Assembly (NCBI GenBank): GCA_016234495.1
Contig: JACRBI010000048.1
Span: 62,001-126,000, forward strand
Length of the DNA stretch: 64,000 nucleotides
Direction: 5' to 3'
DNA from: Chloroflexota bacterium
GTDB taxonomy: Bacteria; Chloroflexota; Anaerolineae; Anaerolineales; Villigracilaceae
Shown here: positions 1-64,000 of the stretch, piece after piece
Layout of the letters: every line of letters begins with the position of its first letter
How positions within the stretch are numbered: the first letter of the stretch is position 1
Program-made: the position numbers and the translations under genes
Notes under the pieces: model-generated
Database searches by the model: none
What the model saw: only the letters and a program-made list of their open reading frames with translations
Told to the model about the DNA's origin: nothing

Positions 1-804
1 ACCTGCCAGATATTTAAAGTGCAGGCGGGCAACCAGGTCTGCATCATCAACGCCGATGGGACAGGTTTTCGCCGCCTGACAACCGATGACACCACACAAC
101 ATTTTTATCCCTCCCTTTCCCCCGATGGTCAGAGTGTGGTTTACGCGGCTTTTCGTGACGCGAATATCTTTGAGATTTACGAGATGCAGCTTGCCACTGG
201 CAAGGTCACGCAGGTGACAGACCAATACGGCATCCTCGGCGCGCCGGAGATTTCGCCGAACGGGAAATTTATCGCCTTCAAACATTCAAACGGATTTACC
301 GACAAAAACCAGATCTGGCTCATGGACCGCAACGGTGAAAATGTCGGCAATATTCCAAAAGCCTCAGGCTGGGACCCGACCTGGTCGCCGGATGGGAAAT
401 ATATTTTGTTTGCTTCAAACATGGACGGCCCGATCCAGTTGTATACCATCCGCATCAATGGCAAGGAACTGCACAAGATCAGCAGCCTGCCCGCCATCCG
501 CGGGCGCAGCGATTGGTCGCCGGACGGGAAATATATTGTGACTTATTCCGGTGAAACCTGGAAGCATGAAGTGTATATCATGAACGCTGATGGAACCAAC
601 GCCCGCATCCTCTCGCCGACGGGCGGGAATTCACAAGGCGCATCCTTTTCACCTGACGGTCAGTGGGTGACCTTCACTGCTTATTTCGATCATCCCAACG
701 ACGATCACGGCTGCGAGATTTACATCATGCGCATCGACGGCACAGACCTGCGCCGATTAACGGATAATGATTATTGTGATTACCAGCCCCGCTGGGGGTC
801 GTAA
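1..804 (+). CDS. TolB/WD40-like beta-propeller repeat protein (5' partial)
   Basis: The frame is open from the first base of the window, so the true start lies upstream; a GTG at 19 is only the first in-window start codon. The protein consists of repeated blades of the PD40/TolB type: four or five copies of a 'SPDGQ/SPDGK' turn (for example SLSPDGQSVVYAAF, WSPDGKYILFAS, SFSPDGQWVTF) alternate with 'IYIMNADGTNAR'-like strands. Such propellers in this group are usually exported and bind proteins or glycans. No enzyme motif is visible and the specific role is unknown. The stop is followed after about 70 bp by the SDR gene on the same strand. Confidence 0.8.
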   Translation, partial: TCQIFKVQAGNQVCIINADGTGFRRLTTDDTTQHFYPSLSPDGQSVVYAAFRDANIFEIYEMQLATGKVTQVTDQYGILGAPEISPNGKFIAFKHSNGFTDKNQIWLMDRNGENVGNIPKASGWDPTWSPDGKYILFASNMDGPIQLYTIRINGKELHKISSLPAIRGRSDWSPDGKYIVTYSGETWKHEVYIMNADGTNARILSPTGGNSQGASFSPDGQWVTFTAYFDHPNDDHGCEIYIMRIDGTDLRRLTDNDYCDYQPRWGS

Positions 805-873
805 TCTCCGAATGCTGGAAGCGCTGTAGTAGAATTGACGAAAATTCCGGTAAATAACCGACAACAACACACG

Positions 874-1671
874 ATGATAAATTTCAATTCAAAATATGGT
901 TCATATGCATTGATCACCGGCGCCGCCAGCGGAATTGGCCGCGCCTTTGCGGAGGCGCTTGCCGAACGCGGAGTGAATCCGATCATTTTGGATATCAATG
1001 CCAAAGACGCGGAAGCGCTTCGGAAGGAATTGGCAGATAAATACAAGGTCGATGCCCGCGCGTTGATCGTGGATTTGTCTGCGCCTGATTTTATGAAGAA
1101 GATCATAAAAGCCACGAGCGCGCTGGATCTGGGGCTGGTGATTCATTCCGCAGTGGTCAGCATGATTGGCGAATACATTGACCTGCCGCTCGAACAGCAC
1201 CACAAACTGGTGGATGTGAACGTCCGCTCGAGCATGGAGCTTGCCCATTATTTTTGCAATCAGTTCAAGGCGAAGAAGAGAGGCGGGCTGATTCTCATTT
1301 CGTCCGCATCAGCTTTGCAGGGATCGGCTCTCGTCCAGCATTATGCCGCGTCGAAGGCATACATCCTCACGCTGGCCGAAGGTTTATGGTATGAGATGCG
1401 CCCGCATGGCGTGGATGTTTTGGGGCTGATGCCGGGCTCAACCGATACGCCCGCCATTTATGTCGGTCACCCGGACTTGAGCCAGGCGTACATCATGCAG
1501 CCAAAAGATGTGGCTGTGGAGGCTTTGGCTGCGCTGGGGCGTCAGCCGAGTCTGGTCTCTGGTTTTCGCAACCGATTAAATTTCTTTTTGCTGACGCGCC
1601 TGCTTTCACGCAAACAAGCGATCGAAATCGTTTGCGATCGCTTGATGAAAATGTATCACCGAAAAAAATAA
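874..1671 (+). CDS. Short-chain dehydrogenase/reductase (SDR)
   Basis: 265 aa NAD(P)-dependent oxidoreductase of the classical SDR family. The N-terminal nucleotide-binding TGAASGIG motif, the catalytic Ser in 'LISSASALQG' and the YAASK active-site Tyr/Lys are all present. I chose the ATG at 874 because it places the Rossmann motif 11-12 residues from the N-terminus, as usual; an in-frame TTG at 835 would add 13 residues that look non-coding. The substrate cannot be told; the length and the 'GLMPGSTDTP' loop fit the ketoreductase/17-beta-HSD-like branch. The rhodanese gene follows 24 bp downstream, so the two are probably co-transcribed. Confidence 0.88.
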   Translation: MINFNSKYGSYALITGAASGIGRAFAEALAERGVNPIILDINAKDAEALRKELADKYKVDARALIVDLSAPDFMKKIIKATSALDLGLVIHSAVVSMIGEYIDLPLEQHHKLVDVNVRSSMELAHYFCNQFKAKKRGGLILISSASALQGSALVQHYAASKAYILTLAEGLWYEMRPHGVDVLGLMPGSTDTPAIYVGHPDLSQAYIMQPKDVAVEALAALGRQPSLVSGFRNRLNFFLLTRLLSRKQAIEIVCDRLMKMYHRKK

Positions 1672-1695
1672 ATTAATTTTGACCTGGAGTTAATC

Positions 1696-2037
1696 ATGGG
1701 CTTTCTTTCAAACCTGTTCGGACCATCGGTTCCAAAACTCACTGCGGCTGAATTGAATGAAAAATTGAAATTCGGCAAGCACCCCATGGTGATCGATGTG
1801 CGCCAGCCCGATGAATTTCGTCAGGGGCATATTGCCGGCGCAAAGTTGATTCCGTTGAATGATATTCGCAAACGAATGAAGGAATTGCCGCAGGGACGCG
1901 AGATCGTTTGTGTGTGCGCTTCGGGCAATCGCAGCAACTCTGCCGCCAAGATTCTGGCAAAAGAGGGATACACCGTCTTCGATATGCAAGGCGGGATGCT
2001 CGCATGGCGGCGGGCGAAGTTGCCGGTGCAGAAATAA
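1696..2037 (+). CDS. Rhodanese-like domain protein
   Basis: 113 aa single-domain rhodanese (sulfurtransferase fold). The active-site loop CASGNRS carries the catalytic Cys followed by the six-residue loop typical of thiosulfate/persulfide sulfurtransferases, and the N-terminal CH2A-like 'VIDVRQPDEFRQGHI' and C-terminal 'GGMLAWRRAKLPV' motifs are canonical. GGAG at about 1686 sits upstream of the ATG. A short hydrophobic start (MGFLSNLFG) is not a convincing signal peptide. It probably acts as a persulfide carrier; the partner is not identifiable from the neighbours. Confidence 0.88.
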   Translation: MGFLSNLFGPSVPKLTAAELNEKLKFGKHPMVIDVRQPDEFRQGHIAGAKLIPLNDIRKRMKELPQGREIVCVCASGNRSNSAAKILAKEGYTVFDMQGGMLAWRRAKLPVQK

Positions 2038-2046
2038 TACAAGCTA

Positions 2047-2135
2047 TGTCATTGCGAGAAGCGGGAGCGACGAAGCAATCTTAATTCCAATCAGGCGATT
2101 GCTTTGTCGGGAAGAGCACCCTCCTCGCAATGACA
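2047..2135. repeat. Dispersed inverted-repeat element, copy 1 of 4
   Basis: Roughly 90 bp element that starts with TGTCATTGCGAG and ends with the inverse, CTCGCAATGACA. Inner arms are built from GCGACGAAGCAATC and GATTGCTTTGTCGGGAAGAG. Related copies sit at 26297-26390, 31193-31290 and 47255-47346, always between genes. It lies between two converging genes (rhodanese and recJ) and could fold into a long imperfect hairpin. Confidence 0.85.
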
Positions 2136-2140
2136 TTTTA

Positions 2141-3886
2141 TTAATCCCCAGTTCCCGTTTCTTTGATGTCTTTCAAATTCAATTGATAATTTATTCTGCC
2201 GTTATATTCGTTCGGCTCGTAGGTGAATAAAATATCCACACGCGGCGGCATTTTTTTATTCCACTCGCCGAGCCTGAATCCGATGGCATCGTGGATATAT
2301 CCTCCATCATCTTCAAGCGATAATTTCAAATGCTTTGCATCCGTGCCAACCGTGCGCGTATTTTTTACTTTTACGTTGCGCGCCACAAAAGACGCATTCG
2401 GATTCCCGTAGCCGGTCGGCTCAAGGTATCTTAAACATTTTTCGAATAACTCCGGGCGGATATCAACCAGCGACACATCCGCATCAGCCGTGACCGTTGG
2501 CCTGAGGTCTACTTTCGACAGTTGGTCGGCGGCGATGGTTTTTAATCTCGTTACCAGCTCAGGCAGATTTTCGTTTCTGACGGTGAATCCCGCCGCTGCA
2601 GCGTGACCTCCATGCCGCACAAGCAGGCCGGCGCATTTGTCCAATGCCTCGGTGATGTGGAACTCCGGAATGGAACGGCACGAGCCGCGCGTTTCTTCCT
2701 CGCCCATGGATGCGACAATGGCGGGGCGGTAATATGTGTCTGTCAGGCGCGAGGCGGCGAGACCAACCACGCCCGAGTTGAAATCTTCCTGTGCGGCAAA
2801 AAGCAGATATGCGCTGGGATCATCCTTCATGGCGATTTCTTCGGCGCGGGCTTGCATCTCGCGGGTAATGCTTTGACGTTCACGGTTTTGGATATTGAGC
2901 AATTGCGCCAACTCGCCAGCCTTGGACGCATCTTTTGTGATGAGCAGTTCATACGCGGCGAGCGCCTCTTTTAACCTGCCAGCCGCATTCAGGCGCGGAC
3001 CGAGTGAAAAGCCGATGTTTCCCGCGTTGACCTTATCCAGTTTGACGTCCGAGACTGCCGCGAGCGAGAATAGCCCCTGCCGCGTGGTTTGCCGCATTTG
3101 CCTGAGTCCCTTGCGGACGAGGATGCGGTTTTCGCCGACAAGCGGGGCGAGGTCAGCGACGGTGCCGAGGGCGACAAGGTCAAGCAAACCAAACAGGAAT
3201 TGACCGTTGACCGTGGACGGTTGACCAGTGTCTGTGGTCTGTTGTCCATCGTCCAAAAGCGCTTCCACAATTTTGTATGCAATGCCCACGCCAGCCAAAT
3301 CTTTATCGGGATAAATATCGCCATGCTGCTTGGGATTGATGACGGCGAATGCCGGGGGCAGGTCGCCTTCGGCAGGGTGGTGGTGGTCGCTGATAATCAG
3401 ATCCAGCCCGAGGGCGCGGGCATGATCCGCTTCGTTGGGGGAGCGAATGCCGCAGTCCACGGTAATGACCAGTTTGACGCCGCCTGCTTTGAGTTCATCC
3501 AGCGCATTGTTGTTGAGGCCATAGCCTTCTTCAAAACGATTGGGAATATATCCGCGCACATTTGCGTTGAGGGATTGCAGCGCTTCCACAAGCAGGGCTG
3601 TGGCGGTGACTCCGTCCACGTCATAATCGCCGTAGATGGCGATGGGCTGGTTGTTTTGAATCGCGAATCGGATTCGATCCACTGCTTCGCGCATGCCCTT
3701 CATTTGATACGGGTCGGGGTTAAAACCGGGTTTGGCGTTGAGATAGGCTCGCGCTTCAGCGTCTGTTGCATAGCCGCGGTTAAAGAGGATTTGCCGCAAA
3801 AGGGGAGGGAATGCCGATAGGGCGGAATCAGCTTCGGGCGTGATAAGAGGCGGGACGATCCAGCGTTTATTTTGAGTCATATTCAA
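2141..3886 (-). CDS. recJ: Single-stranded-DNA-specific exonuclease RecJ
   Basis: 581 aa DHH-family 5'-3' ssDNA exonuclease acting in recombination and mismatch repair. The metal-binding motifs of the DHH domain are visible: GDYDVDG (Asp at about 87, 89 and 91), DCGIRS, and SDHHHP; the DHHA1 region with 'GGHAAAAGFTV' follows at about residue 430, then the C-terminal OB-like domain. Length fits bacterial RecJ. Two ATG codons lie six bases apart at the start and neither has a strong Shine-Dalgarno. Between residues of about 210 and 230 the protein carries an odd low-complexity stretch (DDGQQTTDTGQPSTVNGQF) encoded by a word-repeat, see the repeat at 3200-3254. Confidence 0.95.
   Translation of the reverse strand: MNMTQNKRWIVPPLITPEADSALSAFPPLLRQILFNRGYATDAEARAYLNAKPGFNPDPYQMKGMREAVDRIRFAIQNNQPIAIYGDYDVDGVTATALLVEALQSLNANVRGYIPNRFEEGYGLNNNALDELKAGGVKLVITVDCGIRSPNEADHARALGLDLIISDHHHPAEGDLPPAFAVINPKQHGDIYPDKDLAGVGIAYKIVEALLDDGQQTTDTGQPSTVNGQFLFGLLDLVALGTVADLAPLVGENRILVRKGLRQMRQTTRQGLFSLAAVSDVKLDKVNAGNIGFSLGPRLNAAGRLKEALAAYELLITKDASKAGELAQLLNIQNRERQSITREMQARAEEIAMKDDPSAYLLFAAQEDFNSGVVGLAASRLTDTYYRPAIVASMGEEETRGSCRSIPEFHITEALDKCAGLLVRHGGHAAAAGFTVRNENLPELVTRLKTIAADQLSKVDLRPTVTADADVSLVDIRPELFEKCLRYLEPTGYGNPNASFVARNVKVKNTRTVGTDAKHLKLSLEDDGGYIHDAIGFRLGEWNKKMPPRVDILFTYEPNEYNGRINYQLNLKDIKETGTGD
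3200..3254 (-). repeat. In-frame word repeat inside recJ (GTC/GAC family)
   Basis: A stretch inside recJ made of variations of GTCAACGGTC, GTCCACGG and GGACGATGGAC. The same exact words GTCAACGGTC and GGACGATGGAC recur inside sbcC (50498-50550), priA (37791-37850, as the reverse complement) and near the start of the radical SAM gene (12366-12402). It is translated without breaking the frame. Confidence 0.7.
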
Positions 3887-4269
3887 GTCATCTCGAATTT
3901 TGATTGAAGGAGTATACGCGTTGATGGTTCCATCTGGAAGGGAACTGAAAAAAGAAAGACGGCTGAGTTAAACGGTTCCTTGGGATTAAGCGGGGTAAAA
4001 CCTGTCTTACCACAGAGCGCACAAAGAGCACGGAGAATTTTACAAGGTTTTTTGGTAATGGGTTTGCGTAAATGATGCCAGCCATCTATCACCGCAGAGG
4101 CGCGGAGTTCGCAGAGATTTTCAAGGGGATTTCTCCGCGTTCTCTGCGTCTCGGCGGTAAAAAAATATTCGATTTCATTCAGTCAGGCCCACTACCGGTT
4201 TTTTCTCTGTGGACTCTGTGATCTCTGTGGTGGAAAAAGGGAAAATCACACCAAATACCAGAGAGCCAG
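3887..4269. repeat. Gene-free stretch with degenerate CACAGAG-type inverted repeats
   Basis: This 383 bp gap between recJ and the glycosidase holds no convincing gene. From about 4010 to 4240 it is built of CCACAGAG, CACAAAGAG and GCACGGAG words facing inverse copies (TTCTCTGTGGACTC, ATCTCTGTGGTGG). At 4087-4159 a nested inverted repeat pairs CACCGCAGAGGCGCGGAG with CTCTGCGTCTCGGCGGT. The short ORFs crossing it are products of the repeats. Confidence 0.6.
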
Positions 4270-6132
4270 TTAAGCCTGCCAGATCTGCACGCCGGCGGCG
4301 AATGATGGCAAAGGCAGATTTCCGTTGACGACTGTGCTGGTTTGTCCGCTGAACAATTCGCGGAATATCATTCCGTTTGGAACTGCGCCGAGGTTAACGG
4401 GTAGTAACTTCGCCGAGACTTCATCGGGGCCGCGATTGCCAACGACGATGATGCGCTCTTCGTCTGTGTCGCGCAGGTAGGCCAGCAGGTTTTCTTCAAC
4501 CAGCAAAACTTGTAAACCGCCATCGATCAAAGCGGGGGATGTGCGGCGGAGTTTGATCAGGGTTTGATAAAAGGCGCGCAAATCTGAATCCCATTGAGTT
4601 GAATCCCAGACCATGCAGTTGCGCGCTTCGAGGGCATCCTTTCCGCTCATGCCGATTTCGTCGCCGTAATAAATGCAGGGCACGCCGACATAGGTCAGCA
4701 GGAAGGCGACGGCGAGGCGGTTAAGAGCATGGTCATGATTCAAAATATTGACGATGCGCGGAGTGTCGTGCGAGCCAAGCAGGTTGAATTGCTGACGCGC
4801 GATCTGCCACGGAATGGCTGCGCGGCTGACCTGCCATGAATCGACTAGCGCTTGTGTCGGCCATGGAATCGCCGACCTGACATTGCGCGGCTCGGCATGT
4901 TGATTGACCTCGAAATGATTGAGCCAGAATCCGATCGGGTTTGAGAACCCGAAATAATTCATGCTTGCGTCAAGATGGTCGCCTTGCAATTGTGAACTGC
5001 TGTCGAAGAAATTTTCGCCAAGCAGATATGCGGACGGGTTTTCTTCCTTCACAGCCTGTCGAATGCCCGCCCAGACCTCGGCTTCCAATTGATCCTTGCC
5101 GTGACGGGCGAGCATGTTGGCAACGTCCACGCGCCAGCCGTCAGCGGCGAAGGGCGGCTTCAGCCAATAACGGAAAATTGAATTTGGCCCGGCGTATATT
5201 TCGTCTCGCAAATTTTGGCTGCGATAATTTAATTTCGGCAGGCTGCGCACGCCAAGCCAGGACTCGTATTCATCGGGATGATTATGAAAGGTGAAATATT
5301 CAGCGGATGGCGAGTCGGGGTTTTGCACCGCAGACTTAAACCACGGATGTTCGACTCCGGCGTGATTTGGCACAATGTCGAGGATGAATCGCATCCCGCG
5401 TTCTGTCGCCGCCTGCCGCAGGGAGGTCAGAGCCGCGTTGCCGCCCAAATGCGGGTCAATGTTGAAATAGTCCACAACATCGTAGCGATGATTGCTGAAT
5501 GCGGTAAAGATCGGGTTGAGGTAAATGGCATTCACGCCGAGGTCGGTCAGGTAATCAAGGCGCTGTTCAATTCCGGGCAAGTCGCCGCCATAAAACTCGA
5601 CCATTGCCTCAGGCCAGCTGCTTTGAGTTTCACCCCATTTGCGGGCACGCGATTTTATGCCTTGATATTCAAACTCACCATCGCGGACGTTGCTGGCGGG
5701 GTCGCCGTCAGCAAAACGGTCGGGGAAGATTTGATAAAAGACGCTGTCGTTGACCCAGGCGGGGGCGGCGTAATCTGCCAGCAAGCGAAAATCTTCGGCG
5801 TCTGTGGGCACGTGTCGGTGCGGACCTGTACCGTTGTACCACCAGATGCCGTCGCTGGTGAAAATCAGAAAGCGATAGGAAGTCAGCGGCATGGTCAGGC
5901 GCAGTTTAGCCTGCCACCAATTACACGCGGATGATGTTTCTTCGATTTGCATTTCAGCGAAGAACTGTTCGCCATCGGGGCAGGTGCGGAGCAGGACGCG
6001 CTCGATGGGGGCATCGGTTCCGCTTCGCAGCCGAATGCTGATCTCGTCTCCGAGATGCAGGTCAGCGCCGGGAGATTGCACATATCGTTTAGAGCCGTCG
6101 TGATGAAGGGATGAAAGATAGGAAATTGTCAT
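4270..6132 (-). CDS. Glycoside hydrolase family 13 (neopullulanase/maltodextrin-glucosidase type)
   Basis: About 620 aa alpha-glucan hydrolase. The four conserved GH13 regions are all present: DIVPNHAG (I), GWRVDVAN with the nucleophile Asp (II), LLGENFF with the acid/base Glu (III) and GSHDTPR (IV). An N-terminal beta-rich domain of about 125 residues resembles the CBM34-type domain of cyclodextrinases and neopullulanases, and a C-terminal beta domain closes the protein. No signal peptide is visible, so it probably degrades maltodextrins in the cytoplasm. The open frame extends to a TTG at 6174, but I prefer the ATG at 6132 (MTISYLSSLHHDG), where the domain begins. htpG is divergent. Confidence 0.9.
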   Translation of the reverse strand: MTISYLSSLHHDGSKRYVQSPGADLHLGDEISIRLRSGTDAPIERVLLRTCPDGEQFFAEMQIEETSSACNWWQAKLRLTMPLTSYRFLIFTSDGIWWYNGTGPHRHVPTDAEDFRLLADYAAPAWVNDSVFYQIFPDRFADGDPASNVRDGEFEYQGIKSRARKWGETQSSWPEAMVEFYGGDLPGIEQRLDYLTDLGVNAIYLNPIFTAFSNHRYDVVDYFNIDPHLGGNAALTSLRQAATERGMRFILDIVPNHAGVEHPWFKSAVQNPDSPSAEYFTFHNHPDEYESWLGVRSLPKLNYRSQNLRDEIYAGPNSIFRYWLKPPFAADGWRVDVANMLARHGKDQLEAEVWAGIRQAVKEENPSAYLLGENFFDSSSQLQGDHLDASMNYFGFSNPIGFWLNHFEVNQHAEPRNVRSAIPWPTQALVDSWQVSRAAIPWQIARQQFNLLGSHDTPRIVNILNHDHALNRLAVAFLLTYVGVPCIYYGDEIGMSGKDALEARNCMVWDSTQWDSDLRAFYQTLIKLRRTSPALIDGGLQVLLVEENLLAYLRDTDEERIIVVGNRGPDEVSAKLLPVNLGAVPNGMIFRELFSGQTSTVVNGNLPLPSFAAGVQIWQA

Positions 6133-6261
6133 GCCGCCAATTCTACCAAGAGCAAGGCGGAATTTTTCTAACAAAACTCTTACCGCCGCGTTGACGAGGT
6201 GGAATTAAAATTTTACAAAAATACTGTTATCCTTGAAAATAAAATATGCAGGAGGCGACCC

Positions 6262-8133
6262 ATGACCGATGGAAGTTCAATTGAAAACGCACAGGAGTTT
6301 TCATTCAAGGCAGAGACGAAACAACTGCTCAATATTTTGATTCATTCGCTGTACAAAGACCGCGAGGTGTTTTTGCGCGAACTCCTTTCGAACGCATCCG
6401 ATGCGCTTAACCGTTTGCGCTTTGAGATGGTCACAAACCAAAACGTGCTGGATTCAGCCGCCGAGTTAAACATCCGCATCAAGGTTGATAAAGACTCGCG
6501 CATGTTGACCATTCAAGATACAGGCATCGGCATGACGCGGGAGGATGTCATCGAGAACCTCGGCACGATCGCGCAATCGGGAGCGCGTAAATTTTTGGAC
6601 GCAGCCAAGGATTCGAAAGTTGACCTGACGCAAGTCATCGGTCAATTCGGCGTGGGATTCTATTCCGTGTTCATGGTCGCTGATTGGGTGCGGGTGACGT
6701 CGCGTTCATTTAATCCGCAGGCCGAGGCGGTCACGTGGTATGCCACAGGCGAGGATCACTATCAGATCGGCAGAGCAGATATGAGCGAGAGAGGGACGCG
6801 CATCGAGATCAAACTCAAAGAGGATGCCGCTGAATTCGCCGAGGAATATCGGCTTAAGAACATCATCCACAAACATTCAGATTACATCGGCTTTCCAATT
6901 TATTTGGGCGATGGCAAGGATGCGGTTAACAAGCAAACCTCGCTTTGGCGAACGTCCAAACAGGAAGTGACCGAGGAGCAATACAAGGAATTTTATCGCC
7001 AGACCACTTTGGATTTTGAAGACGCCCTGACGCACATTCATATTTCAACGGACGCGCCCGTGCAGTTGTATGCGCTGCTGTATGTTCCCAGCAAGGCCGA
7101 GCGCGGCATGTTCTCATTGCGAAAAGAAGATGGACTGAAATTATATTCGCGCAATATTTTGATCGATGAATACAACAAGGATTTACTGCCCGAGTACTTG
7201 CGCTTTGTGCAGGGAGTGGTGGACTCGGAGGATTTGCCGCTCAATGTCTCGCGGGAAACTGTTCAGTCAAGCGGGCTGATGCCGAAGCTGAAAAAGGTGC
7301 TGACAAACCAGGCCATCAGGGAATTGGAAAGCCTTGCAAAAAATAACGCTGAAAAATACCAGACCTTCTGGCAGGAGTTTGGCGCATACTTGAAACAGGG
7401 CGTCGCCTCTGCGCCGCAGGAGACCGAAAATATCAACCCGCTGCTGAGGTTCAAAACAAATTTGAATCCTGAAACCTGGTCATCTCTTGACGATTATGCG
7501 GCGCGCATGAAGCTGGGGCAGAAGGAAATTTTCTACATCGTGGGCGAAGACCCGAAATCAGTTTTGCGCAGTCCGCATTTGGATTACTTCCACTCACAAG
7601 GGACGGAAGTGCTGCTGCTCACCGACCCGATGGATTCTTTCATGCTGATGGGCTTGCACAAATACAAAGACTTTGAATTAAAGAATGTTTCCAGCGCGGA
7701 AGTGGATGCGACGCAAAAGCCGAAGGAACAAACTGAAACAGAAAAAATCCCTGACGCGGATTTCAATTCACTTATCGAACGTTTCAAACAAGTGCTGGGC
7801 GGGCGGGTGACGGATGTCCGTGCCAGCAATCGGTTATATCAATCCATTGCGCGGCTGGCGGATGCGGATGACACGGTGAACCCAGAACTTCAGCGCGTGT
7901 ATCGTTTCCTCGGCAAGGAGTATGAAATCCCGAAAAAGATATTGGAATTGAACCCGTCGCACGGCGTTTTGAAGAACCTGCTCAAATTGGAAACAGGGTC
8001 GGAACTGCAAAATATCATCATCGAGCAGATCTATGACAGCGCCCTGCTGGTGGAGGGATTGCACCCTGACCCGTCGAGCATGGCTTCGCGGGTGCAGCAG
8101 ATCATCGAGGCGGCGCTGGCGGGGAAGGCGTGA
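6262..8133 (+). CDS. htpG: Molecular chaperone HtpG (Hsp90)
   Basis: 623 aa cytoplasmic ATP-dependent chaperone. The GHKL ATPase domain is intact: 'RELLSNASDALNRLR' (Asn for Mg), 'IQDTGIGMT' and 'GQFGVGFYSVFMVA'. The middle domain ('DSEDLPLNVSRE') and C-terminal dimerisation domain follow, giving the usual bacterial length. The ATG at 6262 is preceded by AGGAGG at 6250-6255; an upstream GTG in the same frame at 6199 would add 21 residues without a ribosome binding site and is rejected. It is followed by a strong intrinsic terminator, so it appears to be monocistronic. Confidence 0.97.
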   Translation: MTDGSSIENAQEFSFKAETKQLLNILIHSLYKDREVFLRELLSNASDALNRLRFEMVTNQNVLDSAAELNIRIKVDKDSRMLTIQDTGIGMTREDVIENLGTIAQSGARKFLDAAKDSKVDLTQVIGQFGVGFYSVFMVADWVRVTSRSFNPQAEAVTWYATGEDHYQIGRADMSERGTRIEIKLKEDAAEFAEEYRLKNIIHKHSDYIGFPIYLGDGKDAVNKQTSLWRTSKQEVTEEQYKEFYRQTTLDFEDALTHIHISTDAPVQLYALLYVPSKAERGMFSLRKEDGLKLYSRNILIDEYNKDLLPEYLRFVQGVVDSEDLPLNVSRETVQSSGLMPKLKKVLTNQAIRELESLAKNNAEKYQTFWQEFGAYLKQGVASAPQETENINPLLRFKTNLNPETWSSLDDYAARMKLGQKEIFYIVGEDPKSVLRSPHLDYFHSQGTEVLLLTDPMDSFMLMGLHKYKDFELKNVSSAEVDATQKPKEQTETEKIPDADFNSLIERFKQVLGGRVTDVRASNRLYQSIARLADADDTVNPELQRVYRFLGKEYEIPKKILELNPSHGVLKNLLKLETGSELQNIIIEQIYDSALLVEGLHPDPSSMASRVQQIIEAALAGKA

Positions 8134-8144
8134 AATTAAATTGC

Positions 8145-8183
8145 AGAACTCCGAGATTTCCAAAAATCTCGGAGTTCTTTTTG
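8145..8183 (+). terminator. Intrinsic terminator after htpG
   Basis: A perfect 15 bp stem (AGAACTCCGAGATTT against its inverse) with a 4 nt loop is followed by a run of T, 11 bp after the htpG stop. It also serves as a boundary to the converging mutase gene. Confidence 0.93.
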
Positions 8184-8201
8184 TGAAACAAGCTTTTTGG
8201 T

Positions 8202-9854
8202 CTAAAACCCTTCTGCCGTATATTCTCCCCAGACCTGACGTAAAGTATTGCAGATCTCACCGAGCGTGATGTCATTTTCCACACACTCAATAAAGAGCGG
8301 CATTAAATTGTCCGTGCCACGTGCCGCGTTTTCCAGTTTTCCGAGCAACTCCGTCACTATTTCCTTCTTTCTTCCTTCTCTTAGCTCTTTCAAATTTGTC
8401 TTCTGCCCCAACTCAATCGACGGGTCAACCTTCAAGCGTTCCAGCGTGAGAACTTCGTCCACGGCGAATTGATTGACTCCCACCACGATCTGCTCTTTGC
8501 GTTCGATCTCCTGCTGTGCGGCGTAGGCGGCGTTTTGAATTTCGTTCTGCATAAACCCGCGGTCGATGGCTTGCAGCGCGCCGCCCATCTCGTCAATTTT
8601 GGAGATGTATTCCAGCGCACCTTTTTCGATCTGGTCGGTCAGGTGTTCGATCAGATACGAACCCGCGAGCGGATCAATTGAATCGGCGACGCCTGATTCG
8701 TAGGCGATGATCTGTTGTGTGCGGAGAGCGACTCGCACTGACTTTTCGGTGGGCAGCCACAGGGCTTCGTCCATGCTGTTGGTGTGCAGGGATTGAGTCC
8801 CACCGAGCACAGCGGATAAAGCTTGCAATGTGACGCGCACCACGTTATTTTCTGGTTGTTGCGCGGTGAGGGTGGAGCCTGCGGTCTGTGTGTGGAAACG
8901 CAATTGCCAACTGGACGGTTTCTTTGCCTTGAAGCGTTCGCGCATGATGCGTGCCCACATGCGGCGCGCGGCGCGGAACTTGGCGACCTCTTCAATTAGA
9001 TTGTTGTGCGCGTTGAAGAAGAACGAAAGCTGACCTGCAAAAGAATCAATATCAAGCCCGGCCTTTAGCGCGGCTTCGACATACGCGATGCCATTTGCCA
9101 AAGTGAAGGCCACTTCCTGCACGGAAGTCGAACCTGCCTCGCGGATGTGATAGCCTGAGATCGAGATCGTGTTCCAATAGGGAACTTCCTGCGCGCAGAA
9201 TGAAAAGATGTCGGTGATGAGCCGCATGGACGGAGCAGGAGGGAAGATGTACGTCCCCCGCGCCACGTACTCTTTGAGAATGTCGTTCTGAATTGTGCCG
9301 CGCAGTCCGCGCATATCCGCGCCCTGGCGCTTGGCTACCGCAATGTACATTGCCAGCAAAACGCCCGCGGGCGCGTTGATGGTCATGGATGTGGAAACTT
9401 TATCGAGCGGAATCTGGTCGTACAACTGCATCATGTCGTGGATGGATGAAATAGACACGCCGACCTTCCCGACCTCTCCCTGCGCGATGGGATCGTCCGC
9501 GTCATACCCAATTTGAGTGGGGAGGTCGAAAGCGACACTCAGCCCCGTTTGGCCTTGTGCCAGCAAATAGCGATAGCGCTTATTGGACTCTTCCGCTGTG
9601 GAGAAGCCCGCATACTGGCGCATCGTCCAGAAGCGGGAACGGTACATCGTCGGCTGGACTCCGCGGGTGAAGGGGTATTCTCCGGGGAAGCCGAGTTTTT
9701 CCTCGTAGGCAGAGTCAACCATCGGCGGGAGAGAGATGCGCGGCACTTCAATCCCAGAGGAATATTCGAAGTGTTCCTTGCGCTCCTTGAATTTATCCAA
9801 TGACTTCTTGAGCGTGTTTTCTTTCCATTTGTTGTATTGTTCGTTGAGGGACAT
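8202..9854 (-). CDS. Methylmalonyl-CoA mutase, large (catalytic) subunit, short form
   Basis: 550 aa TIM-barrel subunit of an adenosylcobalamin-dependent acyl-CoA mutase. The substrate-site signatures are those of true methylmalonyl-CoA mutase rather than isobutyryl-CoA mutase: [18 protein letters not shown] (with the Tyr) and [14 protein letters not shown] (with the Arg). The [10 protein letters not shown] motif is also present. The protein ends before any B12-binding domain (no DxHxxG), so a separate small subunit must exist elsewhere, as is common outside the single-chain type. It would interconvert methylmalonyl- and succinyl-CoA in propionate metabolism. The ATG at 9854 follows GGTGGTG; the GTG at 9866 is less likely. 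Confidence 0.93.
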
Positions 9855-10080
9855 TTTCACCACCAAGGGTCACAAAGGGTCACGAAGAAAAAGATTAAAC
9901 CTCACCTGCAATGGCGTGGGCACAAGTGTTGTGTTCTTTCGTTCCTTTGTGGTAGTTTGAATTTCTCCAAGTATAAAGCCAAACTTCCTCCGCAGAATTG
10001 GACAAAGTCAGGCGAAATATAAGGACAAATGTCAATTGTCTGAACGAAACGAAAATGCTAAACTCGGCGTATAGTTGCTG
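9855..10080. repeat. Gene-free spacer with a degenerate inverted repeat
   Basis: Right after the mutase start the words CCACCAAGGGTCACAAAGGG and TCACGAAG face GTTCTTTCGTTCCTTTGTGG about 60 bp later, forming an imperfect inverted repeat at about 9860-9955. The rest of the spacer shows no gene. Confidence 0.5.
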
Positions 10081-10093
10081 AGGAGAAATTGAT

Positions 10094-10492
10094 ATGAATA
10101 AAACCATCCTTTACATTGGCGCGGGAATTTTATTTTTGATCGGTTTGTGTCTTGTTGGCTATGGTGCATTGAGCGTCATCGGCTCCACTTCAACGCAGGG
10201 AAGTTCATCGTGGCTTGGTTTCGGACTTGGCTTCGCGGCTGTCGGTGTTTTATTTTTCATTGGCGGCGCGGGCATGGTGATAGCCGCCATGCGCGGAACA
10301 AAGACCGAAGTCATTCAGCAGGTGACCATGAAAGTGGACTTGCCCGGCGAGACGAAGATCGAGCAGGTGAAATGCAAATCCTGCGGGGGGACGCTTGCCG
10401 CAAAAGACATCACGCTTGCCAACGGCGCGCCGATGGTCAATTGCCCGTATTGCCACACCATCTATCAATTAACTGAAGAACCGAAGTGGTAG
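10094..10492 (+). CDS. Small membrane protein with C-terminal zinc ribbon
   Basis: 132 aa. Two transmembrane helices fill residues 5-30 and 42-66; after a basic stretch the cytoplasmic tail carries a treble-clef-like pair of CxxC motifs (CKSC and CPYC, about 20 residues apart). AGGAG at 10081-10085 precedes the ATG. I do not recognise a named family. It is the first gene of a same-strand run that leads into the Cys-Ala-tail protein and the radical SAM genes, separated from the next gene by a 100 bp spacer of GTGTC words, so membership in that locus is plausible but not proven. Confidence 0.75.
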   Translation: MNKTILYIGAGILFLIGLCLVGYGALSVIGSTSTQGSSSWLGFGLGFAAVGVLFFIGGAGMVIAAMRGTKTEVIQQVTMKVDLPGETKIEQVKCKSCGGTLAAKDITLANGAPMVNCPYCHTIYQLTEEPKW

Positions 10493-10495
10493 GAA

Positions 10496-10580
10496 AGTGT
10501 CCAAAGGTGTCGAAAGTGTCCAATGTGTCACAGGCGCTTTTGACACTCTGACACATTGACACTTTTTTCGACACTTTTCA
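10496..10580. repeat. GTGTC/GACAC word repeat between two locus genes
   Basis: The spacer is almost entirely made of GTGTC-containing words (GTGTCCAAAGGTGTCGAAAG) followed by inverted GACAC words (TGACACTCTGACACATTGAC). It could form a long imperfect hairpin ahead of the ribosome binding site of the next gene. It belongs to the word-repeat style seen throughout the window. Confidence 0.7.
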
Positions 10581-10592
10581 TAAGGAGTTTAC

Positions 10593-12275
10593 ATGTTGAA
10601 AAAAATCCTGATCCCGTTCCTCGTTTTCATCCTTGCATTTGCGGTTGTTGTCAATGCCTCGGCGCAGGACCTTCCTTATTATTTTCAAGTGAACAGGGAG
10701 GTGGTGCATGTCTACTGGAACTCAGACGGCACGCAAAGCCTGGATTACACGTGGACATTCACGAATCAGCCCAACTCGCATCCGATAGATTTCGTTGACG
10801 TGGGCATGCCCAACTACCGTTTTGATACAAGCACGATCACAGCCGAAGTGGACGGCGTACCCGTCTCGGTTTCTTCCAGCGACTATACGGGCAATGGCTC
10901 AGGCTTTGCGATCGTGATGGGCAGCAAAACCATCCCCGCAGGCGGATCAGGCACGGTGCATGTTTCCGTTGCCAGGATCACAAACGTGCTATATCCTGAC
11001 GACAACGACGAAGCCTATGCCAGCGCAACTTTCGCACCGACCTACTTTGGCTCGCAATATGTAACCGGCACTACCGATTTGACGGTCACATTCCACCTGC
11101 CGCCAAATATGGGCGAACAGGAGCCGCGCTGGCACGCTGCGCCTGCGGGCTTCTCCTCCGAGCCGCAAGCCGCATACGACGCCGAGAACCGCGTCACCTA
11201 CACCTGGTATTCGCCCTCCGCCAGCATGTCAGATTACTACGAGTTTGGCGCATCCTTCCCGCGCACCTACGTCCCAGCCGACCAAATTTACACACCCCCG
11301 GTCGAACCGTTAATCAGCGGTGACACGGTCTTTTCCCTGCTGTGCGGCGGATTCTTTTTATTCATGTTTGTCGGCATCCCGGCCATTTCAGCGGTTTCCA
11401 ATCAGCGCCGCAAAATGCAGTACCTGCCGCCCAAGGTCGCCATTGAAGGGCACGGCATCAAGCGCGGGCTGACCGCTGTCGAAGCCGCCATTCTTTTGGA
11501 ACAGCCACTCGATAAAGTGCTGACCATGATCCTGTTCGGCGTCATCAAAAAGGAAGCGGCATCCGTCAAGACCCGCGACCCGCTCGAACTCGACATCTCC
11601 GATCCGTTCCTGAACGATGAAAAATTACATGCCTACGAAAAAGATTTTCTGCGGGCTTTCAAAAACTCCGAGAAGAGGGAACGTCAAAAAGATTTGCAGG
11701 ACATGATGGTCGCGCTTGTCAAATCTGTTTCCGAAAAGTTGCGCGGTTTCAGCCGCAGGGAAACAGTGGATTATTACAAGTCCATCATGGAAAAAGCCTG
11801 GCAGCAAATCGAAGCCGCCGACACGCCCGAAGTAAAAAGCCAGAAGTTTGACGAAGCCCTCGAATGGACCATGCTCGACAAGGATTACGACGACCGCACA
11901 CGGCGAGTCGGCCCGGTGTACGTGCCGATGTGGTGGGGGCGGTATGACCCGACTTACAGTTCGCGTCCTGCCTCCGCCGGCAGCGGACTCCCATCCTCCA
12001 AATCGAGTCTGCCCTCGGGCACTGGCCGCTCCGCGCTGCCAGGCGCAGACATCGCCGCGCAGATGGTAACCGGCGTGCAGACCTTCTCGCAGAAAGTCGT
12101 GGGCAACGTCAACACCTTTACCGAGAAGATCACCGGCGCGACAAATCCCATGCCCAAGCCAACCTCCAGCGGAAAGAGCGGCGGTGGCCGCAGTGGCGGC
12201 GGGGGAGGACGTTCCTGCGCCTGTGCCTGCGCCTGTGCGGGCTGTGCCTGTGCCTGTGCCGGTGGCGGTAGGTAA
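10593..12275 (+). CDS. DUF2207-like membrane protein with a Cys-Ala repeat tail
   Basis: 560 aa. A signal peptide (about residues 1-25, ending ANAS-like before AQDLPYYF) precedes an extracellular beta-rich domain of about 220 residues, a transmembrane helix at about 247-270 and a cytoplasmic region of about 290 residues. The overall architecture resembles DUF2207 membrane proteins. The C-terminus is striking: a Gly-rich linker (GGGRSGGGGGR) leads into residues 541-560, in which seven cysteines alternate with alanine in two blocks (CACACACA, G, CACACA) before GGGR. RBS AAGGAG stands before the ATG. The function is unknown; because of the neighbouring PqqD-radical SAM genes I infer that the tail may be modified after translation, or bind metal. 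Confidence 0.75.
   Translation: MLKKILIPFLVFILAFAVVVNASAQDLPYYFQVNREVVHVYWNSDGTQSLDYTWTFTNQPNSHPIDFVDVGMPNYRFDTSTITAEVDGVPVSVSSSDYTGNGSGFAIVMGSKTIPAGGSGTVHVSVARITNVLYPDDNDEAYASATFAPTYFGSQYVTGTTDLTVTFHLPPNMGEQEPRWHAAPAGFSSEPQAAYDAENRVTYTWYSPSASMSDYYEFGASFPRTYVPADQIYTPPVEPLISGDTVFSLLCGGFFLFMFVGIPAISAVSNQRRKMQYLPPKVAIEGHGIKRGLTAVEAAILLEQPLDKVLTMILFGVIKKEAASVKTRDPLELDISDPFLNDEKLHAYEKDFLRAFKNSEKRERQKDLQDMMVALVKSVSEKLRGFSRRETVDYYKSIMEKAWQQIEAADTPEVKSQKFDEALEWTMLDKDYDDRTRRVGPVYVPMWWGRYDPTYSSRPASAGSGLPSSKSSLPSGTGRSALPGADIAAQMVTGVQTFSQKVVGNVNTFTEKITGATNPMPKPTSSGKSGGGRSGGGGGRSCACACACAGCACACAGGGR
12213..12272 (+). other. Cys-Ala repeat tail coding segment
   Basis: Codons for SCACACACAGCACACAGGGR, the last 20 residues of the protein. 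Cysteine and alanine codons alternate with both TGC/TGT and GCC/GCG in use, so this is not a simple dinucleotide slippage product. Seven Cys residues form blocks of four and three separated by a Gly. Confidence 0.9.
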
Positions 12276-12278
12276 TTC

Positions 12279-12310
12279 AATTTTCGATTTACGATTTTGG
12301 ATTTGCGATT
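12279..12310. repeat. CGATTTACGATT word repeat (intergenic)
   Basis: A run of CGATTTACGATT, TTTGGATTTGCGATT words between the Cys-Ala protein and the radical SAM gene. The same 12-base word CGATTTACGATT occurs at 13649-13690 inside the end of the radical SAM gene, and a relative at 61071-61101. Confidence 0.75.
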
Positions 12311-12328
12311 AATAATTAGAGGTGAATA

Positions 12329-13690
12329 ATGACTTTACTTGGTTCCATCAAAAATATTTTTCAAACATCGTCCGTGGTCAACGGTCCATCGTCTGGTCTT
12401 TACCACTACGTCCGCGAAACTGCGGAAGAAAAATCGCGCATCCACCTGCGCCTCGACCCAGACGGCACCGGCACGCTGATCGTCAACGCCAGCAGTGTCA
12501 TGCATTTGAATCCAACAGCCGCATTTATGGCGTATCTGATTCTTGAAGAGAAACAGGAAAAGGAAATTATCTCGGCCATCACCAAACAATATCGCGTCAG
12601 CTTGGCTCAGGCAAACGATGACCTTTCTGCCTTCCGCTTTCAGCTTTCCGAGTTACTCCGCCCTGACGGCGCCTGCGCCATTCACGATCTTGACCTGGAA
12701 ATGAACATGCCGTTCAGTGCGCGTCCGTCCGCTCCGTACCGCATGGATTTGGCTGTCACGTATCGCTGCAATAATGATTGCTCGCATTGCTACAATGCCC
12801 GCGAACGGAACTTCCCCGAACTGACAACTGAGCAATGGTTCAAGATCATTGACCAGCTTTGGGAGCTCGGCGTTCCGCACATCATCTTCACTGGCGGCGA
12901 GGCAACCCTGCGCAACGATCTGCCGGCGCTGATTCAACATGCAGAAAACAACGGCCAGATCACAGGGCTGAACACGAACGCGCGGCGCTTGTCCGATGAA
13001 AAATATGTACAGACTCTCGTCGCTGCGGGGTTGGATCATGTGCAAGTCACGGTCGAATCATGCGATGAACAAATCCACGATGAAATGATGCGAGCCAAAG
13101 GCGCGTTCAAGCAAACCATTCAGGGGTTGAAGAATGCGCTAGACAGCAAACTTTATGTGATGACCAACACCACCATGCTGCGCACCAACGTCCACAAGAT
13201 TCCGGAGACATTGGATTTTCTGGCTGAGATCGGCGTGCCGACCGTTGGATTGAACGCGCTCATCTATTCGGGTCATGGCGTGACCGTTGGCACGGGACTG
13301 CACGAGAGTGAGTTGCAGCCCATCCTTGACATTGCCACGCAAAAGACCGCCGCGCGCGGACAGAAACTCATCTGGTACACACCGACTCAATATTGTCAGT
13401 TTGACCCGACCGCAAATAATTTGGGAGTCAAAGGCTGCACAGCCGCGTTATACAGCATGTGCATCGAGTCGAACGGAAATGTGCTGCCATGCCAATCGTA
13501 TTACCAGCCTGTCGGCAACATCCTCACCGACGAATGGGATTTAATTTGGAATCACAGACTCTCGAAGCAGTTGCGCGAACGTCAGAACCTGCCCTTCAAA
13601 TGTGACACCTGCGCGCTCGTTGCCGAATGCGGCGGAGGATGCCCGTTGCAATTTCCGATTACCGATTTACGATTGCCGATGGTTAATTGA
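12329..13690 (+). CDS. PqqD-radical SAM-SPASM peptide-modifying enzyme
   Basis: 453 aa. Residues about 35-110 form a PqqD-like peptide-recognition domain (RRE). The radical SAM domain follows with C147-x3-C151-x2-C154 (CNNDCSHC), the GGEATL motif and the usual barrel order. A SPASM-type C-terminal region carries further cluster cysteines (GCTAALYSMC, VLPC, CDTC, ECGGGC). This domain set is known from enzymes that crosslink or epimerise ribosomally made peptides, such as PqqE and sactisynthases. GAGGTG precedes the ATG. The substrate is inferred to be the Cys-Ala tail of the upstream protein. The last 14 residues are encoded by a CGATT word repeat, and residues about 14-25 by a GTCAACGGTC repeat. 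Confidence 0.9.
   Translation: MTLLGSIKNIFQTSSVVNGPSSGLYHYVRETAEEKSRIHLRLDPDGTGTLIVNASSVMHLNPTAAFMAYLILEEKQEKEIISAITKQYRVSLAQANDDLSAFRFQLSELLRPDGACAIHDLDLEMNMPFSARPSAPYRMDLAVTYRCNNDCSHCYNARERNFPELTTEQWFKIIDQLWELGVPHIIFTGGEATLRNDLPALIQHAENNGQITGLNTNARRLSDEKYVQTLVAAGLDHVQVTVESCDEQIHDEMMRAKGAFKQTIQGLKNALDSKLYVMTNTTMLRTNVHKIPETLDFLAEIGVPTVGLNALIYSGHGVTVGTGLHESELQPILDIATQKTAARGQKLIWYTPTQYCQFDPTANNLGVKGCTAALYSMCIESNGNVLPCQSYYQPVGNILTDEWDLIWNHRLSKQLRERQNLPFKCDTCALVAECGGGCPLQFPITDLRLPMVN
12366..12402 (+). repeat. In-frame word repeat at the start of the radical SAM gene
   Basis: CATCGTCCGTGG-GTCAACGGTCC-ATCGTCTGG encodes SSVVNGPSSG. The word GTCAACGGTC is identical to those in recJ (3200-3254) and sbcC (50498-50550). 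The paralogue at 15187 has an unrelated sequence at this point (QPLPAGTHHM). Confidence 0.6.
13649..13690 (+). repeat. Word repeat forming the 3' end of the radical SAM gene
   Basis: ATTTCCGATTACCGATTTACGATTGCCG-type words encode the last residues FPITDLRLPMVN and the stop. It appears that a copy of the repeat replaced or extended the original C-terminus just after the last SPASM cysteine. Confidence 0.65.
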
Positions 13691-13725
13691 CCTTCAACTT
13701 TCTAACTTTTGAACCCGGAGAACTC

Positions 13726-14067
13726 ATGAACGAACACGCCTGGATCAAAGAATTTCCCGCCGCAATCACGGTTTGTGACGAAGAAGGCATCATCCTCGAA
13801 ATGAACGACAAAGCCGCCAAGACTTTCGAAAAAGACGGCGGGTATAAGCTCGTCGGCTCGAACATGCTCGATTGTCATCCCGACCCTGCCCGTGAAAAGA
13901 CTGAGAGGCTGCTCGCCGCGCGCGTGAAGAATGTGTACACCATCGAAAAGAACGGCATCAAAAAACTTATCTATCAATCCCCGTGGTATAAAGATGGAGT
14001 GTATTCAGGCTTCGTAGAAATCTCACTCGAAACTCCGTTTGAGATGCCGCACTTCATCCGCTCGTAA
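13726..14067 (+). CDS. Stand-alone PAS domain protein
   Basis: 113 aa single PAS fold: 'FPAAITVCDEEGIILEMNDKAAKTFEKDGG' is the typical N-terminal half with the Asn/Asp turn, and the strands ending 'YSGFVEISLETPF' close the fold. No output domain is attached. The ATG at 13726 follows GGAG at 13717-13720; a TTG upstream at 13687 overlaps the previous gene and is rejected. Such short PAS proteins bind small ligands or redox cofactors; here it lies between the two radical SAM paralogues, so it could be a sensor or an accessory fold for that locus, which is inference from position only. Confidence 0.8.
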   Translation: MNEHAWIKEFPAAITVCDEEGIILEMNDKAAKTFEKDGGYKLVGSNMLDCHPDPAREKTERLLAARVKNVYTIEKNGIKKLIYQSPWYKDGVYSGFVEISLETPFEMPHFIRS

Positions 14068-14084
14068 GCACACTGTTTTATGAA

Positions 14085-14162
14085 TGTGGTCTCGATACAC
14101 TCTTCGCTCCGCTCGGAACTACCCGACCACCACTGATCACTACTTACTGATTACTAATAACT
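14085..14162. repeat. Word repeats between PAS and membrane-protein genes
   Basis: GGTCTCGATACACTC with inverse GACCACC, then CACTACTTACTGATTACTAATAACTG. Read on the other strand, the latter shares TTAGTAATCAG exactly with the in-frame repeat inside sbcC at 51269-51311. Confidence 0.6.
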
Positions 14163-14168
14163 GCTCTT

Positions 14169-15176
14169 ATGGAAATCTGCTACCTGATCGCCTTCCCCGA
14201 TGCCGACGACGGCAAAGCCCCGCTCCCTGAACCATTCAAGGGATTGAAGGATGCGCCTTATTTCCGCCCCATTGACATTGACCTCGTCACCCTCGGCGAA
14301 GAAACTGTCCTCATTGAAGGCCATGCGGTGCTGGTCAATCGTCAGCGTTATGATGGACGCGTGCAAATGGTGGAATGCCGCTTTGACCTCAAAGACCCGT
14401 TCGCGGCATCCGTCTTGCAGGAGCGCGCAAAAATTCAAAACGCGCTGGAAAGTAAATTCATTCCAACCGCATACCGTCAAAACGGACTGTACGAAGAATT
14501 CTCCATCCTGCTTGTGCCGGGCGCCAGCCCGTCACCCGATAAATGGATCGAAAAAAATGCCCGCGCCCTTGCAAATTTCATCCGATCCCAGCGCGAAGTG
14601 TTCGATATCGAAGAGCTGAATGAAATCCTTGCATCGCGCACGCGCTACTCTGCCAGTGAACTCACGCTTGTAGATTGGGAAGGCGCTGTCATCATCGCCC
14701 CCAATGAAGATTACCAGTCTGACGTTGCCCTCCTCAAAATCGGCAACTACCAGTTGCTGCGTTACCGCATGCTGGATCAATCCATTGACGTCATGCTCGA
14801 CAAGATCAGCGAGACCTTCTTCGAGAATAAACGCCGCCCGCGCCCCACGCGCGGAGTCATCCGCCAGATCGCCGAACACAAACTTGAGGTCATGCTCGAC
14901 TTCGAGCGCGCCGAACAAAACCTGCTGCTCATCGGCGATTGGTACACAGCCAAACTTTATGAAGCCATCCAAAGCGAGTTCTACCTCAAGGACTGGAAGG
15001 AAAACCTCAAAGGCAAACTCGACAACCTCGAAAGCATCGTTGAAACCATCAAGGATAATTTCAGCATGTCCTTTGAAACATTGATGGACCGCCTGCAATT
15101 GATCGGCTGGGTCGTCCTGCTCATCGGCTACATCTACTTGTATTTTCTAGACGCAGGCTGGATCAAGTTCCCATAA
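14169..15176 (+). CDS. Conserved hypothetical protein with C-terminal membrane anchor
   Basis: 335 aa, not recognised. The N-terminal 270 residues are soluble and mixed alpha/beta. A long amphipathic helical stretch (residues about 250-310, with many Asp, Glu, Lys) ends in a single transmembrane helix (LIGWVVLLIGYIYLYFLDAG) close to the C-terminus. The order 'alpha/beta domain, long helices, terminal TM' is reminiscent of RMD1/DUF155 or CorA-like proteins, but no signature of either is clear. It ends 10 bp before the pseudo-radical-SAM gene, with AAGGAG in that gap, so the two are almost certainly co-transcribed. Confidence 0.7.
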   Translation: MEICYLIAFPDADDGKAPLPEPFKGLKDAPYFRPIDIDLVTLGEETVLIEGHAVLVNRQRYDGRVQMVECRFDLKDPFAASVLQERAKIQNALESKFIPTAYRQNGLYEEFSILLVPGASPSPDKWIEKNARALANFIRSQREVFDIEELNEILASRTRYSASELTLVDWEGAVIIAPNEDYQSDVALLKIGNYQLLRYRMLDQSIDVMLDKISETFFENKRRPRPTRGVIRQIAEHKLEVMLDFERAEQNLLLIGDWYTAKLYEAIQSEFYLKDWKENLKGKLDNLESIVETIKDNFSMSFETLMDRLQLIGWVVLLIGYIYLYFLDAGWIKFP

Positions 15177-15186
15177 AGGAGACAAC

Positions 15187-16323
15187 ATGAATATCGTTGA
15201 AAAGATCGCGAATCGTTTTTCAAAAGTCCAACCGCTGCCGGCCGGCACACATCACATGCAGGCCGCCGAAGATGAAAAGCCATATCGCCTGCACTTGCGT
15301 TTAAACAAAGACGGCTCTGGCTTGCTCATTTTAAACGCCGCCACAGTTTTGCAGCTTAACCCCACCGCCGCCGAATACGCCTTCCACTTCATCAAAGGCA
15401 CAGCCCCCGAAGAAGCCGCAAGTCAAATTTCAAAACGCTATCGTGTGGATAAGAAAACTGCGCTGGCGGATTTTTCCAACTTCGCAGATCAGATCCACAC
15501 CCTGATATCCACGCCTGATTTGGACCCCGCTTCTTTTCTGGACTTTGAGCGGGCACTGCCCCATTCGACAGAATCAACGCTGCGACTGGATTGCGCCGTC
15601 ACCTATCGCCTGCCTGAATCCACACACGCGGAATATGCGCCAGTCAAGCGGGTCGAGCGCGAACTCAGCACCGCCGAATGGCAGACCGTTTTAGACAAAG
15701 CCTGGCAAGCCGGCATCCCGCACATCATCTTCACCGGTGGCGAAGCCACCTTGCGTGAAGACCTGCCCCAACTCATTGCCCATGCCGAAAAGAACGGACA
15801 GGTGTGCGGCCTGCTCACCGACGGCTTGAAACTGGTTGACAAGGAATATCTTGAATTGCTCCTGCAAACCGGGCTTGACCATGTCATGCTCATCCTCCAA
15901 CCAGACGAACCGCGTTCATGGAAAGCCATCGAAACCATCGTCCCGCAGGATCTTTTCCTGACCGTACATTTCACGCTCAACAAAGATAACGTGGGCGAAG
16001 CAAAAAATATCCTGCAACGACTCGCAAACCTCGCAGTTGAAAATATCTCCCTCAGCGCCGCAGACAGCAGCCTGCTGGACGAAATGCTCGCATTGCAAAG
16101 CGCTGCCAATTCTCTGCGGCTCACCATCCGCTGGGATTTGCCCGTGCCGTATTCCGCCTCAAACCCTGTCAGCATCGAAACAGCAGATGATGAAATTCCC
16201 GCCGGCGCAGGCAAGACCTGGATGTACGTCGAACCCGATGGAGATGTGCTCCCCGCGCAGGGCGAAGCGGATAAAGTCCTCGGCAACTTTTTGAAAGATG
16301 ATTGGGATAGGATTTTCAAATAG
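15187..16323 (+). CDS. Degenerate radical SAM paralogue (PqqD domain kept, cluster cysteines lost)
   Basis: 378 aa, clearly homologous to the radical SAM protein at 12329: same PqqD-like N-terminus (LHLRLNKDGSGLLILNAATV), same HIIFTGGEATLREDLP block and the same TGLDHVML strand. Where the active enzyme has CNNDCSHCY, this one reads LPESTHAEY, so all three [4Fe-4S]/SAM cysteines are gone. The SPASM cysteines are lost as well (AGAGKTWMYVEPDGDVLPAQ), and the protein ends about 35 residues earlier. The frame is intact, which argues against a pseudogene; a role as peptide-binding partner of the active enzyme is inferred. Preceded by AAGGAG; followed by a terminator that closes the locus. Confidence 0.85.
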   Translation: MNIVEKIANRFSKVQPLPAGTHHMQAAEDEKPYRLHLRLNKDGSGLLILNAATVLQLNPTAAEYAFHFIKGTAPEEAASQISKRYRVDKKTALADFSNFADQIHTLISTPDLDPASFLDFERALPHSTESTLRLDCAVTYRLPESTHAEYAPVKRVERELSTAEWQTVLDKAWQAGIPHIIFTGGEATLREDLPQLIAHAEKNGQVCGLLTDGLKLVDKEYLELLLQTGLDHVMLILQPDEPRSWKAIETIVPQDLFLTVHFTLNKDNVGEAKNILQRLANLAVENISLSAADSSLLDEMLALQSAANSLRLTIRWDLPVPYSASNPVSIETADDEIPAGAGKTWMYVEPDGDVLPAQGEADKVLGNFLKDDWDRIFK

Positions 16324-16336
16324 GTAAACTCCAATG

Positions 16337-16366
16337 AACGTCATGCTGCGAGGCATGACGTTTTTG
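16337..16366 (+). terminator. Intrinsic terminator closing the radical SAM locus
   Basis: Perfect 10 bp stem AACGTCATGC / GCATGACGTT with a 6 nt loop and a T-run, 13 bp after the stop. Confidence 0.92.
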
Positions 16367-16422
16367 TTTGGAGCATTTGAACGGTGATATGGTATCCTTG
16401 CCGAAATTTATAAGGACAAATC

Positions 16423-17472
16423 ATGCTGCGCATTAAACAACTTCTCGCAATTTCTGCAATTCTTCTGTCATCGTTGGCCTGTGCCACACTTTTGGGCGAA
16501 CCAGCGGATGACGTTTATATTTCCGAGCCGTCTGAAATTACAGAAATCCCTGTTACTGAAATTCCCACAGAAATGCCCGTCGAACTCATTTCCTGTCCGC
16601 TGCTTACAGACCAGATCGTTGAATTAAATTCAACCGTGCTGGTGGAAGGCGAAGCCGAAACGATGGACTTTGGCTCCCGTGACGAGGACAACACGACATA
16701 TATTGTCACGTATCTTGTTTCAGGCGATGAGATCAACACGCCCAGCTTTGAAAGTGTCCCCGCTGATTTACAGGATGAGCAGGATGATTCAGCCGCGCAT
16801 CAGCAGCTTTGGGATTATTTTGCGGCGCTCATCCCGTTTGAGAACCGCACGAGCCTTGCCAACTTTTCCGTCATGACCGACGGGCAGGATAATGTTCTCG
16901 CAGCTGTCGCTCAGGTTTACGCCGACCCAACTCTCTGGGGTCTGGAAGTGGATATTGCCGACACCGACGATTACTACTATCTCAGCTATACCCTCATCCA
17001 CGAATTTGCCCACCTGTTGACCCTCGGCGCGGATCAGGTCCCACCAAGCGAAGCCATTTTCAACAACCCTGATGATAATGATATTTACCTCGATGAAGTG
17101 TCCGCTTGCCCCAATTTCTTCCCCGGTGAAGGCTGTGCCAACAGCGATTCATACATCAACCAATACTACGAGCAATTTTGGTTTGACATTTACGAGGAGT
17201 GGAACGTCATCAACCTCGAAGAAGACGACGATGCCTATTATCAAAAACTCGACGACTTCTATTACAAATACCAGGATCAGTTTCTAACTGATTACGCAGC
17301 TACTCACCCCGCCGAGGATATTGCTGAATCCTTTTCATTTTTTGTCTTCAGTGAAATGCCCACAGGTGACACCGTTGCTGAGCAGAAGATTCTCTTCTTT
17401 TATAATTTCCCCGAACTTGTCGAACTGCGTGCAAAAATCATCAACAATCTCTGCGCAGCTTTTCCGCAATAA
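16423..17472 (+). CDS. Lipoprotein with an HExxH metallopeptidase-like motif
   Basis: 349 aa. A lipoprotein signal peptide ends at the lipobox LSSLAC (Cys at about 20). After a Thr/Glu/Pro-rich linker comes an acidic globular domain in which residues 193-197 read HEFAH inside 'YTLIHEFAHLLTLGAD', the zinc-binding pattern of metallopeptidases; a Glu or His third ligand could be in 'DIAESFSFFVFSE'. No named peptidase family is obvious. Tyr- and Asp-rich sequence with six cysteines (for example ACPNFFPGEGCANS) suggests a disulfide-stabilised exported domain. AAGGA lies before the ATG. The phosphatase gene starts 4 bp later. Confidence 0.75.
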   Translation: MLRIKQLLAISAILLSSLACATLLGEPADDVYISEPSEITEIPVTEIPTEMPVELISCPLLTDQIVELNSTVLVEGEAETMDFGSRDEDNTTYIVTYLVSGDEINTPSFESVPADLQDEQDDSAAHQQLWDYFAALIPFENRTSLANFSVMTDGQDNVLAAVAQVYADPTLWGLEVDIADTDDYYYLSYTLIHEFAHLLTLGADQVPPSEAIFNNPDDNDIYLDEVSACPNFFPGEGCANSDSYINQYYEQFWFDIYEEWNVINLEEDDDAYYQKLDDFYYKYQDQFLTDYAATHPAEDIAESFSFFVFSEMPTGDTVAEQKILFFYNFPELVELRAKIINNLCAAFPQ

Positions 17473-17476
17473 AATC

Positions 17477-18040
17477 ATGACCAAAATTCCGATCATTGAA
17501 TCCTATTGGGTCGAAGAGAACCGTTTTCTGGCTGGCGAATACCCCGGCGGCTTTGACGCTGAATCCATGTGCCGCCGCATTGACTCGTTCCTTGAAGCGG
17601 GAGTCGATACCTTTATTGACCTCACCCAGCCGCACGAACTTGTTTCCTATGAAGCGATATTAAAGGAGCAGGCGCAAATCTATGACGTCAACGCGTCGTA
17701 TCAACGCCTGGCCATTCGCGATCACAGCGTCCCTTCAGCGCAGACCATGACCGCAATTCTCGACGCCATAGACGAAGCCATCAACAATCAACGCTGCGTT
17801 TATGTCCATTGCTGGGGCGGGGTGGGGCGCACGGGCATGGTTGTCGGCTGCCATCTTGTGCGGCATGGCTTCACAAATGAACAGGCTGCTGTGCGGGTGA
17901 ATGAGTTGTTCAAGACCAGACCGCGGAATTTATATTTTTCGCACTCGCCCGAAACTCGAGAACAGATCGAGTTTATTCTTAACTGGTGGGAAGATCCTGC
18001 CGCGCTGCACAAGAACAACCTGAAATTTTGTGAAGGATGA
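17477..18040 (+). CDS. Dual-specificity/tyrosine protein phosphatase
   Basis: 187 aa with the PTP active-site loop HCWGGVGRTG (Cys nucleophile, Arg for phosphate) and an upstream loop around 'RLAIRDHSVPS' that supplies the general-acid Asp. The ATG at 17477 lies 4 bp after the previous stop; the open frame continues upstream inside the lipoprotein gene but without homology to a phosphatase. It resembles bacterial cyclin-dependent-kinase-inhibitor-3/DSP-like phosphatases. The next gene overlaps its stop as ATGA, so translation is coupled. Its substrates are unknown; a Ser/Thr kinase is encoded far away at 56790. Confidence 0.9.
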   Translation: MTKIPIIESYWVEENRFLAGEYPGGFDAESMCRRIDSFLEAGVDTFIDLTQPHELVSYEAILKEQAQIYDVNASYQRLAIRDHSVPSAQTMTAILDAIDEAINNQRCVYVHCWGGVGRTGMVVGCHLVRHGFTNEQAAVRVNELFKTRPRNLYFSHSPETREQIEFILNWWEDPAALHKNNLKFCEG

Positions 18041-18783
18041 ACTGGCATTCGCGTTATCTTCAGCAAGCCGCATGGACTCATGACCTGAGAACCTATGTCT
18101 TTCAACAGGCGGGATTGGCAAACGCGCGCCGCGTGCTGGAAGTGGGCTGCGGAACCGGCGCGATTTTGCGCGAACTTGATATTCCTTCCGCGGTCACCTG
18201 CACTGGCGCGCGGCGCAAGTGTCATGGCCTTGACCTTGAGCCTGCATCGCTCATCGAATGCAGGCTCCACGCCCCGGCAGTTTCGCTGACTTGCGGCGAT
18301 GCGCATCGCCTGCCGTTCCCGCATAAATCTTTTGATATTGCATATTGTCATTTTCTTCTGTTGTGGGTGAGTGATCCTTTGCAGGTTGTGCGCGAAATGG
18401 CCCGCGTCAGTCATACTGTGCTGGCACTGGCCGAGCCGGATTACAGTCAGCGGGTGGATGAGCCGTCCGCGCTTGCGCCCCTCGGCAAGTGGCAAATGGA
18501 TGCCCTACGCCGTCAGGGGGCGAACCCATCTTTTGGGGCGCGCCTCGCTGAGATATTTTTTCAGGCGGGAGTCAAAATCATCGAAACGGGACCCATTCAA
18601 GGCGAAGCAGTGATGCGCTCTGCCGAAGATTGGGAAAATGAATGGGCGGTGATACAGGCTGATTTGGGCGGGAGTGTTCCGGACGGGGAAGTCCAAAAAA
18701 TGAAATTCATGGATGAAGCGGCGCGGCGCGATGGAAAACGCACCTTGCATGTTCCCACCTTCTTTGCCTGGGGTAAGACTTAA
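18037..18783 (+). CDS. Class I SAM-dependent methyltransferase
   Basis: 248 aa. Motif I is LEVGCGTGAILRE, motif II 'LTCGDAHRLPFPHKSFDIAYC' is typical of Methyltransf_11, and 'LLLWVSDPLQVVREMARV' follows. Acceptor unknown. ATGA overlap with the phosphatase gene indicates an operon. An insert between motif I and motif II ('TCTGARRKCHGLDLEPASL') is slightly longer than usual. Confidence 0.88.
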   Translation: MNWHSRYLQQAAWTHDLRTYVFQQAGLANARRVLEVGCGTGAILRELDIPSAVTCTGARRKCHGLDLEPASLIECRLHAPAVSLTCGDAHRLPFPHKSFDIAYCHFLLLWVSDPLQVVREMARVSHTVLALAEPDYSQRVDEPSALAPLGKWQMDALRRQGANPSFGARLAEIFFQAGVKIIETGPIQGEAVMRSAEDWENEWAVIQADLGGSVPDGEVQKMKFMDEAARRDGKRTLHVPTFFAWGKT

Positions 18784-18811
18784 GAGCCAGCGAACTTCGA
18801 AAAAATAAAGG

Positions 18812-18817
18812 TATAAT
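18812..18817 (+). promoter_or_regulatory. Putative -10 box of lepB
   Basis: TATAAT 11 bp upstream of the annotated ATG. No clear -35 box is visible, so this is a moderate call. Confidence 0.45.
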
Positions 18818-18828
18818 TTTGAAAAGGC

Positions 18829-19464
18829 ATGGAGGTAAGTTTGGAAAATTTACAGCAGGAAGAACAAGCTGAGATTCAGGAACCTGTGGCGGCGGGTCAG
18901 GTGATTGGGGAGGAAGTTGCCGAAGAGGAAAAAATAAATTGGGGACGCTTTGCCCTCGATATTTTTGAAACCCTGTTACTGGCTGTTATTTTGTTTTTGG
19001 CGATCAATGCAATGTCGGCGCGCGTGCGGGTGGATGGTTTCAGTATGCGGCCAACCCTTGAAGACGGCGAGTTTGTGCTTGTGAGTAAAATGAGTTATCT
19101 TTTCGGCGCAGCCCAGCGCGGCGATATTATTGTGTTTCACTTCCCGATGAACCCCGAAGAGGAGTTGATCAAGCGGGTGATCGGCTTGCCCGGAGACCAT
19201 GTCAGTGTGCAGGCGGGGACTGTCTCTGTCAATGGGCAGGTTTTGAACGAGCCTTACATTGCCGCCACGCCGGCCTATTCCGGTGAGTGGGATGTTACGA
19301 ACGATCAGCTTTTTGTTTTGGGCGATAACCGAAATAATTCAAATGACTCAAAGGATTGGGGTCTTTTGCCTGCGAAAAACGTAGTCGGTAAAGCAGTTCT
19401 AATCTATTGGCCGCCGCCCTTTTGGGATGTGATCCAGCATCCGAAATTAATTACCGCGAAATAA
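18829..19464 (+). CDS. lepB: Signal peptidase I
   Basis: 211 aa membrane-anchored serine protease that removes signal peptides. A cytoplasmic acidic N-terminus precedes one TM helix (LLLAVILFLAINAM, about residues 50-64). The catalytic Ser lies in GFSMRPTL and the catalytic Lys in IKRVIGLPGDHV; box E is LGDNRNNSNDSKDWG. The start is ambiguous: ATG at 18829 follows AAAAGG, but GGAGGT at 18831-18836 sits 4 bp before an in-frame TTG at 18841 that could be the real start. The export-heavy gene content of the window is consistent with its role. Confidence 0.95.
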   Translation: MEVSLENLQQEEQAEIQEPVAAGQVIGEEVAEEEKINWGRFALDIFETLLLAVILFLAINAMSARVRVDGFSMRPTLEDGEFVLVSKMSYLFGAAQRGDIIVFHFPMNPEEELIKRVIGLPGDHVSVQAGTVSVNGQVLNEPYIAATPAYSGEWDVTNDQLFVLGDNRNNSNDSKDWGLLPAKNVVGKAVLIYWPPPFWDVIQHPKLITAK

Positions 19465-19473
19465 GGAATTGAG

Positions 19474-19773
19474 ATGAGCGAACTCGATAATATTCCTCCG
19501 CAGTCATTTCCGTGCAATGAATGTCACGCGGGCGTTATGCGCCCGCGTCGGCTGACATACTTCACCTGGCTTGGCGATGAACTGATCACGGTTCCACATT
19601 TCCCTGCCTGGATCTGCGACTTGTGCGGCCGGCGCGAATATGATGAAAAGGCGATTTTGTGGCTGAACATGATTCTGGATCCAAATGCCGGCAAGCCGAC
19701 CAGAAATCAGCGCCGCACCCCGCCTCGCCCCCGACCTCAAACCGGCGTGCATCGACCCATTCACGATTCTTAG
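19474..19773 (+). CDS. YgiT-type (MqsA-like) zinc-finger protein
   Basis: 99 aa. Two CxxC pairs (CNEC and CDLC) separated by about 38 residues with VPHFPAWICDLCGRREYD between them match the YgiT/MqsA zinc-finger module. The DNA-binding HTH domain of full MqsA antitoxins is missing; the C-terminus is a basic, Pro-rich tail (NQRRTPPRPRPQTG). No mqsR-like toxin lies next to it, so an antitoxin role is not supported. Nine bp downstream of lepB. Confidence 0.75.
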   Translation: MSELDNIPPQSFPCNECHAGVMRPRRLTYFTWLGDELITVPHFPAWICDLCGRREYDEKAILWLNMILDPNAGKPTRNQRRTPPRPRPQTGVHRPIHDS

Positions 19774-19792
19774 CTGAAAGAGGATTCTCCCC

Positions 19793-20347
19793 ATGGCGAT
19801 GGATACTTCACCCCGCACGTATCGCTTCCTTCCTGCTGATATTCTCACCGCCGGATACAGGACGGTTGGCAAGATCATGGTCACCAGCCACGGAGCGATG
19901 GGGATGTTGAATGACCCCACCCGTTCAGCCATGGAAGTAAACGATGCGCGCCTTGCGCGTTTACACATGCCTACAAAACTTGTCGATCACTTTGAGCTTG
20001 TGCGCATGATGAAAAAACACGTCTACGCTGTCTGCCTGTCGCGCCGGGAAGATCTCGGGCCTCAGGCGCTGGTGCGTGGCGGATTTTCAAATGTTGTTGA
20101 GTATCCGATGCGCATCACCACTCAAATGTTCGAAATTGAAGGCATCATGGAATTGCCGGGGCGCTTTGATTTTATTTCACTCATCACGGAAGGCACGCGT
20201 GATTTCCTGCCAATCTTCAACGCTACGTTGACCGCGATCCTCATCCCGAACTTGCGAATAGAAAGCGCGGGCATGTTGCTCAACCGCACACAGGTTGATT
20301 TCATTGCTCTGCTTAATCAACGAGTGAAGACTGAAACTCACAGCTGA
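19793..20347 (+). CDS. Conserved hypothetical protein
   Basis: 184 aa soluble protein with no recognised family. It opens 'RTYRFLPADILTAGYRTVGKIMVTSHGAMGMLND' and shows a regular alpha/beta pattern with strands such as HVYAVCLSRRED and FDFISLITEG. A Glu/Thr-rich face and a C-terminal 'LNRTQVDFIALLNQR' are visible but not diagnostic. It lies between the YgiT-type gene and tRNA-Glu on the same strand; AGAGGATTC-type sequence before the ATG could be its ribosome binding site. Confidence 0.65.
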   Translation: MAMDTSPRTYRFLPADILTAGYRTVGKIMVTSHGAMGMLNDPTRSAMEVNDARLARLHMPTKLVDHFELVRMMKKHVYAVCLSRREDLGPQALVRGGFSNVVEYPMRITTQMFEIEGIMELPGRFDFISLITEGTRDFLPIFNATLTAILIPNLRIESAGMLLNRTQVDFIALLNQRVKTETHS

Positions 20348-20399
20348 ATTTGCTTGACTGACTTGGAGGGGGATGATAGAATTCGCCCGCTCAAAAAAA

Positions 20400-20472
20400 G
20401 CCCCCATCGTCTAGAGGCCTAGGACGCGGCCCTTTCAAGGCCACGACCGGGGTTCGAATCCCCGTGGGGGCA
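20400..20472 (+). tRNA. tRNA-Glu (anticodon TTC)
   Basis: Complete cloverleaf: acceptor arms GCCCCCA and TGGGGGC, D-arm, anticodon arm with the loop CTTTCAA giving anticodon TTC, and the T-arm GGTTCGAATCC. CCA is not encoded; discriminator A. Confidence 0.97.
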
Positions 20473-20481
20473 CTGAGTTGA

Positions 20482-20508
20482 AAGATCCACCAAATGGTGG
20501 GTCTTTTT
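20482..20508 (+). terminator. Intrinsic terminator after tRNA-Glu
   Basis: AAGATCCACC / GGTGGGTCTT stem with AAAT loop and five T, ten bases after the tRNA. Confidence 0.9.
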
Positions 20509-20998
20509 ATTTACCTGAACTTTTATGAGGGTGAAATGGAATTAAGAGCAGGAAGCCCAGCGCGACGATCCCCTGACCGATCAAAACCCCCGAAGCCTGC
20601 CACGGCCCAAAATAGGGGATTTGTGGAAATGGCTGTGAACCCATGCCGAAAATATCCGCTAAACCGGCAAACACTGCAAATACGTAGCCGGTGCCGATCA
20701 GCCTTGCTCCAATATCAGAGGTGATTGTGCGTTCATATCCCCACCATAAGGTCATCAAGCCGATATATCCGCCGAGACAGATGATCGCCAGCCCGATGAG
20801 AAAAACTGCGATCTGAACGAATCCAACCACGGGGCTGCGGTCCCAATTAAACCAGACAGGCTTGGCGCCAATTGTAAATATCAAAAGCCCGAGCAGGGTG
20901 ACCATCAGGCTCAAACGGATGCGCGGCGTTGATGGATCCTCAACGCGTGGGGAAGTGTCGACAGGTGTGCTTGCAGGTATGGGTTGGTTTGTTGTCAT
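20507..20998 (-). CDS. Four-helix integral membrane protein, unknown
   Basis: 163 aa. A Pro/Thr-rich soluble N-terminus of about 27 residues is followed by four predicted TM helices (around LMVTLLGLLIFTIG, VGFVQIAVFLIGLAIICLG, LIGTGYVFAVFAGLADIFG, GVLIGQGIVALGFLLLIPF). No family recognised. Its start overlaps the stop of the upstream M19 dipeptidase gene by 4 bp, so the two are translationally coupled. Confidence 0.72.
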   Translation of the reverse strand: MTTNQPIPASTPVDTSPRVEDPSTPRIRLSLMVTLLGLLIFTIGAKPVWFNWDRSPVVGFVQIAVFLIGLAIICLGGYIGLMTLWWGYERTITSDIGARLIGTGYVFAVFAGLADIFGMGSQPFPQIPYFGPWQASGVLIGQGIVALGFLLLIPFHPHKSSGK

Positions 20999-22092
20999 GT
21001 GGTTGGTAAATCTCTTTTCAGGCGTGCCAGCCAGTTGCCGCTGAAAATATTCTGGATATCTGTTTCGGAATATCCGCGTGCTTGCAACAAGGATACCAGA
21101 TTTTGCAGGTCGGCGACTGTGTCAATTTCCGGCGGGACAGATTGTACGCCAAAGCCGCCATCGAAATCCGAGCCGATGCCGGCGTGCAGTGAATCGCCGG
21201 CGATCTGGCAGATGTGGTCAATGTGACTGGCGACAAGGCTGAGCGGCACTTCTGCGCGGGTATTTTTGCCGGCTGTCCAGCCGGCTTTTAGGTAGGAATT
21301 AAACGGCACGATTCCGATCATGCCATCACGCTTGATGATGCCCTCGATGATGCGGTTTGAAAAATGACGGTTTGAATTTGAATTTGGCAGCAGAGATAAA
21401 CAATTGCCATGCGTGCCGACGATTGGTCCGCGATACATATCTAGCGCTTCGAGCGCGGCGGATTCATCCATGTGACTGAGGTCAAGCGTAAAGTTGAAAT
21501 CTGCCATTGCCGATAAAAGCGTGCGCCCGTCTTTTGTGAGCGGACCGGGCTCGCGCCATCCGCCGCAGTAGCGTGTGCCGACCCATGCAGGGCCGATCAG
21601 CCGCACGCCGAGTTCGTACCACTCTGCAAGTTCAGATGGATGTCGAATGCAGTCTGCGCCTTCCATCAGCACGACCATGCCGACGGGATGTCCGCTGTCT
21701 GCCGGGGCGGGGGAATTCCGGTTGTCGAGGAGCAGGTTCAGGTCGCGGGAAGATGCGATGAGTCGAAATTTATCCGGCGCAGAATCCGTCATCCGATGAT
21801 AAGTCAGCAATTGTTCGCGATAAAACTTGTACGCCTCGTCAATTGTTTTATAGACTTGTGATTTGTTTTCGCTTTTATTCCAGCGGGCGGGGATGGCATA
21901 AAGGGTCGAGAAGATGACCGCCACCTGTCCGCGTTGATAATCAGGCCAGCCAAGGAGCGTGTCTTCGTTGTCCGCAACGGCTGTGCTGCCGATTTCGATT
22001 CGGCGTGTTTCTGCGGCGGAGCGCGTGTAATCGCGCCCGTATCTCAGCATGTTATAGGCAATGTCTGCGTGGCCGTCGACAAGGATTGGCAT
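20995..22092 (-). CDS. Membrane dipeptidase-type peptidase (family M19)
   Basis: 365 aa zinc amidohydrolase-fold dipeptidase. M19 landmarks are visible: DGHADIAYNML (metal-binding HxD), VVLMEGADCI (Glu ligand), LDLSHMDESAAL, IVGTHGNC (His) and IGSDFDGGFG (C-terminal Asp). No signal peptide is present, so the bacterial enzyme is cytoplasmic. M19 enzymes hydrolyse dipeptides including some with D-residues. It is separated from the upstream rpsA gene by a terminator, and couples to the downstream membrane protein gene. Confidence 0.92.
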   Translation of the reverse strand: MPILVDGHADIAYNMLRYGRDYTRSAAETRRIEIGSTAVADNEDTLLGWPDYQRGQVAVIFSTLYAIPARWNKSENKSQVYKTIDEAYKFYREQLLTYHRMTDSAPDKFRLIASSRDLNLLLDNRNSPAPADSGHPVGMVVLMEGADCIRHPSELAEWYELGVRLIGPAWVGTRYCGGWREPGPLTKDGRTLLSAMADFNFTLDLSHMDESAALEALDMYRGPIVGTHGNCLSLLPNSNSNRHFSNRIIEGIIKRDGMIGIVPFNSYLKAGWTAGKNTRAEVPLSLVASHIDHICQIAGDSLHAGIGSDFDGGFGVQSVPPEIDTVADLQNLVSLLQARGYSETDIQNIFSGNWLARLKRDLPTT

Positions 22093-22102
22093 GAGGGATT
22101 TG

Positions 22103-22131
22103 AAAAGCGCACCTCGCTTGGCGGGTGCGCT
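22103..22131 (-). terminator. Intrinsic terminator after rpsA
   Basis: AGCGCACC / GGTGCGCT stem with an 10 nt loop followed, on the minus strand, by TTTT. It separates rpsA from the dipeptidase gene. Confidence 0.75.
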
Positions 22132-22136
22132 CTGTT

Positions 22137-23417
22137 TTATTCTGGTTTGTCGGGGGTTGACGCCGGTGGGGTTTCTGTATCGGCTGGAATTACCGGGTTG
22201 TCTGGTGTTTCTTCATCCGCCCCGCCAAATTCCTGCGCGAGCATCTTAAAGTCTTTGTCGGCGAAGGCGGCTGAGTCCACTTTGCGCAGGCTGAGTCCGA
22301 TGCGGTGCTGTTCGCCGTCGATGCGGATGACGCGCAGGGTCTTGGTTTCGCCTTCCCTGAGGACTTCCTTGGGATGCTCGACCCGGTTCTCGCTTAACTC
22401 GGAGATGTGGATGAGGCCTTCGATATCGCCTTCGAGACGGGCGAACGCGCCAAACTTTGTCAGGCGGGTGATGACACCTTCGACGAGTTGACCTACACTG
22501 AATTTCTCAACGCGATACTTCCACGGGTCATCCTGCAAGGCGCGCATGGAAAGGCCGATGCGTTTCTTTTCGCGGTCAACGTTGATGACCTTGACCTTGA
22601 CTTCCTGCCCGACTTCGAGCAAATCTTTGGGATGCGCGAGGCGGTCCCAAGAAAGCTCAGAGAGGTGAACGAGACCGTCTGCGCCGTTGATGTTGACGAA
22701 TGCGCCAAACTCGGCCAGGCTCGTGACTTTGCCTGTATATACTTTGCCCTCTTCCAACTCGCTGATGACGCGGTCTTTCATGGACGAGCGGGATTCGGTG
22801 CTGGTGGAGCGCTCAGAAAGGATGAGGCGGCGGCGTTCACGGTCAACTTCAATGATCTTGACTGAGATCGCCTGTCCAACCATTTTTTGCCAGCGCTGTT
22901 CAGGAGTATCACCCGTCGATTGCGCGCGGCGTGATGCGCTGATCTGGGATGACGGAACGAAACCGCGCAGGTTGCCAACGGCAACGATCAAACCACCTTT
23001 GTTGAAGCCAATGATCTTTGTATCGATCACAGTTTCTTCGGAGATCATCTTCTCAACGTTTTCCCAGGACATTTCTTCCTGTGCGCGCTTGAAGGACAAA
23101 ACAACATTGCCGTTTTGATCTTCGGGATTCAGGACGTACACATTTACTTCCTGACCCACTTTCAGGTCGGCTCGTTCCTCGGCTGTGAGTTGTTCCAATT
23201 CACGACCGGCAACAACCCCTTCGGATTTTGCACCGACGCTGATGAGAATCTGACTTGCTCCAATGCTTGCGATCATGCCTTTGCGGATCTCGCCCACTTG
23301 AGGCAGTTCGACGCTCAAAGATTCTGATTCAAGCAAAGATTCCATGGTTTGATTGTTAGGGTGTTCTCCCTGGGCGTTCTCGGCCCCTTGCCCGCTTAGG
23401 GCTTCGTTTTCATCCAT
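22137..23417 (-). CDS. rpsA: Ribosomal protein S1-like (four S1 RNA-binding domains)
   Basis: 426 aa. Four S1 OB-fold domains follow each other, starting at about residues 45 (IRKGMIASIGASQILISVG), 130 (IDTKIIGFNKGGLIVAVG), 220 (VYTGKVTSLAEFGAFV) and 305 (LVEGVITRLTKFGAFARL). The third and fourth are the best conserved, with LVHLSELS and LIHISELS. An acidic, low-complexity N-terminus precedes them. S1 binds mRNA on the small ribosomal subunit and helps initiation on weakly structured leaders. I use the ATG at 23417 because GGAG stands 9 bp upstream; the TTG at 23432 lies within that leader. Four rather than six repeats is normal outside Proteobacteria. Confidence 0.9.
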   Translation of the reverse strand: MDENEALSGQGAENAQGEHPNNQTMESLLESESLSVELPQVGEIRKGMIASIGASQILISVGAKSEGVVAGRELEQLTAEERADLKVGQEVNVYVLNPEDQNGNVVLSFKRAQEEMSWENVEKMISEETVIDTKIIGFNKGGLIVAVGNLRGFVPSSQISASRRAQSTGDTPEQRWQKMVGQAISVKIIEVDRERRRLILSERSTSTESRSSMKDRVISELEEGKVYTGKVTSLAEFGAFVNINGADGLVHLSELSWDRLAHPKDLLEVGQEVKVKVINVDREKKRIGLSMRALQDDPWKYRVEKFSVGQLVEGVITRLTKFGAFARLEGDIEGLIHISELSENRVEHPKEVLREGETKTLRVIRIDGEQHRIGLSLRKVDSAAFADKDFKMLAQEFGGADEETPDNPVIPADTETPPASTPDKPE

Positions 23418-23474
23418 CACTAGTGGCTCCAACTTACTGAAATGTAAACTGGATTATACAAGTGAAACGTGAAG

Positions 23475-23503
23475 TTGACAACCCTGACATCAGATTATTA
23501 AAT
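23475..23503 (+). promoter_or_regulatory. Putative promoter upstream of the chelatase gene
   Basis: TTGACA (23475-23480), 17 bp spacer, TTAAAT (23498-23503). A second -10-like TATAAT lies at about 23603-23608 within the second copy of a direct repeat. Confidence 0.45.
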
Positions 23504-23608
23504 TATGCAACAGGCGGTATAAGGTGCCGCAAAATTACCAGCCAGAATTCTGACCCCTGCTCGTAATTTCTGCCTCATGCTTATTAAATTATTCAACAGG
23601 CGGTATAA
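23494..23608 (+). repeat. Two 28-bp direct repeats ahead of the chelatase gene
   Basis: TTATTAAATTATGCAACAGG (continuing CGGTATAA) at about 23495-23522 recurs at 23581-23608 with a single change (TTC for TGC). Each copy ends in GGCGGTATAA, a -10-like sequence. Confidence 0.88.
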
Positions 23609-23628
23609 TCACGCACTGGAGTAACCAA

Positions 23629-24729
23629 ATGCCAGCCATATTTCCCTTTACAGCCATCGTAGGACAGGAGCGCATGAAACGCGCGCTCATTCTCAATGCC
23701 GTTGACACCCGTATCGGCGGCGTCTTGATCCGCGGTGAACGCGGAACTGCAAAATCAACCGCAGCCCGCTCCCTGGCCGCCTTGCTTCCTCACGTGAAGA
23801 TCGTGCAGGATTGTCGCTTTGGATGCGACCCGAATAAATCAGGTACCTGGTGTACGGAATGCAAGGAACGCTTCGCGGCTTCCAAAAATCTTCCCACCGC
23901 AGAACGCGCCACGCCGTTCATCAATCTTCCCGTTTCGGCCACTGAAGACCGTGTGGTCGGCACGCTCGATATTGAAAAAGCCATCCAAAAAGGCGAGCGC
24001 CATTTTGAGCCTGGTGTACTTGCTTCTGCCAATCGCGGATTGCTCTACATCGACGAAGTTAACCTGCTCGACGACCATGTAGTGGATATTCTGCTTGACT
24101 CTGCCGCGATGGGTGTCAATACCGTCGAACGCGAAGGTATTTCCTTTGCCCACCCGGCGCGCTTCATTCTCGTCGGGACGATGAATCCTGAAGAGGGAGA
24201 CCTCCGCCCCCAATTGCTGGATCGCTTCGCGCTATCTGTGGACATTGTCGGCATCCGTGATGCGCGTGAACGCGTCACCATCATGGAGCGCAATCTTTCC
24301 TTCGAACGTGACGCAGAAGCCTTCCGCTCAAAATGGCTTCCCAAAGAAGATGAACTTTCGCAGAAGATCGCGCTCGGGCGCGAACTCGTTGACCAGGTCA
24401 CGCACACCAGCCGCGACCTGCTTTCCATTGCCGCGTTGACTTCATCCCTCAACGTGGACGGTCACCGCGCAGACTTGGTCATTCTCAAAGCCGCTCGCGC
24501 CGAAGCTGCCTTCGAAGGCCGCACCAGGATCAACGATCACGACATTGCCCTCGCCGCAGAACTGGCGCTTCCACACCGCATCAAACGCACTCCCTTCCAG
24601 CAGGCCGAGATGACCACCGAACAGTTGCAGGAACGCATCGAGCAGCTCGCAGGTCAATCGCAGCCAAGCGAAACGGATGACGAATCCGAAAGCAAGCAGG
24701 ACGGCGAAGGCGAGGAAAAAAAAACTTAA
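23629..24729 (+). CDS. chlI: ChlI/BchI-type chelatase AAA+ ATPase (zero-frame product)
   Basis: 366 aa AAA+ motor of a Mg/Co chelatase. Walker A is GERGTAKST, Walker B LLYIDEVNLL, and sensor region 'FILVGTMNPEEGDLRPQLLDRF' is diagnostic. A four-Cys insert (CRFGCDPNKSGTWCTECKER) follows Walker A as in many ChlI-type proteins. After residue 345 the sequence turns acidic (SETDDESESKQDGEGEEKKT) and stops just after a run of nine A. The acidic linker and VWA domain typical of subunit D continue in the -1 frame, so this gene can encode both a short I-like and a long D-like subunit. No photosynthesis genes are near; a cobaltochelatase role in B12 synthesis is the better inference, fitting the B12-dependent mutase in this window. 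Confidence 0.9.
   Translation: MPAIFPFTAIVGQERMKRALILNAVDTRIGGVLIRGERGTAKSTAARSLAALLPHVKIVQDCRFGCDPNKSGTWCTECKERFAASKNLPTAERATPFINLPVSATEDRVVGTLDIEKAIQKGERHFEPGVLASANRGLLYIDEVNLLDDHVVDILLDSAAMGVNTVEREGISFAHPARFILVGTMNPEEGDLRPQLLDRFALSVDIVGIRDARERVTIMERNLSFERDAEAFRSKWLPKEDELSQKIALGRELVDQVTHTSRDLLSIAALTSSLNVDGHRADLVILKAARAEAAFEGRTRINDHDIALAAELALPHRIKRTPFQQAEMTTEQLQERIEQLAGQSQPSETDDESESKQDGEGEEKKT
24706..24723 (+). other. Predicted -1 ribosomal frameshift site in the chelatase gene
   Basis: The heptamer A_AAA_AAA at 24717-24723 is in the zero frame and lies in an A9 run (24716-24724). A Shine-Dalgarno-like GAAGG at 24706-24710 precedes it by 6 bp. A -1 slip joins GEGEEKK to NLKLEDEQQEGPQQG and on into the VWA domain. 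Programmed -1 frameshifting has been reported for chlD-type chelatase genes; a sequencing indel in the homopolymer is the alternative. Confidence 0.7.
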
Positions 24730-25691
24730 AACTCGAAGATGAGCAGCAGGAAGGTCCCCAGCAGGGAAACCCCGAACCCATGCAGCAGCAGGAAGTTTTC
24801 GCGAGTTCCAATGCGAATTGGTGGGACGGTGGACAGAAAGTAAAAGCTGGTGAGACCTTCCAGCCTCGCAAATTAAACACCCCGCTCGATAAATTAACCC
24901 GTCAAAAAGCCGGCCGCCGTTCGCTCACAAAAACGGAGCGCAAGCATGGCCGCTATATTAAGTCGCGCCCCGCTGGTGATAACCTGACGGACATTGCCTT
25001 TGACGCATCCTTCCGCGCCGCCGCGCCTTTTCAAAAACAACGCACCGAGGAACGCAAGAAGCTCGCCTTCTCCATCAAGAAGGGCGACTTGCAGCGCAAG
25101 ATCCGCGTCAAGCGCGTGGCGAACCTTGTCTTATTTCTTGTTGACGCTTCATGGTCAATGGCGGTCGCCGAACGGATGAACGCCACCAAGGGCGCGATCC
25201 TCTCGCTGCTGACAGATGCGTATCAGCGCCGTGACCGTGTGGGGCTGATCGTCTTTCAGAAAGACCGCGCCACGCTGGTACTTTCCCCGACCAATTCCGT
25301 TCAACTTGCCCAGCGCGCATTGATGGACATCCCCGTCGGCGGCAAGACGCCGCTTTCGGCAGGACTCTTCATGGCGCACGATGTGCTTACGCACGAGAAA
25401 CATATCCACCCTGATGTGGAGCCGCTGCTGATCGTGCTCACCGATGGCGCAGGCAATGTATCCATTGGGACCTTGCCGCCGCAGGAGGAAGGTTTCAAGT
25501 TTGCGGAAATGATCGCGATGGAGAAGACTCGCTCCGTGGTCATCAACATGGAACACGCCGCTTTTGACCAGGGTCTCGCGCAGCAACTGGCAGATCACCT
25601 CAAAGCGCCATGCTATTCTTTGAGTGATTTGAAAGCAGAGAGTTTGTATAATACGGTCAGAGATGAGATGTCGAAGCCGGTGAAGAAGTGA
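24723..25691 (+). CDS. chlD: ChlD-type chelatase VWA domain (expressed by -1 frameshift or separately)
   Basis: Continuation of the chelatase in the -1 frame. An acidic Gln/Pro-rich linker (LEDEQQEGPQQGNPEP) precedes a basic region and a von Willebrand A domain. The MIDAS metal site is complete: DASWS in FLVDASWSM, the Thr in GGKTPLSAGL and the Asp in VLTDGAGN. The first in-frame ATG is at 24780 but has no ribosome binding site and lies inside the linker; the frame is open back to 24681 without a start codon, which supports production as part of a longer protein. The VWA domain docks the AAA+ ring to the large chelatase subunit, absent here. The final residues RDEMSKPVKK are duplicated after the hicBA genes. 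Confidence 0.85.
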   Translation, partial: NLKLEDEQQEGPQQGNPEPMQQQEVFASSNANWWDGGQKVKAGETFQPRKLNTPLDKLTRQKAGRRSLTKTERKHGRYIKSRPAGDNLTDIAFDASFRAAAPFQKQRTEERKKLAFSIKKGDLQRKIRVKRVANLVLFLVDASWSMAVAERMNATKGAILSLLTDAYQRRDRVGLIVFQKDRATLVLSPTNSVQLAQRALMDIPVGGKTPLSAGLFMAHDVLTHEKHIHPDVEPLLIVLTDGAGNVSIGTLPPQEEGFKFAEMIAMEKTRSVVINMEHAAFDQGLAQQLADHLKAPCYSLSDLKAESLYNTVRDEMSKPVKK

Positions 25692-25694
25692 AAA
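25660..25694 (+). repeat. Chelatase 3' end, left copy of a duplication
   Basis: GAGATGAGATGTCGAAGCCG and the next 15 bases encode the last residues RDEMSKPVKK and stop. A copy with about 30 of 35 matching bases lies at 26258-26292, after hicBA. Confidence 0.8.
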
Positions 25695-25734
25695 CCTCGA
25701 AGTTCTTGGACAACCTCGAGGACTGGCATATAAT
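25693..25734 (+). promoter_or_regulatory. hicBA promoter with repeated AACCTCGA
   Basis: TTGGAC (25706-25711), 17 bp spacer, TATAAT (25729-25734). AACCTCGA occurs at 25693-25700 and 25712-25719, on both sides of the -35 box, the second within the palindrome CCTCGAGG. These could be operators for the HicB antitoxin, since such antitoxins repress their own promoters. Confidence 0.6.
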
Positions 25735-25759
25735 CATCCATTGTGAAAGGAGAATCTAA

Positions 25760-26020
25760 ATGAGCACAAAACCTTTTCAATTCACTGCTGTGATTGAGCG
25801 CGAAGACGATTGGTTTGTTGCGACCTGTCCTGAAGTGGATGTGGTCAGTCAGGGAAAATCAATCGAAGAGGCGCGCTCCAATCTTTTGGAAGCTGTGGAA
25901 TTGTTTTTTGAAGCTGCGTCACCTTCTGAAATCAAGCGGAGGCTTAAGAAGGAGACTTATGTCATGCCGCTTATGCCAGTGATCCCAAACCTGAAAAGCA
26001 AGCCAGCTGCGAGGGTGTAA
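25760..26020 (+). CDS. hicB: HicB-family antitoxin
   Basis: 86 aa. The partial RNase H-like fold of HicB is clear: 'FTAVIEREDDWFVATCPEVDVVSQGKSIEEARSNLLEAVELFFE'. The short C-terminal tail is basic and could bind DNA, but no full ribbon-helix-helix is evident. AAAGGAG stands before the ATG. It precedes hicA and overlaps it (TAATG); antitoxin-first order is less common than hicA-hicB but known. HicB neutralises HicA and usually represses the operon. Confidence 0.9.
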   Translation: MSTKPFQFTAVIEREDDWFVATCPEVDVVSQGKSIEEARSNLLEAVELFFEAASPSEIKRRLKKETYVMPLMPVIPNLKSKPAARV

Positions 26021-26244
26021 TGCCAAAATTGGGTGTGCTTTCAGGCAGGGAATTATGTAAAATTCTGGCACAGCATGGGTTTGAAAAAGTACGCCAGAAA
26101 GGCAGTCACATCATTATGCAAAAACAACATGGGCATACAACAATCACCATTCCTGTGCCTGACCATGACGAATTGAAAACAGGTACATTGTTGGGGATTA
26201 TCAGACAATCAGAACTACCCCGTTCAATTTTTGAGGTCAAGTAG
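26020..26244 (+). CDS. hicA: HicA-family toxin (mRNA interferase)
   Basis: 74 aa with the dsRBD-like HicA fold. 'GRELCKILAQHGFEKVRQKGSHIIMQK' holds the catalytic His (GSH), and 'TITIPVPDHDELKTGTLLGIIRQ' is the typical C-terminal half. HicA cleaves mRNA when freed from HicB. The start overlaps the hicB stop by one base. No alteration of the active site is visible, so the pair looks intact. Confidence 0.92.
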   Translation: MPKLGVLSGRELCKILAQHGFEKVRQKGSHIIMQKQHGHTTITIPVPDHDELKTGTLLGIIRQSELPRSIFEVK

Positions 26245-26257
26245 GTGGGAATTGAAC

Positions 26258-26292
26258 GAGATGAAATGTCTAAGCCAGTGAAGATGTAAAAA
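26258..26292 (+). repeat. Duplicated remnant of the chelatase 3' end
   Basis: GAGATGAAATGTCTAAGCCA and following bases read ERDEMSKPVKM and stop, matching the end of the chelatase VWA gene. Together with 25660-25694 it brackets hicBA. Confidence 0.8.
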
Positions 26293-26296
26293 AAAT

Positions 26297-26390
26297 TGTC
26301 GTTGCGAGGAGGGTGCTCTTCCCGACGAAGCAATCTCCTTTATTGTCGATGAGATTGCTTCAGGCGTAAGTGCATCGCCCTCGCAATGAC
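26297..26390. repeat. Dispersed inverted-repeat element, copy 2 of 4
   Basis: TGTCGTTGCGAGGAGGGTGC and CTCTTCCCGACGAAGCAATC at the left, GAGATTGCTTCAGGCG and CGCCCTCGCAATGAC at the right. Same element as at 2047, 31193 and 47255. Located directly after the duplicated chelatase end. Confidence 0.88.
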
Positions 26391-26398
26391 GTATCGAA

Positions 26399-27814
26399 TC
26401 ACGAATCAAACCCCAGCCCTAGCGCATCCAAAAGTTTCAACCATAAATTTCTCCTCCCCTGATTATCGTCCGCGCGGTTGAGCGACCAGCGCGTGAAATT
26501 GACAATCGGCGAGCGGAACGGTTCTGGCGGGAACGGAAATGGTTTCGATTTCACCATTTGCAATTCGGTGCGTTCAGTCTTTTTATCATCGAGCAAATCC
26601 AACATCACCTGCGCGCCGAAACGCGATGCGCCGACTCCGAGTCCTGTGTAGCCCAGCACATACGCAACTTTGCCATGATAGGCCTTGCCCCAAAAGGCGG
26701 TGTAGCGTGAGCAGGTGTCGATCACGCCGCCCCAGGCGTGCGTGAAGCGCAGACCCATCAGCTGGGGGAATGTCTGGAAGAAGTGCTCAGCCAATCGGGC
26801 GAAAGATTCGGGGCGATTCTCCAGATGCGGAGCAACTCCATTGTTTGGATAATATATGGCGTCGAATCCACCCCATAGAATCCGTCCATCCGCCGTGGTG
26901 CGATAATAATGGAATTGATTGCCGTTATCGCTCAAGCCCTCGCGCCCGTGCCAGCCGATCGAATCGCGCTGTTCCTTTGAAAGCGGCTCGGTCATCAGCA
27001 CGTAATCGTAAACGGGTACGACATAAAACGAAAGACGTTTGAGCAGGGGCGGAAATGCATTCGTGGCAAGCGCAACTTTTTTAGATTGAACTTCGCCGCG
27101 TGGAGTTTTGACGATAACCGACGCACGCTTCTCTTCCAACGCCCTGACCTGCGTGCCCTCGAACAAGCGGACTCCAACTTCCAGGCATGCCCGCCTCAGT
27201 CCCCACGCCAACTGCGCGGGGTTGACCATCGCAACGGAGTGATCGTGAATCCCGGCAAGGTAAGTAGGCGAGTTGGCAATCGCCTGCATTTCTTCCTGAT
27301 TCAAAAATTGAATATTCTCCCCGTATTGCGCGGAGTGTTCGGACTCTTCGCGCAACTCCTCGATTTGATATTCTTCGTTGGCGACGTTGATCTCGCCTGA
27401 GCGGATGAAGTCACATTCAATCTTGAATTGTTGAATCGTGTCTTCGATCTCATCCAGATTCTTGTGCCCCAACTGAACGAGTTTTTTCATTTCCTTCGGC
27501 CAGCGATTCAAGCCATTCTGAAAAGAATGCGTCAGCGAAGATGCCATAAATCCGCCATTGCGCCCGCTTGCGCCGCAGCCGACTTCCCCCGCTTCGAGCA
27601 AGACCACATCCCGCGCTGGGTCGTTCTGTTTGGCGATGAGCGCGGCCCATAACCCTGTAAAACCTGCGCCGATAACAACCAAGTCAGCCTGGATATTTTC
27701 TGTCAGAGCAGGAGCAGGCTGCGGCTTGGTGGGATCGTCCAGCCAGAAGGGCATGAGTTTCACCTCTGCCAGTGATTTCAAGGTTTCGGTGCTTGGGTTG
27801 TTTGAGAAGATCAT
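26399..27814 (-). CDS. FAD-dependent oxidoreductase (DAO family, PuuB/OrdL-like)
   Basis: 471 aa. The N-terminal FAD-binding motif is VVIGAGFTGLWAALIAK and is followed by 'GCGASGRNGGFM', a hallmark of glycine-oxidase/gamma-glutamylputrescine-oxidase-type DAO proteins. The C-terminal 'YTGLGVGASRFGAQVMLDLL' matches the family's FAD-binding end. It probably oxidises an amine or amino acid with formation of H2O2. GGAGA lies before the ATG. A class III aminotransferase, a possible functional partner in polyamine breakdown, is encoded far away at 59710, so no operon is claimed. Confidence 0.9.
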   Translation of the reverse strand: MIFSNNPSTETLKSLAEVKLMPFWLDDPTKPQPAPALTENIQADLVVIGAGFTGLWAALIAKQNDPARDVVLLEAGEVGCGASGRNGGFMASSLTHSFQNGLNRWPKEMKKLVQLGHKNLDEIEDTIQQFKIECDFIRSGEINVANEEYQIEELREESEHSAQYGENIQFLNQEEMQAIANSPTYLAGIHDHSVAMVNPAQLAWGLRRACLEVGVRLFEGTQVRALEEKRASVIVKTPRGEVQSKKVALATNAFPPLLKRLSFYVVPVYDYVLMTEPLSKEQRDSIGWHGREGLSDNGNQFHYYRTTADGRILWGGFDAIYYPNNGVAPHLENRPESFARLAEHFFQTFPQLMGLRFTHAWGGVIDTCSRYTAFWGKAYHGKVAYVLGYTGLGVGASRFGAQVMLDLLDDKKTERTELQMVKSKPFPFPPEPFRSPIVNFTRWSLNRADDNQGRRNLWLKLLDALGLGFDS

Positions 27815-27839
27815 AAAGTCTCCGGGTTCATGGGGTTTT

Positions 27840-28223
27840 TCAAGTGTACTGGCGGGATGGAAGATACGTCAATAAGAATCCCCCCCATCGCCCACCACCA
27901 CCTCCGCCACAGCTCCCGCCACTATTTATATATCCACTTGGACAAAATGCTCTACACGATCCACCAGAGGCTACGCAGTTTGCACTTGTTCCATCATTTT
28001 GACACCACAGAGTACAGTTACATGTCCCAGCATCACCAGGACCGCAATTTGCTCTACCACAACTACATGTTCCTATTGGCGATCCGTTCAAAAAACACTC
28101 AGCGTCTCCAGGAACCTGTTTACAGCAACTATTACTTCCTGAGCACGATTGTGCAAGCACTGACGGTGGTGTTAATATTTGCAAAATAACCATTAGAATA
28201 GCTGACAAAATAATTCTCATCAT
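27840..28223 (-). CDS. Small secreted cysteine-rich protein
   Basis: 127 aa. A signal peptide (about 1-25, ending PPSVLA-Q) precedes a mature part of about 100 residues with 14 cysteines in short spacings (SCSGSNSCC, TCSCGRANCG, TCNCTLWC) and a C-terminal Gly-rich segment SCGGGGGGRWGG. No named family is recognised; the pattern suggests a disulfide-rich exported peptide or mini-domain. AGGAGAGGG precedes the ATG. The start overlaps the stop of the upstream membrane-protein gene by 4 bp. Base composition is more AT-rich than the neighbours. Confidence 0.7.
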   Translation of the reverse strand: MMRIILSAILMVILQILTPPSVLAQSCSGSNSCCKQVPGDAECFLNGSPIGTCSCGRANCGPGDAGTCNCTLWCQNDGTSANCVASGGSCRAFCPSGYINSGGSCGGGGGGRWGGFLLTYLPSRQYT

Positions 28224-28729
28224 ATCCCTCTCCTAATCTTTGGCGTGTTCAAAAATTTCATAAAGATATTCCCCACCTCATCGCCACTTGTATCATTTGA
28301 CATGATAGATTTCTCCGCTTCTTTCATGCACGTGACTATATACTGAGGTATATCATTCTCTGTTACTTGGGTACCAGTATAGACATATACAGCAGTCGAA
28401 ATATTGTCGATATTGTATATTCCCATTCCCATAGCTAGATATTGATCTAAACCATATAAAGGACAATTCATCCTTTTTTTGTCAGTAAAATACAATACAA
28501 GCTTAGAGTTACTTACCTTTTCACCACTATCAGTAAACACTGGTGTTTTTAGCAGCAGATACTTATATGCCAGATACAACCTCAAGCCTCCCAGTGGTAC
28601 ATCCCAGTTGATCCCAGCCCCCCTATTTGCAACTTCAATTTTGTATTGAGCCAAATATACGACGTAACCCAGAAATACTATTACAAAAACAAGTAACGCC
28701 AAGATTATTAGTCGCACTTTCCTACCCAT
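28220..28729 (-). CDS. Single-pass membrane protein, unknown
   Basis: 169 aa. One N-terminal TM helix (LIILALLVFVIVFLGYVVYLA) anchors an extracytoplasmic domain of about 140 residues with two Cys (MNCPLYG and VTCMKEAE) that could pair. No family recognised. The gene is AT-rich compared with the surrounding chromosome and couples by a 4 bp overlap to the Cys-rich secreted protein. Confidence 0.7.
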   Translation of the reverse strand: MGRKVRLIILALLVFVIVFLGYVVYLAQYKIEVANRGAGINWDVPLGGLRLYLAYKYLLLKTPVFTDSGEKVSNSKLVLYFTDKKRMNCPLYGLDQYLAMGMGIYNIDNISTAVYVYTGTQVTENDIPQYIVTCMKEAEKSIMSNDTSGDEVGNIFMKFLNTPKIRRGI

Positions 28730-28767
28730 ACCCCCACTATACTATAAACGTTTGATTTACAAAACAA

Positions 28768-30069
28768 TTACTTTGCTTCTTCTTGACTATCCCACCATGT
28801 ATCTGAAAATGCTTTTACAACTCCTCTCCCATCACTGTCGCTGGGATATATCACCATTGCGTTATTTTGTCTATATACACTCAGTCTTGATAACCCAAAA
28901 AGAAGCAATCTTCCGGACATGCTTGATGCAATTTTTTGCATTCCTTTTTTAGAATTTCCACCTGATTGAATAACCTGATTTAATTTTTCTACATTAAAAC
29001 CCAGCCATGCAATATTTACAGTTTGAGTATCCACTCCTATCAAAATTATATGCCCATCTCTACCAACCTTCATTATTCCATCAGCCTTTAGGCCAGGCTC
29101 AGAAGTAAAGTCCGTCATCTCGCTTTGCCAATCTTCGGGCATTTCATTGTACTGTTGCTCAGAGCCTATCAAGATTATCTCCCATGGCTTCGTCACATCT
29201 ACTTCTATTTCCTCCCATTCGGTATCATATTTATTTTGCTCTGTTACCACATCAGGACTTGTAGCGGTCCATATCTTTGTTTTTTTACCAGTTGCAGCAT
29301 CTAGAATCATCTGATTCTTTATCTGCTCAGGTGTCATTCCTTTAAACTGCCCTTCTGACAACTCCTTGAACAATCTTTCTACTAGTATTGCGCTTGCCCC
29401 AGGCTCCAACTGAAATGCTTGGCTCGTTCCCATTCCTACATCCATGTTTATATAACTGTAAAAGACATTGCCATCTGCGTCTTTGTATTCAGACACACGC
29501 TCAAATTTTTTGTCTTTATTCATGTCAGCAGCTATTACTACCCCATCTGCGACAACTGCCATAGTCTCAACACCACCTATTACCATCGGCTTCGTTTCAA
29601 CGCTTTTGTATTTCTCTACATCCTTAATTTCGTACCACATTGGAGCTTCTGTCAAAAAACCATTTGAGCTGAAAGTATCCACCTCCACCCACGCCCCTTG
29701 CGCCACATCTTTATAGCCTTTTATCTTTATTCCATCCTTATCACTGATACTCACATCATCAGCAGAAATCGTCACGGCTTGCCCGTCCACCATGATGGTG
29801 TATCCCTTGCCATCTGGGTTTAGCCTAATGCCAGGGATCACGCCTATTGTGCCGTCAGGGAGTTTGCCTTCGATCTCTCCATTACCCATGATGGTGTAGT
29901 TGTCGGTTTTGGCAATTGTCTCCTGCATGGCGAGGAAGGCGGGGGTGGTAGTTGGAGTAGGGATGACCGTCGCGGTTGAGGGCAAAGTGGCAGTCGCCGT
30001 CGGAAGCGTCTCCGCTGGCGCGGCACATGAGGCAAGAGTAAATACAATAAGAAAGAACAACTTTTTCAT
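28768..30069 (-). CDS. Lipoprotein of unknown function
   Basis: 433 aa. The lipobox is TLASC (Cys at about 15), followed by a Thr/Pro-rich linker (TATATLPSTATVIPTPTT). The mature part contains a repeated small-domain pattern ('NPDGKGYTIMVDGQAVTISADDVSISDKDG') and a C-terminal domain ending in 'VYRQNNAMVIYPSDSDGRG'. No enzymatic motif recognised. AT-rich. AGGAGGT lies before the ATG. Together with the two genes downstream it forms a minus-strand exported-protein islet. Confidence 0.75.
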   Translation of the reverse strand: MKKLFFLIVFTLASCAAPAETLPTATATLPSTATVIPTPTTTPAFLAMQETIAKTDNYTIMGNGEIEGKLPDGTIGVIPGIRLNPDGKGYTIMVDGQAVTISADDVSISDKDGIKIKGYKDVAQGAWVEVDTFSSNGFLTEAPMWYEIKDVEKYKSVETKPMVIGGVETMAVVADGVVIAADMNKDKKFERVSEYKDADGNVFYSYINMDVGMGTSQAFQLEPGASAILVERLFKELSEGQFKGMTPEQIKNQMILDAATGKKTKIWTATSPDVVTEQNKYDTEWEEIEVDVTKPWEIILIGSEQQYNEMPEDWQSEMTDFTSEPGLKADGIMKVGRDGHIILIGVDTQTVNIAWLGFNVEKLNQVIQSGGNSKKGMQKIASSMSGRLLLFGLSRLSVYRQNNAMVIYPSDSDGRGVVKAFSDTWWDSQEEAK

Positions 30070-30106
30070 ATTACCTCCTCTTTCGATATTTACATTATAC
30101 CCATCA

Positions 30107-30157
30107 CGGGCACAAATTGCGCCTTTTTAGCAATTTGTGCCCGAGGGTATTATATAA
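30107..30157 (+). repeat. Hairpin plus GGGTATTATATAA element, copy 1
   Basis: CGGGCACAAATTGC and its perfect inverse GCAATTTGTGCCCG form a 14 bp stem with a 9 nt loop (GCCTTTTTA). GGGTATTATATAA follows. A relative sits directly upstream of priA (37386-37450). Confidence 0.85.
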
Positions 30158-30208
30158 ACGAGCAAAACTTCCCTTGGGTATTTTGAATCAAACATGACCT
30201 TCGTTTTT

Positions 30209-30285
30209 TCCGCTAATCCTCGCTAATCTACGCTAATTTTTTCAAAATTTCGTGGGGATTGGCGGAGATTAGCGGACTATTTTTT
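30209..30285. repeat. CGCTAATC word repeat
   Basis: CCGCTAATCCTCGCTAATC-type words face GGGGATTGGCGGAGATTAGC, an imperfect inverted repeat of about 75 bp. Confidence 0.65.
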
Positions 30286-30331
30286 GAGTGAGCGAAAGTC
30301 CATCAAAATAAATTTTAGGCTTCCAAAAACC

Positions 30332-30359
30332 TTGACAATTAGAACAAGTGTTCTATAAT
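30332..30359 (+). promoter_or_regulatory. Consensus promoter with LexA-like operator GAACAAGTGTTC
   Basis: TTGACA (30332-30337), 16 bp spacer, TATAAT (30354-30359). The spacer contains the palindrome GAAC-AAGT-GTTC at 30342-30353, extended to AGAAC/GTTCT. GAAC-N4-GTTC is the core of Gram-positive-type (DinR) SOS boxes, so LexA control is possible. Confidence 0.75.
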
Positions 30360-30388
30360 ACAGCCACTTACCAGACAAGGAGATCAAA

Positions 30389-31192
30389 ATGGCTAATTTT
30401 CGTAATCCTCTGATCGATGGCTTGAAATCAATGTGGTACAAACTGACCCACAACTTAAAATTCAATCGCGGCGCAGCCTGGGGCATGATGATCATTGGCG
30501 CGTTGCTGTCCTTTGAAGTCTTCAACTACAGCACCACTCAATTTGCCCTGCATGACATGCTCGGTGATCTGACCTTTGCAGGCATACGTTGGGCAACTAT
30601 TCTTGCGATTGCCTTCTGCGGTATTGACTTTGCCGGCATCGCGCGCATCTTCACCCCTGAGCAGGGCCGCGACGAACCCGCCGAAGTGTATTACCTCTTT
30701 GGCGCATGGCTGCTGGCTGCAGGCTTCAATGCCACGCTGACATGGTGGGGCGTGTCGGTCGCCATTTCAAACAATGCCAATTTGCAATCCAGCCCGGTGA
30801 TGAGCGCCGCCGTACTCGCAAAGGCCGTCCCGATCTTTATCGCTGTCATGGTCTGGCTGGTGCGCCTGCTTATCATCGGCACATTCTCGTTGGCCGGCGA
30901 CCGTCTCTTTACCACCGCCGCGCAAAACCAGTCTCAGCGGCAGTACAACACCCCGCAGCCACGCCAGCAATCCAGTTATCAGGCGCAGCGCCCGGTCAAT
31001 CAGCCGGTGAATCAACCCATCTTGCGCCCTGCCTCGCAAATCAACCGTCCAGCCACACCTGCCGGGTTCCGTCCCGCACCCAAGCCGGCTGTACAGTCCC
31101 AACAAAGTTCTTTCATCCCGCCCGAGCCGACTTATCATCCAGTTTCCTATAACGCCCGCGCTTCTGAAAATAACAGTCATTACGACGCTTAA
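30389..31192 (+). CDS. Polytopic membrane protein with Pro/Gln-rich tail
   Basis: 267 aa. About four TM helices in the first 175 residues (for example GAAWGMMIIGALLSFEVF, GIRWATILAIAFCGIDFAG, YYLFGAWLLAAGFNATLTWW, AVPIFIAVMVWLVRLLIIG) are followed by a cytoplasmic or exported tail of about 90 residues dominated by Gln, Pro and Asn. Not recognised as a named family. The strong promoter with a possible SOS operator and the following lytic transglycosylase gene suggest a stress- or cell-wall-related role, but this is only contextual. Confidence 0.75.
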   Translation: MANFRNPLIDGLKSMWYKLTHNLKFNRGAAWGMMIIGALLSFEVFNYSTTQFALHDMLGDLTFAGIRWATILAIAFCGIDFAGIARIFTPEQGRDEPAEVYYLFGAWLLAAGFNATLTWWGVSVAISNNANLQSSPVMSAAVLAKAVPIFIAVMVWLVRLLIIGTFSLAGDRLFTTAAQNQSQRQYNTPQPRQQSSYQAQRPVNQPVNQPILRPASQINRPATPAGFRPAPKPAVQSQQSSFIPPEPTYHPVSYNARASENNSHYDA

Positions 31193-31290
31193 TGTCATTG
31201 CGAGGAGGCTGCTCTTCCCGACGAAGCAATCTCTATAACTAGCGTACAAGATTGCTTCGGGCAAAGAACAAATGCGCCCTCGCAAAGACA
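31193..31290. repeat. Dispersed inverted-repeat element, copy 3 of 4
   Basis: TGTCATTGCGAGGAGGCTGC and CTCTTCCCGACGAAGCAATC at the left, AGATTGCTTCGGGC and GCGCCCTCGCAAAGACA at the right. It starts two bases after the stop of the preceding gene and separates it from the lytic transglycosylase gene. Confidence 0.9.
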
Positions 31291-31348
31291 TAAAACTATA
31301 ACTCAATTTCGAGCCGGGTCCCAACGACCCAGAATAGAGAGAATAAAC

Positions 31349-32050
31349 ATGCCCCGCGCTCGCACCACAAAAACCCACCGGCACACTATCCGAGCCGTCC
31401 ACCCGCAAGCTTTAGGGAGTGACTCGCATAGTGTGTCTGGTTTTTTGTTCGTTCCCCTCACTGTCCTTTTTGTCAGTGTGCTTCTCGGCTCACTGGCGAT
31501 GAAGGCAAACCCACTGTCTCCTTCTTCTGTGGATTCGCCGCCCGCCGCTTCGAGCAGCATTTCTCCCATCTTTAGAATTGAAGTCCAATATTGGGCTGAC
31601 TCCATCTCAAAGTGGGCGGCCGCTTCGCAACTGGACCCGAACCTGGTTGCCACCATCATGCAGATCGAATCTTGTGGAGATCCACGCGCAAGATCGAGCG
31701 CCGGTGCGATGGGACTCTTTCAGGTCATGCCGTTTCACTTTTACGCAGTCGACGATCCCTATGACCCGGATACCAATGCCGCGCGCGGACTCGCGTACCT
31801 AGCCAGGTCACTTGCAACGGGCGGAGGGGATGCGCGGCTGGCAATGGCCGGTTACAACGGCGGCATTGGAGTCATTAGCCGCGCAGAATGGACATGGCAC
31901 GCTCAAACAAAACGATATGTCCAATATGGCGCGCCGATGTATGAAGATGCGCGAAATGGAATTAATCCCAGCCCAGCTTTGAATGATTGGTATGAAAAAT
32001 ACGGGGTGAGTTTATGCAGGCAGGCAAGTCAACGATTGGGTTTGCCTTGA
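31349..32050 (+). CDS. Lytic transglycosylase (SLT domain)
   Basis: 233 aa membrane-anchored muramidase-fold enzyme that cleaves peptidoglycan without water. After a basic N-terminus one TM helix (about 30-52, FVPLTVLFVSVLLGSLAM) leads to the catalytic domain: the catalytic Glu is in IMQIESCGDP, followed by GAMGLFQVMP and LAMAGYNGG, the three standard SLT motifs. The family usually requires no cofactor. An inverted-repeat element separates it from the membrane protein upstream. Confidence 0.93.
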   Translation: MPRARTTKTHRHTIRAVHPQALGSDSHSVSGFLFVPLTVLFVSVLLGSLAMKANPLSPSSVDSPPAASSSISPIFRIEVQYWADSISKWAAASQLDPNLVATIMQIESCGDPRARSSAGAMGLFQVMPFHFYAVDDPYDPDTNAARGLAYLARSLATGGGDARLAMAGYNGGIGVISRAEWTWHAQTKRYVQYGAPMYEDARNGINPSPALNDWYEKYGVSLCRQASQRLGLP

Positions 32051-32074
32051 CCATGCGACAATTTGGTTATCTGA

Positions 32075-33448
32075 CTATTTGACAATCCCCAGCCAGATAA
32101 CGAACGTAGTCCCTTTTCCCTCTTTTGATTCAACTTTGATCTGTCCGCCGTGATGCTCCACGATCCAATGCGCGATGGATAATCCCAGCCCGAATCCGCT
32201 GGTGGTGGAACGCGTGCGGGATTTCTCGGCGCGGTAGAAGCGGTCAAAGATGTGGGGCAGGTCTTCGGCAGGGATGCCCGGTCCTGTGTCCCGAATAATG
32301 ATGCGCGCCTGATCGCCGATTTTTGCGAGACTCAAATACACATCCCCGCCCTGTGGCGTGTACTGGATAGCGTTTGATACCAAATTCAACATGACCTGTT
32401 TCAAGCGGTCGCGGTCACCATTGACCATGACCTGGTCAATTTCATTCAGATGCACATGAATTTTGCTGCCAGCCAGCACCCGCATTTCTGTGAAGACTTC
32501 AGTTAATAAAAGATCCAATTCGACGGGCTTTAGCACCAGTGTCAGCTTGCCTGATTCAGCCTGAGCCAGCATGAGCAAACCGCCGACGAGACGGGTAAGC
32601 CTGCCTGCTTCCTGATCTATGCTGCTGAGGGATTCTTCATCGGCTTGCTTCATGCGGCGCATGAGATCTACGTTGCCTTTGATTACCGTCAGCGGAGTGC
32701 GGAGTTCGTGGCTCACGTCAGCCAGAAAACGCTGCTGGGAGGTAAAGAGAGATTCGAGGCGTTCGAGGGTTTGATTAAACGAGACAACCAGATCGCCGAT
32801 CTCATCGTCTTTTTCGGCGCGTTCCTGATAAGGGATTCTGCGCGATAGGTCGTCTGCGCGGTTGATCTGGTCCACGGTTTCGGCGATGGCTTCGAGCGGC
32901 GAGAGCGCGCGCCCCAATATCACCCATGACCCCAAGCCCGCCAATAGTACCGCGACCACTGCAATGATCGTCATCATTGAAAGCAGGTTGCCACGGGTGG
33001 CATCCACCACGCTCAGGCTTGTGCCAACCTGCAATGTGCCAATTGCCCGTCTATTTACCTGGAGCGGTACGCTCAACACGCGCAGGTGTGCTCCGTCGAG
33101 GTATGAATCCTGGTAGATGGTCGTGCCAGCTTCCAGTCCCGCAGGATCGAGGGATTTGGTTAATAATCCGATACTGGGAGATGTCGCAATTAGATTTCCA
33201 TCACGTCCCCAGACTTGCACGTACGCGTTCGAGGTCATGTCCAACTGTGGCAGGCTGATCAAGTTTAGCTCTCCCATCGAGTTGACTTTGGTCACCTGAA
33301 TGATGTCGCGCCAGACGACATCCAGCATGGTATCCACCTGATAGAGCAAAATCACATTGACGAGAATGTACACCGCCGCGCCGAAGATCAGCAGAATGCC
33401 GCCCATGAAAGTTGAATACAGCAGGGTGAAGCGCACACGTAATGACAT
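32075..33448 (-). CDS. Two-component sensor histidine kinase
   Basis: 457 aa. Two TM helices (about 8-36 and 165-190) enclose an extracytoplasmic sensor of about 130 residues. A HAMP domain follows, then the HisKA H-box VSHELRTPLT, the N-box 'QVMLNLVSNAIQYTPQGG', and G boxes RDTGPGIP and GFGLGLS. It phosphorylates the OmpR-type regulator encoded just upstream. An intrinsic terminator lies between the two genes, so kinase synthesis may depend on read-through. Confidence 0.95.
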   Translation of the reverse strand: MSLRVRFTLLYSTFMGGILLIFGAAVYILVNVILLYQVDTMLDVVWRDIIQVTKVNSMGELNLISLPQLDMTSNAYVQVWGRDGNLIATSPSIGLLTKSLDPAGLEAGTTIYQDSYLDGAHLRVLSVPLQVNRRAIGTLQVGTSLSVVDATRGNLLSMMTIIAVVAVLLAGLGSWVILGRALSPLEAIAETVDQINRADDLSRRIPYQERAEKDDEIGDLVVSFNQTLERLESLFTSQQRFLADVSHELRTPLTVIKGNVDLMRRMKQADEESLSSIDQEAGRLTRLVGGLLMLAQAESGKLTLVLKPVELDLLLTEVFTEMRVLAGSKIHVHLNEIDQVMVNGDRDRLKQVMLNLVSNAIQYTPQGGDVYLSLAKIGDQARIIIRDTGPGIPAEDLPHIFDRFYRAEKSRTRSTTSGFGLGLSIAHWIVEHHGGQIKVESKEGKGTTFVIWLGIVK

Positions 33449-33487
33449 GGGGGTAAATGTAATCCTGTGAGTTTAAGATAACCTGAG

Positions 33488-33520
33488 AAAAAAATAAGCG
33501 GCAGGTTGAACTGCCGCTTT
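33488..33520 (-). terminator. Intrinsic terminator between regulator and kinase genes
   Basis: On the minus strand, AAGCGGCAG / CTGCCGCTT with a 6 nt loop is followed by ATTTTTTTT. It lies after the response-regulator stop and before the kinase start in the same transcription unit. Confidence 0.88.
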
Positions 33521-33524
33521 GTGG

Positions 33525-34202
33525 TTACGGGTTTTCCCTCAGAACATATCCCACACCGCGCACGGTATGGATGAGCCTGAGTTCGCCTTCGCCTTCGAGT
33601 TTCTGGCGCAGGTAGCGGATGTACACTTCGAGCACGTTGCTCTCGCCGCCGAAATCATAGCCCCAGACGCGGTCAAAGATCACTTCGCGGGTCAGCACCT
33701 GTTTTGGGTGGCGGAGGAACAACTCAAGCAGTTCATATTCCTTGGCGGTCAGCGCCACCATGCGAGTGCCGCGCGCCGCTTGACGCGATCCGGTGTCGAG
33801 TGAAAGGTCGGCAAATTTCAAAACAGGGATGCGCTCCGGTTGTGTGCGGCGGAGCAGGGCGCGCACACGCGCCAGCAATTCATCGAGGTTGAACGGTTTG
33901 ACCATGTAATCGTCGGCGCCGGCATCCAACCCTTGAATACGATCTTGAACCGTATCTTTCGCAGTCAACATTAAAATGGGAATCGAGCCGCCGGTCCGCA
34001 GGCGGTGGCATACTTCCAGCCCGTCCATGCCGGGCAGCATCCAGTCCAGAACGACAAGATCGGGTGTGTGGTCGCGCGCGGCGATCAACCCCATGCGGCC
34101 GTCAATGGCGGTATCGACAGTGTAGCCTTCGTAAGCCAGACCGCGCTGCAATAATTTTAAAATAGCCTGATCGTCTTCGATAATTAGGATTCGCTCATTC
34201 AT
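33525..34202 (-). CDS. OmpR-family response regulator
   Basis: 225 aa. Receiver domain with acidic pocket (IIEDD), phospho-acceptor Asp in [12 protein letters not shown] and Lys in [11 protein letters not shown]-terminal winged helix with '[23 protein letters not shown]' and '[13 protein letters not shown]'. The ATG at 34202 is preceded by CAGGAG; the longer frame to 34262 adds 20 unlikely residues. It is the cognate partner of the kinase at 32075. Confidence 0.95.
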
Positions 34203-34289
34203 GGCTGTACTCCTGAACAAAATATACCATAAAGTATATCCCTTAATCATTTCTTTTTTCAAGCCGTATACAGACCGGACGCATGGCTA

Positions 34290-34395
34290 TTACAAGGTCG
34301 AAAAACATTAACGCGAATTTCACGAATGAAGCGAATTACGCGATTTTGTTATGGAGTTTCGCGAAAATTCGCGCCGTTCGCGTTAAGCCTTGCTG
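34290..34395. repeat. GCGAATT word repeat in the intergenic region
   Basis: ACGCGAATTTCACGAATG and AGCGAATTACGCG face TTCGCGAAAATTCGCG and GTTCGCGTTA, an imperfect inverted repeat of the same style as others in this window. The remaining part of the 285 bp gap shows only the -10 box of the sigma gene. Confidence 0.6.
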
Positions 34396-34475
34396 CAAAT
34401 TTGAATACGTGTCAACCTACTTTGAGATAACAGTAAATAGAACATGAACTGATGATGGCAATTTCATTAAACGGG

Positions 34476-34481
34476 TAAAAT
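34476..34481 (+). promoter_or_regulatory. -10 box positioned for a leaderless mRNA (sigma gene)
   Basis: TAAAAT ends 6 nt before the ATG at 34488. No Shine-Dalgarno is visible. Confidence 0.55.
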
Positions 34482-34487
34482 AACCTT

Positions 34488-35096
34488 ATGGACGAAACTG
34501 CGCTCATACATTCTGCACAAAACGGCGATCTTGATTCCTTCAACACGCTCATCCTGCATTACCAAGATTCCGTTTTTCACACTGCGCTTCGGATCATTGG
34601 GGATGAAGACCTTGCGCAGGATGCCGCGCAGGAAGCATTCATCTCAGCCTTTCGAAGTATTTCCTCTTTCCGCGGCGGATCATTCAAGGCCTGGCTGATG
34701 CGCATGGTGACGAATGCCTGCTACGATGAATTTCGACGACAAAAACGCCGACCCACGACTCCGCTCGAGCCTGATACCGCTGACGGCGAAGAAATTGATT
34801 CTCCGCGCTGGCTGGCAGACCCGAACATGACTCCCGCAGAAAGATCGGAAGCTGTTGAATTGGAACATGCCATTCAACATTGCCTCGATGCGCTTCCAAC
34901 GGAATTCCGCACCGTCGTTGTGCTGGCAGATATTCAAGGCATGGACTACAGCGAAGTTGCAGCTGCTTCACACGTTCCACTTGGCACCATCAAGAGTCGG
35001 CTTGCGCGCGCGCGCCTGCGCCTGCGCGAATGCCTGCGCGGCTTCGAGGAACTTTTACCTTCTTCATTCCGTCTGCAAGAGGAAGGCAATTCATGA
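34488..35096 (+). CDS. ECF-type RNA polymerase sigma factor
   Basis: 202 aa. Region 2 is 'FNTLILHYQDSVFHTALRIIGDEDLAQDAAQEAFISAFRS', with the DAxQExF pattern; region 4 contains 'LPTEFRTVVVLADIQGMDYSEVAAASHVPLGTIKSRLARARLRLRE' with the HTH. The linker is slightly long (PTTPLEPDTADGEEIDSP). The stop overlaps the ATG of the next gene (ATGA), which encodes its probable anti-sigma partner. Confidence 0.94.
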   Translation: MDETALIHSAQNGDLDSFNTLILHYQDSVFHTALRIIGDEDLAQDAAQEAFISAFRSISSFRGGSFKAWLMRMVTNACYDEFRRQKRRPTTPLEPDTADGEEIDSPRWLADPNMTPAERSEAVELEHAIQHCLDALPTEFRTVVVLADIQGMDYSEVAAASHVPLGTIKSRLARARLRLRECLRGFEELLPSSFRLQEEGNS

Positions 35097-35833
35097 AAAA
35101 TTTCCGTGACATTGAACAACTCTCCGCTTATTTGGATGGACAACTCAGCCCATCCGATTCTGCACGCCTTGAGTCGCGCATCTCTGCCGACCCCGAGCTT
35201 GCTTCTGCTTTAAGTGATCTTCGCGCTGCCCGAAACATTCTCCGCAAGCTGCCGGCGCGCAAAGCGCCGCGCAACTTCACATTGACGCGCAAGATGGTCG
35301 GACTCAAACCGCCTTTGCCGAGCACATTTTCATTCTTCCGATTTTCAACAGCCTTCGCAACATTTCTGTTAATGCTGACCTTCGCGGCAAATGTATTAAT
35401 TCCGCGCATAAGTTTTGGCGCAGGCGCGCCGATGATGGCTCAGGAAGCCCTTGGCATCGGCGGCGGAAGCGGTGGCGGATGTGATCCATGCCTGCCTGCC
35501 GCGCCTGCCGCCACAGAAGCGCCCGTCGCAGAAGCTCTCGTCGCCACCGAAGCGCCTGCGCTTGCACCTTCCGCCGATATGAACATTGCGCCGACTGCCA
35601 CTGCTCCTATCGCCACCGAAGATACCGCCCGTGTCGCTGAGACGCCCATCGTCGAGACTCCATCTGCCAAAGATGCAGCGAATGCTCCAGAATTGCAGGG
35701 CCAGCCCGAAGTCAGTACGACGCGTGAAGCGGTCATTCCGCTGTCGTGGCAGATTACTCTGCTGGTCATTGTCCTGCTCAGCGCATTGATCATGTTTGGA
35801 GTGCGTCAGTCCGCAATCAGAAAGTGGAAGTAA
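35093..35833 (+). CDS. Putative membrane anti-sigma factor
   Basis: 246 aa. The N-terminus 'FRDIEQLSAYLDGQLSPSDSARLESRISADPEL' matches the sigma-binding helical segment of anti-sigma factors, though the HxxxCxxC zinc motif is absent. A TM helix lies at about residues 85-105 (FATFLLMLTFAANVLIP) and a second at the C-terminus (ITLLVIVLLSALIMFGV). Between them is an Ala/Thr/Glu/Pro-rich low-complexity stretch of about 100 residues (TEAPVAEALVATEAPA). The longer open frame upstream to 34880 overlaps the sigma gene and is not used. Confidence 0.85.
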   Translation: MKNFRDIEQLSAYLDGQLSPSDSARLESRISADPELASALSDLRAARNILRKLPARKAPRNFTLTRKMVGLKPPLPSTFSFFRFSTAFATFLLMLTFAANVLIPRISFGAGAPMMAQEALGIGGGSGGGCDPCLPAAPAATEAPVAEALVATEAPALAPSADMNIAPTATAPIATEDTARVAETPIVETPSAKDAANAPELQGQPEVSTTREAVIPLSWQITLLVIVLLSALIMFGVRQSAIRKWK

Positions 35834-35842
35834 CTTTAAAAA

Positions 35843-36331
35843 ATGGCGAGAGATGAGTACGTCAATTTTTGTCCGCGTTGCGGGGCGGGGGTGGCGCACG
35901 AAGATAAATTTGGGAAGGTGCGCCCGGTTTGCCCGCAGTGTGGGTGGATTTATTTTGTGGATCCAAAAGTTGCCGCGGCTGTCCTTGTTGAACAGGACGG
36001 CCGCGTTTTGCTTGTGCGGCGCGTGAATGAACCTTTTCGCGGGCTATGGACTTTGCCCGCTGGTTTTGTGAATGGGGGGGAAGACCCCTCCGAAGCCGCC
36101 GCCCGCGAATGTTTGGAAGAAACCGGACTGGCTGTCCAGATCACTCGCGTGCTGGATGTCATCTCGGGGCGCGAACACAAACGCGGCGCAGATTTTGTGA
36201 TCGTTTATCTCGCGGAGGTGCTCAGCGGAGAGTTGTCTCCGGCTGATGATGCCGATGCGGCAGAATGGTTTGCGCGCAATGAATTGCCGCCGTTGGCCTT
36301 CAAGGCGACTCAAAAAATACTGGGCGGCTGA
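35843..36331 (+). CDS. Nudix hydrolase with N-terminal zinc ribbon
   Basis: 162 aa. An N-terminal zinc ribbon has CPRC and CPQC pairs, as in NudC-like and many stand-alone Nudix proteins. The Nudix box reads GGEDPSEAAARECLEETGL, matching GX5EX7REUXEEXGU. It probably hydrolyses a nucleoside diphosphate derivative (ADP-ribose or NADH type). A TM helix is absent. Starts 9 bp after the anti-sigma stop. Confidence 0.92.
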   Translation: MARDEYVNFCPRCGAGVAHEDKFGKVRPVCPQCGWIYFVDPKVAAAVLVEQDGRVLLVRRVNEPFRGLWTLPAGFVNGGEDPSEAAARECLEETGLAVQITRVLDVISGREHKRGADFVIVYLAEVLSGELSPADDADAAEWFARNELPPLAFKATQKILGG

Positions 36332-36344
36332 TTGCCTTACAGTC

Positions 36345-36480
36345 TTAAAATCGGGACGCAGATGAACGCTCACTTGCCCTGGCGGGCAGTGCCAGGGGAA
36401 AACGCTGATTCTAGGCGTTTTTTCGGCAGAATTCTCAAAAAAATCTGCGTCCATCTGCATTTATCAGCGTCCAAAAACAA
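36345..36480. repeat. GCAGATG/CATCTGC word repeat
   Basis: GGGACGCAGATGAACGCT and AACGCTGATTC face AAATCTGCGTCCATCTGC and TTATCAGCGTCC over about 130 bp. Same style as other intergenic repeats. No gene in this 220 bp gap. Confidence 0.6.
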
Positions 36481-36539
36481 AGTGTAAGGTAATCAGACTT
36501 GGCGGATAATAATCTAACGTAAAGTCATTTCCTATATGC

Positions 36540-36545
36540 TACAAT
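36540..36545 (+). promoter_or_regulatory. -10 box positioned for a leaderless mRNA (MEMO1-like gene)
   Basis: TACAAT ends 6 nt before the ATG at 36552, with no Shine-Dalgarno. Confidence 0.55.
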
Positions 36546-36551
36546 AATTTT

Positions 36552-37409
36552 ATGGCTGACATTCGTCCCTCACCAATTGCAGGCACATGGTACGAATCCA
36601 ATCCCAATAAACTTGCCGCAAATATTGACTCGTATCTGGACAACGCCACCACCCCCGAACTGAGCGGGGAGGTCATTGCTGTGATTGCCCCTCACGCGGG
36701 GCATCGTTACTCGGGCGAAGTTGCCGCGTACGCCTTCAAGGTGCTCGAAGGGGCAAACCCAAATCTGGTCGCCATCCTTTCGCCGTATCACAATTATTCG
36801 CCACACCCGCTGCTCGTTACTGCCCACGAGGCGTATTCCACTCCACTGGGAGAAATTAAAGTGGACCAGGATGCGCTTGCAGAACTACAGGCCAGCCTCG
36901 ATATACCCATCACATTCATTGCAAATGACAGAGAACATTCACTCGAGATCGAACTTCCTTTTTTACAGCGCGTTCTAAAAAATGATTTCAAACTTCTGCC
37001 GATCATGCTCCGCGCGCAGGAACCCGAAGTTGCCAAAAAACTTGGAGACGCGCTGGCGAAACTTCTCAAAAATAAAAACGCACTCATCGTTGCCTCCACT
37101 GACCTTTCGCATTTCCACGATCAAAGAACAGCAAACCTCCTTGACCATGAAATGCTGACGCGATTTGAGTCGCTCGACCCTGATTCAATTTTTCGAGCCG
37201 AGCATACCGGCAAAGGATTTGCCTGCGGACACGCCGCCGTCGCATCCATGTTGTGTGCGGCAAAATCACTCGGCGCAGACAAGGTGCAAATCCTAAACTA
37301 CGCCACCTCGGGCGATGTCACAGGCGATCACACCTCAGTTGTAGGTTATGGCGCGGCAGTGGTCTTGAAGAAGATATACCGCACTCGGTCAAAAATTGCG
37401 CTTTTTTAG
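36552..37409 (+). CDS. amrB: MEMO1 family protein (AmmeMemoRadiSam system protein B)
   Basis: 285 aa. MEMO1 signatures are clear: 'IRPSPIAGTWYESNPNKL', 'IAPHAGHRYSG', 'LSPYHNYSP' and 'STDLSHFHD', plus 'TGKGFACGHAAVASML'. This fold is related to extradiol dioxygenases and binds a metal through His and Asp/Glu. In bacteria it often accompanies a radical SAM protein and an AMMECR1 domain protein; neither is visible beside it here. An inverted repeat overlaps its last codons. Confidence 0.9.
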   Translation: MADIRPSPIAGTWYESNPNKLAANIDSYLDNATTPELSGEVIAVIAPHAGHRYSGEVAAYAFKVLEGANPNLVAILSPYHNYSPHPLLVTAHEAYSTPLGEIKVDQDALAELQASLDIPITFIANDREHSLEIELPFLQRVLKNDFKLLPIMLRAQEPEVAKKLGDALAKLLKNKNALIVASTDLSHFHDQRTANLLDHEMLTRFESLDPDSIFRAEHTGKGFACGHAAVASMLCAAKSLGADKVQILNYATSGDVTGDHTSVVGYGAAVVLKKIYRTRSKIALF

Positions 37410-37450
37410 AAGGTGGAAAGCGCGATTTTTGACCGTGGGTATTATATAAT
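37386..37450 (+). repeat. Hairpin plus GGGTATTATATAA element, copy 2 (priA promoter)
   Basis: CGGTCAAAAATTGCGC with TTTTTTAG and the inverse GCGCGATTTTTGACCG enclose the end of the MEMO1-like gene. GTGGGTATTATATAAT follows and supplies the -10 box of priA. The first copy is at 30107-30157. Confidence 0.75.
37445..37450 (+). promoter_or_regulatory. -10 box positioned for a leaderless mRNA (priA)
   Basis: TATAAT ends 6 nt before the ATG at 37457, no Shine-Dalgarno. Confidence 0.65.
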
Positions 37451-37456
37451 CGCTAC

Positions 37457-39946
37457 ATGTTTGTCCGCCTCGCAGTCAACGTCCCCTCGATCACAAATTT
37501 ATTTGATTACTCCATCCCGGCAGAACTTGCGCCGCAGATTCTGCCGGGATGTCTCGTCACCGTGCCATTTGGGAATCAGATCGTGCAGGGCGTGATCCTC
37601 GAACTGCTGGATTCTCCCTCGGTGCAGAATCCTAAACCGATCCTTGACCTGCTCGACCCTGCACCGGTTCTGACTCAGCCCCAGCTTGCTCTTGCGATTC
37701 TGCTGGCAGAGTCCACGCTGAATCCGCTCGCCTCCATCGTCAGCCTCATGCTTCCGACAGGGCTGGCTCAACAGGCAGACATGCTCTATCAGACGGTAGA
37801 CAATAGACCGCAGACAGTCGACGGTCCACTGTCCATCGTCCATCGTCGTTTACTTGACTTGTTAAAAAATCGCGGCCCCCTTCGCGGACGACAGATCGAT
37901 TCCCATTTTGCAAAAATTGACTGGCGTAAGACGGCGCAAGTGCTCGTAAAAAAAGGAATCCTTTCTGCGAAGCATGTTCTTCCCGCTCCCCGGGTGAGAC
38001 CAAAGTTTGTGCGCGTTGCCCAACTCGCAGTTCCGCCCGAAGAAGCAGCGGCGCAAACGCCAAACCTCGGCACCAGGCAAACTCTGGCGCGCCGCCAATC
38101 CGCATTGACCTTTCTCATGCGTCAACCCGAAGCCATTAACCTTTCGTGGGTTTATGCCGAAACGGGATGCAACCTCTCAGACTTGCAGGAGCTTGAAGAG
38201 CGCGGATTGATCCGCCTGTTCGAAAGTGAAATTTTCAGGGATTCGCTGGAAAAAATAGGTAATCAGGAAAACGGGGAAATAAGTGCGCAGGTGCTCGAAC
38301 TCACTCCTGAACAATCTTCTGCACTCAATCACATCAATTCCTCATTCCTCATTTCTCACTCCTCATTCCTCATTAATGGCGTCACCGGCTCTGGAAAAAC
38401 TGAAATTTATTTACGTGCTGCCGAGGAGACCATCAAATATGGAAAACAGGCGATTATCCTGGTTCCCGAAATCGCGTTGACTCCGCAGACTGTGCGCAGG
38501 TTTTTGGCGCGTTTCCCGGGGCAGGTGGGGCTTGTCCATTCAAAATTATCAGAGGGAGAAAGATACGACACCTGGCGCCGCGCGCGGACAGGCAAACTTA
38601 AGGTCATCATCGGCGCGCGTTCGGCTTTGTTTTCACCGCTGCCCGATATCGGCTTGATCGTCGTGGATGAATGTCATGATGGCTCGTATTATCAATCTGA
38701 GCCTCCGTTTTATCATGCAGTGGCGGCTGCGCAGGAATACGCGCGCTTATGCGGAGCAGTCTGTGTGCTTGGTTCTGCCACGCCGACCATCGAACAAAGA
38801 TTTAGCGCAGAAAATGGAAAAATAAAAATGTTGGATTTGCCGCGCCGTGTGGTGGAAAGAAACCTGCCGCCTGTTCAGGTGGTGGACATGCGCGAGGAAC
38901 TCAAGAGCGGCAATCGTGGAATCTTTTCACGCCTGCTGGCTGAGTCTTTGGCTGAAACGATTTCACGCGGCGAGCAGGCTATCCTCTTCCTCAACCGCCG
39001 CGGTACGGCAACTTATGTCTTTTGCAGAGATTGCGGCCACGTCATGAAATGTCCGAACTGCGAAACGCCGCTGACCTATCATGTCGAAGGCGCTGTCCCG
39101 AGCATGACGAAGGGTCACAAGTCGCAGGCCTCTGACCTTCGACTTGTGACTTTTGACTTGCGCTGTCATCGCTGCAATTACTCGCGCCAGATGCCAAAGA
39201 CCTGCCCCAACTGCAACGGCACGCAGATCCGTGCTTACGGGCTGGGCAGTGAAAAAGTGGAGACCGAAATCCAGTCCATGTTTCCGCAGGCGCGGACTTT
39301 GCGCTGGGACTGGGATACCACGCGCAAGAAGGATGCGCATGAGATGATCCTGACGCATTTCTCCAATCATCAGGCGGATGTGCTGGTGGGGACGCAGATG
39401 CTCGCCAAGGGACTCGACTTGCCCAAGGTGACATTGGTTGGCATCGTGCTTGCAGATGTGGGGCTGACTCTGCCTGATCCGTTTGCGAGTGAAAAAGTAT
39501 TCCAAACTTTAACTCAGGTGGCGGGGCGCGCCGGGCGGTCTGCGCTGGGCGGCAAGGTCGTTTTGCAAACCTTCATGCCTGAACATTACGCGATTCAGTT
39601 TGCGGCGCAGCATGACGTAAATGGATTTTATCTGCGCGAGTTGGAATACCGCCGACAGTTGGGTTACCCGCCGTATGCGCGTCTGGCGCGGCTGGAGTAT
39701 CGCCATGCGGACCCTGCCAAAGCGGAGGAAGAGTCGCAGAAAACAGCGGGCAGGCTCAAGGTCAAGATGGAAGCGGAGGGTCGTCATCAAACGGAATTGA
39801 TCGGCCCCGTCCCATCCTTCTTTTCAAAAATGGATGACGTCTATCGCTGGCAGATCATCGTGCGCGGGCCTGATCCCGTTTCTCTTTTGCGCGATATCAA
39901 ACTGACAGATTGGCGAATTGAAATTGACCCGATAAGTTTGCTATAA
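37457..39946 (+). CDS. priA: Primosomal protein N' (replication restart helicase PriA)
   Basis: 829 aa. The 3'BD N-terminal domain is followed by helicase lobe 1 with Walker A GVTGSGKTE at about residue 308, a Walker B variant VVDECHDGSYYQSE, the zinc-binding module (CRDC, CPNC, CHRC, CPNC) and lobe 2 with 'VAGRAGRSALGGKVVLQTF'. PriA reloads the replisome at stalled forks. Longer than usual by about 60 to 90 residues, largely through three in-frame word repeats at 37791-37850, 38336-38376 and 39109-39161. The last lies between the zinc Cys pairs, replacing a short loop. Confidence 0.95.
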   Translation: MFVRLAVNVPSITNLFDYSIPAELAPQILPGCLVTVPFGNQIVQGVILELLDSPSVQNPKPILDLLDPAPVLTQPQLALAILLAESTLNPLASIVSLMLPTGLAQQADMLYQTVDNRPQTVDGPLSIVHRRLLDLLKNRGPLRGRQIDSHFAKIDWRKTAQVLVKKGILSAKHVLPAPRVRPKFVRVAQLAVPPEEAAAQTPNLGTRQTLARRQSALTFLMRQPEAINLSWVYAETGCNLSDLQELEERGLIRLFESEIFRDSLEKIGNQENGEISAQVLELTPEQSSALNHINSSFLISHSSFLINGVTGSGKTEIYLRAAEETIKYGKQAIILVPEIALTPQTVRRFLARFPGQVGLVHSKLSEGERYDTWRRARTGKLKVIIGARSALFSPLPDIGLIVVDECHDGSYYQSEPPFYHAVAAAQEYARLCGAVCVLGSATPTIEQRFSAENGKIKMLDLPRRVVERNLPPVQVVDMREELKSGNRGIFSRLLAESLAETISRGEQAILFLNRRGTATYVFCRDCGHVMKCPNCETPLTYHVEGAVPSMTKGHKSQASDLRLVTFDLRCHRCNYSRQMPKTCPNCNGTQIRAYGLGSEKVETEIQSMFPQARTLRWDWDTTRKKDAHEMILTHFSNHQADVLVGTQMLAKGLDLPKVTLVGIVLADVGLTLPDPFASEKVFQTLTQVAGRAGRSALGGKVVLQTFMPEHYAIQFAAQHDVNGFYLRELEYRRQLGYPPYARLARLEYRHADPAKAEEESQKTAGRLKVKMEAEGRHQTELIGPVPSFFSKMDDVYRWQIIVRGPDPVSLLRDIKLTDWRIEIDPISLL
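37791..37850 (+). repeat. In-frame word repeat inside priA (GTC/GAC family)
   Basis: Words AGACAATAGACCGCAGACAG and GTCCATCGTCC encode TVDNRPQTVDGPLSIVHRR. GTCCATCGTCC is the reverse complement of GGACGATGGAC found in recJ and sbcC. Confidence 0.7.
38336..38376 (+). repeat. In-frame word repeat inside priA (CTCATTCCTCATT family)
   Basis: TTCCTCATTCCTCATTTCTC followed by ACTCCTCATTCCTCATT encodes NSSFLISHSSFLING immediately before Walker A, duplicating the SSFLI strand. Confidence 0.7.
39109..39161 (+). repeat. In-frame word repeat inside priA (GACCTTCGACTTGT family)
   Basis: GGGTCACAAGTCGCAGG and TGACCTTCGACTTGTGAC with TTTTGACTTG encode GHKSQASDLRLVTFDLR inside the zinc module. The 14-base word GACCTTCGACTTGT is identical in the nucleosidase gene at 56127-56160. 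Confidence 0.78.
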
Positions 39947-39947
39947 T
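39918..39947 (+). promoter_or_regulatory. Promoter inside the priA 3' end
   Basis: TTGAAA (39918-39923), 18 bp spacer, TATAAT (39942-39947). The -10 overlaps the priA stop codon. Confidence 0.6.
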
Positions 39948-39976
39948 CGCCCTATCTTTCAAGAGGAGAGTGTACT

Positions 39977-40873
39977 ATGCAAAGTTTTTCGCGCGGCTGG
40001 TCTTTCCTGAAGCAGGCCTGGGGGATGGCTTTCAAGGATAAGGATCTGCTCAAGCCGTCCATTTATGCGCTGGTGGTCGGGATGGTTGTTTCGGTGATCG
40101 GCATTATTCCATTGGGAATCACTTATTTTTTTATTGGCGGCAACAGCGTTGGTAATTTTGTGCTGGCTGTGATGGGCGGTATTTTAGTGTTCGTTCAGTT
40201 TGTGGTCACTTATGTTTTTTCAGGCATGACCGTGTATTTGATCTTCGGTTATCTCTCTGAGGGTGATGGCCGCATGGACAAGGCCTGGGCGATCGTGAAG
40301 CGCGACTTCTTTGACATCCTGACTCTGGCTGCTGCTTCGACGGCGGTCAATATGTTGAAGAGCGCGGCGCAACGCAACCGCAAGAATAATATTGTATCCA
40401 GCCTTGCGCGCTCGGCGACGGGACTGCTTGAAACCCTGTGGACGGAAGCCGCATACCTGATTTTGCCTGCGATGGTGATCGATGATATGAATCTCAAAGA
40501 CAGCCTGCAGCGAGTTTGGAAGATCACGAAAGAAAATCTATTATTGATCGGAATCAGCACGGTCGGTGTGCGCTGGGTGACCGGCCTGATCAGTTTTGTG
40601 TTTAGCATGATCGGCCTGGTGATTGCTTTTGTGATCGGCGGGGGGCTGGCTTATATCTCCGGCGGCAGCACTGCAATTTCAATTGTGGGAATCGTCATCG
40701 GGGCATTCGTATTTTTTGCATTCGCGATGGTGGCGAGTATTTTCAGTTCCTATACCAACACGGCTTATCACACCTGTCTTTACATCTGGGCGCGTGAGGT
40801 GGAAACGGCGAAGGCTGAAGGCAGTTCTGTGCCGGTAATTGCTCCCGCTCCATTGGCGGCCGCACTGGCGTAA
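39977..40873 (+). CDS. Polytopic membrane protein (DUF6159-like)
   Basis: 298 aa with about six TM helices. The N-terminus 'FSRGWSFLKQAWGMAFKDKDLLKPSIYALVVGM' and the repeated 'MTVYLIFGYLSEGDGRMDKAWAIVKRDFFDIL' resemble the DUF6159 group of membrane proteins; the identification is tentative. A helical loop 'LPAMVIDDMNLKDSLQRVWKITKENL' is characteristic. AGAGGAG stands before the ATG, and the promoter lies in the priA 3' end. Confidence 0.75.
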   Translation: MQSFSRGWSFLKQAWGMAFKDKDLLKPSIYALVVGMVVSVIGIIPLGITYFFIGGNSVGNFVLAVMGGILVFVQFVVTYVFSGMTVYLIFGYLSEGDGRMDKAWAIVKRDFFDILTLAAASTAVNMLKSAAQRNRKNNIVSSLARSATGLLETLWTEAAYLILPAMVIDDMNLKDSLQRVWKITKENLLLIGISTVGVRWVTGLISFVFSMIGLVIAFVIGGGLAYISGGSTAISIVGIVIGAFVFFAFAMVASIFSSYTNTAYHTCLYIWAREVETAKAEGSSVPVIAPAPLAAALA

Positions 40874-40882
40874 TAATAAAAC

Positions 40883-40915
40883 AGACCTGACAGGTTTTCG
40901 AAACCCGTCAGGTCT
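40883..40915. terminator. Hairpin after the membrane-protein gene
   Basis: AGACCTGACAGGTTT / AAACCCGTCAGGTCT forms a 15 bp stem with one mismatch and a 3 nt loop. The T-run is poor (CTTGT), so it may be a dispersed repeat serving as a terminator. Confidence 0.6.
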
Positions 40916-40936
40916 TGTAAGTGACAAAGGATGTTC

Positions 40937-41446
40937 ATGCAACCTGAACCGCGCCGAGAAATCATCACATGGGAAGAAGTGGATAAATTAATCGACTATT
41001 TGCTTCCCCAATTCAATCGTGAGTTTACCGCGATGGTGATGATCACGCGCGGGGGCATCATTCCCGGCGGACTGCTGGCTGAAGCGATGGATATTACCCA
41101 TATCCTGACTGCGGCAGTGGATTTTCCGGCGCAGATGCAAAGTCAGCGGTCATCCTTGATGATGTGGCCTGAGTTCATTCAATTCCCTGCGGAGGATAAG
41201 CTGCGCGGACGTCCCACCCTAATCGTGGACGATGTGTGGGGGTCGGGGCGCACGATCACGGCGGTTAAGAACCGCGTTTCGGCGGCTGGCGGTTTCCCTG
41301 AGACCTGCGTCATGCATTTCAATCCGTATCGCAATTTGTTTGGCAGCGCGCGCCCGGATTATTACGCGGCAGTGACAAATTCATTTATCGTTTATCCCTG
41401 GGAAGTGGATCGAGGCACAGATCAGGTTTTGTTGGGCGAAATATAA
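40937..41446 (+). CDS. Phosphoribosyltransferase domain protein
   Basis: 169 aa type I PRTase. The PRPP-binding loop is LIVDDVWGSGRT, with the two consecutive Asp, preceded by 'MVMITRGGIIPGGLLAEAM' at the pyrophosphate loop position. This arrangement resembles xanthine/hypoxanthine-type PRTases. The ATG at 40937 is better placed behind AAAGG than the ATG at 40931. The next gene begins 5 bp after the stop. Confidence 0.88.
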   Translation: MQPEPRREIITWEEVDKLIDYLLPQFNREFTAMVMITRGGIIPGGLLAEAMDITHILTAAVDFPAQMQSQRSSLMMWPEFIQFPAEDKLRGRPTLIVDDVWGSGRTITAVKNRVSAAGGFPETCVMHFNPYRNLFGSARPDYYAAVTNSFIVYPWEVDRGTDQVLLGEI

Positions 41447-41451
41447 AATCC

Positions 41452-42132
41452 ATGAAGACAATCGAATCGAAAATTGAAGCGCGAATAAAAACATTAAGAG
41501 GGAACGAGTATTTTGATGATCTTTCAGAGACCATGCTGAAGGAAATTTCCGCACACATGATTCTGCGGGAATACCAGCGCGGCGATGTCTTCTTTTGGGA
41601 AGGCGACCCTTGCGATGGACTATATATTGTGGAGCGGGGAAGCGCGAAAATTTTTCGCCTTTCACCGCAGGGGCGCCAGTACATTGTCCGCATTTTGCAG
41701 GAGGGTGATACCTTTGCCGAAGTGCCGGCATTTGATGGTGGCACCAACCCTGTCAACGTGGAGGCATTGGAGAATTGCTCGATCTGGATCATCAACGGCG
41801 AATTATTGCGCAGGCTTATTGTTTTGCACCCTCAGTTTGCGCAAAAGGTGCTGGTGAATTTTGGCCGCATGTTGCGCGGCATGGTGCATAAAGTCAGCGA
41901 AATGGCCTTTTATCAGGTGACTCATCGCCTGGCGCGCCTGATCGCGGAAATGCCGGAAGAAAAGCCTGCACTGCATTGGACACAGGAACAACTTGCGGCG
42001 CGGCTTGGCACCGTCCGTGAAGTGGTGGCGCGTTCATTGAAGGAATTGGAAAGAAGCGGCGCGATCAAAGTGGAGGACCGTCGCATTCATATCGTAGACC
42101 GTGAAATTTTTCAGCAATGGGTGCAGCCGTAG
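41452..42132 (+). CDS. Crp/Fnr family transcriptional regulator
   Basis: 226 aa. Cyclic-nucleotide-binding-like beta roll with 'GDVFFWEGDPCDGLYIVERGSAKIF' and 'EGDTFAEVPAFDGG', long dimer helix, and a C-terminal Crp-type HTH ('WTQEQLAARLGTVREVVARSLKELERSGAIKVEDRRI'). The phosphate-binding Arg/Ser of Crp and the four N-terminal Cys of Fnr are not evident, so the ligand is unknown. Confidence 0.94.
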   Translation: MKTIESKIEARIKTLRGNEYFDDLSETMLKEISAHMILREYQRGDVFFWEGDPCDGLYIVERGSAKIFRLSPQGRQYIVRILQEGDTFAEVPAFDGGTNPVNVEALENCSIWIINGELLRRLIVLHPQFAQKVLVNFGRMLRGMVHKVSEMAFYQVTHRLARLIAEMPEEKPALHWTQEQLAARLGTVREVVARSLKELERSGAIKVEDRRIHIVDREIFQQWVQP

Positions 42133-42154
42133 GAACGGGATGCAGATGAAATAA

Positions 42155-42190
42155 AAAAAACGCGGAAACCTTTTCGTTTCCGCGTTTTTT
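42155..42190. terminator. Bidirectional terminator
   Basis: AAAAAACGCGGAAAC / GTTTCCGCGTTTTTT with a 6 nt loop, between the converging Crp-type and DUF4404 genes. Confidence 0.95.
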
Positions 42191-42203
42191 GTTGGCGGGG
42201 TAT

Positions 42204-42467
42204 TTAAATCCCGGCGTTGCTCAGTATCGTGAATAAACTCGAAAGCGCAGAGGTCAACTCGGGATGCGTGACTTCAAAGTGGTCAATGGATGTTTCCATG
42301 CGTTCCAGCATGGATGGTGCGGCTTTCTTTTCGGCGCGCTCCAATAATTCCTGAATATCGGCGGAGAGGTCGCGCAGAAGTTCCTGCCCTTTTTCATCCA
42401 CGCTTTGGATTCCTTCAATCTCTTTATGCAGATTGGCGAGCAGTTCGTCAAGTTTCTGGTTGTTCAT
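42204..42467 (-). CDS. DUF4404 family protein
   Basis: 87 aa all-helical protein: 'LDELLANLHKEIEGIQSVDEKGQELLRDLSADIQELLERAE' and a C-terminal 'HPELTSALSSLFTILSNAGI', which matches the DUF4404 pattern. No signal peptide. Function unknown. AGGAA-type ribosome binding site before the ATG. Confidence 0.85.
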   Translation of the reverse strand: MNNQKLDELLANLHKEIEGIQSVDEKGQELLRDLSADIQELLERAEKKAAPSMLERMETSIDHFEVTHPELTSALSSLFTILSNAGI

Positions 42468-42569
42468 GGGATTCCTCTTTCTGATATAAGGATTGGATGT
42501 TCAGCGGTTTGCCGTAAAGTCTCCACCTATATTTTACAACTTTTTCTTTACAGCGTTAGACGTTAAAAG

Positions 42570-42833
42570 TTAACGCAGTATCTCCCGGTCTGCCTGATCG
42601 GCTTCGTGGTAAATCTTTTTGACCTCCTCTTTCATGTTCGCGCTGACACCGGCGGTCATGGATATGAACTTGACCAGGTCACGCGCCTGCCGCAAAAGGT
42701 CTTTCACTCCCGCGATATATGAAAAGTTACGGCGGCCGCCTTCACTTTCCAGCGGGATTGGCAGGTCACGCGCCTGTTGGATCAACGCCCTCGCGCGGAC
42801 GATCCGCTCGGCGGCGGGGATGAGTCGAGCCAT
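42570..42833 (-). CDS. Small helical protein, unknown
   Basis: 87 aa, charged and helical (ARLIPAAERIVRARALIQQA, AGVKDLLRQARDLVKFISMTA). The ATG at 42833 follows a perfect AAGGAGG; the longer frame to 42953 is not supported. No family recognised. It lies divergent to the serS T-box promoter. Confidence 0.75.
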   Translation of the reverse strand: MARLIPAAERIVRARALIQQARDLPIPLESEGGRRNFSYIAGVKDLLRQARDLVKFISMTAGVSANMKEEVKKIYHEADQADREILR

Positions 42834-42886
42834 AATTCCTCCTTGAGATATTTGATTGCACGTGCCCATTGTACTGTAATAAACTG

Positions 42887-42914
42887 TTGACATATATTTC
42901 ACGCGGCATATAAT
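42887..42914 (+). promoter_or_regulatory. serS promoter
   Basis: Perfect TTGACA (42887-42892), 16 bp spacer, TATAAT (42909-42914). Predicted start of the leader at about 42921. Confidence 0.85.
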
Positions 42915-42920
42915 TGACCT

Positions 42921-43213
42921 AACCATAAAGCCAGCGCGAAGACAAGTAATCAATCAACTGTTCAGTGAGTCGTCGGTCGGTGCGAGACGACCAGCCAAAT
43001 GATGAAATCCCCTTTGCCAGCGCTGTTCTCGCAGAGGCACCAGCCATAAGAGAATCGGGTGCGCCCGTTACAGTGCAAACCGAGAGGCCCAGCCCCCTCC
43101 GTCCCTGCGGGATACCTCCCCCATTTTTAAAAATGGGGGAGGCTGGGTGGGGGTAGGCAAAAGCAGGTGGCACCACGAGACGCCCCCTCGTCCTGCGATT
43201 GGACCGGGGGCGT
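42921..43213 (+). promoter_or_regulatory. T-box riboswitch upstream of serS
   Basis: The T-box core AGGTGGCACCACGAGA lies at 43165-43180, followed by a terminator stem ACGCCCC...GGGGCGT at 43180-43213 that competes with it. The four bases TGGC would pair with a tRNA 3' end GCCA, matching the G discriminator of tRNA-Ser. Upstream sequence with GTCGTC/GACGAC arms (42970-43010) would form Stem I; I could not fix the specifier codon. The leader carries an inserted hairpin at 43115-43142. Confidence 0.8.
43115..43142. repeat. Perfect palindrome inserted in the T-box leader
   Basis: CCTCCCCCATTTTT and AAAAATGGGGGAGG make a 28 bp palindrome, flanked by CAGCCCCCTCC and GGCTGGGTGGGGG. Its style is that of a dispersed repeat rather than of a T-box stem. 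Confidence 0.8.
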
Positions 43214-43245
43214 ATTCTATTAATAAACGCACGCGGAGGTGCAAT

Positions 43246-44514
43246 ATGTTGGACATCAATCTCATTCGTGAAACGCCCGATGTGGTTCGCAAGTCGTTAT
43301 CTGACCGGCAGATGGATCCCGCGCCTGTAGACGCGATTCTGCAACTGGATGAAAAACGGCGCGGCCTGCTGGGGCAGGTGGAAGTGCTCAAGGCGGAGCG
43401 CAACACTGTCTCAAAGGAGATCGGGCAAATGAAAGAGGAAACAGCCCGAAAGTCGAAGATCGAAGCGATGCGCGTGGTCGGAGATAAAATCGCAGAGTTC
43501 GATAAACAAGTCGCTGAAGTCGAATCTGATTTGAACGCGCTCACAGCATCCATCCCGAATATTCCCGATGCGCGTGTGCCGTATGGAAAAGATGACAGCG
43601 AGAATGTGGTCATCAAGACTGTGGGCGAGCCGCGCAAATTTGATTTCAAACCGCTTCCGCACTGGGACCTCGGGCCTGCTCTCGGTATTCTGGATTTTGA
43701 GCGCGGCACGAAGCTGACTGGCTCGCGTTTTTACGTTTTGCAAAAAGCCGGCGCGCGCCTGCAACGCGCCTTAATTGCATGGATGCTTGACCTGCATGTC
43801 AGGCAGGGCTATCAGGAGGAATATCTGCCGTTCATGGTGAAGACTGCCATTGTGTATGGCGCGGGGCAACTGCCGAAGTTTGCCGATAATTTATACAAGG
43901 ATCATGAAGAGGATTATTACTTTGTGCCGACTGCCGAAGTTCCGCTGACCGGTTTGCACATGGACGAAATTCTGGATGAAGCCGCTCTGCCCAAACTTTA
44001 CACGGCTTACACTCCATGCTTCCGCCGCGAGAAGATGAGCGCCGGGCGTGATGTGCGCGGCATCAAGCGCGGACATCAATTCGATAAAGTTGAAATGTAC
44101 ACTTATTGTCTGCCCGAGGAGTCGGAAGCCCAACATCAAAAGATGCTAAAGGATGGCGAGGAAACCTGTGCGCTGTTGGGAATTCCTTACCGCGTGAAGC
44201 AGTTATGCTCCGGCGATATTGGCTTTGGCGCCGCCATGACCTATGATCTTGAAGTTTGGGCGCCGGGCTGTGATGAATGGCTGGAGGTTTCCTCGATCTC
44301 GAACGTGACCGATTTTCAGGCGCGGCGCGCGAACATCAAATACCGCCCGGCAGATGGCGGCAAGGCGAAGTTCGTCCACACGTTGAACGGCTCGGGGCTG
44401 GGCCTGCCGCGTACGTTGATCGCCGTCATGGAGAATTACCAGCAGGCTGACGGTTCTGTTGTCGTGCCGGATGTGCTGCGCCCGTGGATGGGCGGGATTG
44501 ATGTGATCAAATAA
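43246..44514 (+). CDS. serS: Seryl-tRNA synthetase
   Basis: 422 aa class II synthetase. The N-terminal coiled-coil arm (about 30-105) holds the tRNA; motif 2 is '[28 protein letters not shown]' and motif 3 is [18 protein letters not shown]. Length is normal. The ATG at 43246 follows GGAGGT (43235-43240); the frame extends upstream to 43147 through the T-box terminator and is rejected. Expression is expected to rise when uncharged tRNA-Ser accumulates. Confidence 0.97.
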
Positions 44515-44528
44515 GTCCGCGCATACTT

Positions 44529-44562
44529 CCGCAGGTTTTCATGAACCTGCGGCTGTGTTTTT
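44529..44562 (+). terminator. Intrinsic terminator after serS
   Basis: CCGCAGGTT / AACCTGCGG stem followed by CTGTGTTTTT. Confidence 0.88.
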
Positions 44563-44611
44563 GCGTAAGGTAAGTAGCAAAAAATCCCAAACCCAACTAC
44601 ACGGAGAACTC

Positions 44612-45118
44612 ATGGCTGAATTTTGGCAGATCGTGATCGAATCATTTACCTTATTTGTCCTGCTGGCAGGCTTGATGGGTTTGCTCATCCCGGTTTTCCC
44701 GGGGCTGACCATCATGTGGCTCAGTACATTGTTTTATGCCATTGTGCAGGCGGCAAAGGGCAACATGACCTGGGTGGATTGGCTGCTCTTTGTCTTCATC
44801 ACCCTGCTTATGGTCGGCGGCAATGTGATCGATAACATCATCATCGCCAAGCATGTGCGCGACAAGAACGTGCCGTGGAGTTCGATCCTCTGGGCTTTCG
44901 CGGCGGGGATCATTGTCAGTTTGTTTTTCACGCCGCTGGCTGGCATGATCGCTTCTCCGCTGGGGCTTTTTCTCGCGGAGTGGAATCGCTTGAAAGTGAG
45001 GGATGCCGCGCTGGCGAATACCAAAGCATGGATGACCGGCTGGGGCTGGTCGGTTGCGGCGCGTTTCAGCATTGGTTTTACAATGATCGTATTTTGGGCA
45101 TTATGGGCGTGGTTGTGA
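44612..45118 (+). CDS. DUF456 domain membrane protein
   Basis: 168 aa with four or five TM helices. 'LLAGLMGLLIPVFPGLTIMW' is the typical DUF456 signature with PxxPG, and 'NVIDNIIIAK' and 'FTPLAGMIASPLGLFLAEW' follow the family pattern. Start at ATG 44612 behind GGAG; the longer frame to 44555 is not supported. The 94-residue membrane protein gene is 21 bp downstream. Confidence 0.88.
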   Translation: MAEFWQIVIESFTLFVLLAGLMGLLIPVFPGLTIMWLSTLFYAIVQAAKGNMTWVDWLLFVFITLLMVGGNVIDNIIIAKHVRDKNVPWSSILWAFAAGIIVSLFFTPLAGMIASPLGLFLAEWNRLKVRDAALANTKAWMTGWGWSVAARFSIGFTMIVFWALWAWL

Positions 45119-45139
45119 AATTAAAAAAAGGAGATTCAA

Positions 45140-45424
45140 ATGAACGAGTTTGAAGCAATTCTTTCGATCCTGGGTCACATAGTCCGTGCATTGGGTTTCA
45201 TTGCGCTTGGTTTCGGTGTTGGGCGTTTTACGATGGATGCCTATAAAAAAGCTGTCTGGCAGGTGCAGATCGCGCTCGCTCTTGGCTTTTTTGCCATGCT
45301 GGTCGGGCTAACCAAGTATGCCAGCGCGGGGTCAATGGGTATGTTCGCTCTCAGCGCCGGTGCAGCCGTCATTCTCTCTGGTATGCCCAAGAAGGAAGAT
45401 GCTGAAGAAGCCAAAAAAGAGTAA
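45140..45424 (+). CDS. Small membrane protein, unknown
   Basis: 94 aa, three TM helices and a charged C-terminal tail (MPKKEDAEEAKKE). AAAGGAG precedes the ATG. Not recognised; probably co-transcribed with the DUF456 gene. Followed by a terminator. Confidence 0.75.
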   Translation: MNEFEAILSILGHIVRALGFIALGFGVGRFTMDAYKKAVWQVQIALALGFFAMLVGLTKYASAGSMGMFALSAGAAVILSGMPKKEDAEEAKKE

Positions 45425-45439
45425 TATTTCTTTTGCTTA

Positions 45440-45481
45440 AAACGAAAAAGGTTTGGCGTAAAAGCCAACCCTTTTTCGTTT
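45440..45481. terminator. Bidirectional terminator
   Basis: AAACGAAAAAGGTTTGGC / GCCAACCCTTTTTCGTTT, an 18 bp near-perfect stem between converging genes. Confidence 0.93.
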
Positions 45482-45518
45482 CTGGAGTGAGTCAGCTTGC
45501 TGATGCACTTACGTTTTT

Positions 45519-46520
45519 CTAAATTGAAACCGAGTTGCTCAACATCGCGCCGATCAACTTCACCGCATTTCGAACATCGCTTACATCCACCATTTCTGCA
45601 GGAGTGTGGACGTAGCGGCAGGGGATGGAGATGCATCCGACCGGCACACCGCCGCGTACCAACTGCATGGCGCGCGCATCGGTTGTGCCGCCCAGCAGTA
45701 CTTCGCGTTGATAGGGAATCTTCGCTTTTTCTGCCGTGCGGATCATCCAATCCACAATGCGCGGGTCAGAGAGCATCCCACCGTCGCGGATCTTGATCGC
45801 GGGTCCCTTCCCCAGCGCAACTTCAAAATCTTTTTGACCGGGCGTATCTCCCCAGCCGGTTACATCAATTGAAAAGCCGAGGTCTGGATCAATGCCGTAG
45901 GCTGAGGTCTGTGCGCCGTGGGTGCCGACTTCCTCCTGCGTGGTAAAGACAAAATACAGATCATGCGGTGTGGACTTCAACGCCCGCAGCGCCTCGATCG
46001 CCACCAGGCACCCGATGCGGTCGTCCATTGATTTTGCCACCCAGCGCTCGCCAAAGTCGAGGAAGGTGCGCTCGAACGCGGCCACGTCGCCGGTCTTGAC
46101 CGGGCAATCCTTTTTGCTGGTCGCGCCCACGTCAATGAACATCTTGCCCAGCGGCGGCACATCGCTGGCGGAATTGACCGGCTCAAGCCCGATCACGCCG
46201 CTGACGCCGTTGGCGAAGCGCACATGTCCGCCCGGCAGGTTGCGCGGATAAACACCGCCGATGCCCGTAAAACGCGCGAAGCCGTTATCATCCACATGCG
46301 TCACCATCACGCCAATCTCGTCCATGTGCGCGGCGATCATGATCTTCTTCGCATCCTTGTTTCCATTGGACGGCTTTTTACGCGCGATCAAATTACCGAG
46401 CGCATCCACGCGGACTTCGTCAGCGAGCGGTTTAACTTCCTTCAGAATCACCTTGCGGATTTCATCTTCATATCCGGAAGGGCTGAATGTTTGTGTGAGG
46501 GTTTTGAGGAGTTGTTTCAT
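45519..46520 (-). CDS. M42 family aminopeptidase (paralogue 1)
   Basis: 333 aa di-metal tetrahedral aminopeptidase. Metal-ligand motifs are present: 'IAAHMDEIG' (His, Asp), 'SMDDRIGCL' (bridging Asp), the catalytic 'TTQEEVGTHGA' (Glu pair), and 'DVTGWGDTPG'. Late His in 'YVHTPAEMVDV'. M42 enzymes trim peptides from the N-terminus. First of three paralogues on this strand with an S51-type peptidase among them. The next gene upstream ends 2 bp before its start. Confidence 0.93.
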   Translation of the reverse strand: MKQLLKTLTQTFSPSGYEDEIRKVILKEVKPLADEVRVDALGNLIARKKPSNGNKDAKKIMIAAHMDEIGVMVTHVDDNGFARFTGIGGVYPRNLPGGHVRFANGVSGVIGLEPVNSASDVPPLGKMFIDVGATSKKDCPVKTGDVAAFERTFLDFGERWVAKSMDDRIGCLVAIEALRALKSTPHDLYFVFTTQEEVGTHGAQTSAYGIDPDLGFSIDVTGWGDTPGQKDFEVALGKGPAIKIRDGGMLSDPRIVDWMIRTAEKAKIPYQREVLLGGTTDARAMQLVRGGVPVGCISIPCRYVHTPAEMVDVSDVRNAVKLIGAMLSNSVSI

Positions 46521-46521
46521 T

Positions 46522-47241
46522 TTATTTTCCTAGTGAAAATTTTTCGCCTGCGGCGTAACTTTTGCTTTCTTCCTTCATGAACACGTGCGCCTTTGATTTT
46601 CCCAGCACAGTCCATTCTTCATTTAATTTTCCAACGATGGCTGTGTTTTCATCCACCCCGACCATGATCTCGCCTTCCTTCAAGCGGCTGCGCAAGGCAC
46701 TGGCTAGCGGCTTTGCAAATAATGGAATGGCGTCAAAATGCGGCAGGACGAATGCGAACGGGGCAAGCCCAAAAGCAGGAATGGTTCGCAACCCCATCGT
46801 GCGAAAGTCGGGGATTTCCCTGCCCATGATCATTGCGCCTGCCGAACAACCCGCGTACACCGCGCCGCGCGCCAGTGCTTTTTGCGCCGCCTGCCAGACG
46901 AGACTGTCCTTCATGGTGCGATGCAGATAGCCCGGGTCGCCGCCGGAGAAATAGATCAGCTCCGCATCTTCCACCGCCGACGCATGGTTCAAGTCATTGG
47001 CTGACTCTGCGTCGATGACAGGAACAGCCTCAACGTGCGCGCCGAGGCGGGTGAAATGTTCCACGCCCATCCTTGACCAGCGATTCACACTCGCGTCGCC
47101 TTCGCGCCCGGCCGCAGTCGGCAGGCAGACAACGCGCGGCGTGCGTCCGTTTGCGCCGCAATTGGCGAGCAGGTGACGGTCCACGTCATCCATGGCCGGA
47201 AGGTATTCACCGGAGCCAAGTAAAGCAATAAAGCCATTCAT
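46522..47241 (-). CDS. S51/cyanophycinase-like peptidase
   Basis: 239 aa class I glutamine-amidotransferase-like fold. The nucleophile elbow is YAGCSAGAMIMG (Ser), preceded by 'IYFSGGDPGYLHRTM', typical of peptidase E/cyanophycinase proteins. His in 'FVLPHFDA' would complete the triad. Peptidase E hydrolyses Asp-X dipeptides; cyanophycinase cleaves a polymer of the same bonds; which applies is open. It sits between two M42 genes, suggesting a shared role in peptide breakdown. Confidence 0.87.
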   Translation of the reverse strand: MNGFIALLGSGEYLPAMDDVDRHLLANCGANGRTPRVVCLPTAAGREGDASVNRWSRMGVEHFTRLGAHVEAVPVIDAESANDLNHASAVEDAELIYFSGGDPGYLHRTMKDSLVWQAAQKALARGAVYAGCSAGAMIMGREIPDFRTMGLRTIPAFGLAPFAFVLPHFDAIPLFAKPLASALRSRLKEGEIMVGVDENTAIVGKLNEEWTVLGKSKAHVFMKEESKSYAAGEKFSLGK

Positions 47242-47254
47242 AATATTTTTTTCC

Positions 47255-47346
47255 CGTCATTGCGAAGGAGCGCCAGCGACTGAAGCAATCTCTCTCAGGA
47301 TTGGGGATTGCTTCGGGCGAAGAAAAAGTGCGCCCTCGCAATGACG
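47255..47346. repeat. Dispersed inverted-repeat element, copy 4 of 4
   Basis: CGTCATTGCGAAGGAGCG and GCGACTGAAGCAATC at the left, GGATTGCTTCGGGCG and GCGCCCTCGCAATGACG at the right. Between the S51 and the second M42 gene. Confidence 0.88.
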
Positions 47347-47351
47347 ATGTT

Positions 47352-48410
47352 TTACCTCGTTACCAAATCGCGCGTCATATTTTTTAAAGCGGAGTGCAGT
47401 AAATTTAACGTGTTCTTCCAATCATCCACACGCGAAACGCTGATGGGCGAATGGGTGTAGCGGTGCGGCACAGAGACCGATACCACGGGCACGCCCGCGC
47501 GTGAACGCTGGATCGCGCCTGCGTTCGTGCCGCCTCCGCCGGGCTGGCGGAATTGATATTGAATTTTTTCGCGGATCGCGGTCTCTTCCAAAAAGCGCAC
47601 GAGGCGCGGGTCGTCAATGGTGGATGAGTTGGCAACATAAATTGCGGGGCCAAGCCCAAGTTTTGTGTTGTAGGTGATGTTCTCGCTGCCTTCGTAATCG
47701 GGCAGGTCGCGCGCCGGGGTTGAGTCAACTGCGATGGCGAGATCGGGCTCAAAGTAGTAGCCAGCGACTGTCGCGCCGCGCAGTCCCACTTCCTCCTGCA
47801 CGCTGAATGACAAACACAACTCAATATTTTTTGGCGCATGTTTAAGGAGTTCGATCAGGATCGCAACGCCGATGCGGTCGTCAATCGATTTGGACATGAT
47901 GGACGGCCCGACGCGTTTGAACTTTGTGGCAAAGGTCGCGCGGTCGCCGACTTTAGCCTTGCCTTCGGGGCCGAGATCAATGCGCATCGAATCCACGCTG
48001 ATGGTGTGCTTGCGTTCATCGGCTGTGGTCAAGTGAATGGGCTTCGCGCCGATCACGCCGAGGGTGTGGTCTTTGCCGACGATGACCTGCTTGCCAACAA
48101 GATGACGCGGGTCAATGCCGCCGACGGTTTCGAAATTGTAAAAGCCGTCATCGTCATCGCTCACGATCATGAACCCGACTTCATCCATGTGGGCATCGAG
48201 CAGGACGCGCAATGGTTTTTTGCCCGTTCCCTTTTTATCCGCTTTTTTAAGCGCAAGCACACTGCCCATCGCATCCACTTTGACTTCGTCGGCGTAAGGT
48301 TTGACTTCTTCCAAAACGATACGCCGCACCTCGCCCTCGTCACCGGAGACGGACATGGCATTGCATAATTTCTCAAGCAGTTTGAATTGTGTTGTTCCAA
48401 GTGAAAGCAT
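47352..48410 (-). CDS. M42 family aminopeptidase (paralogue 2)
   Basis: 352 aa. Same motif set: 'LLDAHMDEVGFM', 'SKSIDDRIGVAILIELL', 'SFSVQEEVGLRGATVAG', 'AVDSTPARD' and 'HRYTHSPISV'. It ends just before the third paralogue's stop on the other side (gap 3 bp), so the genes are co-transcribed from 49484 downwards. Distinct substrate range from paralogue 1 is likely but not readable. Confidence 0.93.
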   Translation of the reverse strand: MLSLGTTQFKLLEKLCNAMSVSGDEGEVRRIVLEEVKPYADEVKVDAMGSVLALKKADKKGTGKKPLRVLLDAHMDEVGFMIVSDDDDGFYNFETVGGIDPRHLVGKQVIVGKDHTLGVIGAKPIHLTTADERKHTISVDSMRIDLGPEGKAKVGDRATFATKFKRVGPSIMSKSIDDRIGVAILIELLKHAPKNIELCLSFSVQEEVGLRGATVAGYYFEPDLAIAVDSTPARDLPDYEGSENITYNTKLGLGPAIYVANSSTIDDPRLVRFLEETAIREKIQYQFRQPGGGGTNAGAIQRSRAGVPVVSVSVPHRYTHSPISVSRVDDWKNTLNLLHSALKNMTRDLVTR

Positions 48411-48413
48411 TTT

Positions 48414-49484
48414 TTAATCCCACGCGATCTTGTTCATAAAATCCGCTTCCAGTGAAGCGACAAATTCTGCGAGCAAACGTCCCGCGCGCTGAATATCTTT
48501 CAACGCCACCAACTCCACGGGCGTGTGCATGTATCTTTGCGGAATGCTCACCACCATGGTCGGGATGCCCTCGGCGGTCAATTGCATCGCATCTGCATCG
48601 GTGGATGAGTACTCCGGCATTGCTTCATCTTTGACGGGGATCTCCACGCGTTCGGCTACTTCCTTGAATCGCTTATGTAAAAATGGATGAACGCTCGGCC
48701 CAATACCCAGCGTCACACCTTTGCCGATCGAGAAGGTTTTGTATCCATTCGAGCCTGTGCCTTTGCCAAAGGTCATATCCACTGCAACTGCAATTGTCGG
48801 GCGTAATTGGTGTGTGGATGTAAAAGCTCCGCCGAACGAAACTTCTTCCTGGGCGGACGCCAGCGCCCACACATCCCAAACATGCGACTTGGACTTTAAT
48901 TCTTCGAGGCAGATCGTGAGCGCCGCGACGGAGCCGCGATTATCGAGCGTGTGACCGCTCACGCATCCACCTGACATTTCAACTGGTTCCGTGTTAAAGG
49001 CCACTCTGTCCCCGATGTGTACCCGCTTCGAGACTTCGCCCGGAGCGAGTCCTGTGTCGATCATCAGATATTTCAAAGCGACAGCGCCCGAGCTTTGCCC
49101 CTCGGGCAGTAAATTTGCCGGCGGCATTGCGATCACACCGTAGAGTTCCTCGCCGCTTTTCGTGGCGTGGACAGTCACCGGAGTGCCGGGCAGGACGCGT
49201 GAATCAATGCCGCCGATGTTCGTGACGTAGATGAATCCATCCACGATGCGGGTGACCATGAGGCCGATCGCGTCCATGTGCGTGGCGATCAAAACCGAGG
49301 GACGAGATGCTTTATCAGAAGCAGAACCCTTTTTCAGTCCATGAATTGATCCGAGCCTGCTGCGGCTGATCTCATCCACCAGCGGAGTCCACTTTTCTTC
49401 GATGAGATTCGCAACGGGCGTTTCATGTCCGGATAAACCGGCAACGGAAATTATTGATTTGAGGAAGGGAAGAATATCAGTCAT
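48414..49484 (-). CDS. M42 family aminopeptidase (paralogue 3)
   Basis: 356 aa. 'VLIATHMDAIGLMV', 'HTLDNRGSVAALTICLEEL', 'LASAQEEVSFGGAFTS', 'AVDMTFGKG' and 'QRYMHTPVELV'. The motif order is intact, though the loops differ from the other two (SGHTLDNRGS for the bridging Asp). First gene of the group in the direction of transcription. Confidence 0.9.
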   Translation of the reverse strand: MTDILPFLKSIISVAGLSGHETPVANLIEEKWTPLVDEISRSRLGSIHGLKKGSASDKASRPSVLIATHMDAIGLMVTRIVDGFIYVTNIGGIDSRVLPGTPVTVHATKSGEELYGVIAMPPANLLPEGQSSGAVALKYLMIDTGLAPGEVSKRVHIGDRVAFNTEPVEMSGGCVSGHTLDNRGSVAALTICLEELKSKSHVWDVWALASAQEEVSFGGAFTSTHQLRPTIAVAVDMTFGKGTGSNGYKTFSIGKGVTLGIGPSVHPFLHKRFKEVAERVEIPVKDEAMPEYSSTDADAMQLTAEGIPTMVVSIPQRYMHTPVELVALKDIQRAGRLLAEFVASLEADFMNKIAWD

Positions 49485-49490
49485 GGCACC

Positions 49491-49946
49491 TTATGGAGAG
49501 CCGAGCGCGGTCGGCGTGGGCGGGAGGGTATTGGTTGGGGTTGGCGTGGGCGGGGCTGTGGGCGTGATTGTGGGCGGGTCTGTGGAGGTTGGGACCGGTG
49601 TGAATGTAAAAGTGGGCGTGACCGTTGGGATGTTCGTCGGCGTTGGTGTGCTGGTATTTGGCTGGAACGGCGTGGAGGATGGAACGGTGGCGGTTGCCGT
49701 CGGTGTGCTGGTGAAGGTGTTTGTCGGTGTGATGGTGACAGTGCCCGTCTGGATCGTCGGGATCAGGGTGACGGTGGGTGAAAGGGGCGTCTCGGTTATG
49801 GTGATGGTGGGGGTCGGCGTTGCATCGCCGCGTTCCGGCGCAAGCGAAAGCGCGATGAATCCAATGCAATAACAGGGGATCGTGGCGAGGATGACCATTA
49901 AGATGGTCATACGGCGGCGTGTATGGGGCGCTTCGTCTTCTGACAT
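49491..49946 (-). CDS. Thr/Pro-rich low-complexity membrane-anchored protein
   Basis: 151 aa. A short cytoplasmic N-terminus (MSEDEAPHTRRR) and one TM helix (MTILMVILATIPCYCIGFIAL) are followed by about 100 residues of TPTPT/TVTPT-type sequence and a short end. Such stalks are common in secreted and cell-surface proteins of Anaerolineae. The opposite strand has a long open frame only because of the repeat composition. TATAAT at 49956-49961 (minus strand) lies 9 nt before the ATG, suggesting a very short leader. Confidence 0.7.
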   Translation of the reverse strand: MSEDEAPHTRRRMTILMVILATIPCYCIGFIALSLAPERGDATPTPTITITETPLSPTVTLIPTIQTGTVTITPTNTFTSTPTATATVPSSTPFQPNTSTPTPTNIPTVTPTFTFTPVPTSTDPPTITPTAPPTPTPTNTLPPTPTALGSP

Positions 49947-49977
49947 ATCGGGTCGATTATAATCGAACTGACTCTAG

Positions 49978-50196
49978 GGATACGCTTCACTATCCACAGT
50001 TTGAAAATATCGGTAGCAAGGTCGCTTGAAGAAAACTCATTTTTGTACACGGAAAAACACTGACAACATGGATTGTCCAAAAAAGAAAAACTCCGTTCAT
50101 TCCGTGAATTCCGTGTACAAAAGAAACCGCATAAAACTGACATTGACGGCTATGCCACAGGATACACTTCGTTATCCACAGGATACACTTCGTTAT
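49978..50196. repeat. Intergenic region with 21-bp tandem repeat and DnaA-box-like words
   Basis: CCACAGGATACACTTCGTTAT occurs twice in tandem at 50155-50175 and 50176-50196, the second copy running into the sbcC ATG. A related GGATACGCTTCACTATCCAC is at 49978. The junction makes TTATCCACA (50172-50180), identical to the DnaA-box consensus. At 50038-50118 ACGGAAAAACACTGAC words face ATTCCGTGAATTCCGTG. No gene. Confidence 0.75.
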
Positions 50197-52801
50197 GATT
50201 CCGCGCACACTTCGCATCTCAGGCTTTTTATCTTATCGCGCTCCGGTTGAATTGGATTTCGACTCGTTTGCGCTTGCCTGTATTTCAGGTCATAACGGCG
50301 CGGGCAAATCGTCGCTGCTGGATGCGTTGACCTGGGCATTGTTCGGTGAAGCGCGTGGCAAGGGCATGGATGTCCTCAATTTAAGTCAGGATGTGAAAGC
50401 GGCGGAAGTAGCATTGATATTTGAATACGAAGGCAATGTCTTTCGCGTGCAGAGGACACTTCCGCGTGGAAAAAGCACGGTGCTTGAGTTTCAAATTCTG
50501 GACGATGGACCATCAACGATGGACGGTTCCCGGCCTATCGTCAACGGTCAGGCAATATGGCGCCCACTCACTGAAAAGACAACCCGCGATACACAGGCGC
50601 GCATTGAACAGACCTTGCGGCTGGATTACGAAACCTTCATCAATGCATCTTTCTTTTTGCAGGGCAAGGCCGACCAGTTCACGCAGAAGAAAGCCAGTGA
50701 ACGCAAAGCCGTTTTGGGTACGATACTTGGCTTGGAGGTTTGGGATGAGTACAGGGAGCGCACCGCTGAAAAGAGAAAACTCATCGAACGCGATGTGGAT
50801 GAAATAGACGGTCGTGTAGCTGAAATTGATACTGAACTTTCCGAGGAGGACGTCCGCAGATCAAGGCTGGTGGAACTTGAGGGCGACTTGAAACAGCTTT
50901 CGTCCGTGCGTGCTGTGCAGGAATCTGCGCTGGAGAATATCAGGAAGAATGCGGCGCTGCTGGCCGAACAGCGAAAACTGGCTGAGACATTGTCTGCCTC
51001 GCTGGAACGTGCGCGCTTTTCACTTGGCGGACTTGAGACAAGACTCGCGGCAAAAGAATCGGATCGCGCCGAATATGTGAATCTGATCAGCCGCGCAAAG
51101 GAGATCGAATCTGCGTATAAAAGCTGGCAAAGAACACGCAAGGAGTTGGAAGAATTCGATCAGGTTGCGATGCAATTCCGCGAACATGATGAACGCCGTC
51201 AGCCCTTATTACGCGAGATCGAAGTGGAAAAAGCGAAGTTGATGCAGGAGCGGGAAGCACTGGAAAATCAGTTGTCAGTAATTAGTAATCAGGGATTGGT
51301 AATTGTTAATCTGGGGGAACAGGTTGTTGCCGCACAAGTTTCACTGGCTGAAACGGAAGCAAGGATTGAAGAACGCAGCAGATTGAGCAGTCGGCAGGCT
51401 GAGGCGCGCGAAAAATTCGCGGCGTTTAAAGTTGAAAACGAATCACTGCGCAGGGAAATGGATGAAATAAAAAAACGAATCGGTTCGCTCGAAGAAGCGC
51501 ACGGCGCAGTCTGCCCGGTCTGTGGACAGGAATTAAGCGATGCCCACCGCGAGTCTACGCTGATGGAATTAAATAAAGCAGGGAAAGACAAGGGCGATCA
51601 ATTCCGCGCGAACAAAAAAGAGATCGAGGATATTGAAAAGGAAATTACGGACTGTGAATTGCAGGTTGCAAAATTCGCCAATGCAGAAAACGAACGTGTC
51701 AAATATTCGAATATCATTTCCCAACTCACCGAGCGAATTGAGGGACTTCAGTCTGCTGAAAAAGAGTGGGAGAAGGTCGGCAAGAATCGCCTCGCAGAAA
51801 TTTCCAAAATGCTTGAGAAAGAATCCTTTGCCGCAGAAGCGCACAAGCAATTAACAAAGCTGAACAAGGAGCTTGCCAAACTTGGCTATGACGCATCGGC
51901 ACATGAATCTGCAAGGCGCGTAGTGGCGAATGGACAAGGCAGAGAAGACGAATTCAACAATCTGAAATCAGCCCGCGAAGTGAACAAACAGATCGAAGGT
52001 GAAATTGACAGCCTGAAATCCGAAATAGAAAATCGCAAATCCGAAATCGGAAAGTTGGAAGCTGAATATCAAGCCGCAAAGACAACACTCCAATCTGCCG
52101 AAGCGTCGGCTCCTGACCTAAACAAAGTTGAGCGTGAATTATTTACCTTGCGGGAGGATGAAAACAGGACCCGTGATCAGGTCGGCGCGGCGCGTCAAAA
52201 AGTGGATGTGCTGACCACGCTCCGCGCGCGCAAAAAGGATTACACCGGCCAGCGCGAAGAACTCAACCAGCAGATCGTGCGCCACAAAACATTGGAACGC
52301 GCATTCGGCAAAGACGGCGTGCCCGCCTTGCTCATTGAACAGGCGTTGCCGCAGATTGAACAAAAAGCCAATGACCTGCTTGAACGATTGAGCGATGGCC
52401 AAATGTCCATTCGCTTTGTCACACAGGCTGAGTACAAGGATAAAAAACGCGACGACCTGAAAGAAACGCTCGATATTCAAATCAGCGATTCGTCAGGACT
52501 GCGCGATTATGAAATGTATTCGGGCGGCGAAGCCTTCCGCGTAAATTTTGCCGTTCGACTTGCGCTCTCTGAAATTCTTGCGCAACGAAAAGGCGCGCGC
52601 CTGCAAACCCTCGTCATTGACGAAGGTTTCGGCTCGCAGGATGCGCAAGGCCGCCAGCGACTCATCGAAGCCATCAATCTGGTCAAACATGACTTCGCGA
52701 AGATTCTTGTCATCACCCATCTTGACGAACTCAAGGACGCATTCCCCAATCGTATCGAGATTGAGAAAACGGAGCGGGGGAGTTCAGTGAAAGTTATGTG
52801 A
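50195..52801 (+). CDS. sbcC: SbcC/Rad50-type SMC ATPase
   Basis: 868 aa DNA repair ATPase that acts with nuclease SbcD. Walker A is GHNGAGKSSLLDAL near residue 35; two long coiled-coil arms meet at a zinc hook CPVC (Cys 440 and 443); the C-terminal part holds the signature MYSGGEAFRVNFAVRLALSE and Walker B VIDEGFGSQD. No sbcD lies beside it, which is unusual. Three word repeats sit in the arms or near the N-terminus (50498-50550, 51269-51311, 52014-52050). The ATG is formed by the tandem repeat upstream; no Shine-Dalgarno is visible. Confidence 0.93.
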   Translation: MIPRTLRISGFLSYRAPVELDFDSFALACISGHNGAGKSSLLDALTWALFGEARGKGMDVLNLSQDVKAAEVALIFEYEGNVFRVQRTLPRGKSTVLEFQILDDGPSTMDGSRPIVNGQAIWRPLTEKTTRDTQARIEQTLRLDYETFINASFFLQGKADQFTQKKASERKAVLGTILGLEVWDEYRERTAEKRKLIERDVDEIDGRVAEIDTELSEEDVRRSRLVELEGDLKQLSSVRAVQESALENIRKNAALLAEQRKLAETLSASLERARFSLGGLETRLAAKESDRAEYVNLISRAKEIESAYKSWQRTRKELEEFDQVAMQFREHDERRQPLLREIEVEKAKLMQEREALENQLSVISNQGLVIVNLGEQVVAAQVSLAETEARIEERSRLSSRQAEAREKFAAFKVENESLRREMDEIKKRIGSLEEAHGAVCPVCGQELSDAHRESTLMELNKAGKDKGDQFRANKKEIEDIEKEITDCELQVAKFANAENERVKYSNIISQLTERIEGLQSAEKEWEKVGKNRLAEISKMLEKESFAAEAHKQLTKLNKELAKLGYDASAHESARRVVANGQGREDEFNNLKSAREVNKQIEGEIDSLKSEIENRKSEIGKLEAEYQAAKTTLQSAEASAPDLNKVERELFTLREDENRTRDQVGAARQKVDVLTTLRARKKDYTGQREELNQQIVRHKTLERAFGKDGVPALLIEQALPQIEQKANDLLERLSDGQMSIRFVTQAEYKDKKRDDLKETLDIQISDSSGLRDYEMYSGGEAFRVNFAVRLALSEILAQRKGARLQTLVIDEGFGSQDAQGRQRLIEAINLVKHDFAKILVITHLDELKDAFPNRIEIEKTERGSSVKVM
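50498..50550 (+). repeat. In-frame word repeat inside sbcC (GTC/GAC family)
   Basis: GGACGATGGACCATCAACG and TATCGTCAACGGTCA encode LDDGPSTMDGSRPIVNGQ in the N-terminal ATPase lobe. Words GGACGATGGAC and GTCAACGGTC are identical to those in recJ. Confidence 0.75.
51269..51311 (+). repeat. In-frame word repeat inside sbcC (TAGTAATCAG family)
   Basis: CAGTTGTCAGTAATTAG, TAATCAGGGATTGG and TAATTGTTAATC encode QLSVISNQGLVIVNL in the coiled coil, interrupting its heptads. TTAGTAATCAG is shared with the intergenic repeat at 14130-14162 (other strand). Confidence 0.7.
52014..52050 (+). repeat. In-frame word repeat inside sbcC (AAATCCGAAAT family)
   Basis: AAATCCGAAATAGAAAATCG and CAAATCCGAAATCGG encode KSEIENRKSEIG. 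Read on the other strand it consists of GATTTGCGATTTT-like words as at 12279-12310. It fits the coiled coil, so chance is possible. Confidence 0.4.
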
Positions 52802-52823
52802 AGTGGCCTTTTGTAGGCGCGGA
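52798..52823. repeat. Partial copy of the tRNA-Val 3' flank
   Basis: GTGAAGTGGCCTTTTGT and GGCGCGGA repeat the 26 bases at 52865-52890 (one mismatch), that is the tRNA 3' end and its flank. A vestige of the T-arm (CTCGAACCCC) follows. The copy contains the sbcC stop codon. Confidence 0.85.
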
Positions 52824-52849
52824 TCGCGCAGCACTCGAACCCCAAAAAT

Positions 52850-52880
52850 AAAAGACCACTTATTGTGAAGTGGCCTTTTG
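52850..52880 (-). terminator. Terminator of tRNA-Val
   Basis: AAGACCACTT / AAGTGGCCTT stem with a 6 nt loop; on the minus strand a TTTTATTTTT tail follows. Confidence 0.7.
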
Positions 52881-52954
52881 TGGGCGCGGAGGGGCTCGAA
52901 CCCCCGACCTCATGTGTGTGATACATGCACTCTAACCAGCTGAGCTACGCACCC
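52881..52954 (-). tRNA. tRNA-Val (anticodon CAC)
   Basis: Acceptor GGGTGCG / CGCGCCC, D-arm GCTC...GAGT, anticodon arm CATGT / ACATG with loop ATCACAC (anticodon CAC), T-arm GGGGGTTCGAGCCCC. CCA not encoded, discriminator A. Confidence 0.95.
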
Positions 52955-53001
52955 GGGAAGCGACGCAGATTATAGTATAGCCTTTCTGCTTTGGCAAGCC
53001 G

Positions 53002-54228
53002 TTACGGTGGAGGCAGGTAATCCCACGGATTTACCTTCGCACCGGCCATCAACTCGAAGTGTAAATGTGCGCCAGACGAACGGCCCGTGGAGCCGACCGC
53101 GCCGATCACCTCGCCCTGACCAACACTCTGACCGCACCCGGCATTGATCGCGCTCAAATGGGCATACAGCGATTGGAAGCCGTTTCCATGATCCACCATC
53201 AGCATGTAGCCGTAACCATAATCATTCCAACCGGAATAAACGATCACGCCCGCATCAGCAGCGTAAACCGCTTCACCTTCATTGCCAGCAAGGTCAATGC
53301 CGCGATGATTGGTTGCCTCCGAATAATCAAAGCCCGATAGATAATGTTTATTTGTTGGGAAGACGTAGGCGCCATATCCAACAGCGCCGCCGCTGATCGG
53401 GCCGCAGGCACCCTCTCCCATCACACGCGCAGAAGCGGGGTTTTCACGAGTCACACCCAGTGGCGCGCTCCAACTGATGAATTCCCTTTTTCCATTGGGA
53501 ATGATCAGCCACGTGCCCGTTTTGATGTTTGCGTTTTCAAATTCGCCGACGGTATTTGGATCAATGTTATTACTGGGATATTCGATAATGTCCGCAGCAG
53601 TCACTCCATAAAACTCGGCCCACTGACCAAAAGGTATGCCGCCCAGCCATTCCCAATAGACACCATTGACCGGCAGAATGTTCAACTCCTGACCAGCTTT
53701 CAGCGAATGGGGATCGTCAAGCAAAAGATTGTAATTACCCCACAAAATCGTTTGCGGCTCAAGCCCGAACTTCTCGGCGATGCCAAAAACCGTATCGCCA
53801 TCCTGCACGACATAAGTTGTGATTTCATCGCGGGGTCGCGAGGGAATATTCGTGTGGATTTGCGCAGCGCGCGCAATGCCGGACACTATCGGAATATCCA
53901 ACGCTGGGGGCGGGTTCGCTGCCACAACAGCGGTCGGGGCGGGATCTGAATCCTGCGTGCTGTTTCCTGAAAGCTGGTTCGGCGCCTGACGATAAAACGC
54001 CTGCACAAGATAAATAATAGTTATGATCGCGAGAATCGAAAACAAATTCGTCCCAGCGCGTAAAAGCGATTCGCCCAGCCCCATTTGGGCGAGGTTGTTC
54101 ATCCAGCGTGAAAAAAAGCTGCGCTGCCTTGGCGAAGCGACGGAAGTTTCCTTCCCTCCATCAATATTATTAATCCCGTCAGAATTGGACGGTTCTTCTT
54201 TAAAATCATTTTGCATGTTGTTCATCAT
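53002..54228 (-). CDS. LysM domain/M23 metallopeptidase
   Basis: 408 aa cell-wall hydrolase or regulator. One TM helix (about 60-85, FSILAIITIIYLVQAFY) anchors an exported part with a LysM domain (YVVQDGDTVFGIAEKFGLEPQTILWGN) followed by a second, weaker LysM-like stretch. The C-terminal M23 domain has the zinc ligands in 'NHRGIDLAGNEG' (HxxxD) and HLHFEL. All expected residues are present, so it should be an active endopeptidase. Start codons are crowded (MMNNMQND) without a clear ribosome binding site. Confidence 0.93.
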   Translation of the reverse strand: MMNNMQNDFKEEPSNSDGINNIDGGKETSVASPRQRSFFSRWMNNLAQMGLGESLLRAGTNLFSILAIITIIYLVQAFYRQAPNQLSGNSTQDSDPAPTAVVAANPPPALDIPIVSGIARAAQIHTNIPSRPRDEITTYVVQDGDTVFGIAEKFGLEPQTILWGNYNLLLDDPHSLKAGQELNILPVNGVYWEWLGGIPFGQWAEFYGVTAADIIEYPSNNIDPNTVGEFENANIKTGTWLIIPNGKREFISWSAPLGVTRENPASARVMGEGACGPISGGAVGYGAYVFPTNKHYLSGFDYSEATNHRGIDLAGNEGEAVYAADAGVIVYSGWNDYGYGYMLMVDHGNGFQSLYAHLSAINAGCGQSVGQGEVIGAVGSTGRSSGAHLHFELMAGAKVNPWDYLPPP

Positions 54229-54279
54229 AACATGGGGAAAAAATCACAGTCAAGCCGCGTGTCAAACGCTAATCCTGCG

Positions 54280-55545
54280 TTAACCCGATATTTGACGTAC
54301 GTTCGGGCGAAATAGCTGAATTCCGCCAATTATTACAAACGAGGTCAGTCCGCATACGAGCGCCGTCGTAGACAGGCTGAATTCCTGAGTCATCCACCCG
54401 ATCAGCAAGCTGCCAAAAGGCGCCACTCCCTGCAGCGCCCACAGATAAATGCTGAACACGCGCCCGCGCAAAACATCAGGCACTTGCAACTGGATCAGAG
54501 TATTCATGGTGGCGAGCTGCGTGACAGCCCCCCAACCCATGAAGGCGATCACGATCAATGTCTGGAATAATGAGCGTGAGAACGGAATGGCGATCATCCC
54601 TAGAATAAAAGCAGCTTCACCCAAAATAAGTCGCAGCCCGCGCCAGCGCGCAGTATTGTTCATTGCGATGGAAAATGCTGCAATTAACGCGCCGACTCCC
54701 TGAGCGGTATAGAGCAAACTATTTCGCAGATCTATGCTGCTTTTTGTGTCTCCAACCTGCCCTAGGATATTTGTTGAAACTACAGGCAGCTGCTGTATGA
54801 TTGGAAATGCAAGGATGCCAAGTGTTGCGGCAATGACGACGAGCAGACCCACCGCTGAATTCTTGACGAGATATTGTGTTCCTTCCCGAAACTCTTCCAG
54901 CATGGGACGTGTGCGCGGCATGACAGGCGCTTTGAAATGAGCGCGAACAAATTGCAAGCCGATGATGATCGTAAGAAAGCTGAAGCTGTTGATGAGAAAT
55001 ATCCAGCCCTCGCCATTTTTAGGAATCAGCAATAATGCAGATGCCGCCAGCGCAGGTCCCAGCACGCGCGAAAGGTTGAACGCGGTGGACTGCAAAGCGA
55101 TGGCATTTGGCAAAGACTCGCGTCCGACCAGTTCGATCAGCATGGCCTGACGCGCGGTGATCTCGAAGGCACTCGCAATGCCGAGAATTAACGATGTAAT
55201 TACGATATGCCAGATTTGGATGATCCCGCTCAAGGCAAGGAAGGCGAGCGCGAAGGTATCCAGCATCATGATGGTTTGCAAAAAGATGATGGCCTTGCGC
55301 TTATCCACATGCTCGATGAGTACGCCGCCGGGCAGGGCGAGGAAAAAGGTAGGCAATGTCACTGCAAAGCCGATCAGCCCCAGGTCAAAGGGACGACCGC
55401 TGATTCGATAAGCCAGCAGCGGCAGGGCTGTGTTCTGCATCGAAGAGCCGATCAGTGAAAGCAAATGTCCCGCCCAGAAGACAGCAAAATCACGTGAAGC
55501 CAATGCCGGGAATCGTTGCGCGAGGAAGCTGCGAAGGGATGTCAT
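54280..55545 (-). CDS. Major facilitator superfamily transporter
   Basis: 421 aa with about 12 TM helices, of the MFS_3/EntS-like exporter group ('RDFAVFWAGHLLSLIGSSMQNTALPLLAY', 'PGGVLIEHVDKRKAIIFLQ'). The latter loop is the motif A equivalent. Substrate unknown; this group often exports siderophores or drugs. It starts 9 bp after the nucleosidase stop and is the third gene of the pncC transcription unit. Confidence 0.92.
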   Translation of the reverse strand: MTSLRSFLAQRFPALASRDFAVFWAGHLLSLIGSSMQNTALPLLAYRISGRPFDLGLIGFAVTLPTFFLALPGGVLIEHVDKRKAIIFLQTIMMLDTFALAFLALSGIIQIWHIVITSLILGIASAFEITARQAMLIELVGRESLPNAIALQSTAFNLSRVLGPALAASALLLIPKNGEGWIFLINSFSFLTIIIGLQFVRAHFKAPVMPRTRPMLEEFREGTQYLVKNSAVGLLVVIAATLGILAFPIIQQLPVVSTNILGQVGDTKSSIDLRNSLLYTAQGVGALIAAFSIAMNNTARWRGLRLILGEAAFILGMIAIPFSRSLFQTLIVIAFMGWGAVTQLATMNTLIQLQVPDVLRGRVFSIYLWALQGVAPFGSLLIGWMTQEFSLSTTALVCGLTSFVIIGGIQLFRPNVRQISG

Positions 55546-55553
55546 TTGGAGGT

Positions 55554-56258
55554 TTAATATCCCCGATAGCCCTGGCTTACTTTTTCGATCGAATCAAGCC
55601 AGGCTGGGAACTGCTCAAACAATTTCCGCATGATCTCCTTTGTGCGCTGGCTGAACAGATCGTAGTTCCCATATGCTTCGCCAGTTTCAGGATTCACCAG
55701 ATCGGTCACGCCGCGCAGGATCAGGCACTTGACATTATTTTTTTGCGCCACCCATGCGATTGCCCCCGACTCCCAATCTGCAGCGACAGCGTTATATTTT
55801 TTGATTAATGAGGAAATATCATTGGCTACGATGTCGCGGTCGGCCGAAACCAGTAAGCCGCGCAGCACAGGCGCGGGCACGATGCGCGGCAAAAATGACA
55901 GGTCGAGTTTTGTCGAGTATTGTTCGATGGCTTCATCCGCATCGGTCATTTGTTCAATGATGTCGTAGACGATGGTCTTTTCGACCAGAATGATTGTCCC
56001 GCGTTCGATCAATCCTTCAAAGCCGCCGCAAGTGCCGAGGTTGACCAGCAATTCAGGTTGAAATTGATCGATCGCAAATTGAGCGGACGCCGCCGCCGAA
56101 ATTTTTCCCCAGCCTCCGTGGAATAAGGTTACAAGTCGAAGGTCAAAGGTCAGGTCTGCATATTCGCCAAATGGAGATTGTTGAATTTCAAGGTTTGGGT
56201 AAAGTTCTTTTACCACCCGCCATTCAGCATTGGCGGAAACGAGCACAACTGTTTTCAT
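55554..56258 (-). CDS. Nucleoside phosphorylase/MTA-SAH nucleosidase-like protein
   Basis: 234 aa phosphorylase-superfamily fold. 'LVNLGTCGGFEGLIERGTIILVEKTI' and 'AADWESGAIAWVAQ' with 'LRGVTD' mark the nucleoside-binding site; the Glu in DWESGA corresponds to the 2',3'-OH ligand. It may cleave methylthioadenosine or a purine nucleoside. The N-terminal region includes ADLTFDLRLVT, encoded by a word repeat at 56127-56160. Its start overlaps the pncC stop by 4 bp. Confidence 0.88.
   Translation of the reverse strand: MKTVVLVSANAEWRVVKELYPNLEIQQSPFGEYADLTFDLRLVTLFHGGWGKISAAASAQFAIDQFQPELLVNLGTCGGFEGLIERGTIILVEKTIVYDIIEQMTDADEAIEQYSTKLDLSFLPRIVPAPVLRGLLVSADRDIVANDISSLIKKYNAVAADWESGAIAWVAQKNNVKCLILRGVTDLVNPETGEAYGNYDLFSQRTKEIMRKLFEQFPAWLDSIEKVSQGYRGY
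56127..56160 (-). repeat. In-frame word repeat inside the nucleosidase gene
   Basis: On the coding strand: CTGACCTTTGACC-TTCGACTTGT. The 14-base word GACCTTCGACTTGT is identical to one in the priA zinc module (39109-39161) and is read in a frame giving the same peptide word DLRLVT. Confidence 0.78.
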
Positions 56259-56740
56259 GAAAGTTTTCCTTCCAGATAATCAAGGACAAATTGCAGAGCA
56301 GCTTCGGATGAATACTGCTTGTTTTGTTCGCGGTCGCCATCCCAGACGAAGTGCCGCGTCCAATCGCCTGCGCTGGTCGAAAGCCCAAGCCAGGTTGTGC
56401 CGACCGGCTTCCCGGGCATGGCGCCTGTCGGCCCGGCGATTCCGCTGACGGATATGCCTATCTCCGCGCTGAACAATTTCCGCGCACCGCGCGCCATTTC
56501 AATCACGGTTTCGCGGCTGACGGCGCCATGTGCATTAAGTGTGTCCCATGAAACGCCGAGTAAATTGACCTTGGCTTCGTATGAGTAAGCGATAATGCCG
56601 CCGGGGAAATACTCCGATGAACCTGAGATGTTCGTAATCCGATGCGAAACCAATCCGCCGGTGCAGGATTCTGCAGCGGCAAGTTTCAAACCGCGTGAAA
56701 TTATCGCTTCCTTCAATGCTTCTTCAAGATCGTTTTTCAT
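56255..56740 (-). CDS. pncC: Nicotinamide-nucleotide amidohydrolase (CinA C-terminal domain)
   Basis: 161 aa stand-alone CinA C-domain that turns NMN into nicotinate mononucleotide. 'AESCTGGLVSHRITNISGSSEYFPGGIIAYS' holds the catalytic Ser region, and 'VSGIAGPTGAMPGKPVGTTWLGL' follows. The ATG at 56740 follows GGAG; the GTG-type start at 56752 is less likely. First gene of a three-gene unit, divergent from the kinase across a 49 bp promoter region. Confidence 0.94.
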   Translation of the reverse strand: MKNDLEEALKEAIISRGLKLAAAESCTGGLVSHRITNISGSSEYFPGGIIAYSYEAKVNLLGVSWDTLNAHGAVSRETVIEMARGARKLFSAEIGISVSGIAGPTGAMPGKPVGTTWLGLSTSAGDWTRHFVWDGDREQNKQYSSEAALQFVLDYLEGKLS

Positions 56741-56789
56741 TGCAGACTCCACGAAATTTTAGCCATTATACATCGGGTATAATGCGGCA
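56741..56789. promoter_or_regulatory. Divergent promoters of pncC and the Ser/Thr kinase gene
   Basis: On the + strand TATAAT (56778-56783) ends 6 nt before the kinase ATG. On the minus strand TATAAT (about 56765-56770) faces pncC. The two -10 boxes are 7 to 8 bp apart, so only one polymerase may be able to bind at a time. Confidence 0.65.
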
Positions 56790-58817
56790 ATGTCCAACTG
56801 GAATGGCAAGACGATTGGCAATGTTCAGATAGGCGAGTTTATTGCCCGCGGGGGCATGGCTGAGGTATACCTCGGCGAACACAAATCACTTAATCGCAAA
56901 GTAGCTGTCAAGATCATGCGCGACCACGTGGACCATGACCCCGATACGCGGATGCGGTTTGAGCGTGAAGCGCGTGTCGTTGCAAGCCTGCGCCATCCAA
57001 ACATCATTCAAATGCTGGATTATGATCTGGTGGATGGGCAGCCCTGCCTGATCATGGAATATGTGCCGGGGGCGACACTCGCAAACTACTTGAAGACACT
57101 TCACAGCCGCAAAGAAAAACTTCCGCAGGAAATGATCGTAAAGATCGTCTCCGCACTGGCATCAGCCATTGATTATGCCCATGCAAATCAAATCGTCCAT
57201 CGGGATGTAAAGCCCGCCAACGTGCTTCTGCGTTCTGCAAGCATGCCCATTGATCTCGACCAGCCTTTGCCTGCCGACGTGGAACCGATCCTGACTGACT
57301 TTGGGCTGGTTCGCCTGCTGGATTCATCCACCCAAACTGCGACAGGCACCGTCACCGGCACGCCGGCATATATGAGTCCCGAACAGGCGCGCGGAGATAA
57401 GGTTGGGCGCAAGACCGACCTGTATTCACTTGGCGTAATTTTGTATGAAATGCTGGCAGGCGAGGTTCCCTTCGAAGCCGAATCATCCTTCGGTGTTTTG
57501 ATGAAGCATCTCAATGACCCGCCGCCGCCGATCCCCGGCATTCCGTCTGATATGCAGACCATCATTGACCGCACCCTCGCCAAAGACGCCGAACTTCGTT
57601 ATGCAAGCGCCGGCGAAATGGCGGATGAATTTATCGCGGTACTTAATGGGCAAACCGTTTCGCCAAAAACCGTGGCGGTCATGAAAACCGCCCGCGCAGT
57701 TTCGCAGGCTGCAAAAAATCCGCGTTCATTCAGTTGGCGCTGGGCAGCGTTTGGCGCGCTGATTATGGTCGGCCTGGCATTTACCCTTCCGCGTTTTCTG
57801 ACTGCTCCTGCGCTTGATGAAAACCAGCCAGTCGGACGCGTTGTTTATTCGGATCAAAATGGGCTGATGGACAAAGCCACGATCACATTGACGGGTCTTT
57901 CCGCGCCGAAAGCTGGTACCCATTTCGATGTGTGGGCTCTGGCTGAGGGCGGGGAGAACCGCCTGAACATTGGCTCGGTTACATTCAACGAATCTGCCCA
58001 GGGGCAGTTGGTTTACACCAATCCAAAACAGGAAAATATCCTGTCGCTATTTGACCAGCTCGAAGTTACGCTCGAAGCGGATGACGATCCGCAGTCATCT
58101 GGCGACGTTGTCGCATCTTCAGTGTTTCCTCCGCTGGCATTGATCCATGTGCGGCATGTTCTTGTCTCGTTTCCAACCGCTCCGCAAGAATCCGCGCTTA
58201 TTCAGGGTTTGTGGAACTCATCCGACTGGTTGTATTCAAATGTCGGCGACTTGCAGGTTGCATTCTCAAACGGCGATGAAGAACTTTTTCGCGCAATGGC
58301 CGAAGAGATCATCAACTTGATCGCGGGCAATGCGAACGCGAATCAATACGCCGACTGGAATCAAGACAGCAAAATCAGCGACCCAACCGACGGGTATGGC
58401 CTGCTGCTGAATGGGGAGGCGGGATATAACGAACAAGGTTATATCCCGCAGGTAATTTCACATGCGCAATTTGCGGCGCAGGCTGTTGATTCAACTGAGA
58501 ACATCAAAACGCAAAGCGCCAGTGTGGTGCTTTGTCTGGAAAACATGCAGGGCTGGTCTGAGCAATTGCTTGCGAAAATTTTAGAGTTGCAGGCAATGCC
58601 ATTCGGTTCTGATATGGAACCACTTATTGCAGACGTTATCACGCTTTCAGACAAGATCATTTCCGGTGTGGACGCAAATGGCAATAACCTGATCGAGCCG
58701 ATTGCCGGCGAAGGCGGGGCGACGACCGCCTATGAATATGCCTACTACATGGCGGATATGCCGCTGTTGAGCGGCGCGCATCGCATCCCGAATCCAGCTC
58801 CAGCGCTGAGCAAGTAA
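56790..58817 (+). CDS. Receptor-like Ser/Thr protein kinase
   Basis: 675 aa. The kinase domain (about 10-275) is complete: glycine loop ARGGMAEVYLG, Lys in VAVKIM, HRDVKPANVLL, DFG (LTDFGLVR) and GTPAYMSPEQARGD. A juxtamembrane region leads to one TM helix (about 312-332, WRWAAFGALIMVGLAFTLPRFL). The external part of about 340 residues starts with a RskA/anti-sigma-K-like beta domain ('GRVVYSDQNGLMDKATITLTGL', 'THFDVWALAEGG') and ends in a helical domain with no recognised match. No Shine-Dalgarno; the -10 position implies a leaderless mRNA. Confidence 0.94.
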   Translation: MSNWNGKTIGNVQIGEFIARGGMAEVYLGEHKSLNRKVAVKIMRDHVDHDPDTRMRFEREARVVASLRHPNIIQMLDYDLVDGQPCLIMEYVPGATLANYLKTLHSRKEKLPQEMIVKIVSALASAIDYAHANQIVHRDVKPANVLLRSASMPIDLDQPLPADVEPILTDFGLVRLLDSSTQTATGTVTGTPAYMSPEQARGDKVGRKTDLYSLGVILYEMLAGEVPFEAESSFGVLMKHLNDPPPPIPGIPSDMQTIIDRTLAKDAELRYASAGEMADEFIAVLNGQTVSPKTVAVMKTARAVSQAAKNPRSFSWRWAAFGALIMVGLAFTLPRFLTAPALDENQPVGRVVYSDQNGLMDKATITLTGLSAPKAGTHFDVWALAEGGENRLNIGSVTFNESAQGQLVYTNPKQENILSLFDQLEVTLEADDDPQSSGDVVASSVFPPLALIHVRHVLVSFPTAPQESALIQGLWNSSDWLYSNVGDLQVAFSNGDEELFRAMAEEIINLIAGNANANQYADWNQDSKISDPTDGYGLLLNGEAGYNEQGYIPQVISHAQFAAQAVDSTENIKTQSASVVLCLENMQGWSEQLLAKILELQAMPFGSDMEPLIADVITLSDKIISGVDANGNNLIEPIAGEGGATTAYEYAYYMADMPLLSGAHRIPNPAPALSK

Positions 58818-58821
58818 CAAG

Positions 58822-58857
58822 AAAACACCTCCCGATAAAATCAGGAGGTGTTTTTTG
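58822..58857 (+). terminator. Terminator after the kinase gene
   Basis: AAAACACCTCC / GGAGGTGTTTTTT with an 11 nt loop. Confidence 0.92.
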
Positions 58858-58877
58858 GAAATTTAAATCAAAACCAA

Positions 58878-59624
58878 TTACGGCGCAAAGTTTACACCTT
58901 CGAATGCGTTCCCAATGACCGGACCCAAAAGAACCAATCCGCCAATAACTATACAAGCGCAGAAAATGAACACCACACAGCCCGGAATGAACACTGACCC
59001 GGCTGCATGTCCCCAGCCAAAACGGTTGACTCCCTTGACTGCCATCACTTGAAGTACAAGCGAGTAGATGCCAAGTCCAAACGAGATGACACTGGTGCAA
59101 ATCCCAATATAAGGGATTGCGCTGAGCAAAACGAAAAAGGACGACCCAATTGTGAACGGCACAGTTATGGCCGCGAGGGCGTATAACAATTTTTCATACG
59201 TTCCCGTACCGCCGAACATTTTTGCGATCCATTGAACGATTGCGGTAAAGAGCGCAAAGAACACAATCGAAAGCAAACCCGCAAGCGGAGACGCGCAGAT
59301 TCCGCTGATGAGCGAAATGCCGGCGCCGCCGCCCTGACCGGCGGTCTGCGGGATATATTGTTCAAGACCTGGAATTTGTTGAAACGGCGACGGCGCGCCG
59401 GTTCCAATTCGAATGGCAGTGGCAAATGCCTGAATGACACCGGAGATCGTCCCTGCGATGAAGACCCAGATATACGCTGTTTTTGCGATGGCATCCGGGT
59501 GCTCGGTGATATCCACAAAAGTTTGTTCATTGGGTTGTGTGACAGCCTTGATCCAAACCGGCAGCCAGCCTGCGGGACCAGGTTTCGATTCGCTAACGGG
59601 TGGGCTTGATGGTGTTTGTTCCAT
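58878..59624 (-). CDS. Yip1 family membrane protein
   Basis: 248 aa. A soluble Pro/Ser-rich N-terminus is followed by 'WLPVWIKAVTQPNEQTFVDITEHPDAIAKTAYIWVFIAGTISG', the typical Yip1 start, and five TM helices. Role in bacteria unknown. AAGGAG before the ATG. Confidence 0.85.
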   Translation of the reverse strand: MEQTPSSPPVSESKPGPAGWLPVWIKAVTQPNEQTFVDITEHPDAIAKTAYIWVFIAGTISGVIQAFATAIRIGTGAPSPFQQIPGLEQYIPQTAGQGGGAGISLISGICASPLAGLLSIVFFALFTAIVQWIAKMFGGTGTYEKLLYALAAITVPFTIGSSFFVLLSAIPYIGICTSVISFGLGIYSLVLQVMAVKGVNRFGWGHAAGSVFIPGCVVFIFCACIVIGGLVLLGPVIGNAFEGVNFAP

Positions 59625-59709
59625 GTTACATTCTCCTTGTTAAAGTATATGATTTGACGTCCATTGTAATGACACGAATTGAGAAGCTCTGTGGCAAAAC
59701 CCTTGCAGG

Positions 59710-61062
59710 TTATTTCAGCACGGCTTTATCGGCGATCTCCAGCGCCTTGTCCAAAACGTCCATGCCTTCTTTTAGCTGTTCTTCGTCAATGATCAGCGGC
59801 GGGATGATCAGCACGGTATGCCAGTGGGTGTACAAAAACAATCCGTGATCGGTGCAGTATTTTCTGAGCGCGGTCATTTCCGGCGCAGAGCCATTCCACG
59901 GAGCCATCGGTTCTTTTGTCTTTCTATCCTTCACCAGCTCGATGATCCCGAACAGCCCGAGATTGCGGACTTCGCCGATGGATGGATGCGACTCGCCGAG
60001 GTCGGTCAACATGCGCCTCAAGACTCCGCCCATGCCTGCCGCGTGTTCGACGATTTTATCTTCCCTGATCACGTTGATGTTGGCCACAGCCGCCGCCAGT
60101 GAAATGGGGTGTGAGGTGTAAGTCAAACCGCTTTCAAAGGCATGCTCATCGAAAGCAGCGGCAATCTCCGGCTTCATTGCGACCGCGCCGAGTGGGGCGT
60201 AGGCGGATGTGAGTCCCTTGGCCATCGTCATAATATCCGGCACTACATCCCAATGTTCGATTGCAAACATTTTTCCTGTGCGGCCAAATCCGCTCATCAC
60301 CTCATCGGCGATCATCACGATGCCATATTTATCACACAAGGCGCGCACGCCCTGCATGTATCCCTGCGGCGGGATGATGATGCCGTTCGTGCCCGTCACC
60401 GATTCCATGATGATGCCCGCAATGGATTCGGGACCTTCGTATAAAATAATTTCTTCAAGATGATTGACGTAATCGCGCGCGAAGTCCTCTTCTGAAATTT
60501 CTGGGTTCAAGCGATGGAATGTGGAGCGATAACGATACGGGTCAAGAAAATGTACCACGCCTGTCATCAGGTTCGGCTCCCATGCCACGCGGCGCGGATC
60601 ACCGGTGGCGGCCATTGCGCCGGCGCTTGCGCCGTGATACGAACGATAGCGAGCCAGAATCTTGTGACGACCGGTATATCCGCGAGCCAGTTTGATCGCA
60701 TTCTCATTCGCGTCCGCACCGCCGAGCGTAAACAGGACTTTGCTCAACGCGCCTTGCGGGGTGATTTCAGCGACGGCTTTGCTCGCCAGCGCGCGGATTT
60801 TGGTGGTCATGCCCGGTGCGGCGTAAGGCAGTTCGGCTGCCTGATCCTGCATGGCTTTGATGACGCGTTCATTCCCATGACCAATATTGACACACATTGT
60901 CATTGAGTTGAAATCGAGATAGCGCTTGTCGTCCACGTCCCAGAAGTAAACGCCTTTTGCGCGTTTGACGGCTATGGGGTTTACTTTGGCCTGGGCAGAC
61001 CACGTCCAGAAGACATGCTCTTTGGAGAGGGGAAGAATTTCATCGTCGGGGAGATCAAACAT
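59710..61062 (-). CDS. Class III PLP-dependent aminotransferase
   Basis: 450 aa fold-type I enzyme. The cofactor-binding features are visible: 'GGADANENAIKLARGYTGRHKIL', 'IADEVMSGFGRTGKMFA' (the Asp of the family) and the Schiff-base Lys in 'MTMAKGLTSAYAPLGAV'. An omega-amino acid or diamine acceptor is likely from the family; the exact substrate is not clear. Confidence 0.93.
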   Translation of the reverse strand: MFDLPDDEILPLSKEHVFWTWSAQAKVNPIAVKRAKGVYFWDVDDKRYLDFNSMTMCVNIGHGNERVIKAMQDQAAELPYAAPGMTTKIRALASKAVAEITPQGALSKVLFTLGGADANENAIKLARGYTGRHKILARYRSYHGASAGAMAATGDPRRVAWEPNLMTGVVHFLDPYRYRSTFHRLNPEISEEDFARDYVNHLEEIILYEGPESIAGIIMESVTGTNGIIIPPQGYMQGVRALCDKYGIVMIADEVMSGFGRTGKMFAIEHWDVVPDIMTMAKGLTSAYAPLGAVAMKPEIAAAFDEHAFESGLTYTSHPISLAAAVANINVIREDKIVEHAAGMGGVLRRMLTDLGESHPSIGEVRNLGLFGIIELVKDRKTKEPMAPWNGSAPEMTALRKYCTDHGLFLYTHWHTVLIIPPLIIDEEQLKEGMDVLDKALEIADKAVLK

Positions 61063-61070
61063 ATTGCCTC

Positions 61071-61101
61071 ATTTTGGATTTACGATTTCCGATTTTGGAT
61101 T
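61071..61101. repeat. GATTTACGATTT word repeat (intergenic)
   Basis: ATTTTGGATTTACG and ATTTCCGATTTTGGATTGG, same family as 12279-12310 and 13649-13690. GGTGGTCGAGCGATG follows. Confidence 0.7.
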
Positions 61102-61178
61102 GGTGGTCGAGCGATGTCCCGAGTTTTTCGAGGGGTGTACTGGGACCCGATTGACGAATTATAATCCCCGCTCAATAT

Positions 61179-61757
61179 ATGGACACATTTCCCTATCAAC
61201 GCATTACCATCGTTGGCACTACTTCGTCCGGTAAATCCACCCTGGCAAAACAACTCGCTGAAAAAATCGGCGGTGACTTTATTGAATTAGACGCGCTGCA
61301 TTGGGAGCCGAATTGGACGGAAGCGAAAATTGAAGTGTTTCGCGAACGCGTCGAAAAAGCGACCAGTTCACAGGTCTGGGTAGTGGCGGGGAATTATCAC
61401 GTGGTGCGTGATCTGGTCTGGAGCAGGGCGCAGGCGGTCATCTGGCTGGATTATCCGCTTCCGCTTTTGTTTTGGAGGCTGCTCACGCGCACGATCCGCC
61501 GCTGGGTGACGCGGGAGGAGTTGTGGAACGGAAACCGCGAGAAGTTGTGGTGGCATTTCAAAATCTGGTCTGAGGAATCTCTTTTTCACTGGCTGTTCAA
61601 AACCTATTGGAGAAGAAAGCGCGAATATCCTTTATTGTTTGCCCAGCCTGAAAATTCTCATTTGAAGATTCTGCATTTTACGAATCCGTTTGAGACGGAT
61701 GATTGGTTGTCGAATACTTTATTTCACCCTCAAGCCAAAGATAAATTGGGTAAATGA
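61179..61757 (+). CDS. P-loop nucleotide kinase-like protein (topology modulation protein type)
   Basis: 192 aa. Walker A is GTTSSGKST near the N-terminus, followed by 'FIELDALHWEPNWTEA', the sequence signature of FlaR/topology-modulation proteins related to adenylate kinases. Trp- and Arg-rich C-terminus. Exact activity unknown. TATAAT at 61160-61165 lies 13 nt before the ATG. It converges with the next gene; their 3' ends overlap by 39 bp. Confidence 0.85.
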   Translation: MDTFPYQRITIVGTTSSGKSTLAKQLAEKIGGDFIELDALHWEPNWTEAKIEVFRERVEKATSSQVWVVAGNYHVVRDLVWSRAQAVIWLDYPLPLLFWRLLTRTIRRWVTREELWNGNREKLWWHFKIWSEESLFHWLFKTYWRRKREYPLLFAQPENSHLKILHFTNPFETDDWLSNTLFHPQAKDKLGK

Positions 61758-62207
61758 ATTGACAGCCATAACGCCTAGCAGGATGCCCCAGTCAGATGTG
61801 AATTGCCGGCGCAGGAGCAGCAACAGGGTGGCGAAGATAAGACCAGCGAGAGCCAGAAAACTCAGGCGCGCAATGTGACGCTGTTCAATTCCACGGAGAT
61901 CATGTTTTGGTAGTGTGAGTTTTTTATGGCGGAAGTCGGTTAAATCCCAGGCGATGAGGCTGAAGATGGAGCCGGCGATCAACCAGCCTGCGTGGAGCCC
62001 CAGCCATAATCCCGCGCAGGCAGCAAGGATTACAGCCAGCAAGGCCGCCGCCGAAAACCAGCCCCAGTGGTTGTATTGGGCGATCAGCCAGATTATGCCC
62101 AAGGCTATGAACCAGAGGGCAAAATTATCCAGCCCAGCCAGATTCCAGCCGCGCGCGATTAAACCTGTCCCAAGCATGATGCTGATGGTGAGTGCGATAT
62201 TGGTCAA
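61719..62207 (-). CDS. Membrane protein, paralogue A
   Basis: 162 aa with about five TM helices. The segment SLIAWDLTDF is shared with the protein at 62909 (SLIVWDLTNF); helical order also matches, so the two are paralogues on either side of the DUF309 gene. No family recognised. Confidence 0.72.
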   Translation of the reverse strand: MTNIALTISIMLGTGLIARGWNLAGLDNFALWFIALGIIWLIAQYNHWGWFSAAALLAVILAACAGLWLGLHAGWLIAGSIFSLIAWDLTDFRHKKLTLPKHDLRGIEQRHIARLSFLALAGLIFATLLLLLRRQFTSDWGILLGVMAVNSFTQFIFGLRVK

Positions 62208-62233
62208 AGAGGCATCCTCTTAGTGTAAGTAAG

Positions 62234-62335
62234 TCATCCGCAGATTACACAGATTTTACAGACAATCTGTGTAACACCTGCACTGCAACGTACGCAGTGC
62301 GGTGCAAGTGTCTGTTAAATCTGTGGATTGTTTTG
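62234..62335. repeat. CAGATT/AATCTG word repeat
   Basis: CGCAGATTACACAGATTTTA and ACAGACAATCTGTGTAAC face GTTAAATCTGTGGATTG across about 100 bp. It lies between divergent genes. Confidence 0.6.
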
Positions 62336-62368
62336 AACTAAATTTTACTTTCGAAATTATGGACATGC

Positions 62369-62374
62369 TATACT
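62369..62374 (+). promoter_or_regulatory. -10 box positioned for a leaderless mRNA (DUF309 gene)
   Basis: TATACT ends 6 nt before the ATG at 62381; no Shine-Dalgarno. Confidence 0.55.
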
Positions 62375-62380
62375 GCTGCA

Positions 62381-62905
62381 ATGTCAGGACGAATGATGAA
62401 GGATCAATTTATTTGCCAGGGTGCGCTGCATCCAAAAGCAATCGAGGGATTGAGGTTATTTAACGAAAAGAAATTCTTTGAAGCCCACGAGGAATTCGAA
62501 TCGGCATGGCGGGCGGAGAAGGGTGAGATCCGCAATTTGTATCAGGGAATATTGCAGGTCGCGGTTTGTTATTTGCACATCACGCGCCAAAATTATAACG
62601 GCGCAGTCAAGGTGTATGGCAGAAGCATGAAATGGTTGAAGGATTTGCCTGATGTGTGCAGAGGAGTTCGGGTTGGGAAGTTGCGGGAGGATGCGGAAGC
62701 GGTTGCCAACGAATTGCAAAAACTTGGCGCGGAGAGAATTACCGAGTTTGATTCATCTTTGTTCAAGGCTGCGGTATGGAACGAAAAGATGGAATGGGTC
62801 TGCGACCGCTGCGGGTCAATCATGCGTGAAAAGAATTGCAAAGTGACCTGTCCCAACTGCGGCAATCGCTTCGACTGCTCTGATTTGAATATTTATTTTG
62901 ATTGA
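62381..62905 (+). CDS. DUF309 domain protein with C-terminal zinc ribbon
   Basis: 174 aa. The DUF309 core reads 'EGLRLFNEKKFFEAHEEFESAWRAEKG' and 'YQGILQVAVCYLHITRQNYNGAVKVYGRSMKWL'. An unusual C-terminal extension carries CDRC and CPNC plus further Cys, a zinc ribbon. The combination is not in the core family model as I know it. Predicted leaderless. Confidence 0.88.
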   Translation: MSGRMMKDQFICQGALHPKAIEGLRLFNEKKFFEAHEEFESAWRAEKGEIRNLYQGILQVAVCYLHITRQNYNGAVKVYGRSMKWLKDLPDVCRGVRVGKLREDAEAVANELQKLGAERITEFDSSLFKAAVWNEKMEWVCDRCGSIMREKNCKVTCPNCGNRFDCSDLNIYFD

Positions 62906-62908
62906 CTG

Positions 62909-63412
62909 TCACACATCAATCTCATCCTCGTGTCGCCGCAGGCGATAGACGAGGGCGCTGATGCCCCAGATGCCGAGCATTGCCAGAATGGCTGCCCCGC
63001 CAAAGGTGAGGCTGATCCGTATGCGGGTGGCGGTATAAACTCCCAGCAGGCTTAATCCGCTGACAAGGCCGAGTTGCTGAAAATGAGTCCGCTCGATCTG
63101 TAATGGTGATTCATTTGCTGCTTGCAGGCGCTGAAGGAAGTTCGTTAAATCCCATACGATGAGCGAAGAGATCAAACCAATCATGGACAGCCAGGGGGAT
63201 ACTCCGGCCCAGATGCTTGAGGCTGAGATGATCGTAAATAATGCAAATGCCGGCGTGGCGACCCATAACATGTTCCGCCTGAATGCGAACGCCCAAGCCG
63301 CGCCCAACAGGCTGACCCCGACAGCGGGGAGGATGTGTCCCTGAATTCCCAATCCAACAGCAAGGACGGCGGCAGCGGCGATGATCGAAACATAAATTGC
63401 GAAGCGGGTCAT
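62909..63412 (-). CDS. Membrane protein, paralogue B
   Basis: 167 aa, about four to five TM helices. Shares the WDLTNF motif and topology with the protein at 61719. Its start overlaps the stop of the upstream DUF58 gene by 4 bp. Confidence 0.75.
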   Translation of the reverse strand: MTRFAIYVSIIAAAAVLAVGLGIQGHILPAVGVSLLGAAWAFAFRRNMLWVATPAFALFTIISASSIWAGVSPWLSMIGLISSLIVWDLTNFLQRLQAANESPLQIERTHFQQLGLVSGLSLLGVYTATRIRISLTFGGAAILAMLGIWGISALVYRLRRHEDEIDV

Positions 63413-64000
63413 GAGCGTCCTCCGCGTTCGCTTCGCATTGCGCGCAGAAAGGTGACCGGGCGGCTGAGAGCGGCGCGCGCCACCTGATCGAACGGCATGG
63501 CTGTATTCCAGTTCACGACTTGAATGCCAAGCCCGCGCAGTTTGCGGAGCATGATCTCGCGTTCAAGCCGCGCGATGCGGGCTGCCATTTGGACCGAGCC
63601 GCTGTTCCCAAGTCTGCGCGCTTCAAAGGTGACCGGGTCCGGGCTGATGACCATGAGCGGGTAACCGCTCCTGCGTAATTGAGCAAGCAATGGCAGGTCG
63701 TCTTCATGCAGCGGGCTGATGAGGATGATCTGCGAGTTGGTGGGGAACATGCGCCGCGGAATGAAAAGCGATTTGAAGTTTTGGCTTTCACCGGTTTTAG
63801 ACAGCGCCAGATTTTGCATGATGCGTTCGCGTTGACGTTTGCCAAAACCGGGGGATGTCCACCGTGCGCGGTCGCCATAGATCAACAAGCCGACGCGATT
63901 GCCTTCCGCGAGCAGAGCTGACGAGACTGCCACCGCCGCCAAAACAGAATCGTCAAAGATCGAAGAGCGGTCGCCGAAGTCATTGATCCTGCTGCGTCCA
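63409..64000 (-). CDS. DUF58 (VWA-like) protein, 5' end beyond the window
   Basis: The frame is open to the right edge, so the start lies outside. Visible motifs 'RSRINDFGDRSSIFDDSVLAAVAVSSALLAEGNRVGLLIYGD' match DUF58 proteins, which are related to the VWA fold and often accompany MoxR ATPases. 'ILISPLHEDDLPLLAQL' is the second typical block. The downstream membrane protein gene overlaps its stop by 4 bp. A moxR-like ATPase would be expected just beyond the window. Confidence 0.85.
   Translation of the reverse strand, partial: GRSRINDFGDRSSIFDDSVLAAVAVSSALLAEGNRVGLLIYGDRARWTSPGFGKRQRERIMQNLALSKTGESQNFKSLFIPRRMFPTNSQIILISPLHEDDLPLLAQLRRSGYPLMVISPDPVTFEARRLGNSGSVQMAARIARLEREIMLRKLRGLGIQVVNWNTAMPFDQVARAALSRPVTFLRAMRSERGGRS

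Follow-up and report, generated by a model that had tools for sequence, protein, structure and literature searches.

The window (the 64,000-nucleotide stretch of DNA that was analysed) encodes a 560-amino-acid (aa) protein whose C-terminus is a run of Cys alternating with Ala, and a radical SAM (rSAM) enzyme with a PqqD-type RRE and a SPASM region. Judged from genome sequences, the genes of the tail protein and the enzyme are almost always found as a pair, both in bacteria and in Asgard archaea. The tail is very probably a substrate for modification, and the enzyme is probably its dedicated maturase, acting as in the mechanism proposed below; thioether crosslinking with several C-S links, suggested by analogy with related enzymes, has about an even chance of being the modification. 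Radical SAM peptide maturation has been studied mostly on small peptides. In the present case, the C-terminus to which a SPASM-type rSAM enzyme is linked belongs to a membrane protein, and the link holds across bacteria and Asgard archaea; this suggests a chemical modification of a membrane-protein tail that is widespread and has apparently not been described. If the bridged-tail model set out below is right, the modified tail would be a protein-derived cofactor or metal/redox switch of a new kind, common to gut clostridia, Anaerolineales and Asgard archaea. No description of a Cys-Ala tail/rSAM system was found in the open-licence literature searched; prior mention elsewhere is possible.

The features of the locus are given in Table 1. 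Everything that a first-pass annotation had placed at 10593-16323 is present there on the + strand, including the seven-Cys tail on a membrane protein, the rSAM gene right after it and a 335-aa protein with a hydrophobic segment at its C-terminus. Two conserved members of the gene set were absent from that annotation: the zinc-ribbon gene and the methyltransferase gene. The terminator that it had proposed does correspond to a 12-pair hairpin followed by T's, but such sites are no commoner in the region than in shuffled sequence (8 versus a mean of 9.5, thus no excess).

Table 1. Coordinates and proposed roles of features at the Cys-Ala tail locus of the window
Feature	Coordinates	Strand	Proposed role	Basis or position
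Small membrane protein with C-terminal CxxC...CxxC zinc ribbon	10094..10492	+		Directly upstream of Cys-Ala tail gene
Cys-Ala tail protein, 560 aa	10593..12275	+		ORF and AlphaFold2 model
Tail CACACACAGCACACAGGGR, aa 542-560	12216..12272	+	Proposed substrate	End of the 560-aa protein
RRE(PqqD)-radical SAM-SPASM enzyme	12329..13690	+	Proposed tail maturase	Pfam domains, cluster motifs
Small PAS-like protein, 113 aa from the ATG at 13726	13726..14067	+	Accessory	Pfam PAS match below cut-off
335-aa protein with C-terminal TM segment	14169..15176	+	Accessory, probably outside the system	
Pseudo-radical-SAM protein with PqqD/RRE domain	15187..16323	+	Proposed non-catalytic substrate-handling partner	
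Possible intrinsic terminator	16336..16363	+		12-pair stem, then T-rich stretch
Class I SAM-dependent methyltransferase	18037..18783	+	Conserved gene-set member	Pfam Methyltransf_11

The seven tail Cys residues (542, 544, 546, 548, 551, 553 and 555) lie within the last 19 residues of the protein; its sole other Cys (251) is inside a TM helix. In the last 60 residues of 92 homologues of 450 aa or longer, assembled without a tail regular expression, Cys is followed by Ala 643 times and by Val once. The C-terminus is CACACAGCACACAGGGR in 84 of these homologues and CACACAGCACACACAGGGR in three; 16 shorter frames, two of them tailed and the others broken or from tail-less paralogues, were set aside from the statistics. 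At the DNA level, a (CA)4 codon pattern occurs in 144/251 genomes of the order Anaerolineales, and the control, in which the pattern was read backwards, gave one match (G218) among the listed columns. The tail is near-invariant over 17 or more residues across bacteria and Asgard archaea, whereas the body of the protein drifts to about 30% identity among homologues: conservation on this scale suggests a function basic to the cell and a chemical product that is fixed.

An AlphaFold2 model of the tail protein (mean pLDDT 83, pTM 0.47) has a signal/TM helix (2-24), a beta-sandwich ectodomain (~31-223), a TM segment (~243-275), a cytosolic helical domain (~295-451, winged-helix-like as judged by eye), helices at 484-517 and then the disordered tail. 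The protein is predicted to be membrane-anchored, and its tail would be located in the cytosol. Its ectodomain can be superimposed on residues 227-446 of Ost1 (Z 17.3, rmsd 2.8, 184 residues, 13% identity), although the Ost1 ectodomain is larger than the part matched. To our knowledge, Ost1 has no Cys-Ala tail. The order of signal sequence, ectodomain, TM segment and cytosolic helical domain is also that of Ribophorin I/Ost1, the cytosolic part of which is described as a helical bundle in excerpts of PMC11417166. At E 0.1, no ribophorin Pfam family is matched by any of 40 tail-protein members; DUF2207 appears in only one of the 40, below significance (DUF2207_C, E 0.079), and TIGR04222 gives no match at E 1 in the window protein. 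Since no Pfam or NCBIfam family reached its cut-off for the tail proteins scanned, assignment to a known named system was rejected.

In the order, 91 of 94 tail-bearing frames are 527-766 aa long, and the other three (92, 180 and 263 aa) are at a contig edge or broken. The tail proteins of Lachnospiraceae are 319-480 aa in length: the cytosolic domain is gone, and the ectodomain, TM segment and tail are kept. Thioether RiPPs, by comparison, have a short precursor with a leader. The thioether RiPPs known to us are short peptides, not 560-aa membrane proteins.

The rSAM enzyme has Pfam matches to Radical_SAM (E 2e-28), SPASM (7.4e-8) and PqqD (1.6e-7, above cut-off), as the first-pass annotation had read it. 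Its CX3CX2C residues (C147, C151 and C154) are invariant in 31/31 aligned sequences, as are six SPASM Cys residues (370, 388, 425, 428, 434 and 438) with the spacing C370-X12-G383-X4-C388 and C425-X2-C428-X5-C434-X3-C438. The SPASM auxiliary-cluster pattern is CX9-15GX4C ... CX2CX5CX3C ... C; the seventh Cys is present in most aligned members outside Anaerolineales and missing from the window enzyme and most aligned Anaerolineales members. Among 91 rSAM homologues over 400 aa in the order, 89 have CX3CX2CY and the other two are second, degenerate copies, while at least 58 of 65 rSAM enzymes from the scan loci described below have the cluster motif, as counted with a regular expression that overlooks some true rSAMs (e.g. 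L209). PqqD is also matched in an Asgard member (5.4e-6, Pfam), with no PqqD/RRE match in two Lachnospiraceae enzymes scanned. No NCBIfam equivalog cut-off for the named rSAM maturases (SkfB, PqqE, StsB, ACGX, SCM, GeoRSP, mycofactocin and others) was reached among the best 25 of 85 matches of the window enzyme (best score 134 bits versus a cut-off of 381 for PqqE), nor among the best 25 matches of two Lachnospiraceae enzymes and one Asgard enzyme. In profile comparison, SkfB and PqqE come out as the nearest relatives of solved structure, and the closest solved structures also include CteB (5wgg) and SuiB (5v1q).

Across the 251 genomes of the order, tail and rSAM occur together in 174, the tail alone in three, the rSAM alone in four and neither in 70 (177 genomes with tail-protein homologues), where rSAM counts at 1e-30 can admit the pseudo-rSAM (e.g. 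G095). Within the window's own family, nine of 44 genomes have no tail gene; all nine also have no methyltransferase, eight have no rSAM match at 1e-30, and the ninth (G095) has a match of 1e-55 only, with none at 1e-80 by profile. In a sample of 201 genomes of the phylum, the tail-protein and rSAM profiles pick out one identical set of 13, of which 11 belong to the window's own order. When CACACAGCACA was searched for without recourse to homology, at least 119 places were found, spread over many bacterial phyla and including six Asgard MAGs and a clostridium. At 99 of the 119, the rSAM family is encoded within the stretch that holds the tail (at most 8 kb); at 14 it is encoded elsewhere in the genome, one of them doubtful (G380 [L230], sole rSAM match 2.5e-34); the other six, for which the stretch alone was searched, have no rSAM in it. 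At L169 and L269, the rSAM in the stretch is a degenerate copy only. The counts of other genes at scan loci cover 80 of the 119 places.

The arrangement of the pair varies. In Lachnospiraceae, the rSAM gene adjoins the tail gene in 10/10 tail-bearing genomes, and no methyltransferase, pseudo-rSAM homologue or separate zinc-ribbon gene is found in these stretches: the system consists of two genes. In family f9, the rSAM gene is outside the tail operon (nearby on the opposite strand at 8/10 loci, none in the stretch at 2/10) and often adjoins a tail-less paralogue made of the TM and cytosolic domain. At 27 distant loci (8 kb or less), inspected for dedicated peptidase or exporter genes such as thioether RiPP systems have, the families recurring in at least three are the tail protein, the rSAM, the methyltransferase (third in recurrence, 11/27) and the zinc ribbon. 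An acetyltransferase-like family (by eye, three loci) and a probable antisense frame also recur at this level.

The first-pass annotation had inferred that the tail is the substrate, and had named two findings that would speak against this: tail homologues mostly without the rSAM, and another constant partner of the rSAM. Neither was observed. The rSAM is missing from 3/177 tail-bearing genomes of the order and 0/13 in the phylum sample of 201, and no other partner is as constant, with the Lachnospiraceae having the rSAM and tail protein alone. That inference is therefore partly supported, with the crosslink chemistry proposed by analogy.

The set of partner genes also changes. The zinc-ribbon gene is upstream on the same strand at 85 of 90 testable tail genes in the order, and is a neighbour of tail genes in Sabulitectum, Acidobacteriota, Aminicenantes and Loki/Sigyn loci as well. 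In 6/10 Lachnospiraceae, the tail protein itself contains a zinc ribbon as a fusion, as read from the sequences (in the one fused protein scanned, Pfam Zn_ribbon_3 gives E 0.0052, sub-cut-off). The methyltransferase (Methyltransf_11, E 5.5e-17) is found at 81/100 order loci and 36/80 scan loci, whose stretches are shorter, and in 159/177 tail-bearing versus 3/74 tail-less genomes of the order. The second PqqD-bearing paralogue does have a PqqD domain but lacks both CX3CX2C and SPASM; an active second rSAM was rejected, as CX3CX2CY is kept in 0/80 homologues over 330 aa. In 82 of the 86 cases that could be tested, the gene lies downstream of the tail gene, and by its motifs it encodes a conserved pseudo-enzyme, the model of which matches SkfB, PqqE, CteB and SuiB.

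The PAS-like protein is present as annotated, but its Pfam score (E 0.0017) is below cut-off and its gene is found at only 13/100 order loci and 9/80 scan loci; it was reclassed from a core part to an accessory. The 335-aa protein has no Pfam match at E 1 and a weak JAB match in PADLOC (3.9e-4). Its gene is in 37/251 genomes, 29 with the tail gene and eight without, a distribution independent of the tail gene (Fisher p 0.33), on which it was rejected as a core part. A role in anti-phage defence was also rejected: the PADLOC matches of the rSAM and pseudo-rSAM are viperins (best 6.7e-17), which we read as a shared rSAM fold.

In the mechanism that we propose, the tail would be held on the cytosolic side through the TM helix, and the PqqD-type RRE of the rSAM enzyme would bind the pre-tail segment FTxxVTxxTNPxP, aided in Anaerolineales by the pseudo-radical-SAM protein. 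A 5'-deoxyadenosyl radical would abstract H atoms from tail Ala residues, and adjacent Cys sulfurs would then form several S-C thioether crosslinks, each with the loss of 2 H; the methyltransferase, where encoded, would carry out a methylation. This would give a rigid appendage, rich in sulfur, at the inner membrane face; through the TM helix it would be connected with a sensor-like domain outside the cell, and it would perhaps serve as a metal- or redox-responsive element. We consider a metal or redox role of the modified tail plausible but somewhat short of probable. Equally tentative is the full model of a pan-prokaryotic (CA)nG(CA)nGGGR appendage, S-C(Ala) bridged and often methylated, that would act as a cofactor or metal/redox switch on a ribophorin I-like ectodomain.

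Several known systems share parts of this arrangement. The sactipeptide/ranthipeptide maturases SkfB and CteB, and also SuiB and PqqE, likewise combine an RRE, a CX3CX2C radical SAM domain and SPASM/Twitch with a Cys-containing substrate; the present system differs in its proposed substrate, which is predicted to be an integral membrane protein and ends in a (CA)nG(CA)n tail that hardly varies, in its pseudo-rSAM and methyltransferase partners and in its extension to Asgard archaea. The ACGX system pairs a TIGR04340 rSAM with an ACGX-repeat peptide. This is also a SPASM rSAM associated with a short Ala-Cys-containing repeat, but the window enzyme scores 65.9 bits against a TIGR04340 cut-off of 400, and repeat and carrier differ. 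TIGR04222 proteins are membrane proteins with a low-complexity, Cys-rich C-terminus proposed as a metallo-maturase target; according to PMC12452194, their tails are putative MNIO substrates and predicted to be periplasmic, and their association with the enzyme is reported to be looser. In contrast, the Cys-Ala tail is predicted to be cytosolic, C-A alternating and near-invariant, the protein family is another, and the maturase would be a radical SAM enzyme. MNIO chemistry was rejected, as the window's genome, which is 98% complete, gave no MNIO (PF05114) match; 2/14 control genomes did. Like the system proposed here, QhpD (named in PMC8326336) uses radical SAM chemistry to form Cys thioether crosslinks in a protein and not in a peptide natural product; it links Cys to Asp and to Glu within a quinohemoprotein amine dehydrogenase subunit. 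Its target is unlike the C-terminal Cys-Ala tail of a membrane protein.

Other explanations of the tail/rSAM association differ in how well they account for these data. That a low-complexity tail sits by chance or hitch-hiking beside an unrelated rSAM gene has a negligible probability: chance is excluded because 155 tails ending exactly in CACACAGCACACAGGGR are encoded by 145 different DNA sequences and are thus conserved as protein, tail and rSAM are paired in many phyla and not always in one gene order, and the co-occurrence counts in the order and phylum samples speak against it. An unmodified, metallothionein-like metal or Fe-S site, with the rSAM acting elsewhere or using the tail as a metal/electron relay, would fit the six to eight Cys in C-X-C spacing per tail and the zinc-ribbon partner or fusion. 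The residues after Cys vary in metallothioneins, however, and a thiolate-only site would be expected to tolerate residues other than the Ala found in 643/644 cases; the RRE and strict rSAM pairing would also lack an explanation, and we regard this possibility as unlikely. Still less probable is that the rSAM, pseudo-rSAM and methyltransferase act on an unseen small peptide or lipid, with the tail protein as a membrane docking platform. The f9 rSAM genes that lie beside the tail-less paralogue are in keeping with such a platform, but the Lachnospiraceae retain only the ectodomain, TM segment, tail (with a zinc ribbon in 6/10) and rSAM, their sole tail-less homologue (0/1) has no rSAM in its 12-kb stretch, and no unassigned family at the 27 distant loci is as recurrent as the tail protein and rSAM.

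The closest competitor to thioether crosslinking is another modification of the same tail (Ala/Cys epimerisation, Cys oxidation, C-C linkage or a lanthionine-type S-C-beta link to Ala), to which we assign a minor though appreciable probability. SPASM rSAM enzymes could catalyse epimerisation, oxidation or C-C bond formation, the Foldseek rows of the pseudo-rSAM model include the epimerase EpeE, and the closest structures span S-C formers (SkfB and CteB) and C-C formers (PqqE and SuiB), as described in excerpts of PMC8326336 and PMC6231123. The side chains of the tail are only Cys, the Ala methyl and one Arg, which disfavours C-C bond formation at aromatic, Lys or Glu residues. As to thioether formation, SkfB takes Ala as an acceptor, removing only its C-alpha H, and CteB joins Cys32 to Thr34 (excerpts of PMC8326336). 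The two-gene Lachnospiraceae version includes the isolate Hungatella hathewayi WAL-18680, and the system is also found in named strains of Bellilinea, Levilinea, Ornatilinea and Leptolinea, which makes it directly testable.

The features described in the first-pass annotation are real and lie where it placed them in the window; they are listed here with their neighbours.

Features of the window around the Cys-Ala tail gene (rSAM, radical SAM enzyme)
Feature	Coordinates	Strand	Remarks
Zinc-ribbon protein	10094-10492	+	
Tail protein	10593-12275	+	560 aa; 7 of its 8 Cys within the last 19 residues (542-560: CACACACAGCACACAGGGR)
CGATTTACGATT word	12285-12296		after the tail gene
rSAM	12329-13690	+	PqqD/RRE, radical SAM and SPASM domains
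CGATTTACGATT word	13663-13674		within the last rSAM codons; surroundings similar to those of the other copy
PAS-like protein	13726-14067	+	
335-aa protein	14169-15176	+	no Pfam match
Second PqqD gene (pseudo-rSAM)	15187-16323	+	fold kept, cluster cysteines lost
Lipoprotein-like protein	16423-17472		just past the possible terminator; HEFAH metallopeptidase-type motif; Pfam Peptidase_Mx 4e-5, below cut-off
Dual-specificity-type phosphatase	17480-18040		Pfam PTP domains; immediately 5' of the conserved methyltransferase gene
Methyltransferase homologue	18037-18783	+	33% to the Hodarchaeota one; beyond the interval first annotated

Because the CGATTTACGATT word recurs with similar surroundings, a repeat may have changed the C-terminus of the window rSAM. 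We take the 335-aa protein to resemble DUF155/RMD1-type proteins with a C-terminal transmembrane (TM) helix.

Conservation of the tail was assessed in an order set of 100 loci, each a stretch of at most 19 kb from a genome of the window's order. Of these loci, 96 lie at tail or rSAM genes and four at a 335-aa gene whose genome has no tail gene; homologues were called using the window proteins. All 92 tail-protein homologues of at least 450 aa have CACA within their last 40 residues, and their ends read exactly CACACAGCACACAGGGR in 84 cases and CACACAGCACACACAGGGR in three, with four slightly different and one running off its contig. Within the last 60 residues of these proteins, the residue next after Cys is Ala in 643 cases and Val in one. 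When the order set is pooled with 80 places from the scan described below (the two may share genomes), 155 identical 17-residue tails are encoded by 145 different DNA sequences in which synonymous codons are freely used, including all six for Arg; judged by sequence, the tail is under protein-level selection. A (CA)4 codon pattern occurs in 144 of 251 genomes drawn from the order, with one match in control columns. An FTxxVTxxTNPxP-like segment preceding the tail, conserved in 140/173 tail frames, is a candidate recognition site. Locus L083 has two overlapping tail-bearing or tail-protein frames, and L156 has several pieces with broken frames.

The tail had been proposed as the substrate of the adjacent rSAM, with the co-occurrence of the two and a genome search for C-terminal (CA)n tails named as checks; the outcome of both is consistent with the proposal. 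Among the 251 genomes, the tail protein is present in 177 and an rSAM match at 1e-30 in 178: 174 have both, three the tail only (G052, G061, G149), four the rSAM only (G037, G043, G095, G220) and 70 neither (Fisher p 4e-53, which overstates independence as the genomes are related). The tail gene is absent from nine of the 44 genomes of the window's own family, eight of which have no rSAM match at 1e-30. The ninth, G095, has a single rSAM-family match (1e-55), no tail gene and no methyltransferase match; the 1e-55 match is probably a pseudo-rSAM, since a profile search gives no rSAM there at 1e-80. In a phylum sample of 201 genomes searched with profiles of both proteins (cut-offs of our choosing: 1e-8 for the tail protein, 1e-80 for the rSAM), both match the same 13 genomes and neither matches the other 188. 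As 11 of these genomes come from the window's own order, the sample adds two further lineages (G508 and G394, counted by their profile matches).

A homology-free scan for codons spelling CACACAGCACA, run on 84,980 species with a single genome per species, yielded a sample of at least 119 stretches, nearly all from MAGs. These include Chloroflexota, Pirellulales and other planctomycetes, Aminicenantes, Zixibacteria, Acidobacteriota, Armatimonadetes, Coatesbacteria, Edwardsbacteria, Hydrogenedentota, Sabulitectum/Fermentibacteraceae, Chrysiogenales, a deltaproteobacterial MAG, six Asgard archaeal MAGs (two Hodarchaeota, two Lokiarchaeota, one Heimdallarchaeota, one Sigynarchaeota), Hungatella hathewayi and others. 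The tail is in frame within an ORF in 118/119; in L199 it is cut at the stretch edge and followed by the rSAM. A member of the rSAM family (E<1e-20) lies within the same stretch in 99/119 (65/79, L199 and 33/39); in the 65, it is downstream on the same strand in 58, upstream on the same strand in five and on the opposite strand in two. When 14 of the remaining 20 places (all except L246, L249, L262, L268, L275 and L284) were searched genome-wide, 13 had a 1e-20 match; in 12 of these the E-value was no higher than 4.6e-74, and in one (G380/L230) it was just 2.5e-34, which is doubtful. L169 and L269 have only a degenerate rSAM copy in the stretch, and the L169 genome does hold a 1e-20 match. The fourteenth genome is that of Hungatella, in which the end of the rSAM meets the start of the tail gene.

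H. hathewayi is a member of the Lachnospiraceae, and homologues of its tail protein were found in 11/120 genomes of that family. Ten of the 11 carry ...CACACACA(GGG or SSG)RAGC[ST]xK[DE]F[YF], and all ten have an rSAM directly beside the tail gene (the other nine enzymes share 50-53% identity with that of Hungatella); the tail-less homologue (G333, E 1.6e-5) has no rSAM within its 12-kb stretch. From their sequences, the Lachnospiraceae tail proteins appear to consist of a TM helix, an ectodomain, a second TM helix and the tail; the window protein's large cytosolic domain is missing from them. Six of the ten have a CPxCG...CxYCG zinc ribbon inserted as a fusion between TM helix and tail, matching the separate zinc-ribbon gene that Anaerolineales have 5' of the tail gene. 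The Lachnospiraceae stretches yielded no homologue of the methyltransferase or the pseudo-rSAM.

The zinc-ribbon gene is upstream of the tail gene in 85/90 testable cases of the order set, and an intact rSAM is downstream on the same strand in 76/91. Ten of the 15 loci without such an rSAM belong to family f9, and eight of these have the rSAM nearby on the opposite strand. Of the partner genes first proposed, the second PqqD gene does recur (within 7 kb downstream of the tail gene in 82/86), with CX3CX2CY kept in 0/80 homologues. The PAS gene (13/100 order loci, 9/80 scan loci) and the 335-aa gene (37/251 genomes, eight of them without a tail gene) are, judging from this distribution, accessory. 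A 271-341 aa paralogue with a TM segment and cytosolic domain only, no Cys tail and the end xR[AT]T[FY][YFR]G adjoins the rSAM in L088, L108, L109, L119, L120, L121, L125 and L164.

When 27 scan loci from phylogenetically distant lineages were searched for neighbours that recur, class I methyltransferases turned up in 11 (a cluster of several subfamilies joined by linkage), adjoining the core in most. The gene is directly 3' of the rSAM in the Asgard loci L179, L180 and L215, 3' of the rSAM in Zixibacteria, Acidobacteriota and Sabulitectum/Fermentibacteraceae, and directly 3' of the tail gene in a group with (CA)3G(CA)4 tails; the sole methyltransferase seen in L171 is a different one, further off. 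Homologues occur in 81/100 order loci but in none of the four whose genome has no tail gene, and (at E 1e-25) in 159/177 genomes with a tail gene versus 3/74 without. Some of the 18 tail-bearing genomes lacking it belong to the (CA)3G(CA)4 group, where a more distant version adjoins the tail gene (L150, L151, L153).

Taken together, the RRE, the SPASM domain and a substrate of near-invariant Cys-Ala sequence suggest that the radical activates a C-H bond of Ala, which would be followed by attack of the Cys sulfur. Ala would then be a reactant, not a spacer; the best argument for this from sequence is that Ala is strictly kept, and not just any small residue. In excerpts of one source, SkfB is reported to take Ala as acceptor, losing the C-alpha H only, and CteB to link Cys to the residue two positions further (PMC8326336). 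The zinc ribbon and sulfur-rich tail suggest a possible role for the product in metal or redox sensing. That a radical SAM enzyme matures a ribosomal substrate, as proposed here, is a known kind of process; the tail protein would be an unusual substrate, and the conservation is unusually wide and near-invariant. The tail proteins scanned could be placed in no Pfam or NCBIfam family, and no description of the system was found in the open literature searched. The nearest published idea, that TIGR04222 membrane proteins with Cys-rich tails are MNIO substrates, differs, as excerpted, in family, enzyme and predicted membrane side (PMC12452194).

The true-rSAM profile has SkfB (1.3e-29) and PqqE (2.4e-28) as its top matches among solved chains. 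The model of the pseudo-rSAM (mean pLDDT 83.5, pTM 0.80) first matches SkfB, PqqE, CteB and SuiB, and is predicted to keep the body of a maturase but to lack the cluster ligands. In an AlphaFold2 model of the window tail protein (mean pLDDT 83, pTM 0.47), a signal/TM helix is followed by a beta-sandwich ectodomain, a single TM helix, a cytosolic part that is mostly helical, two further helices and lastly a disordered end. As basic residues (NQRRK) come after the TM helix (positive-inside rule), the C-terminal half is expected in the cytosol, within reach of an rSAM. The best fold match of the ectodomain (residues 27-226) is the Ost1/ribophorin I domain at residues 227-446 of that protein (Z 17.3, rmsd 2.8, 184 residues), with M1 aminopeptidase N-domains lower (Z about 12; Foldseek too). 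OST1 is described, in part of one source, from eukaryotes and from TACK and Asgard archaea (PMC11417166). Tail proteins are also present in the Asgard loci L179, L180 and L215, and a bacterial relative with a layout like that of OST1 may bear on its origin.
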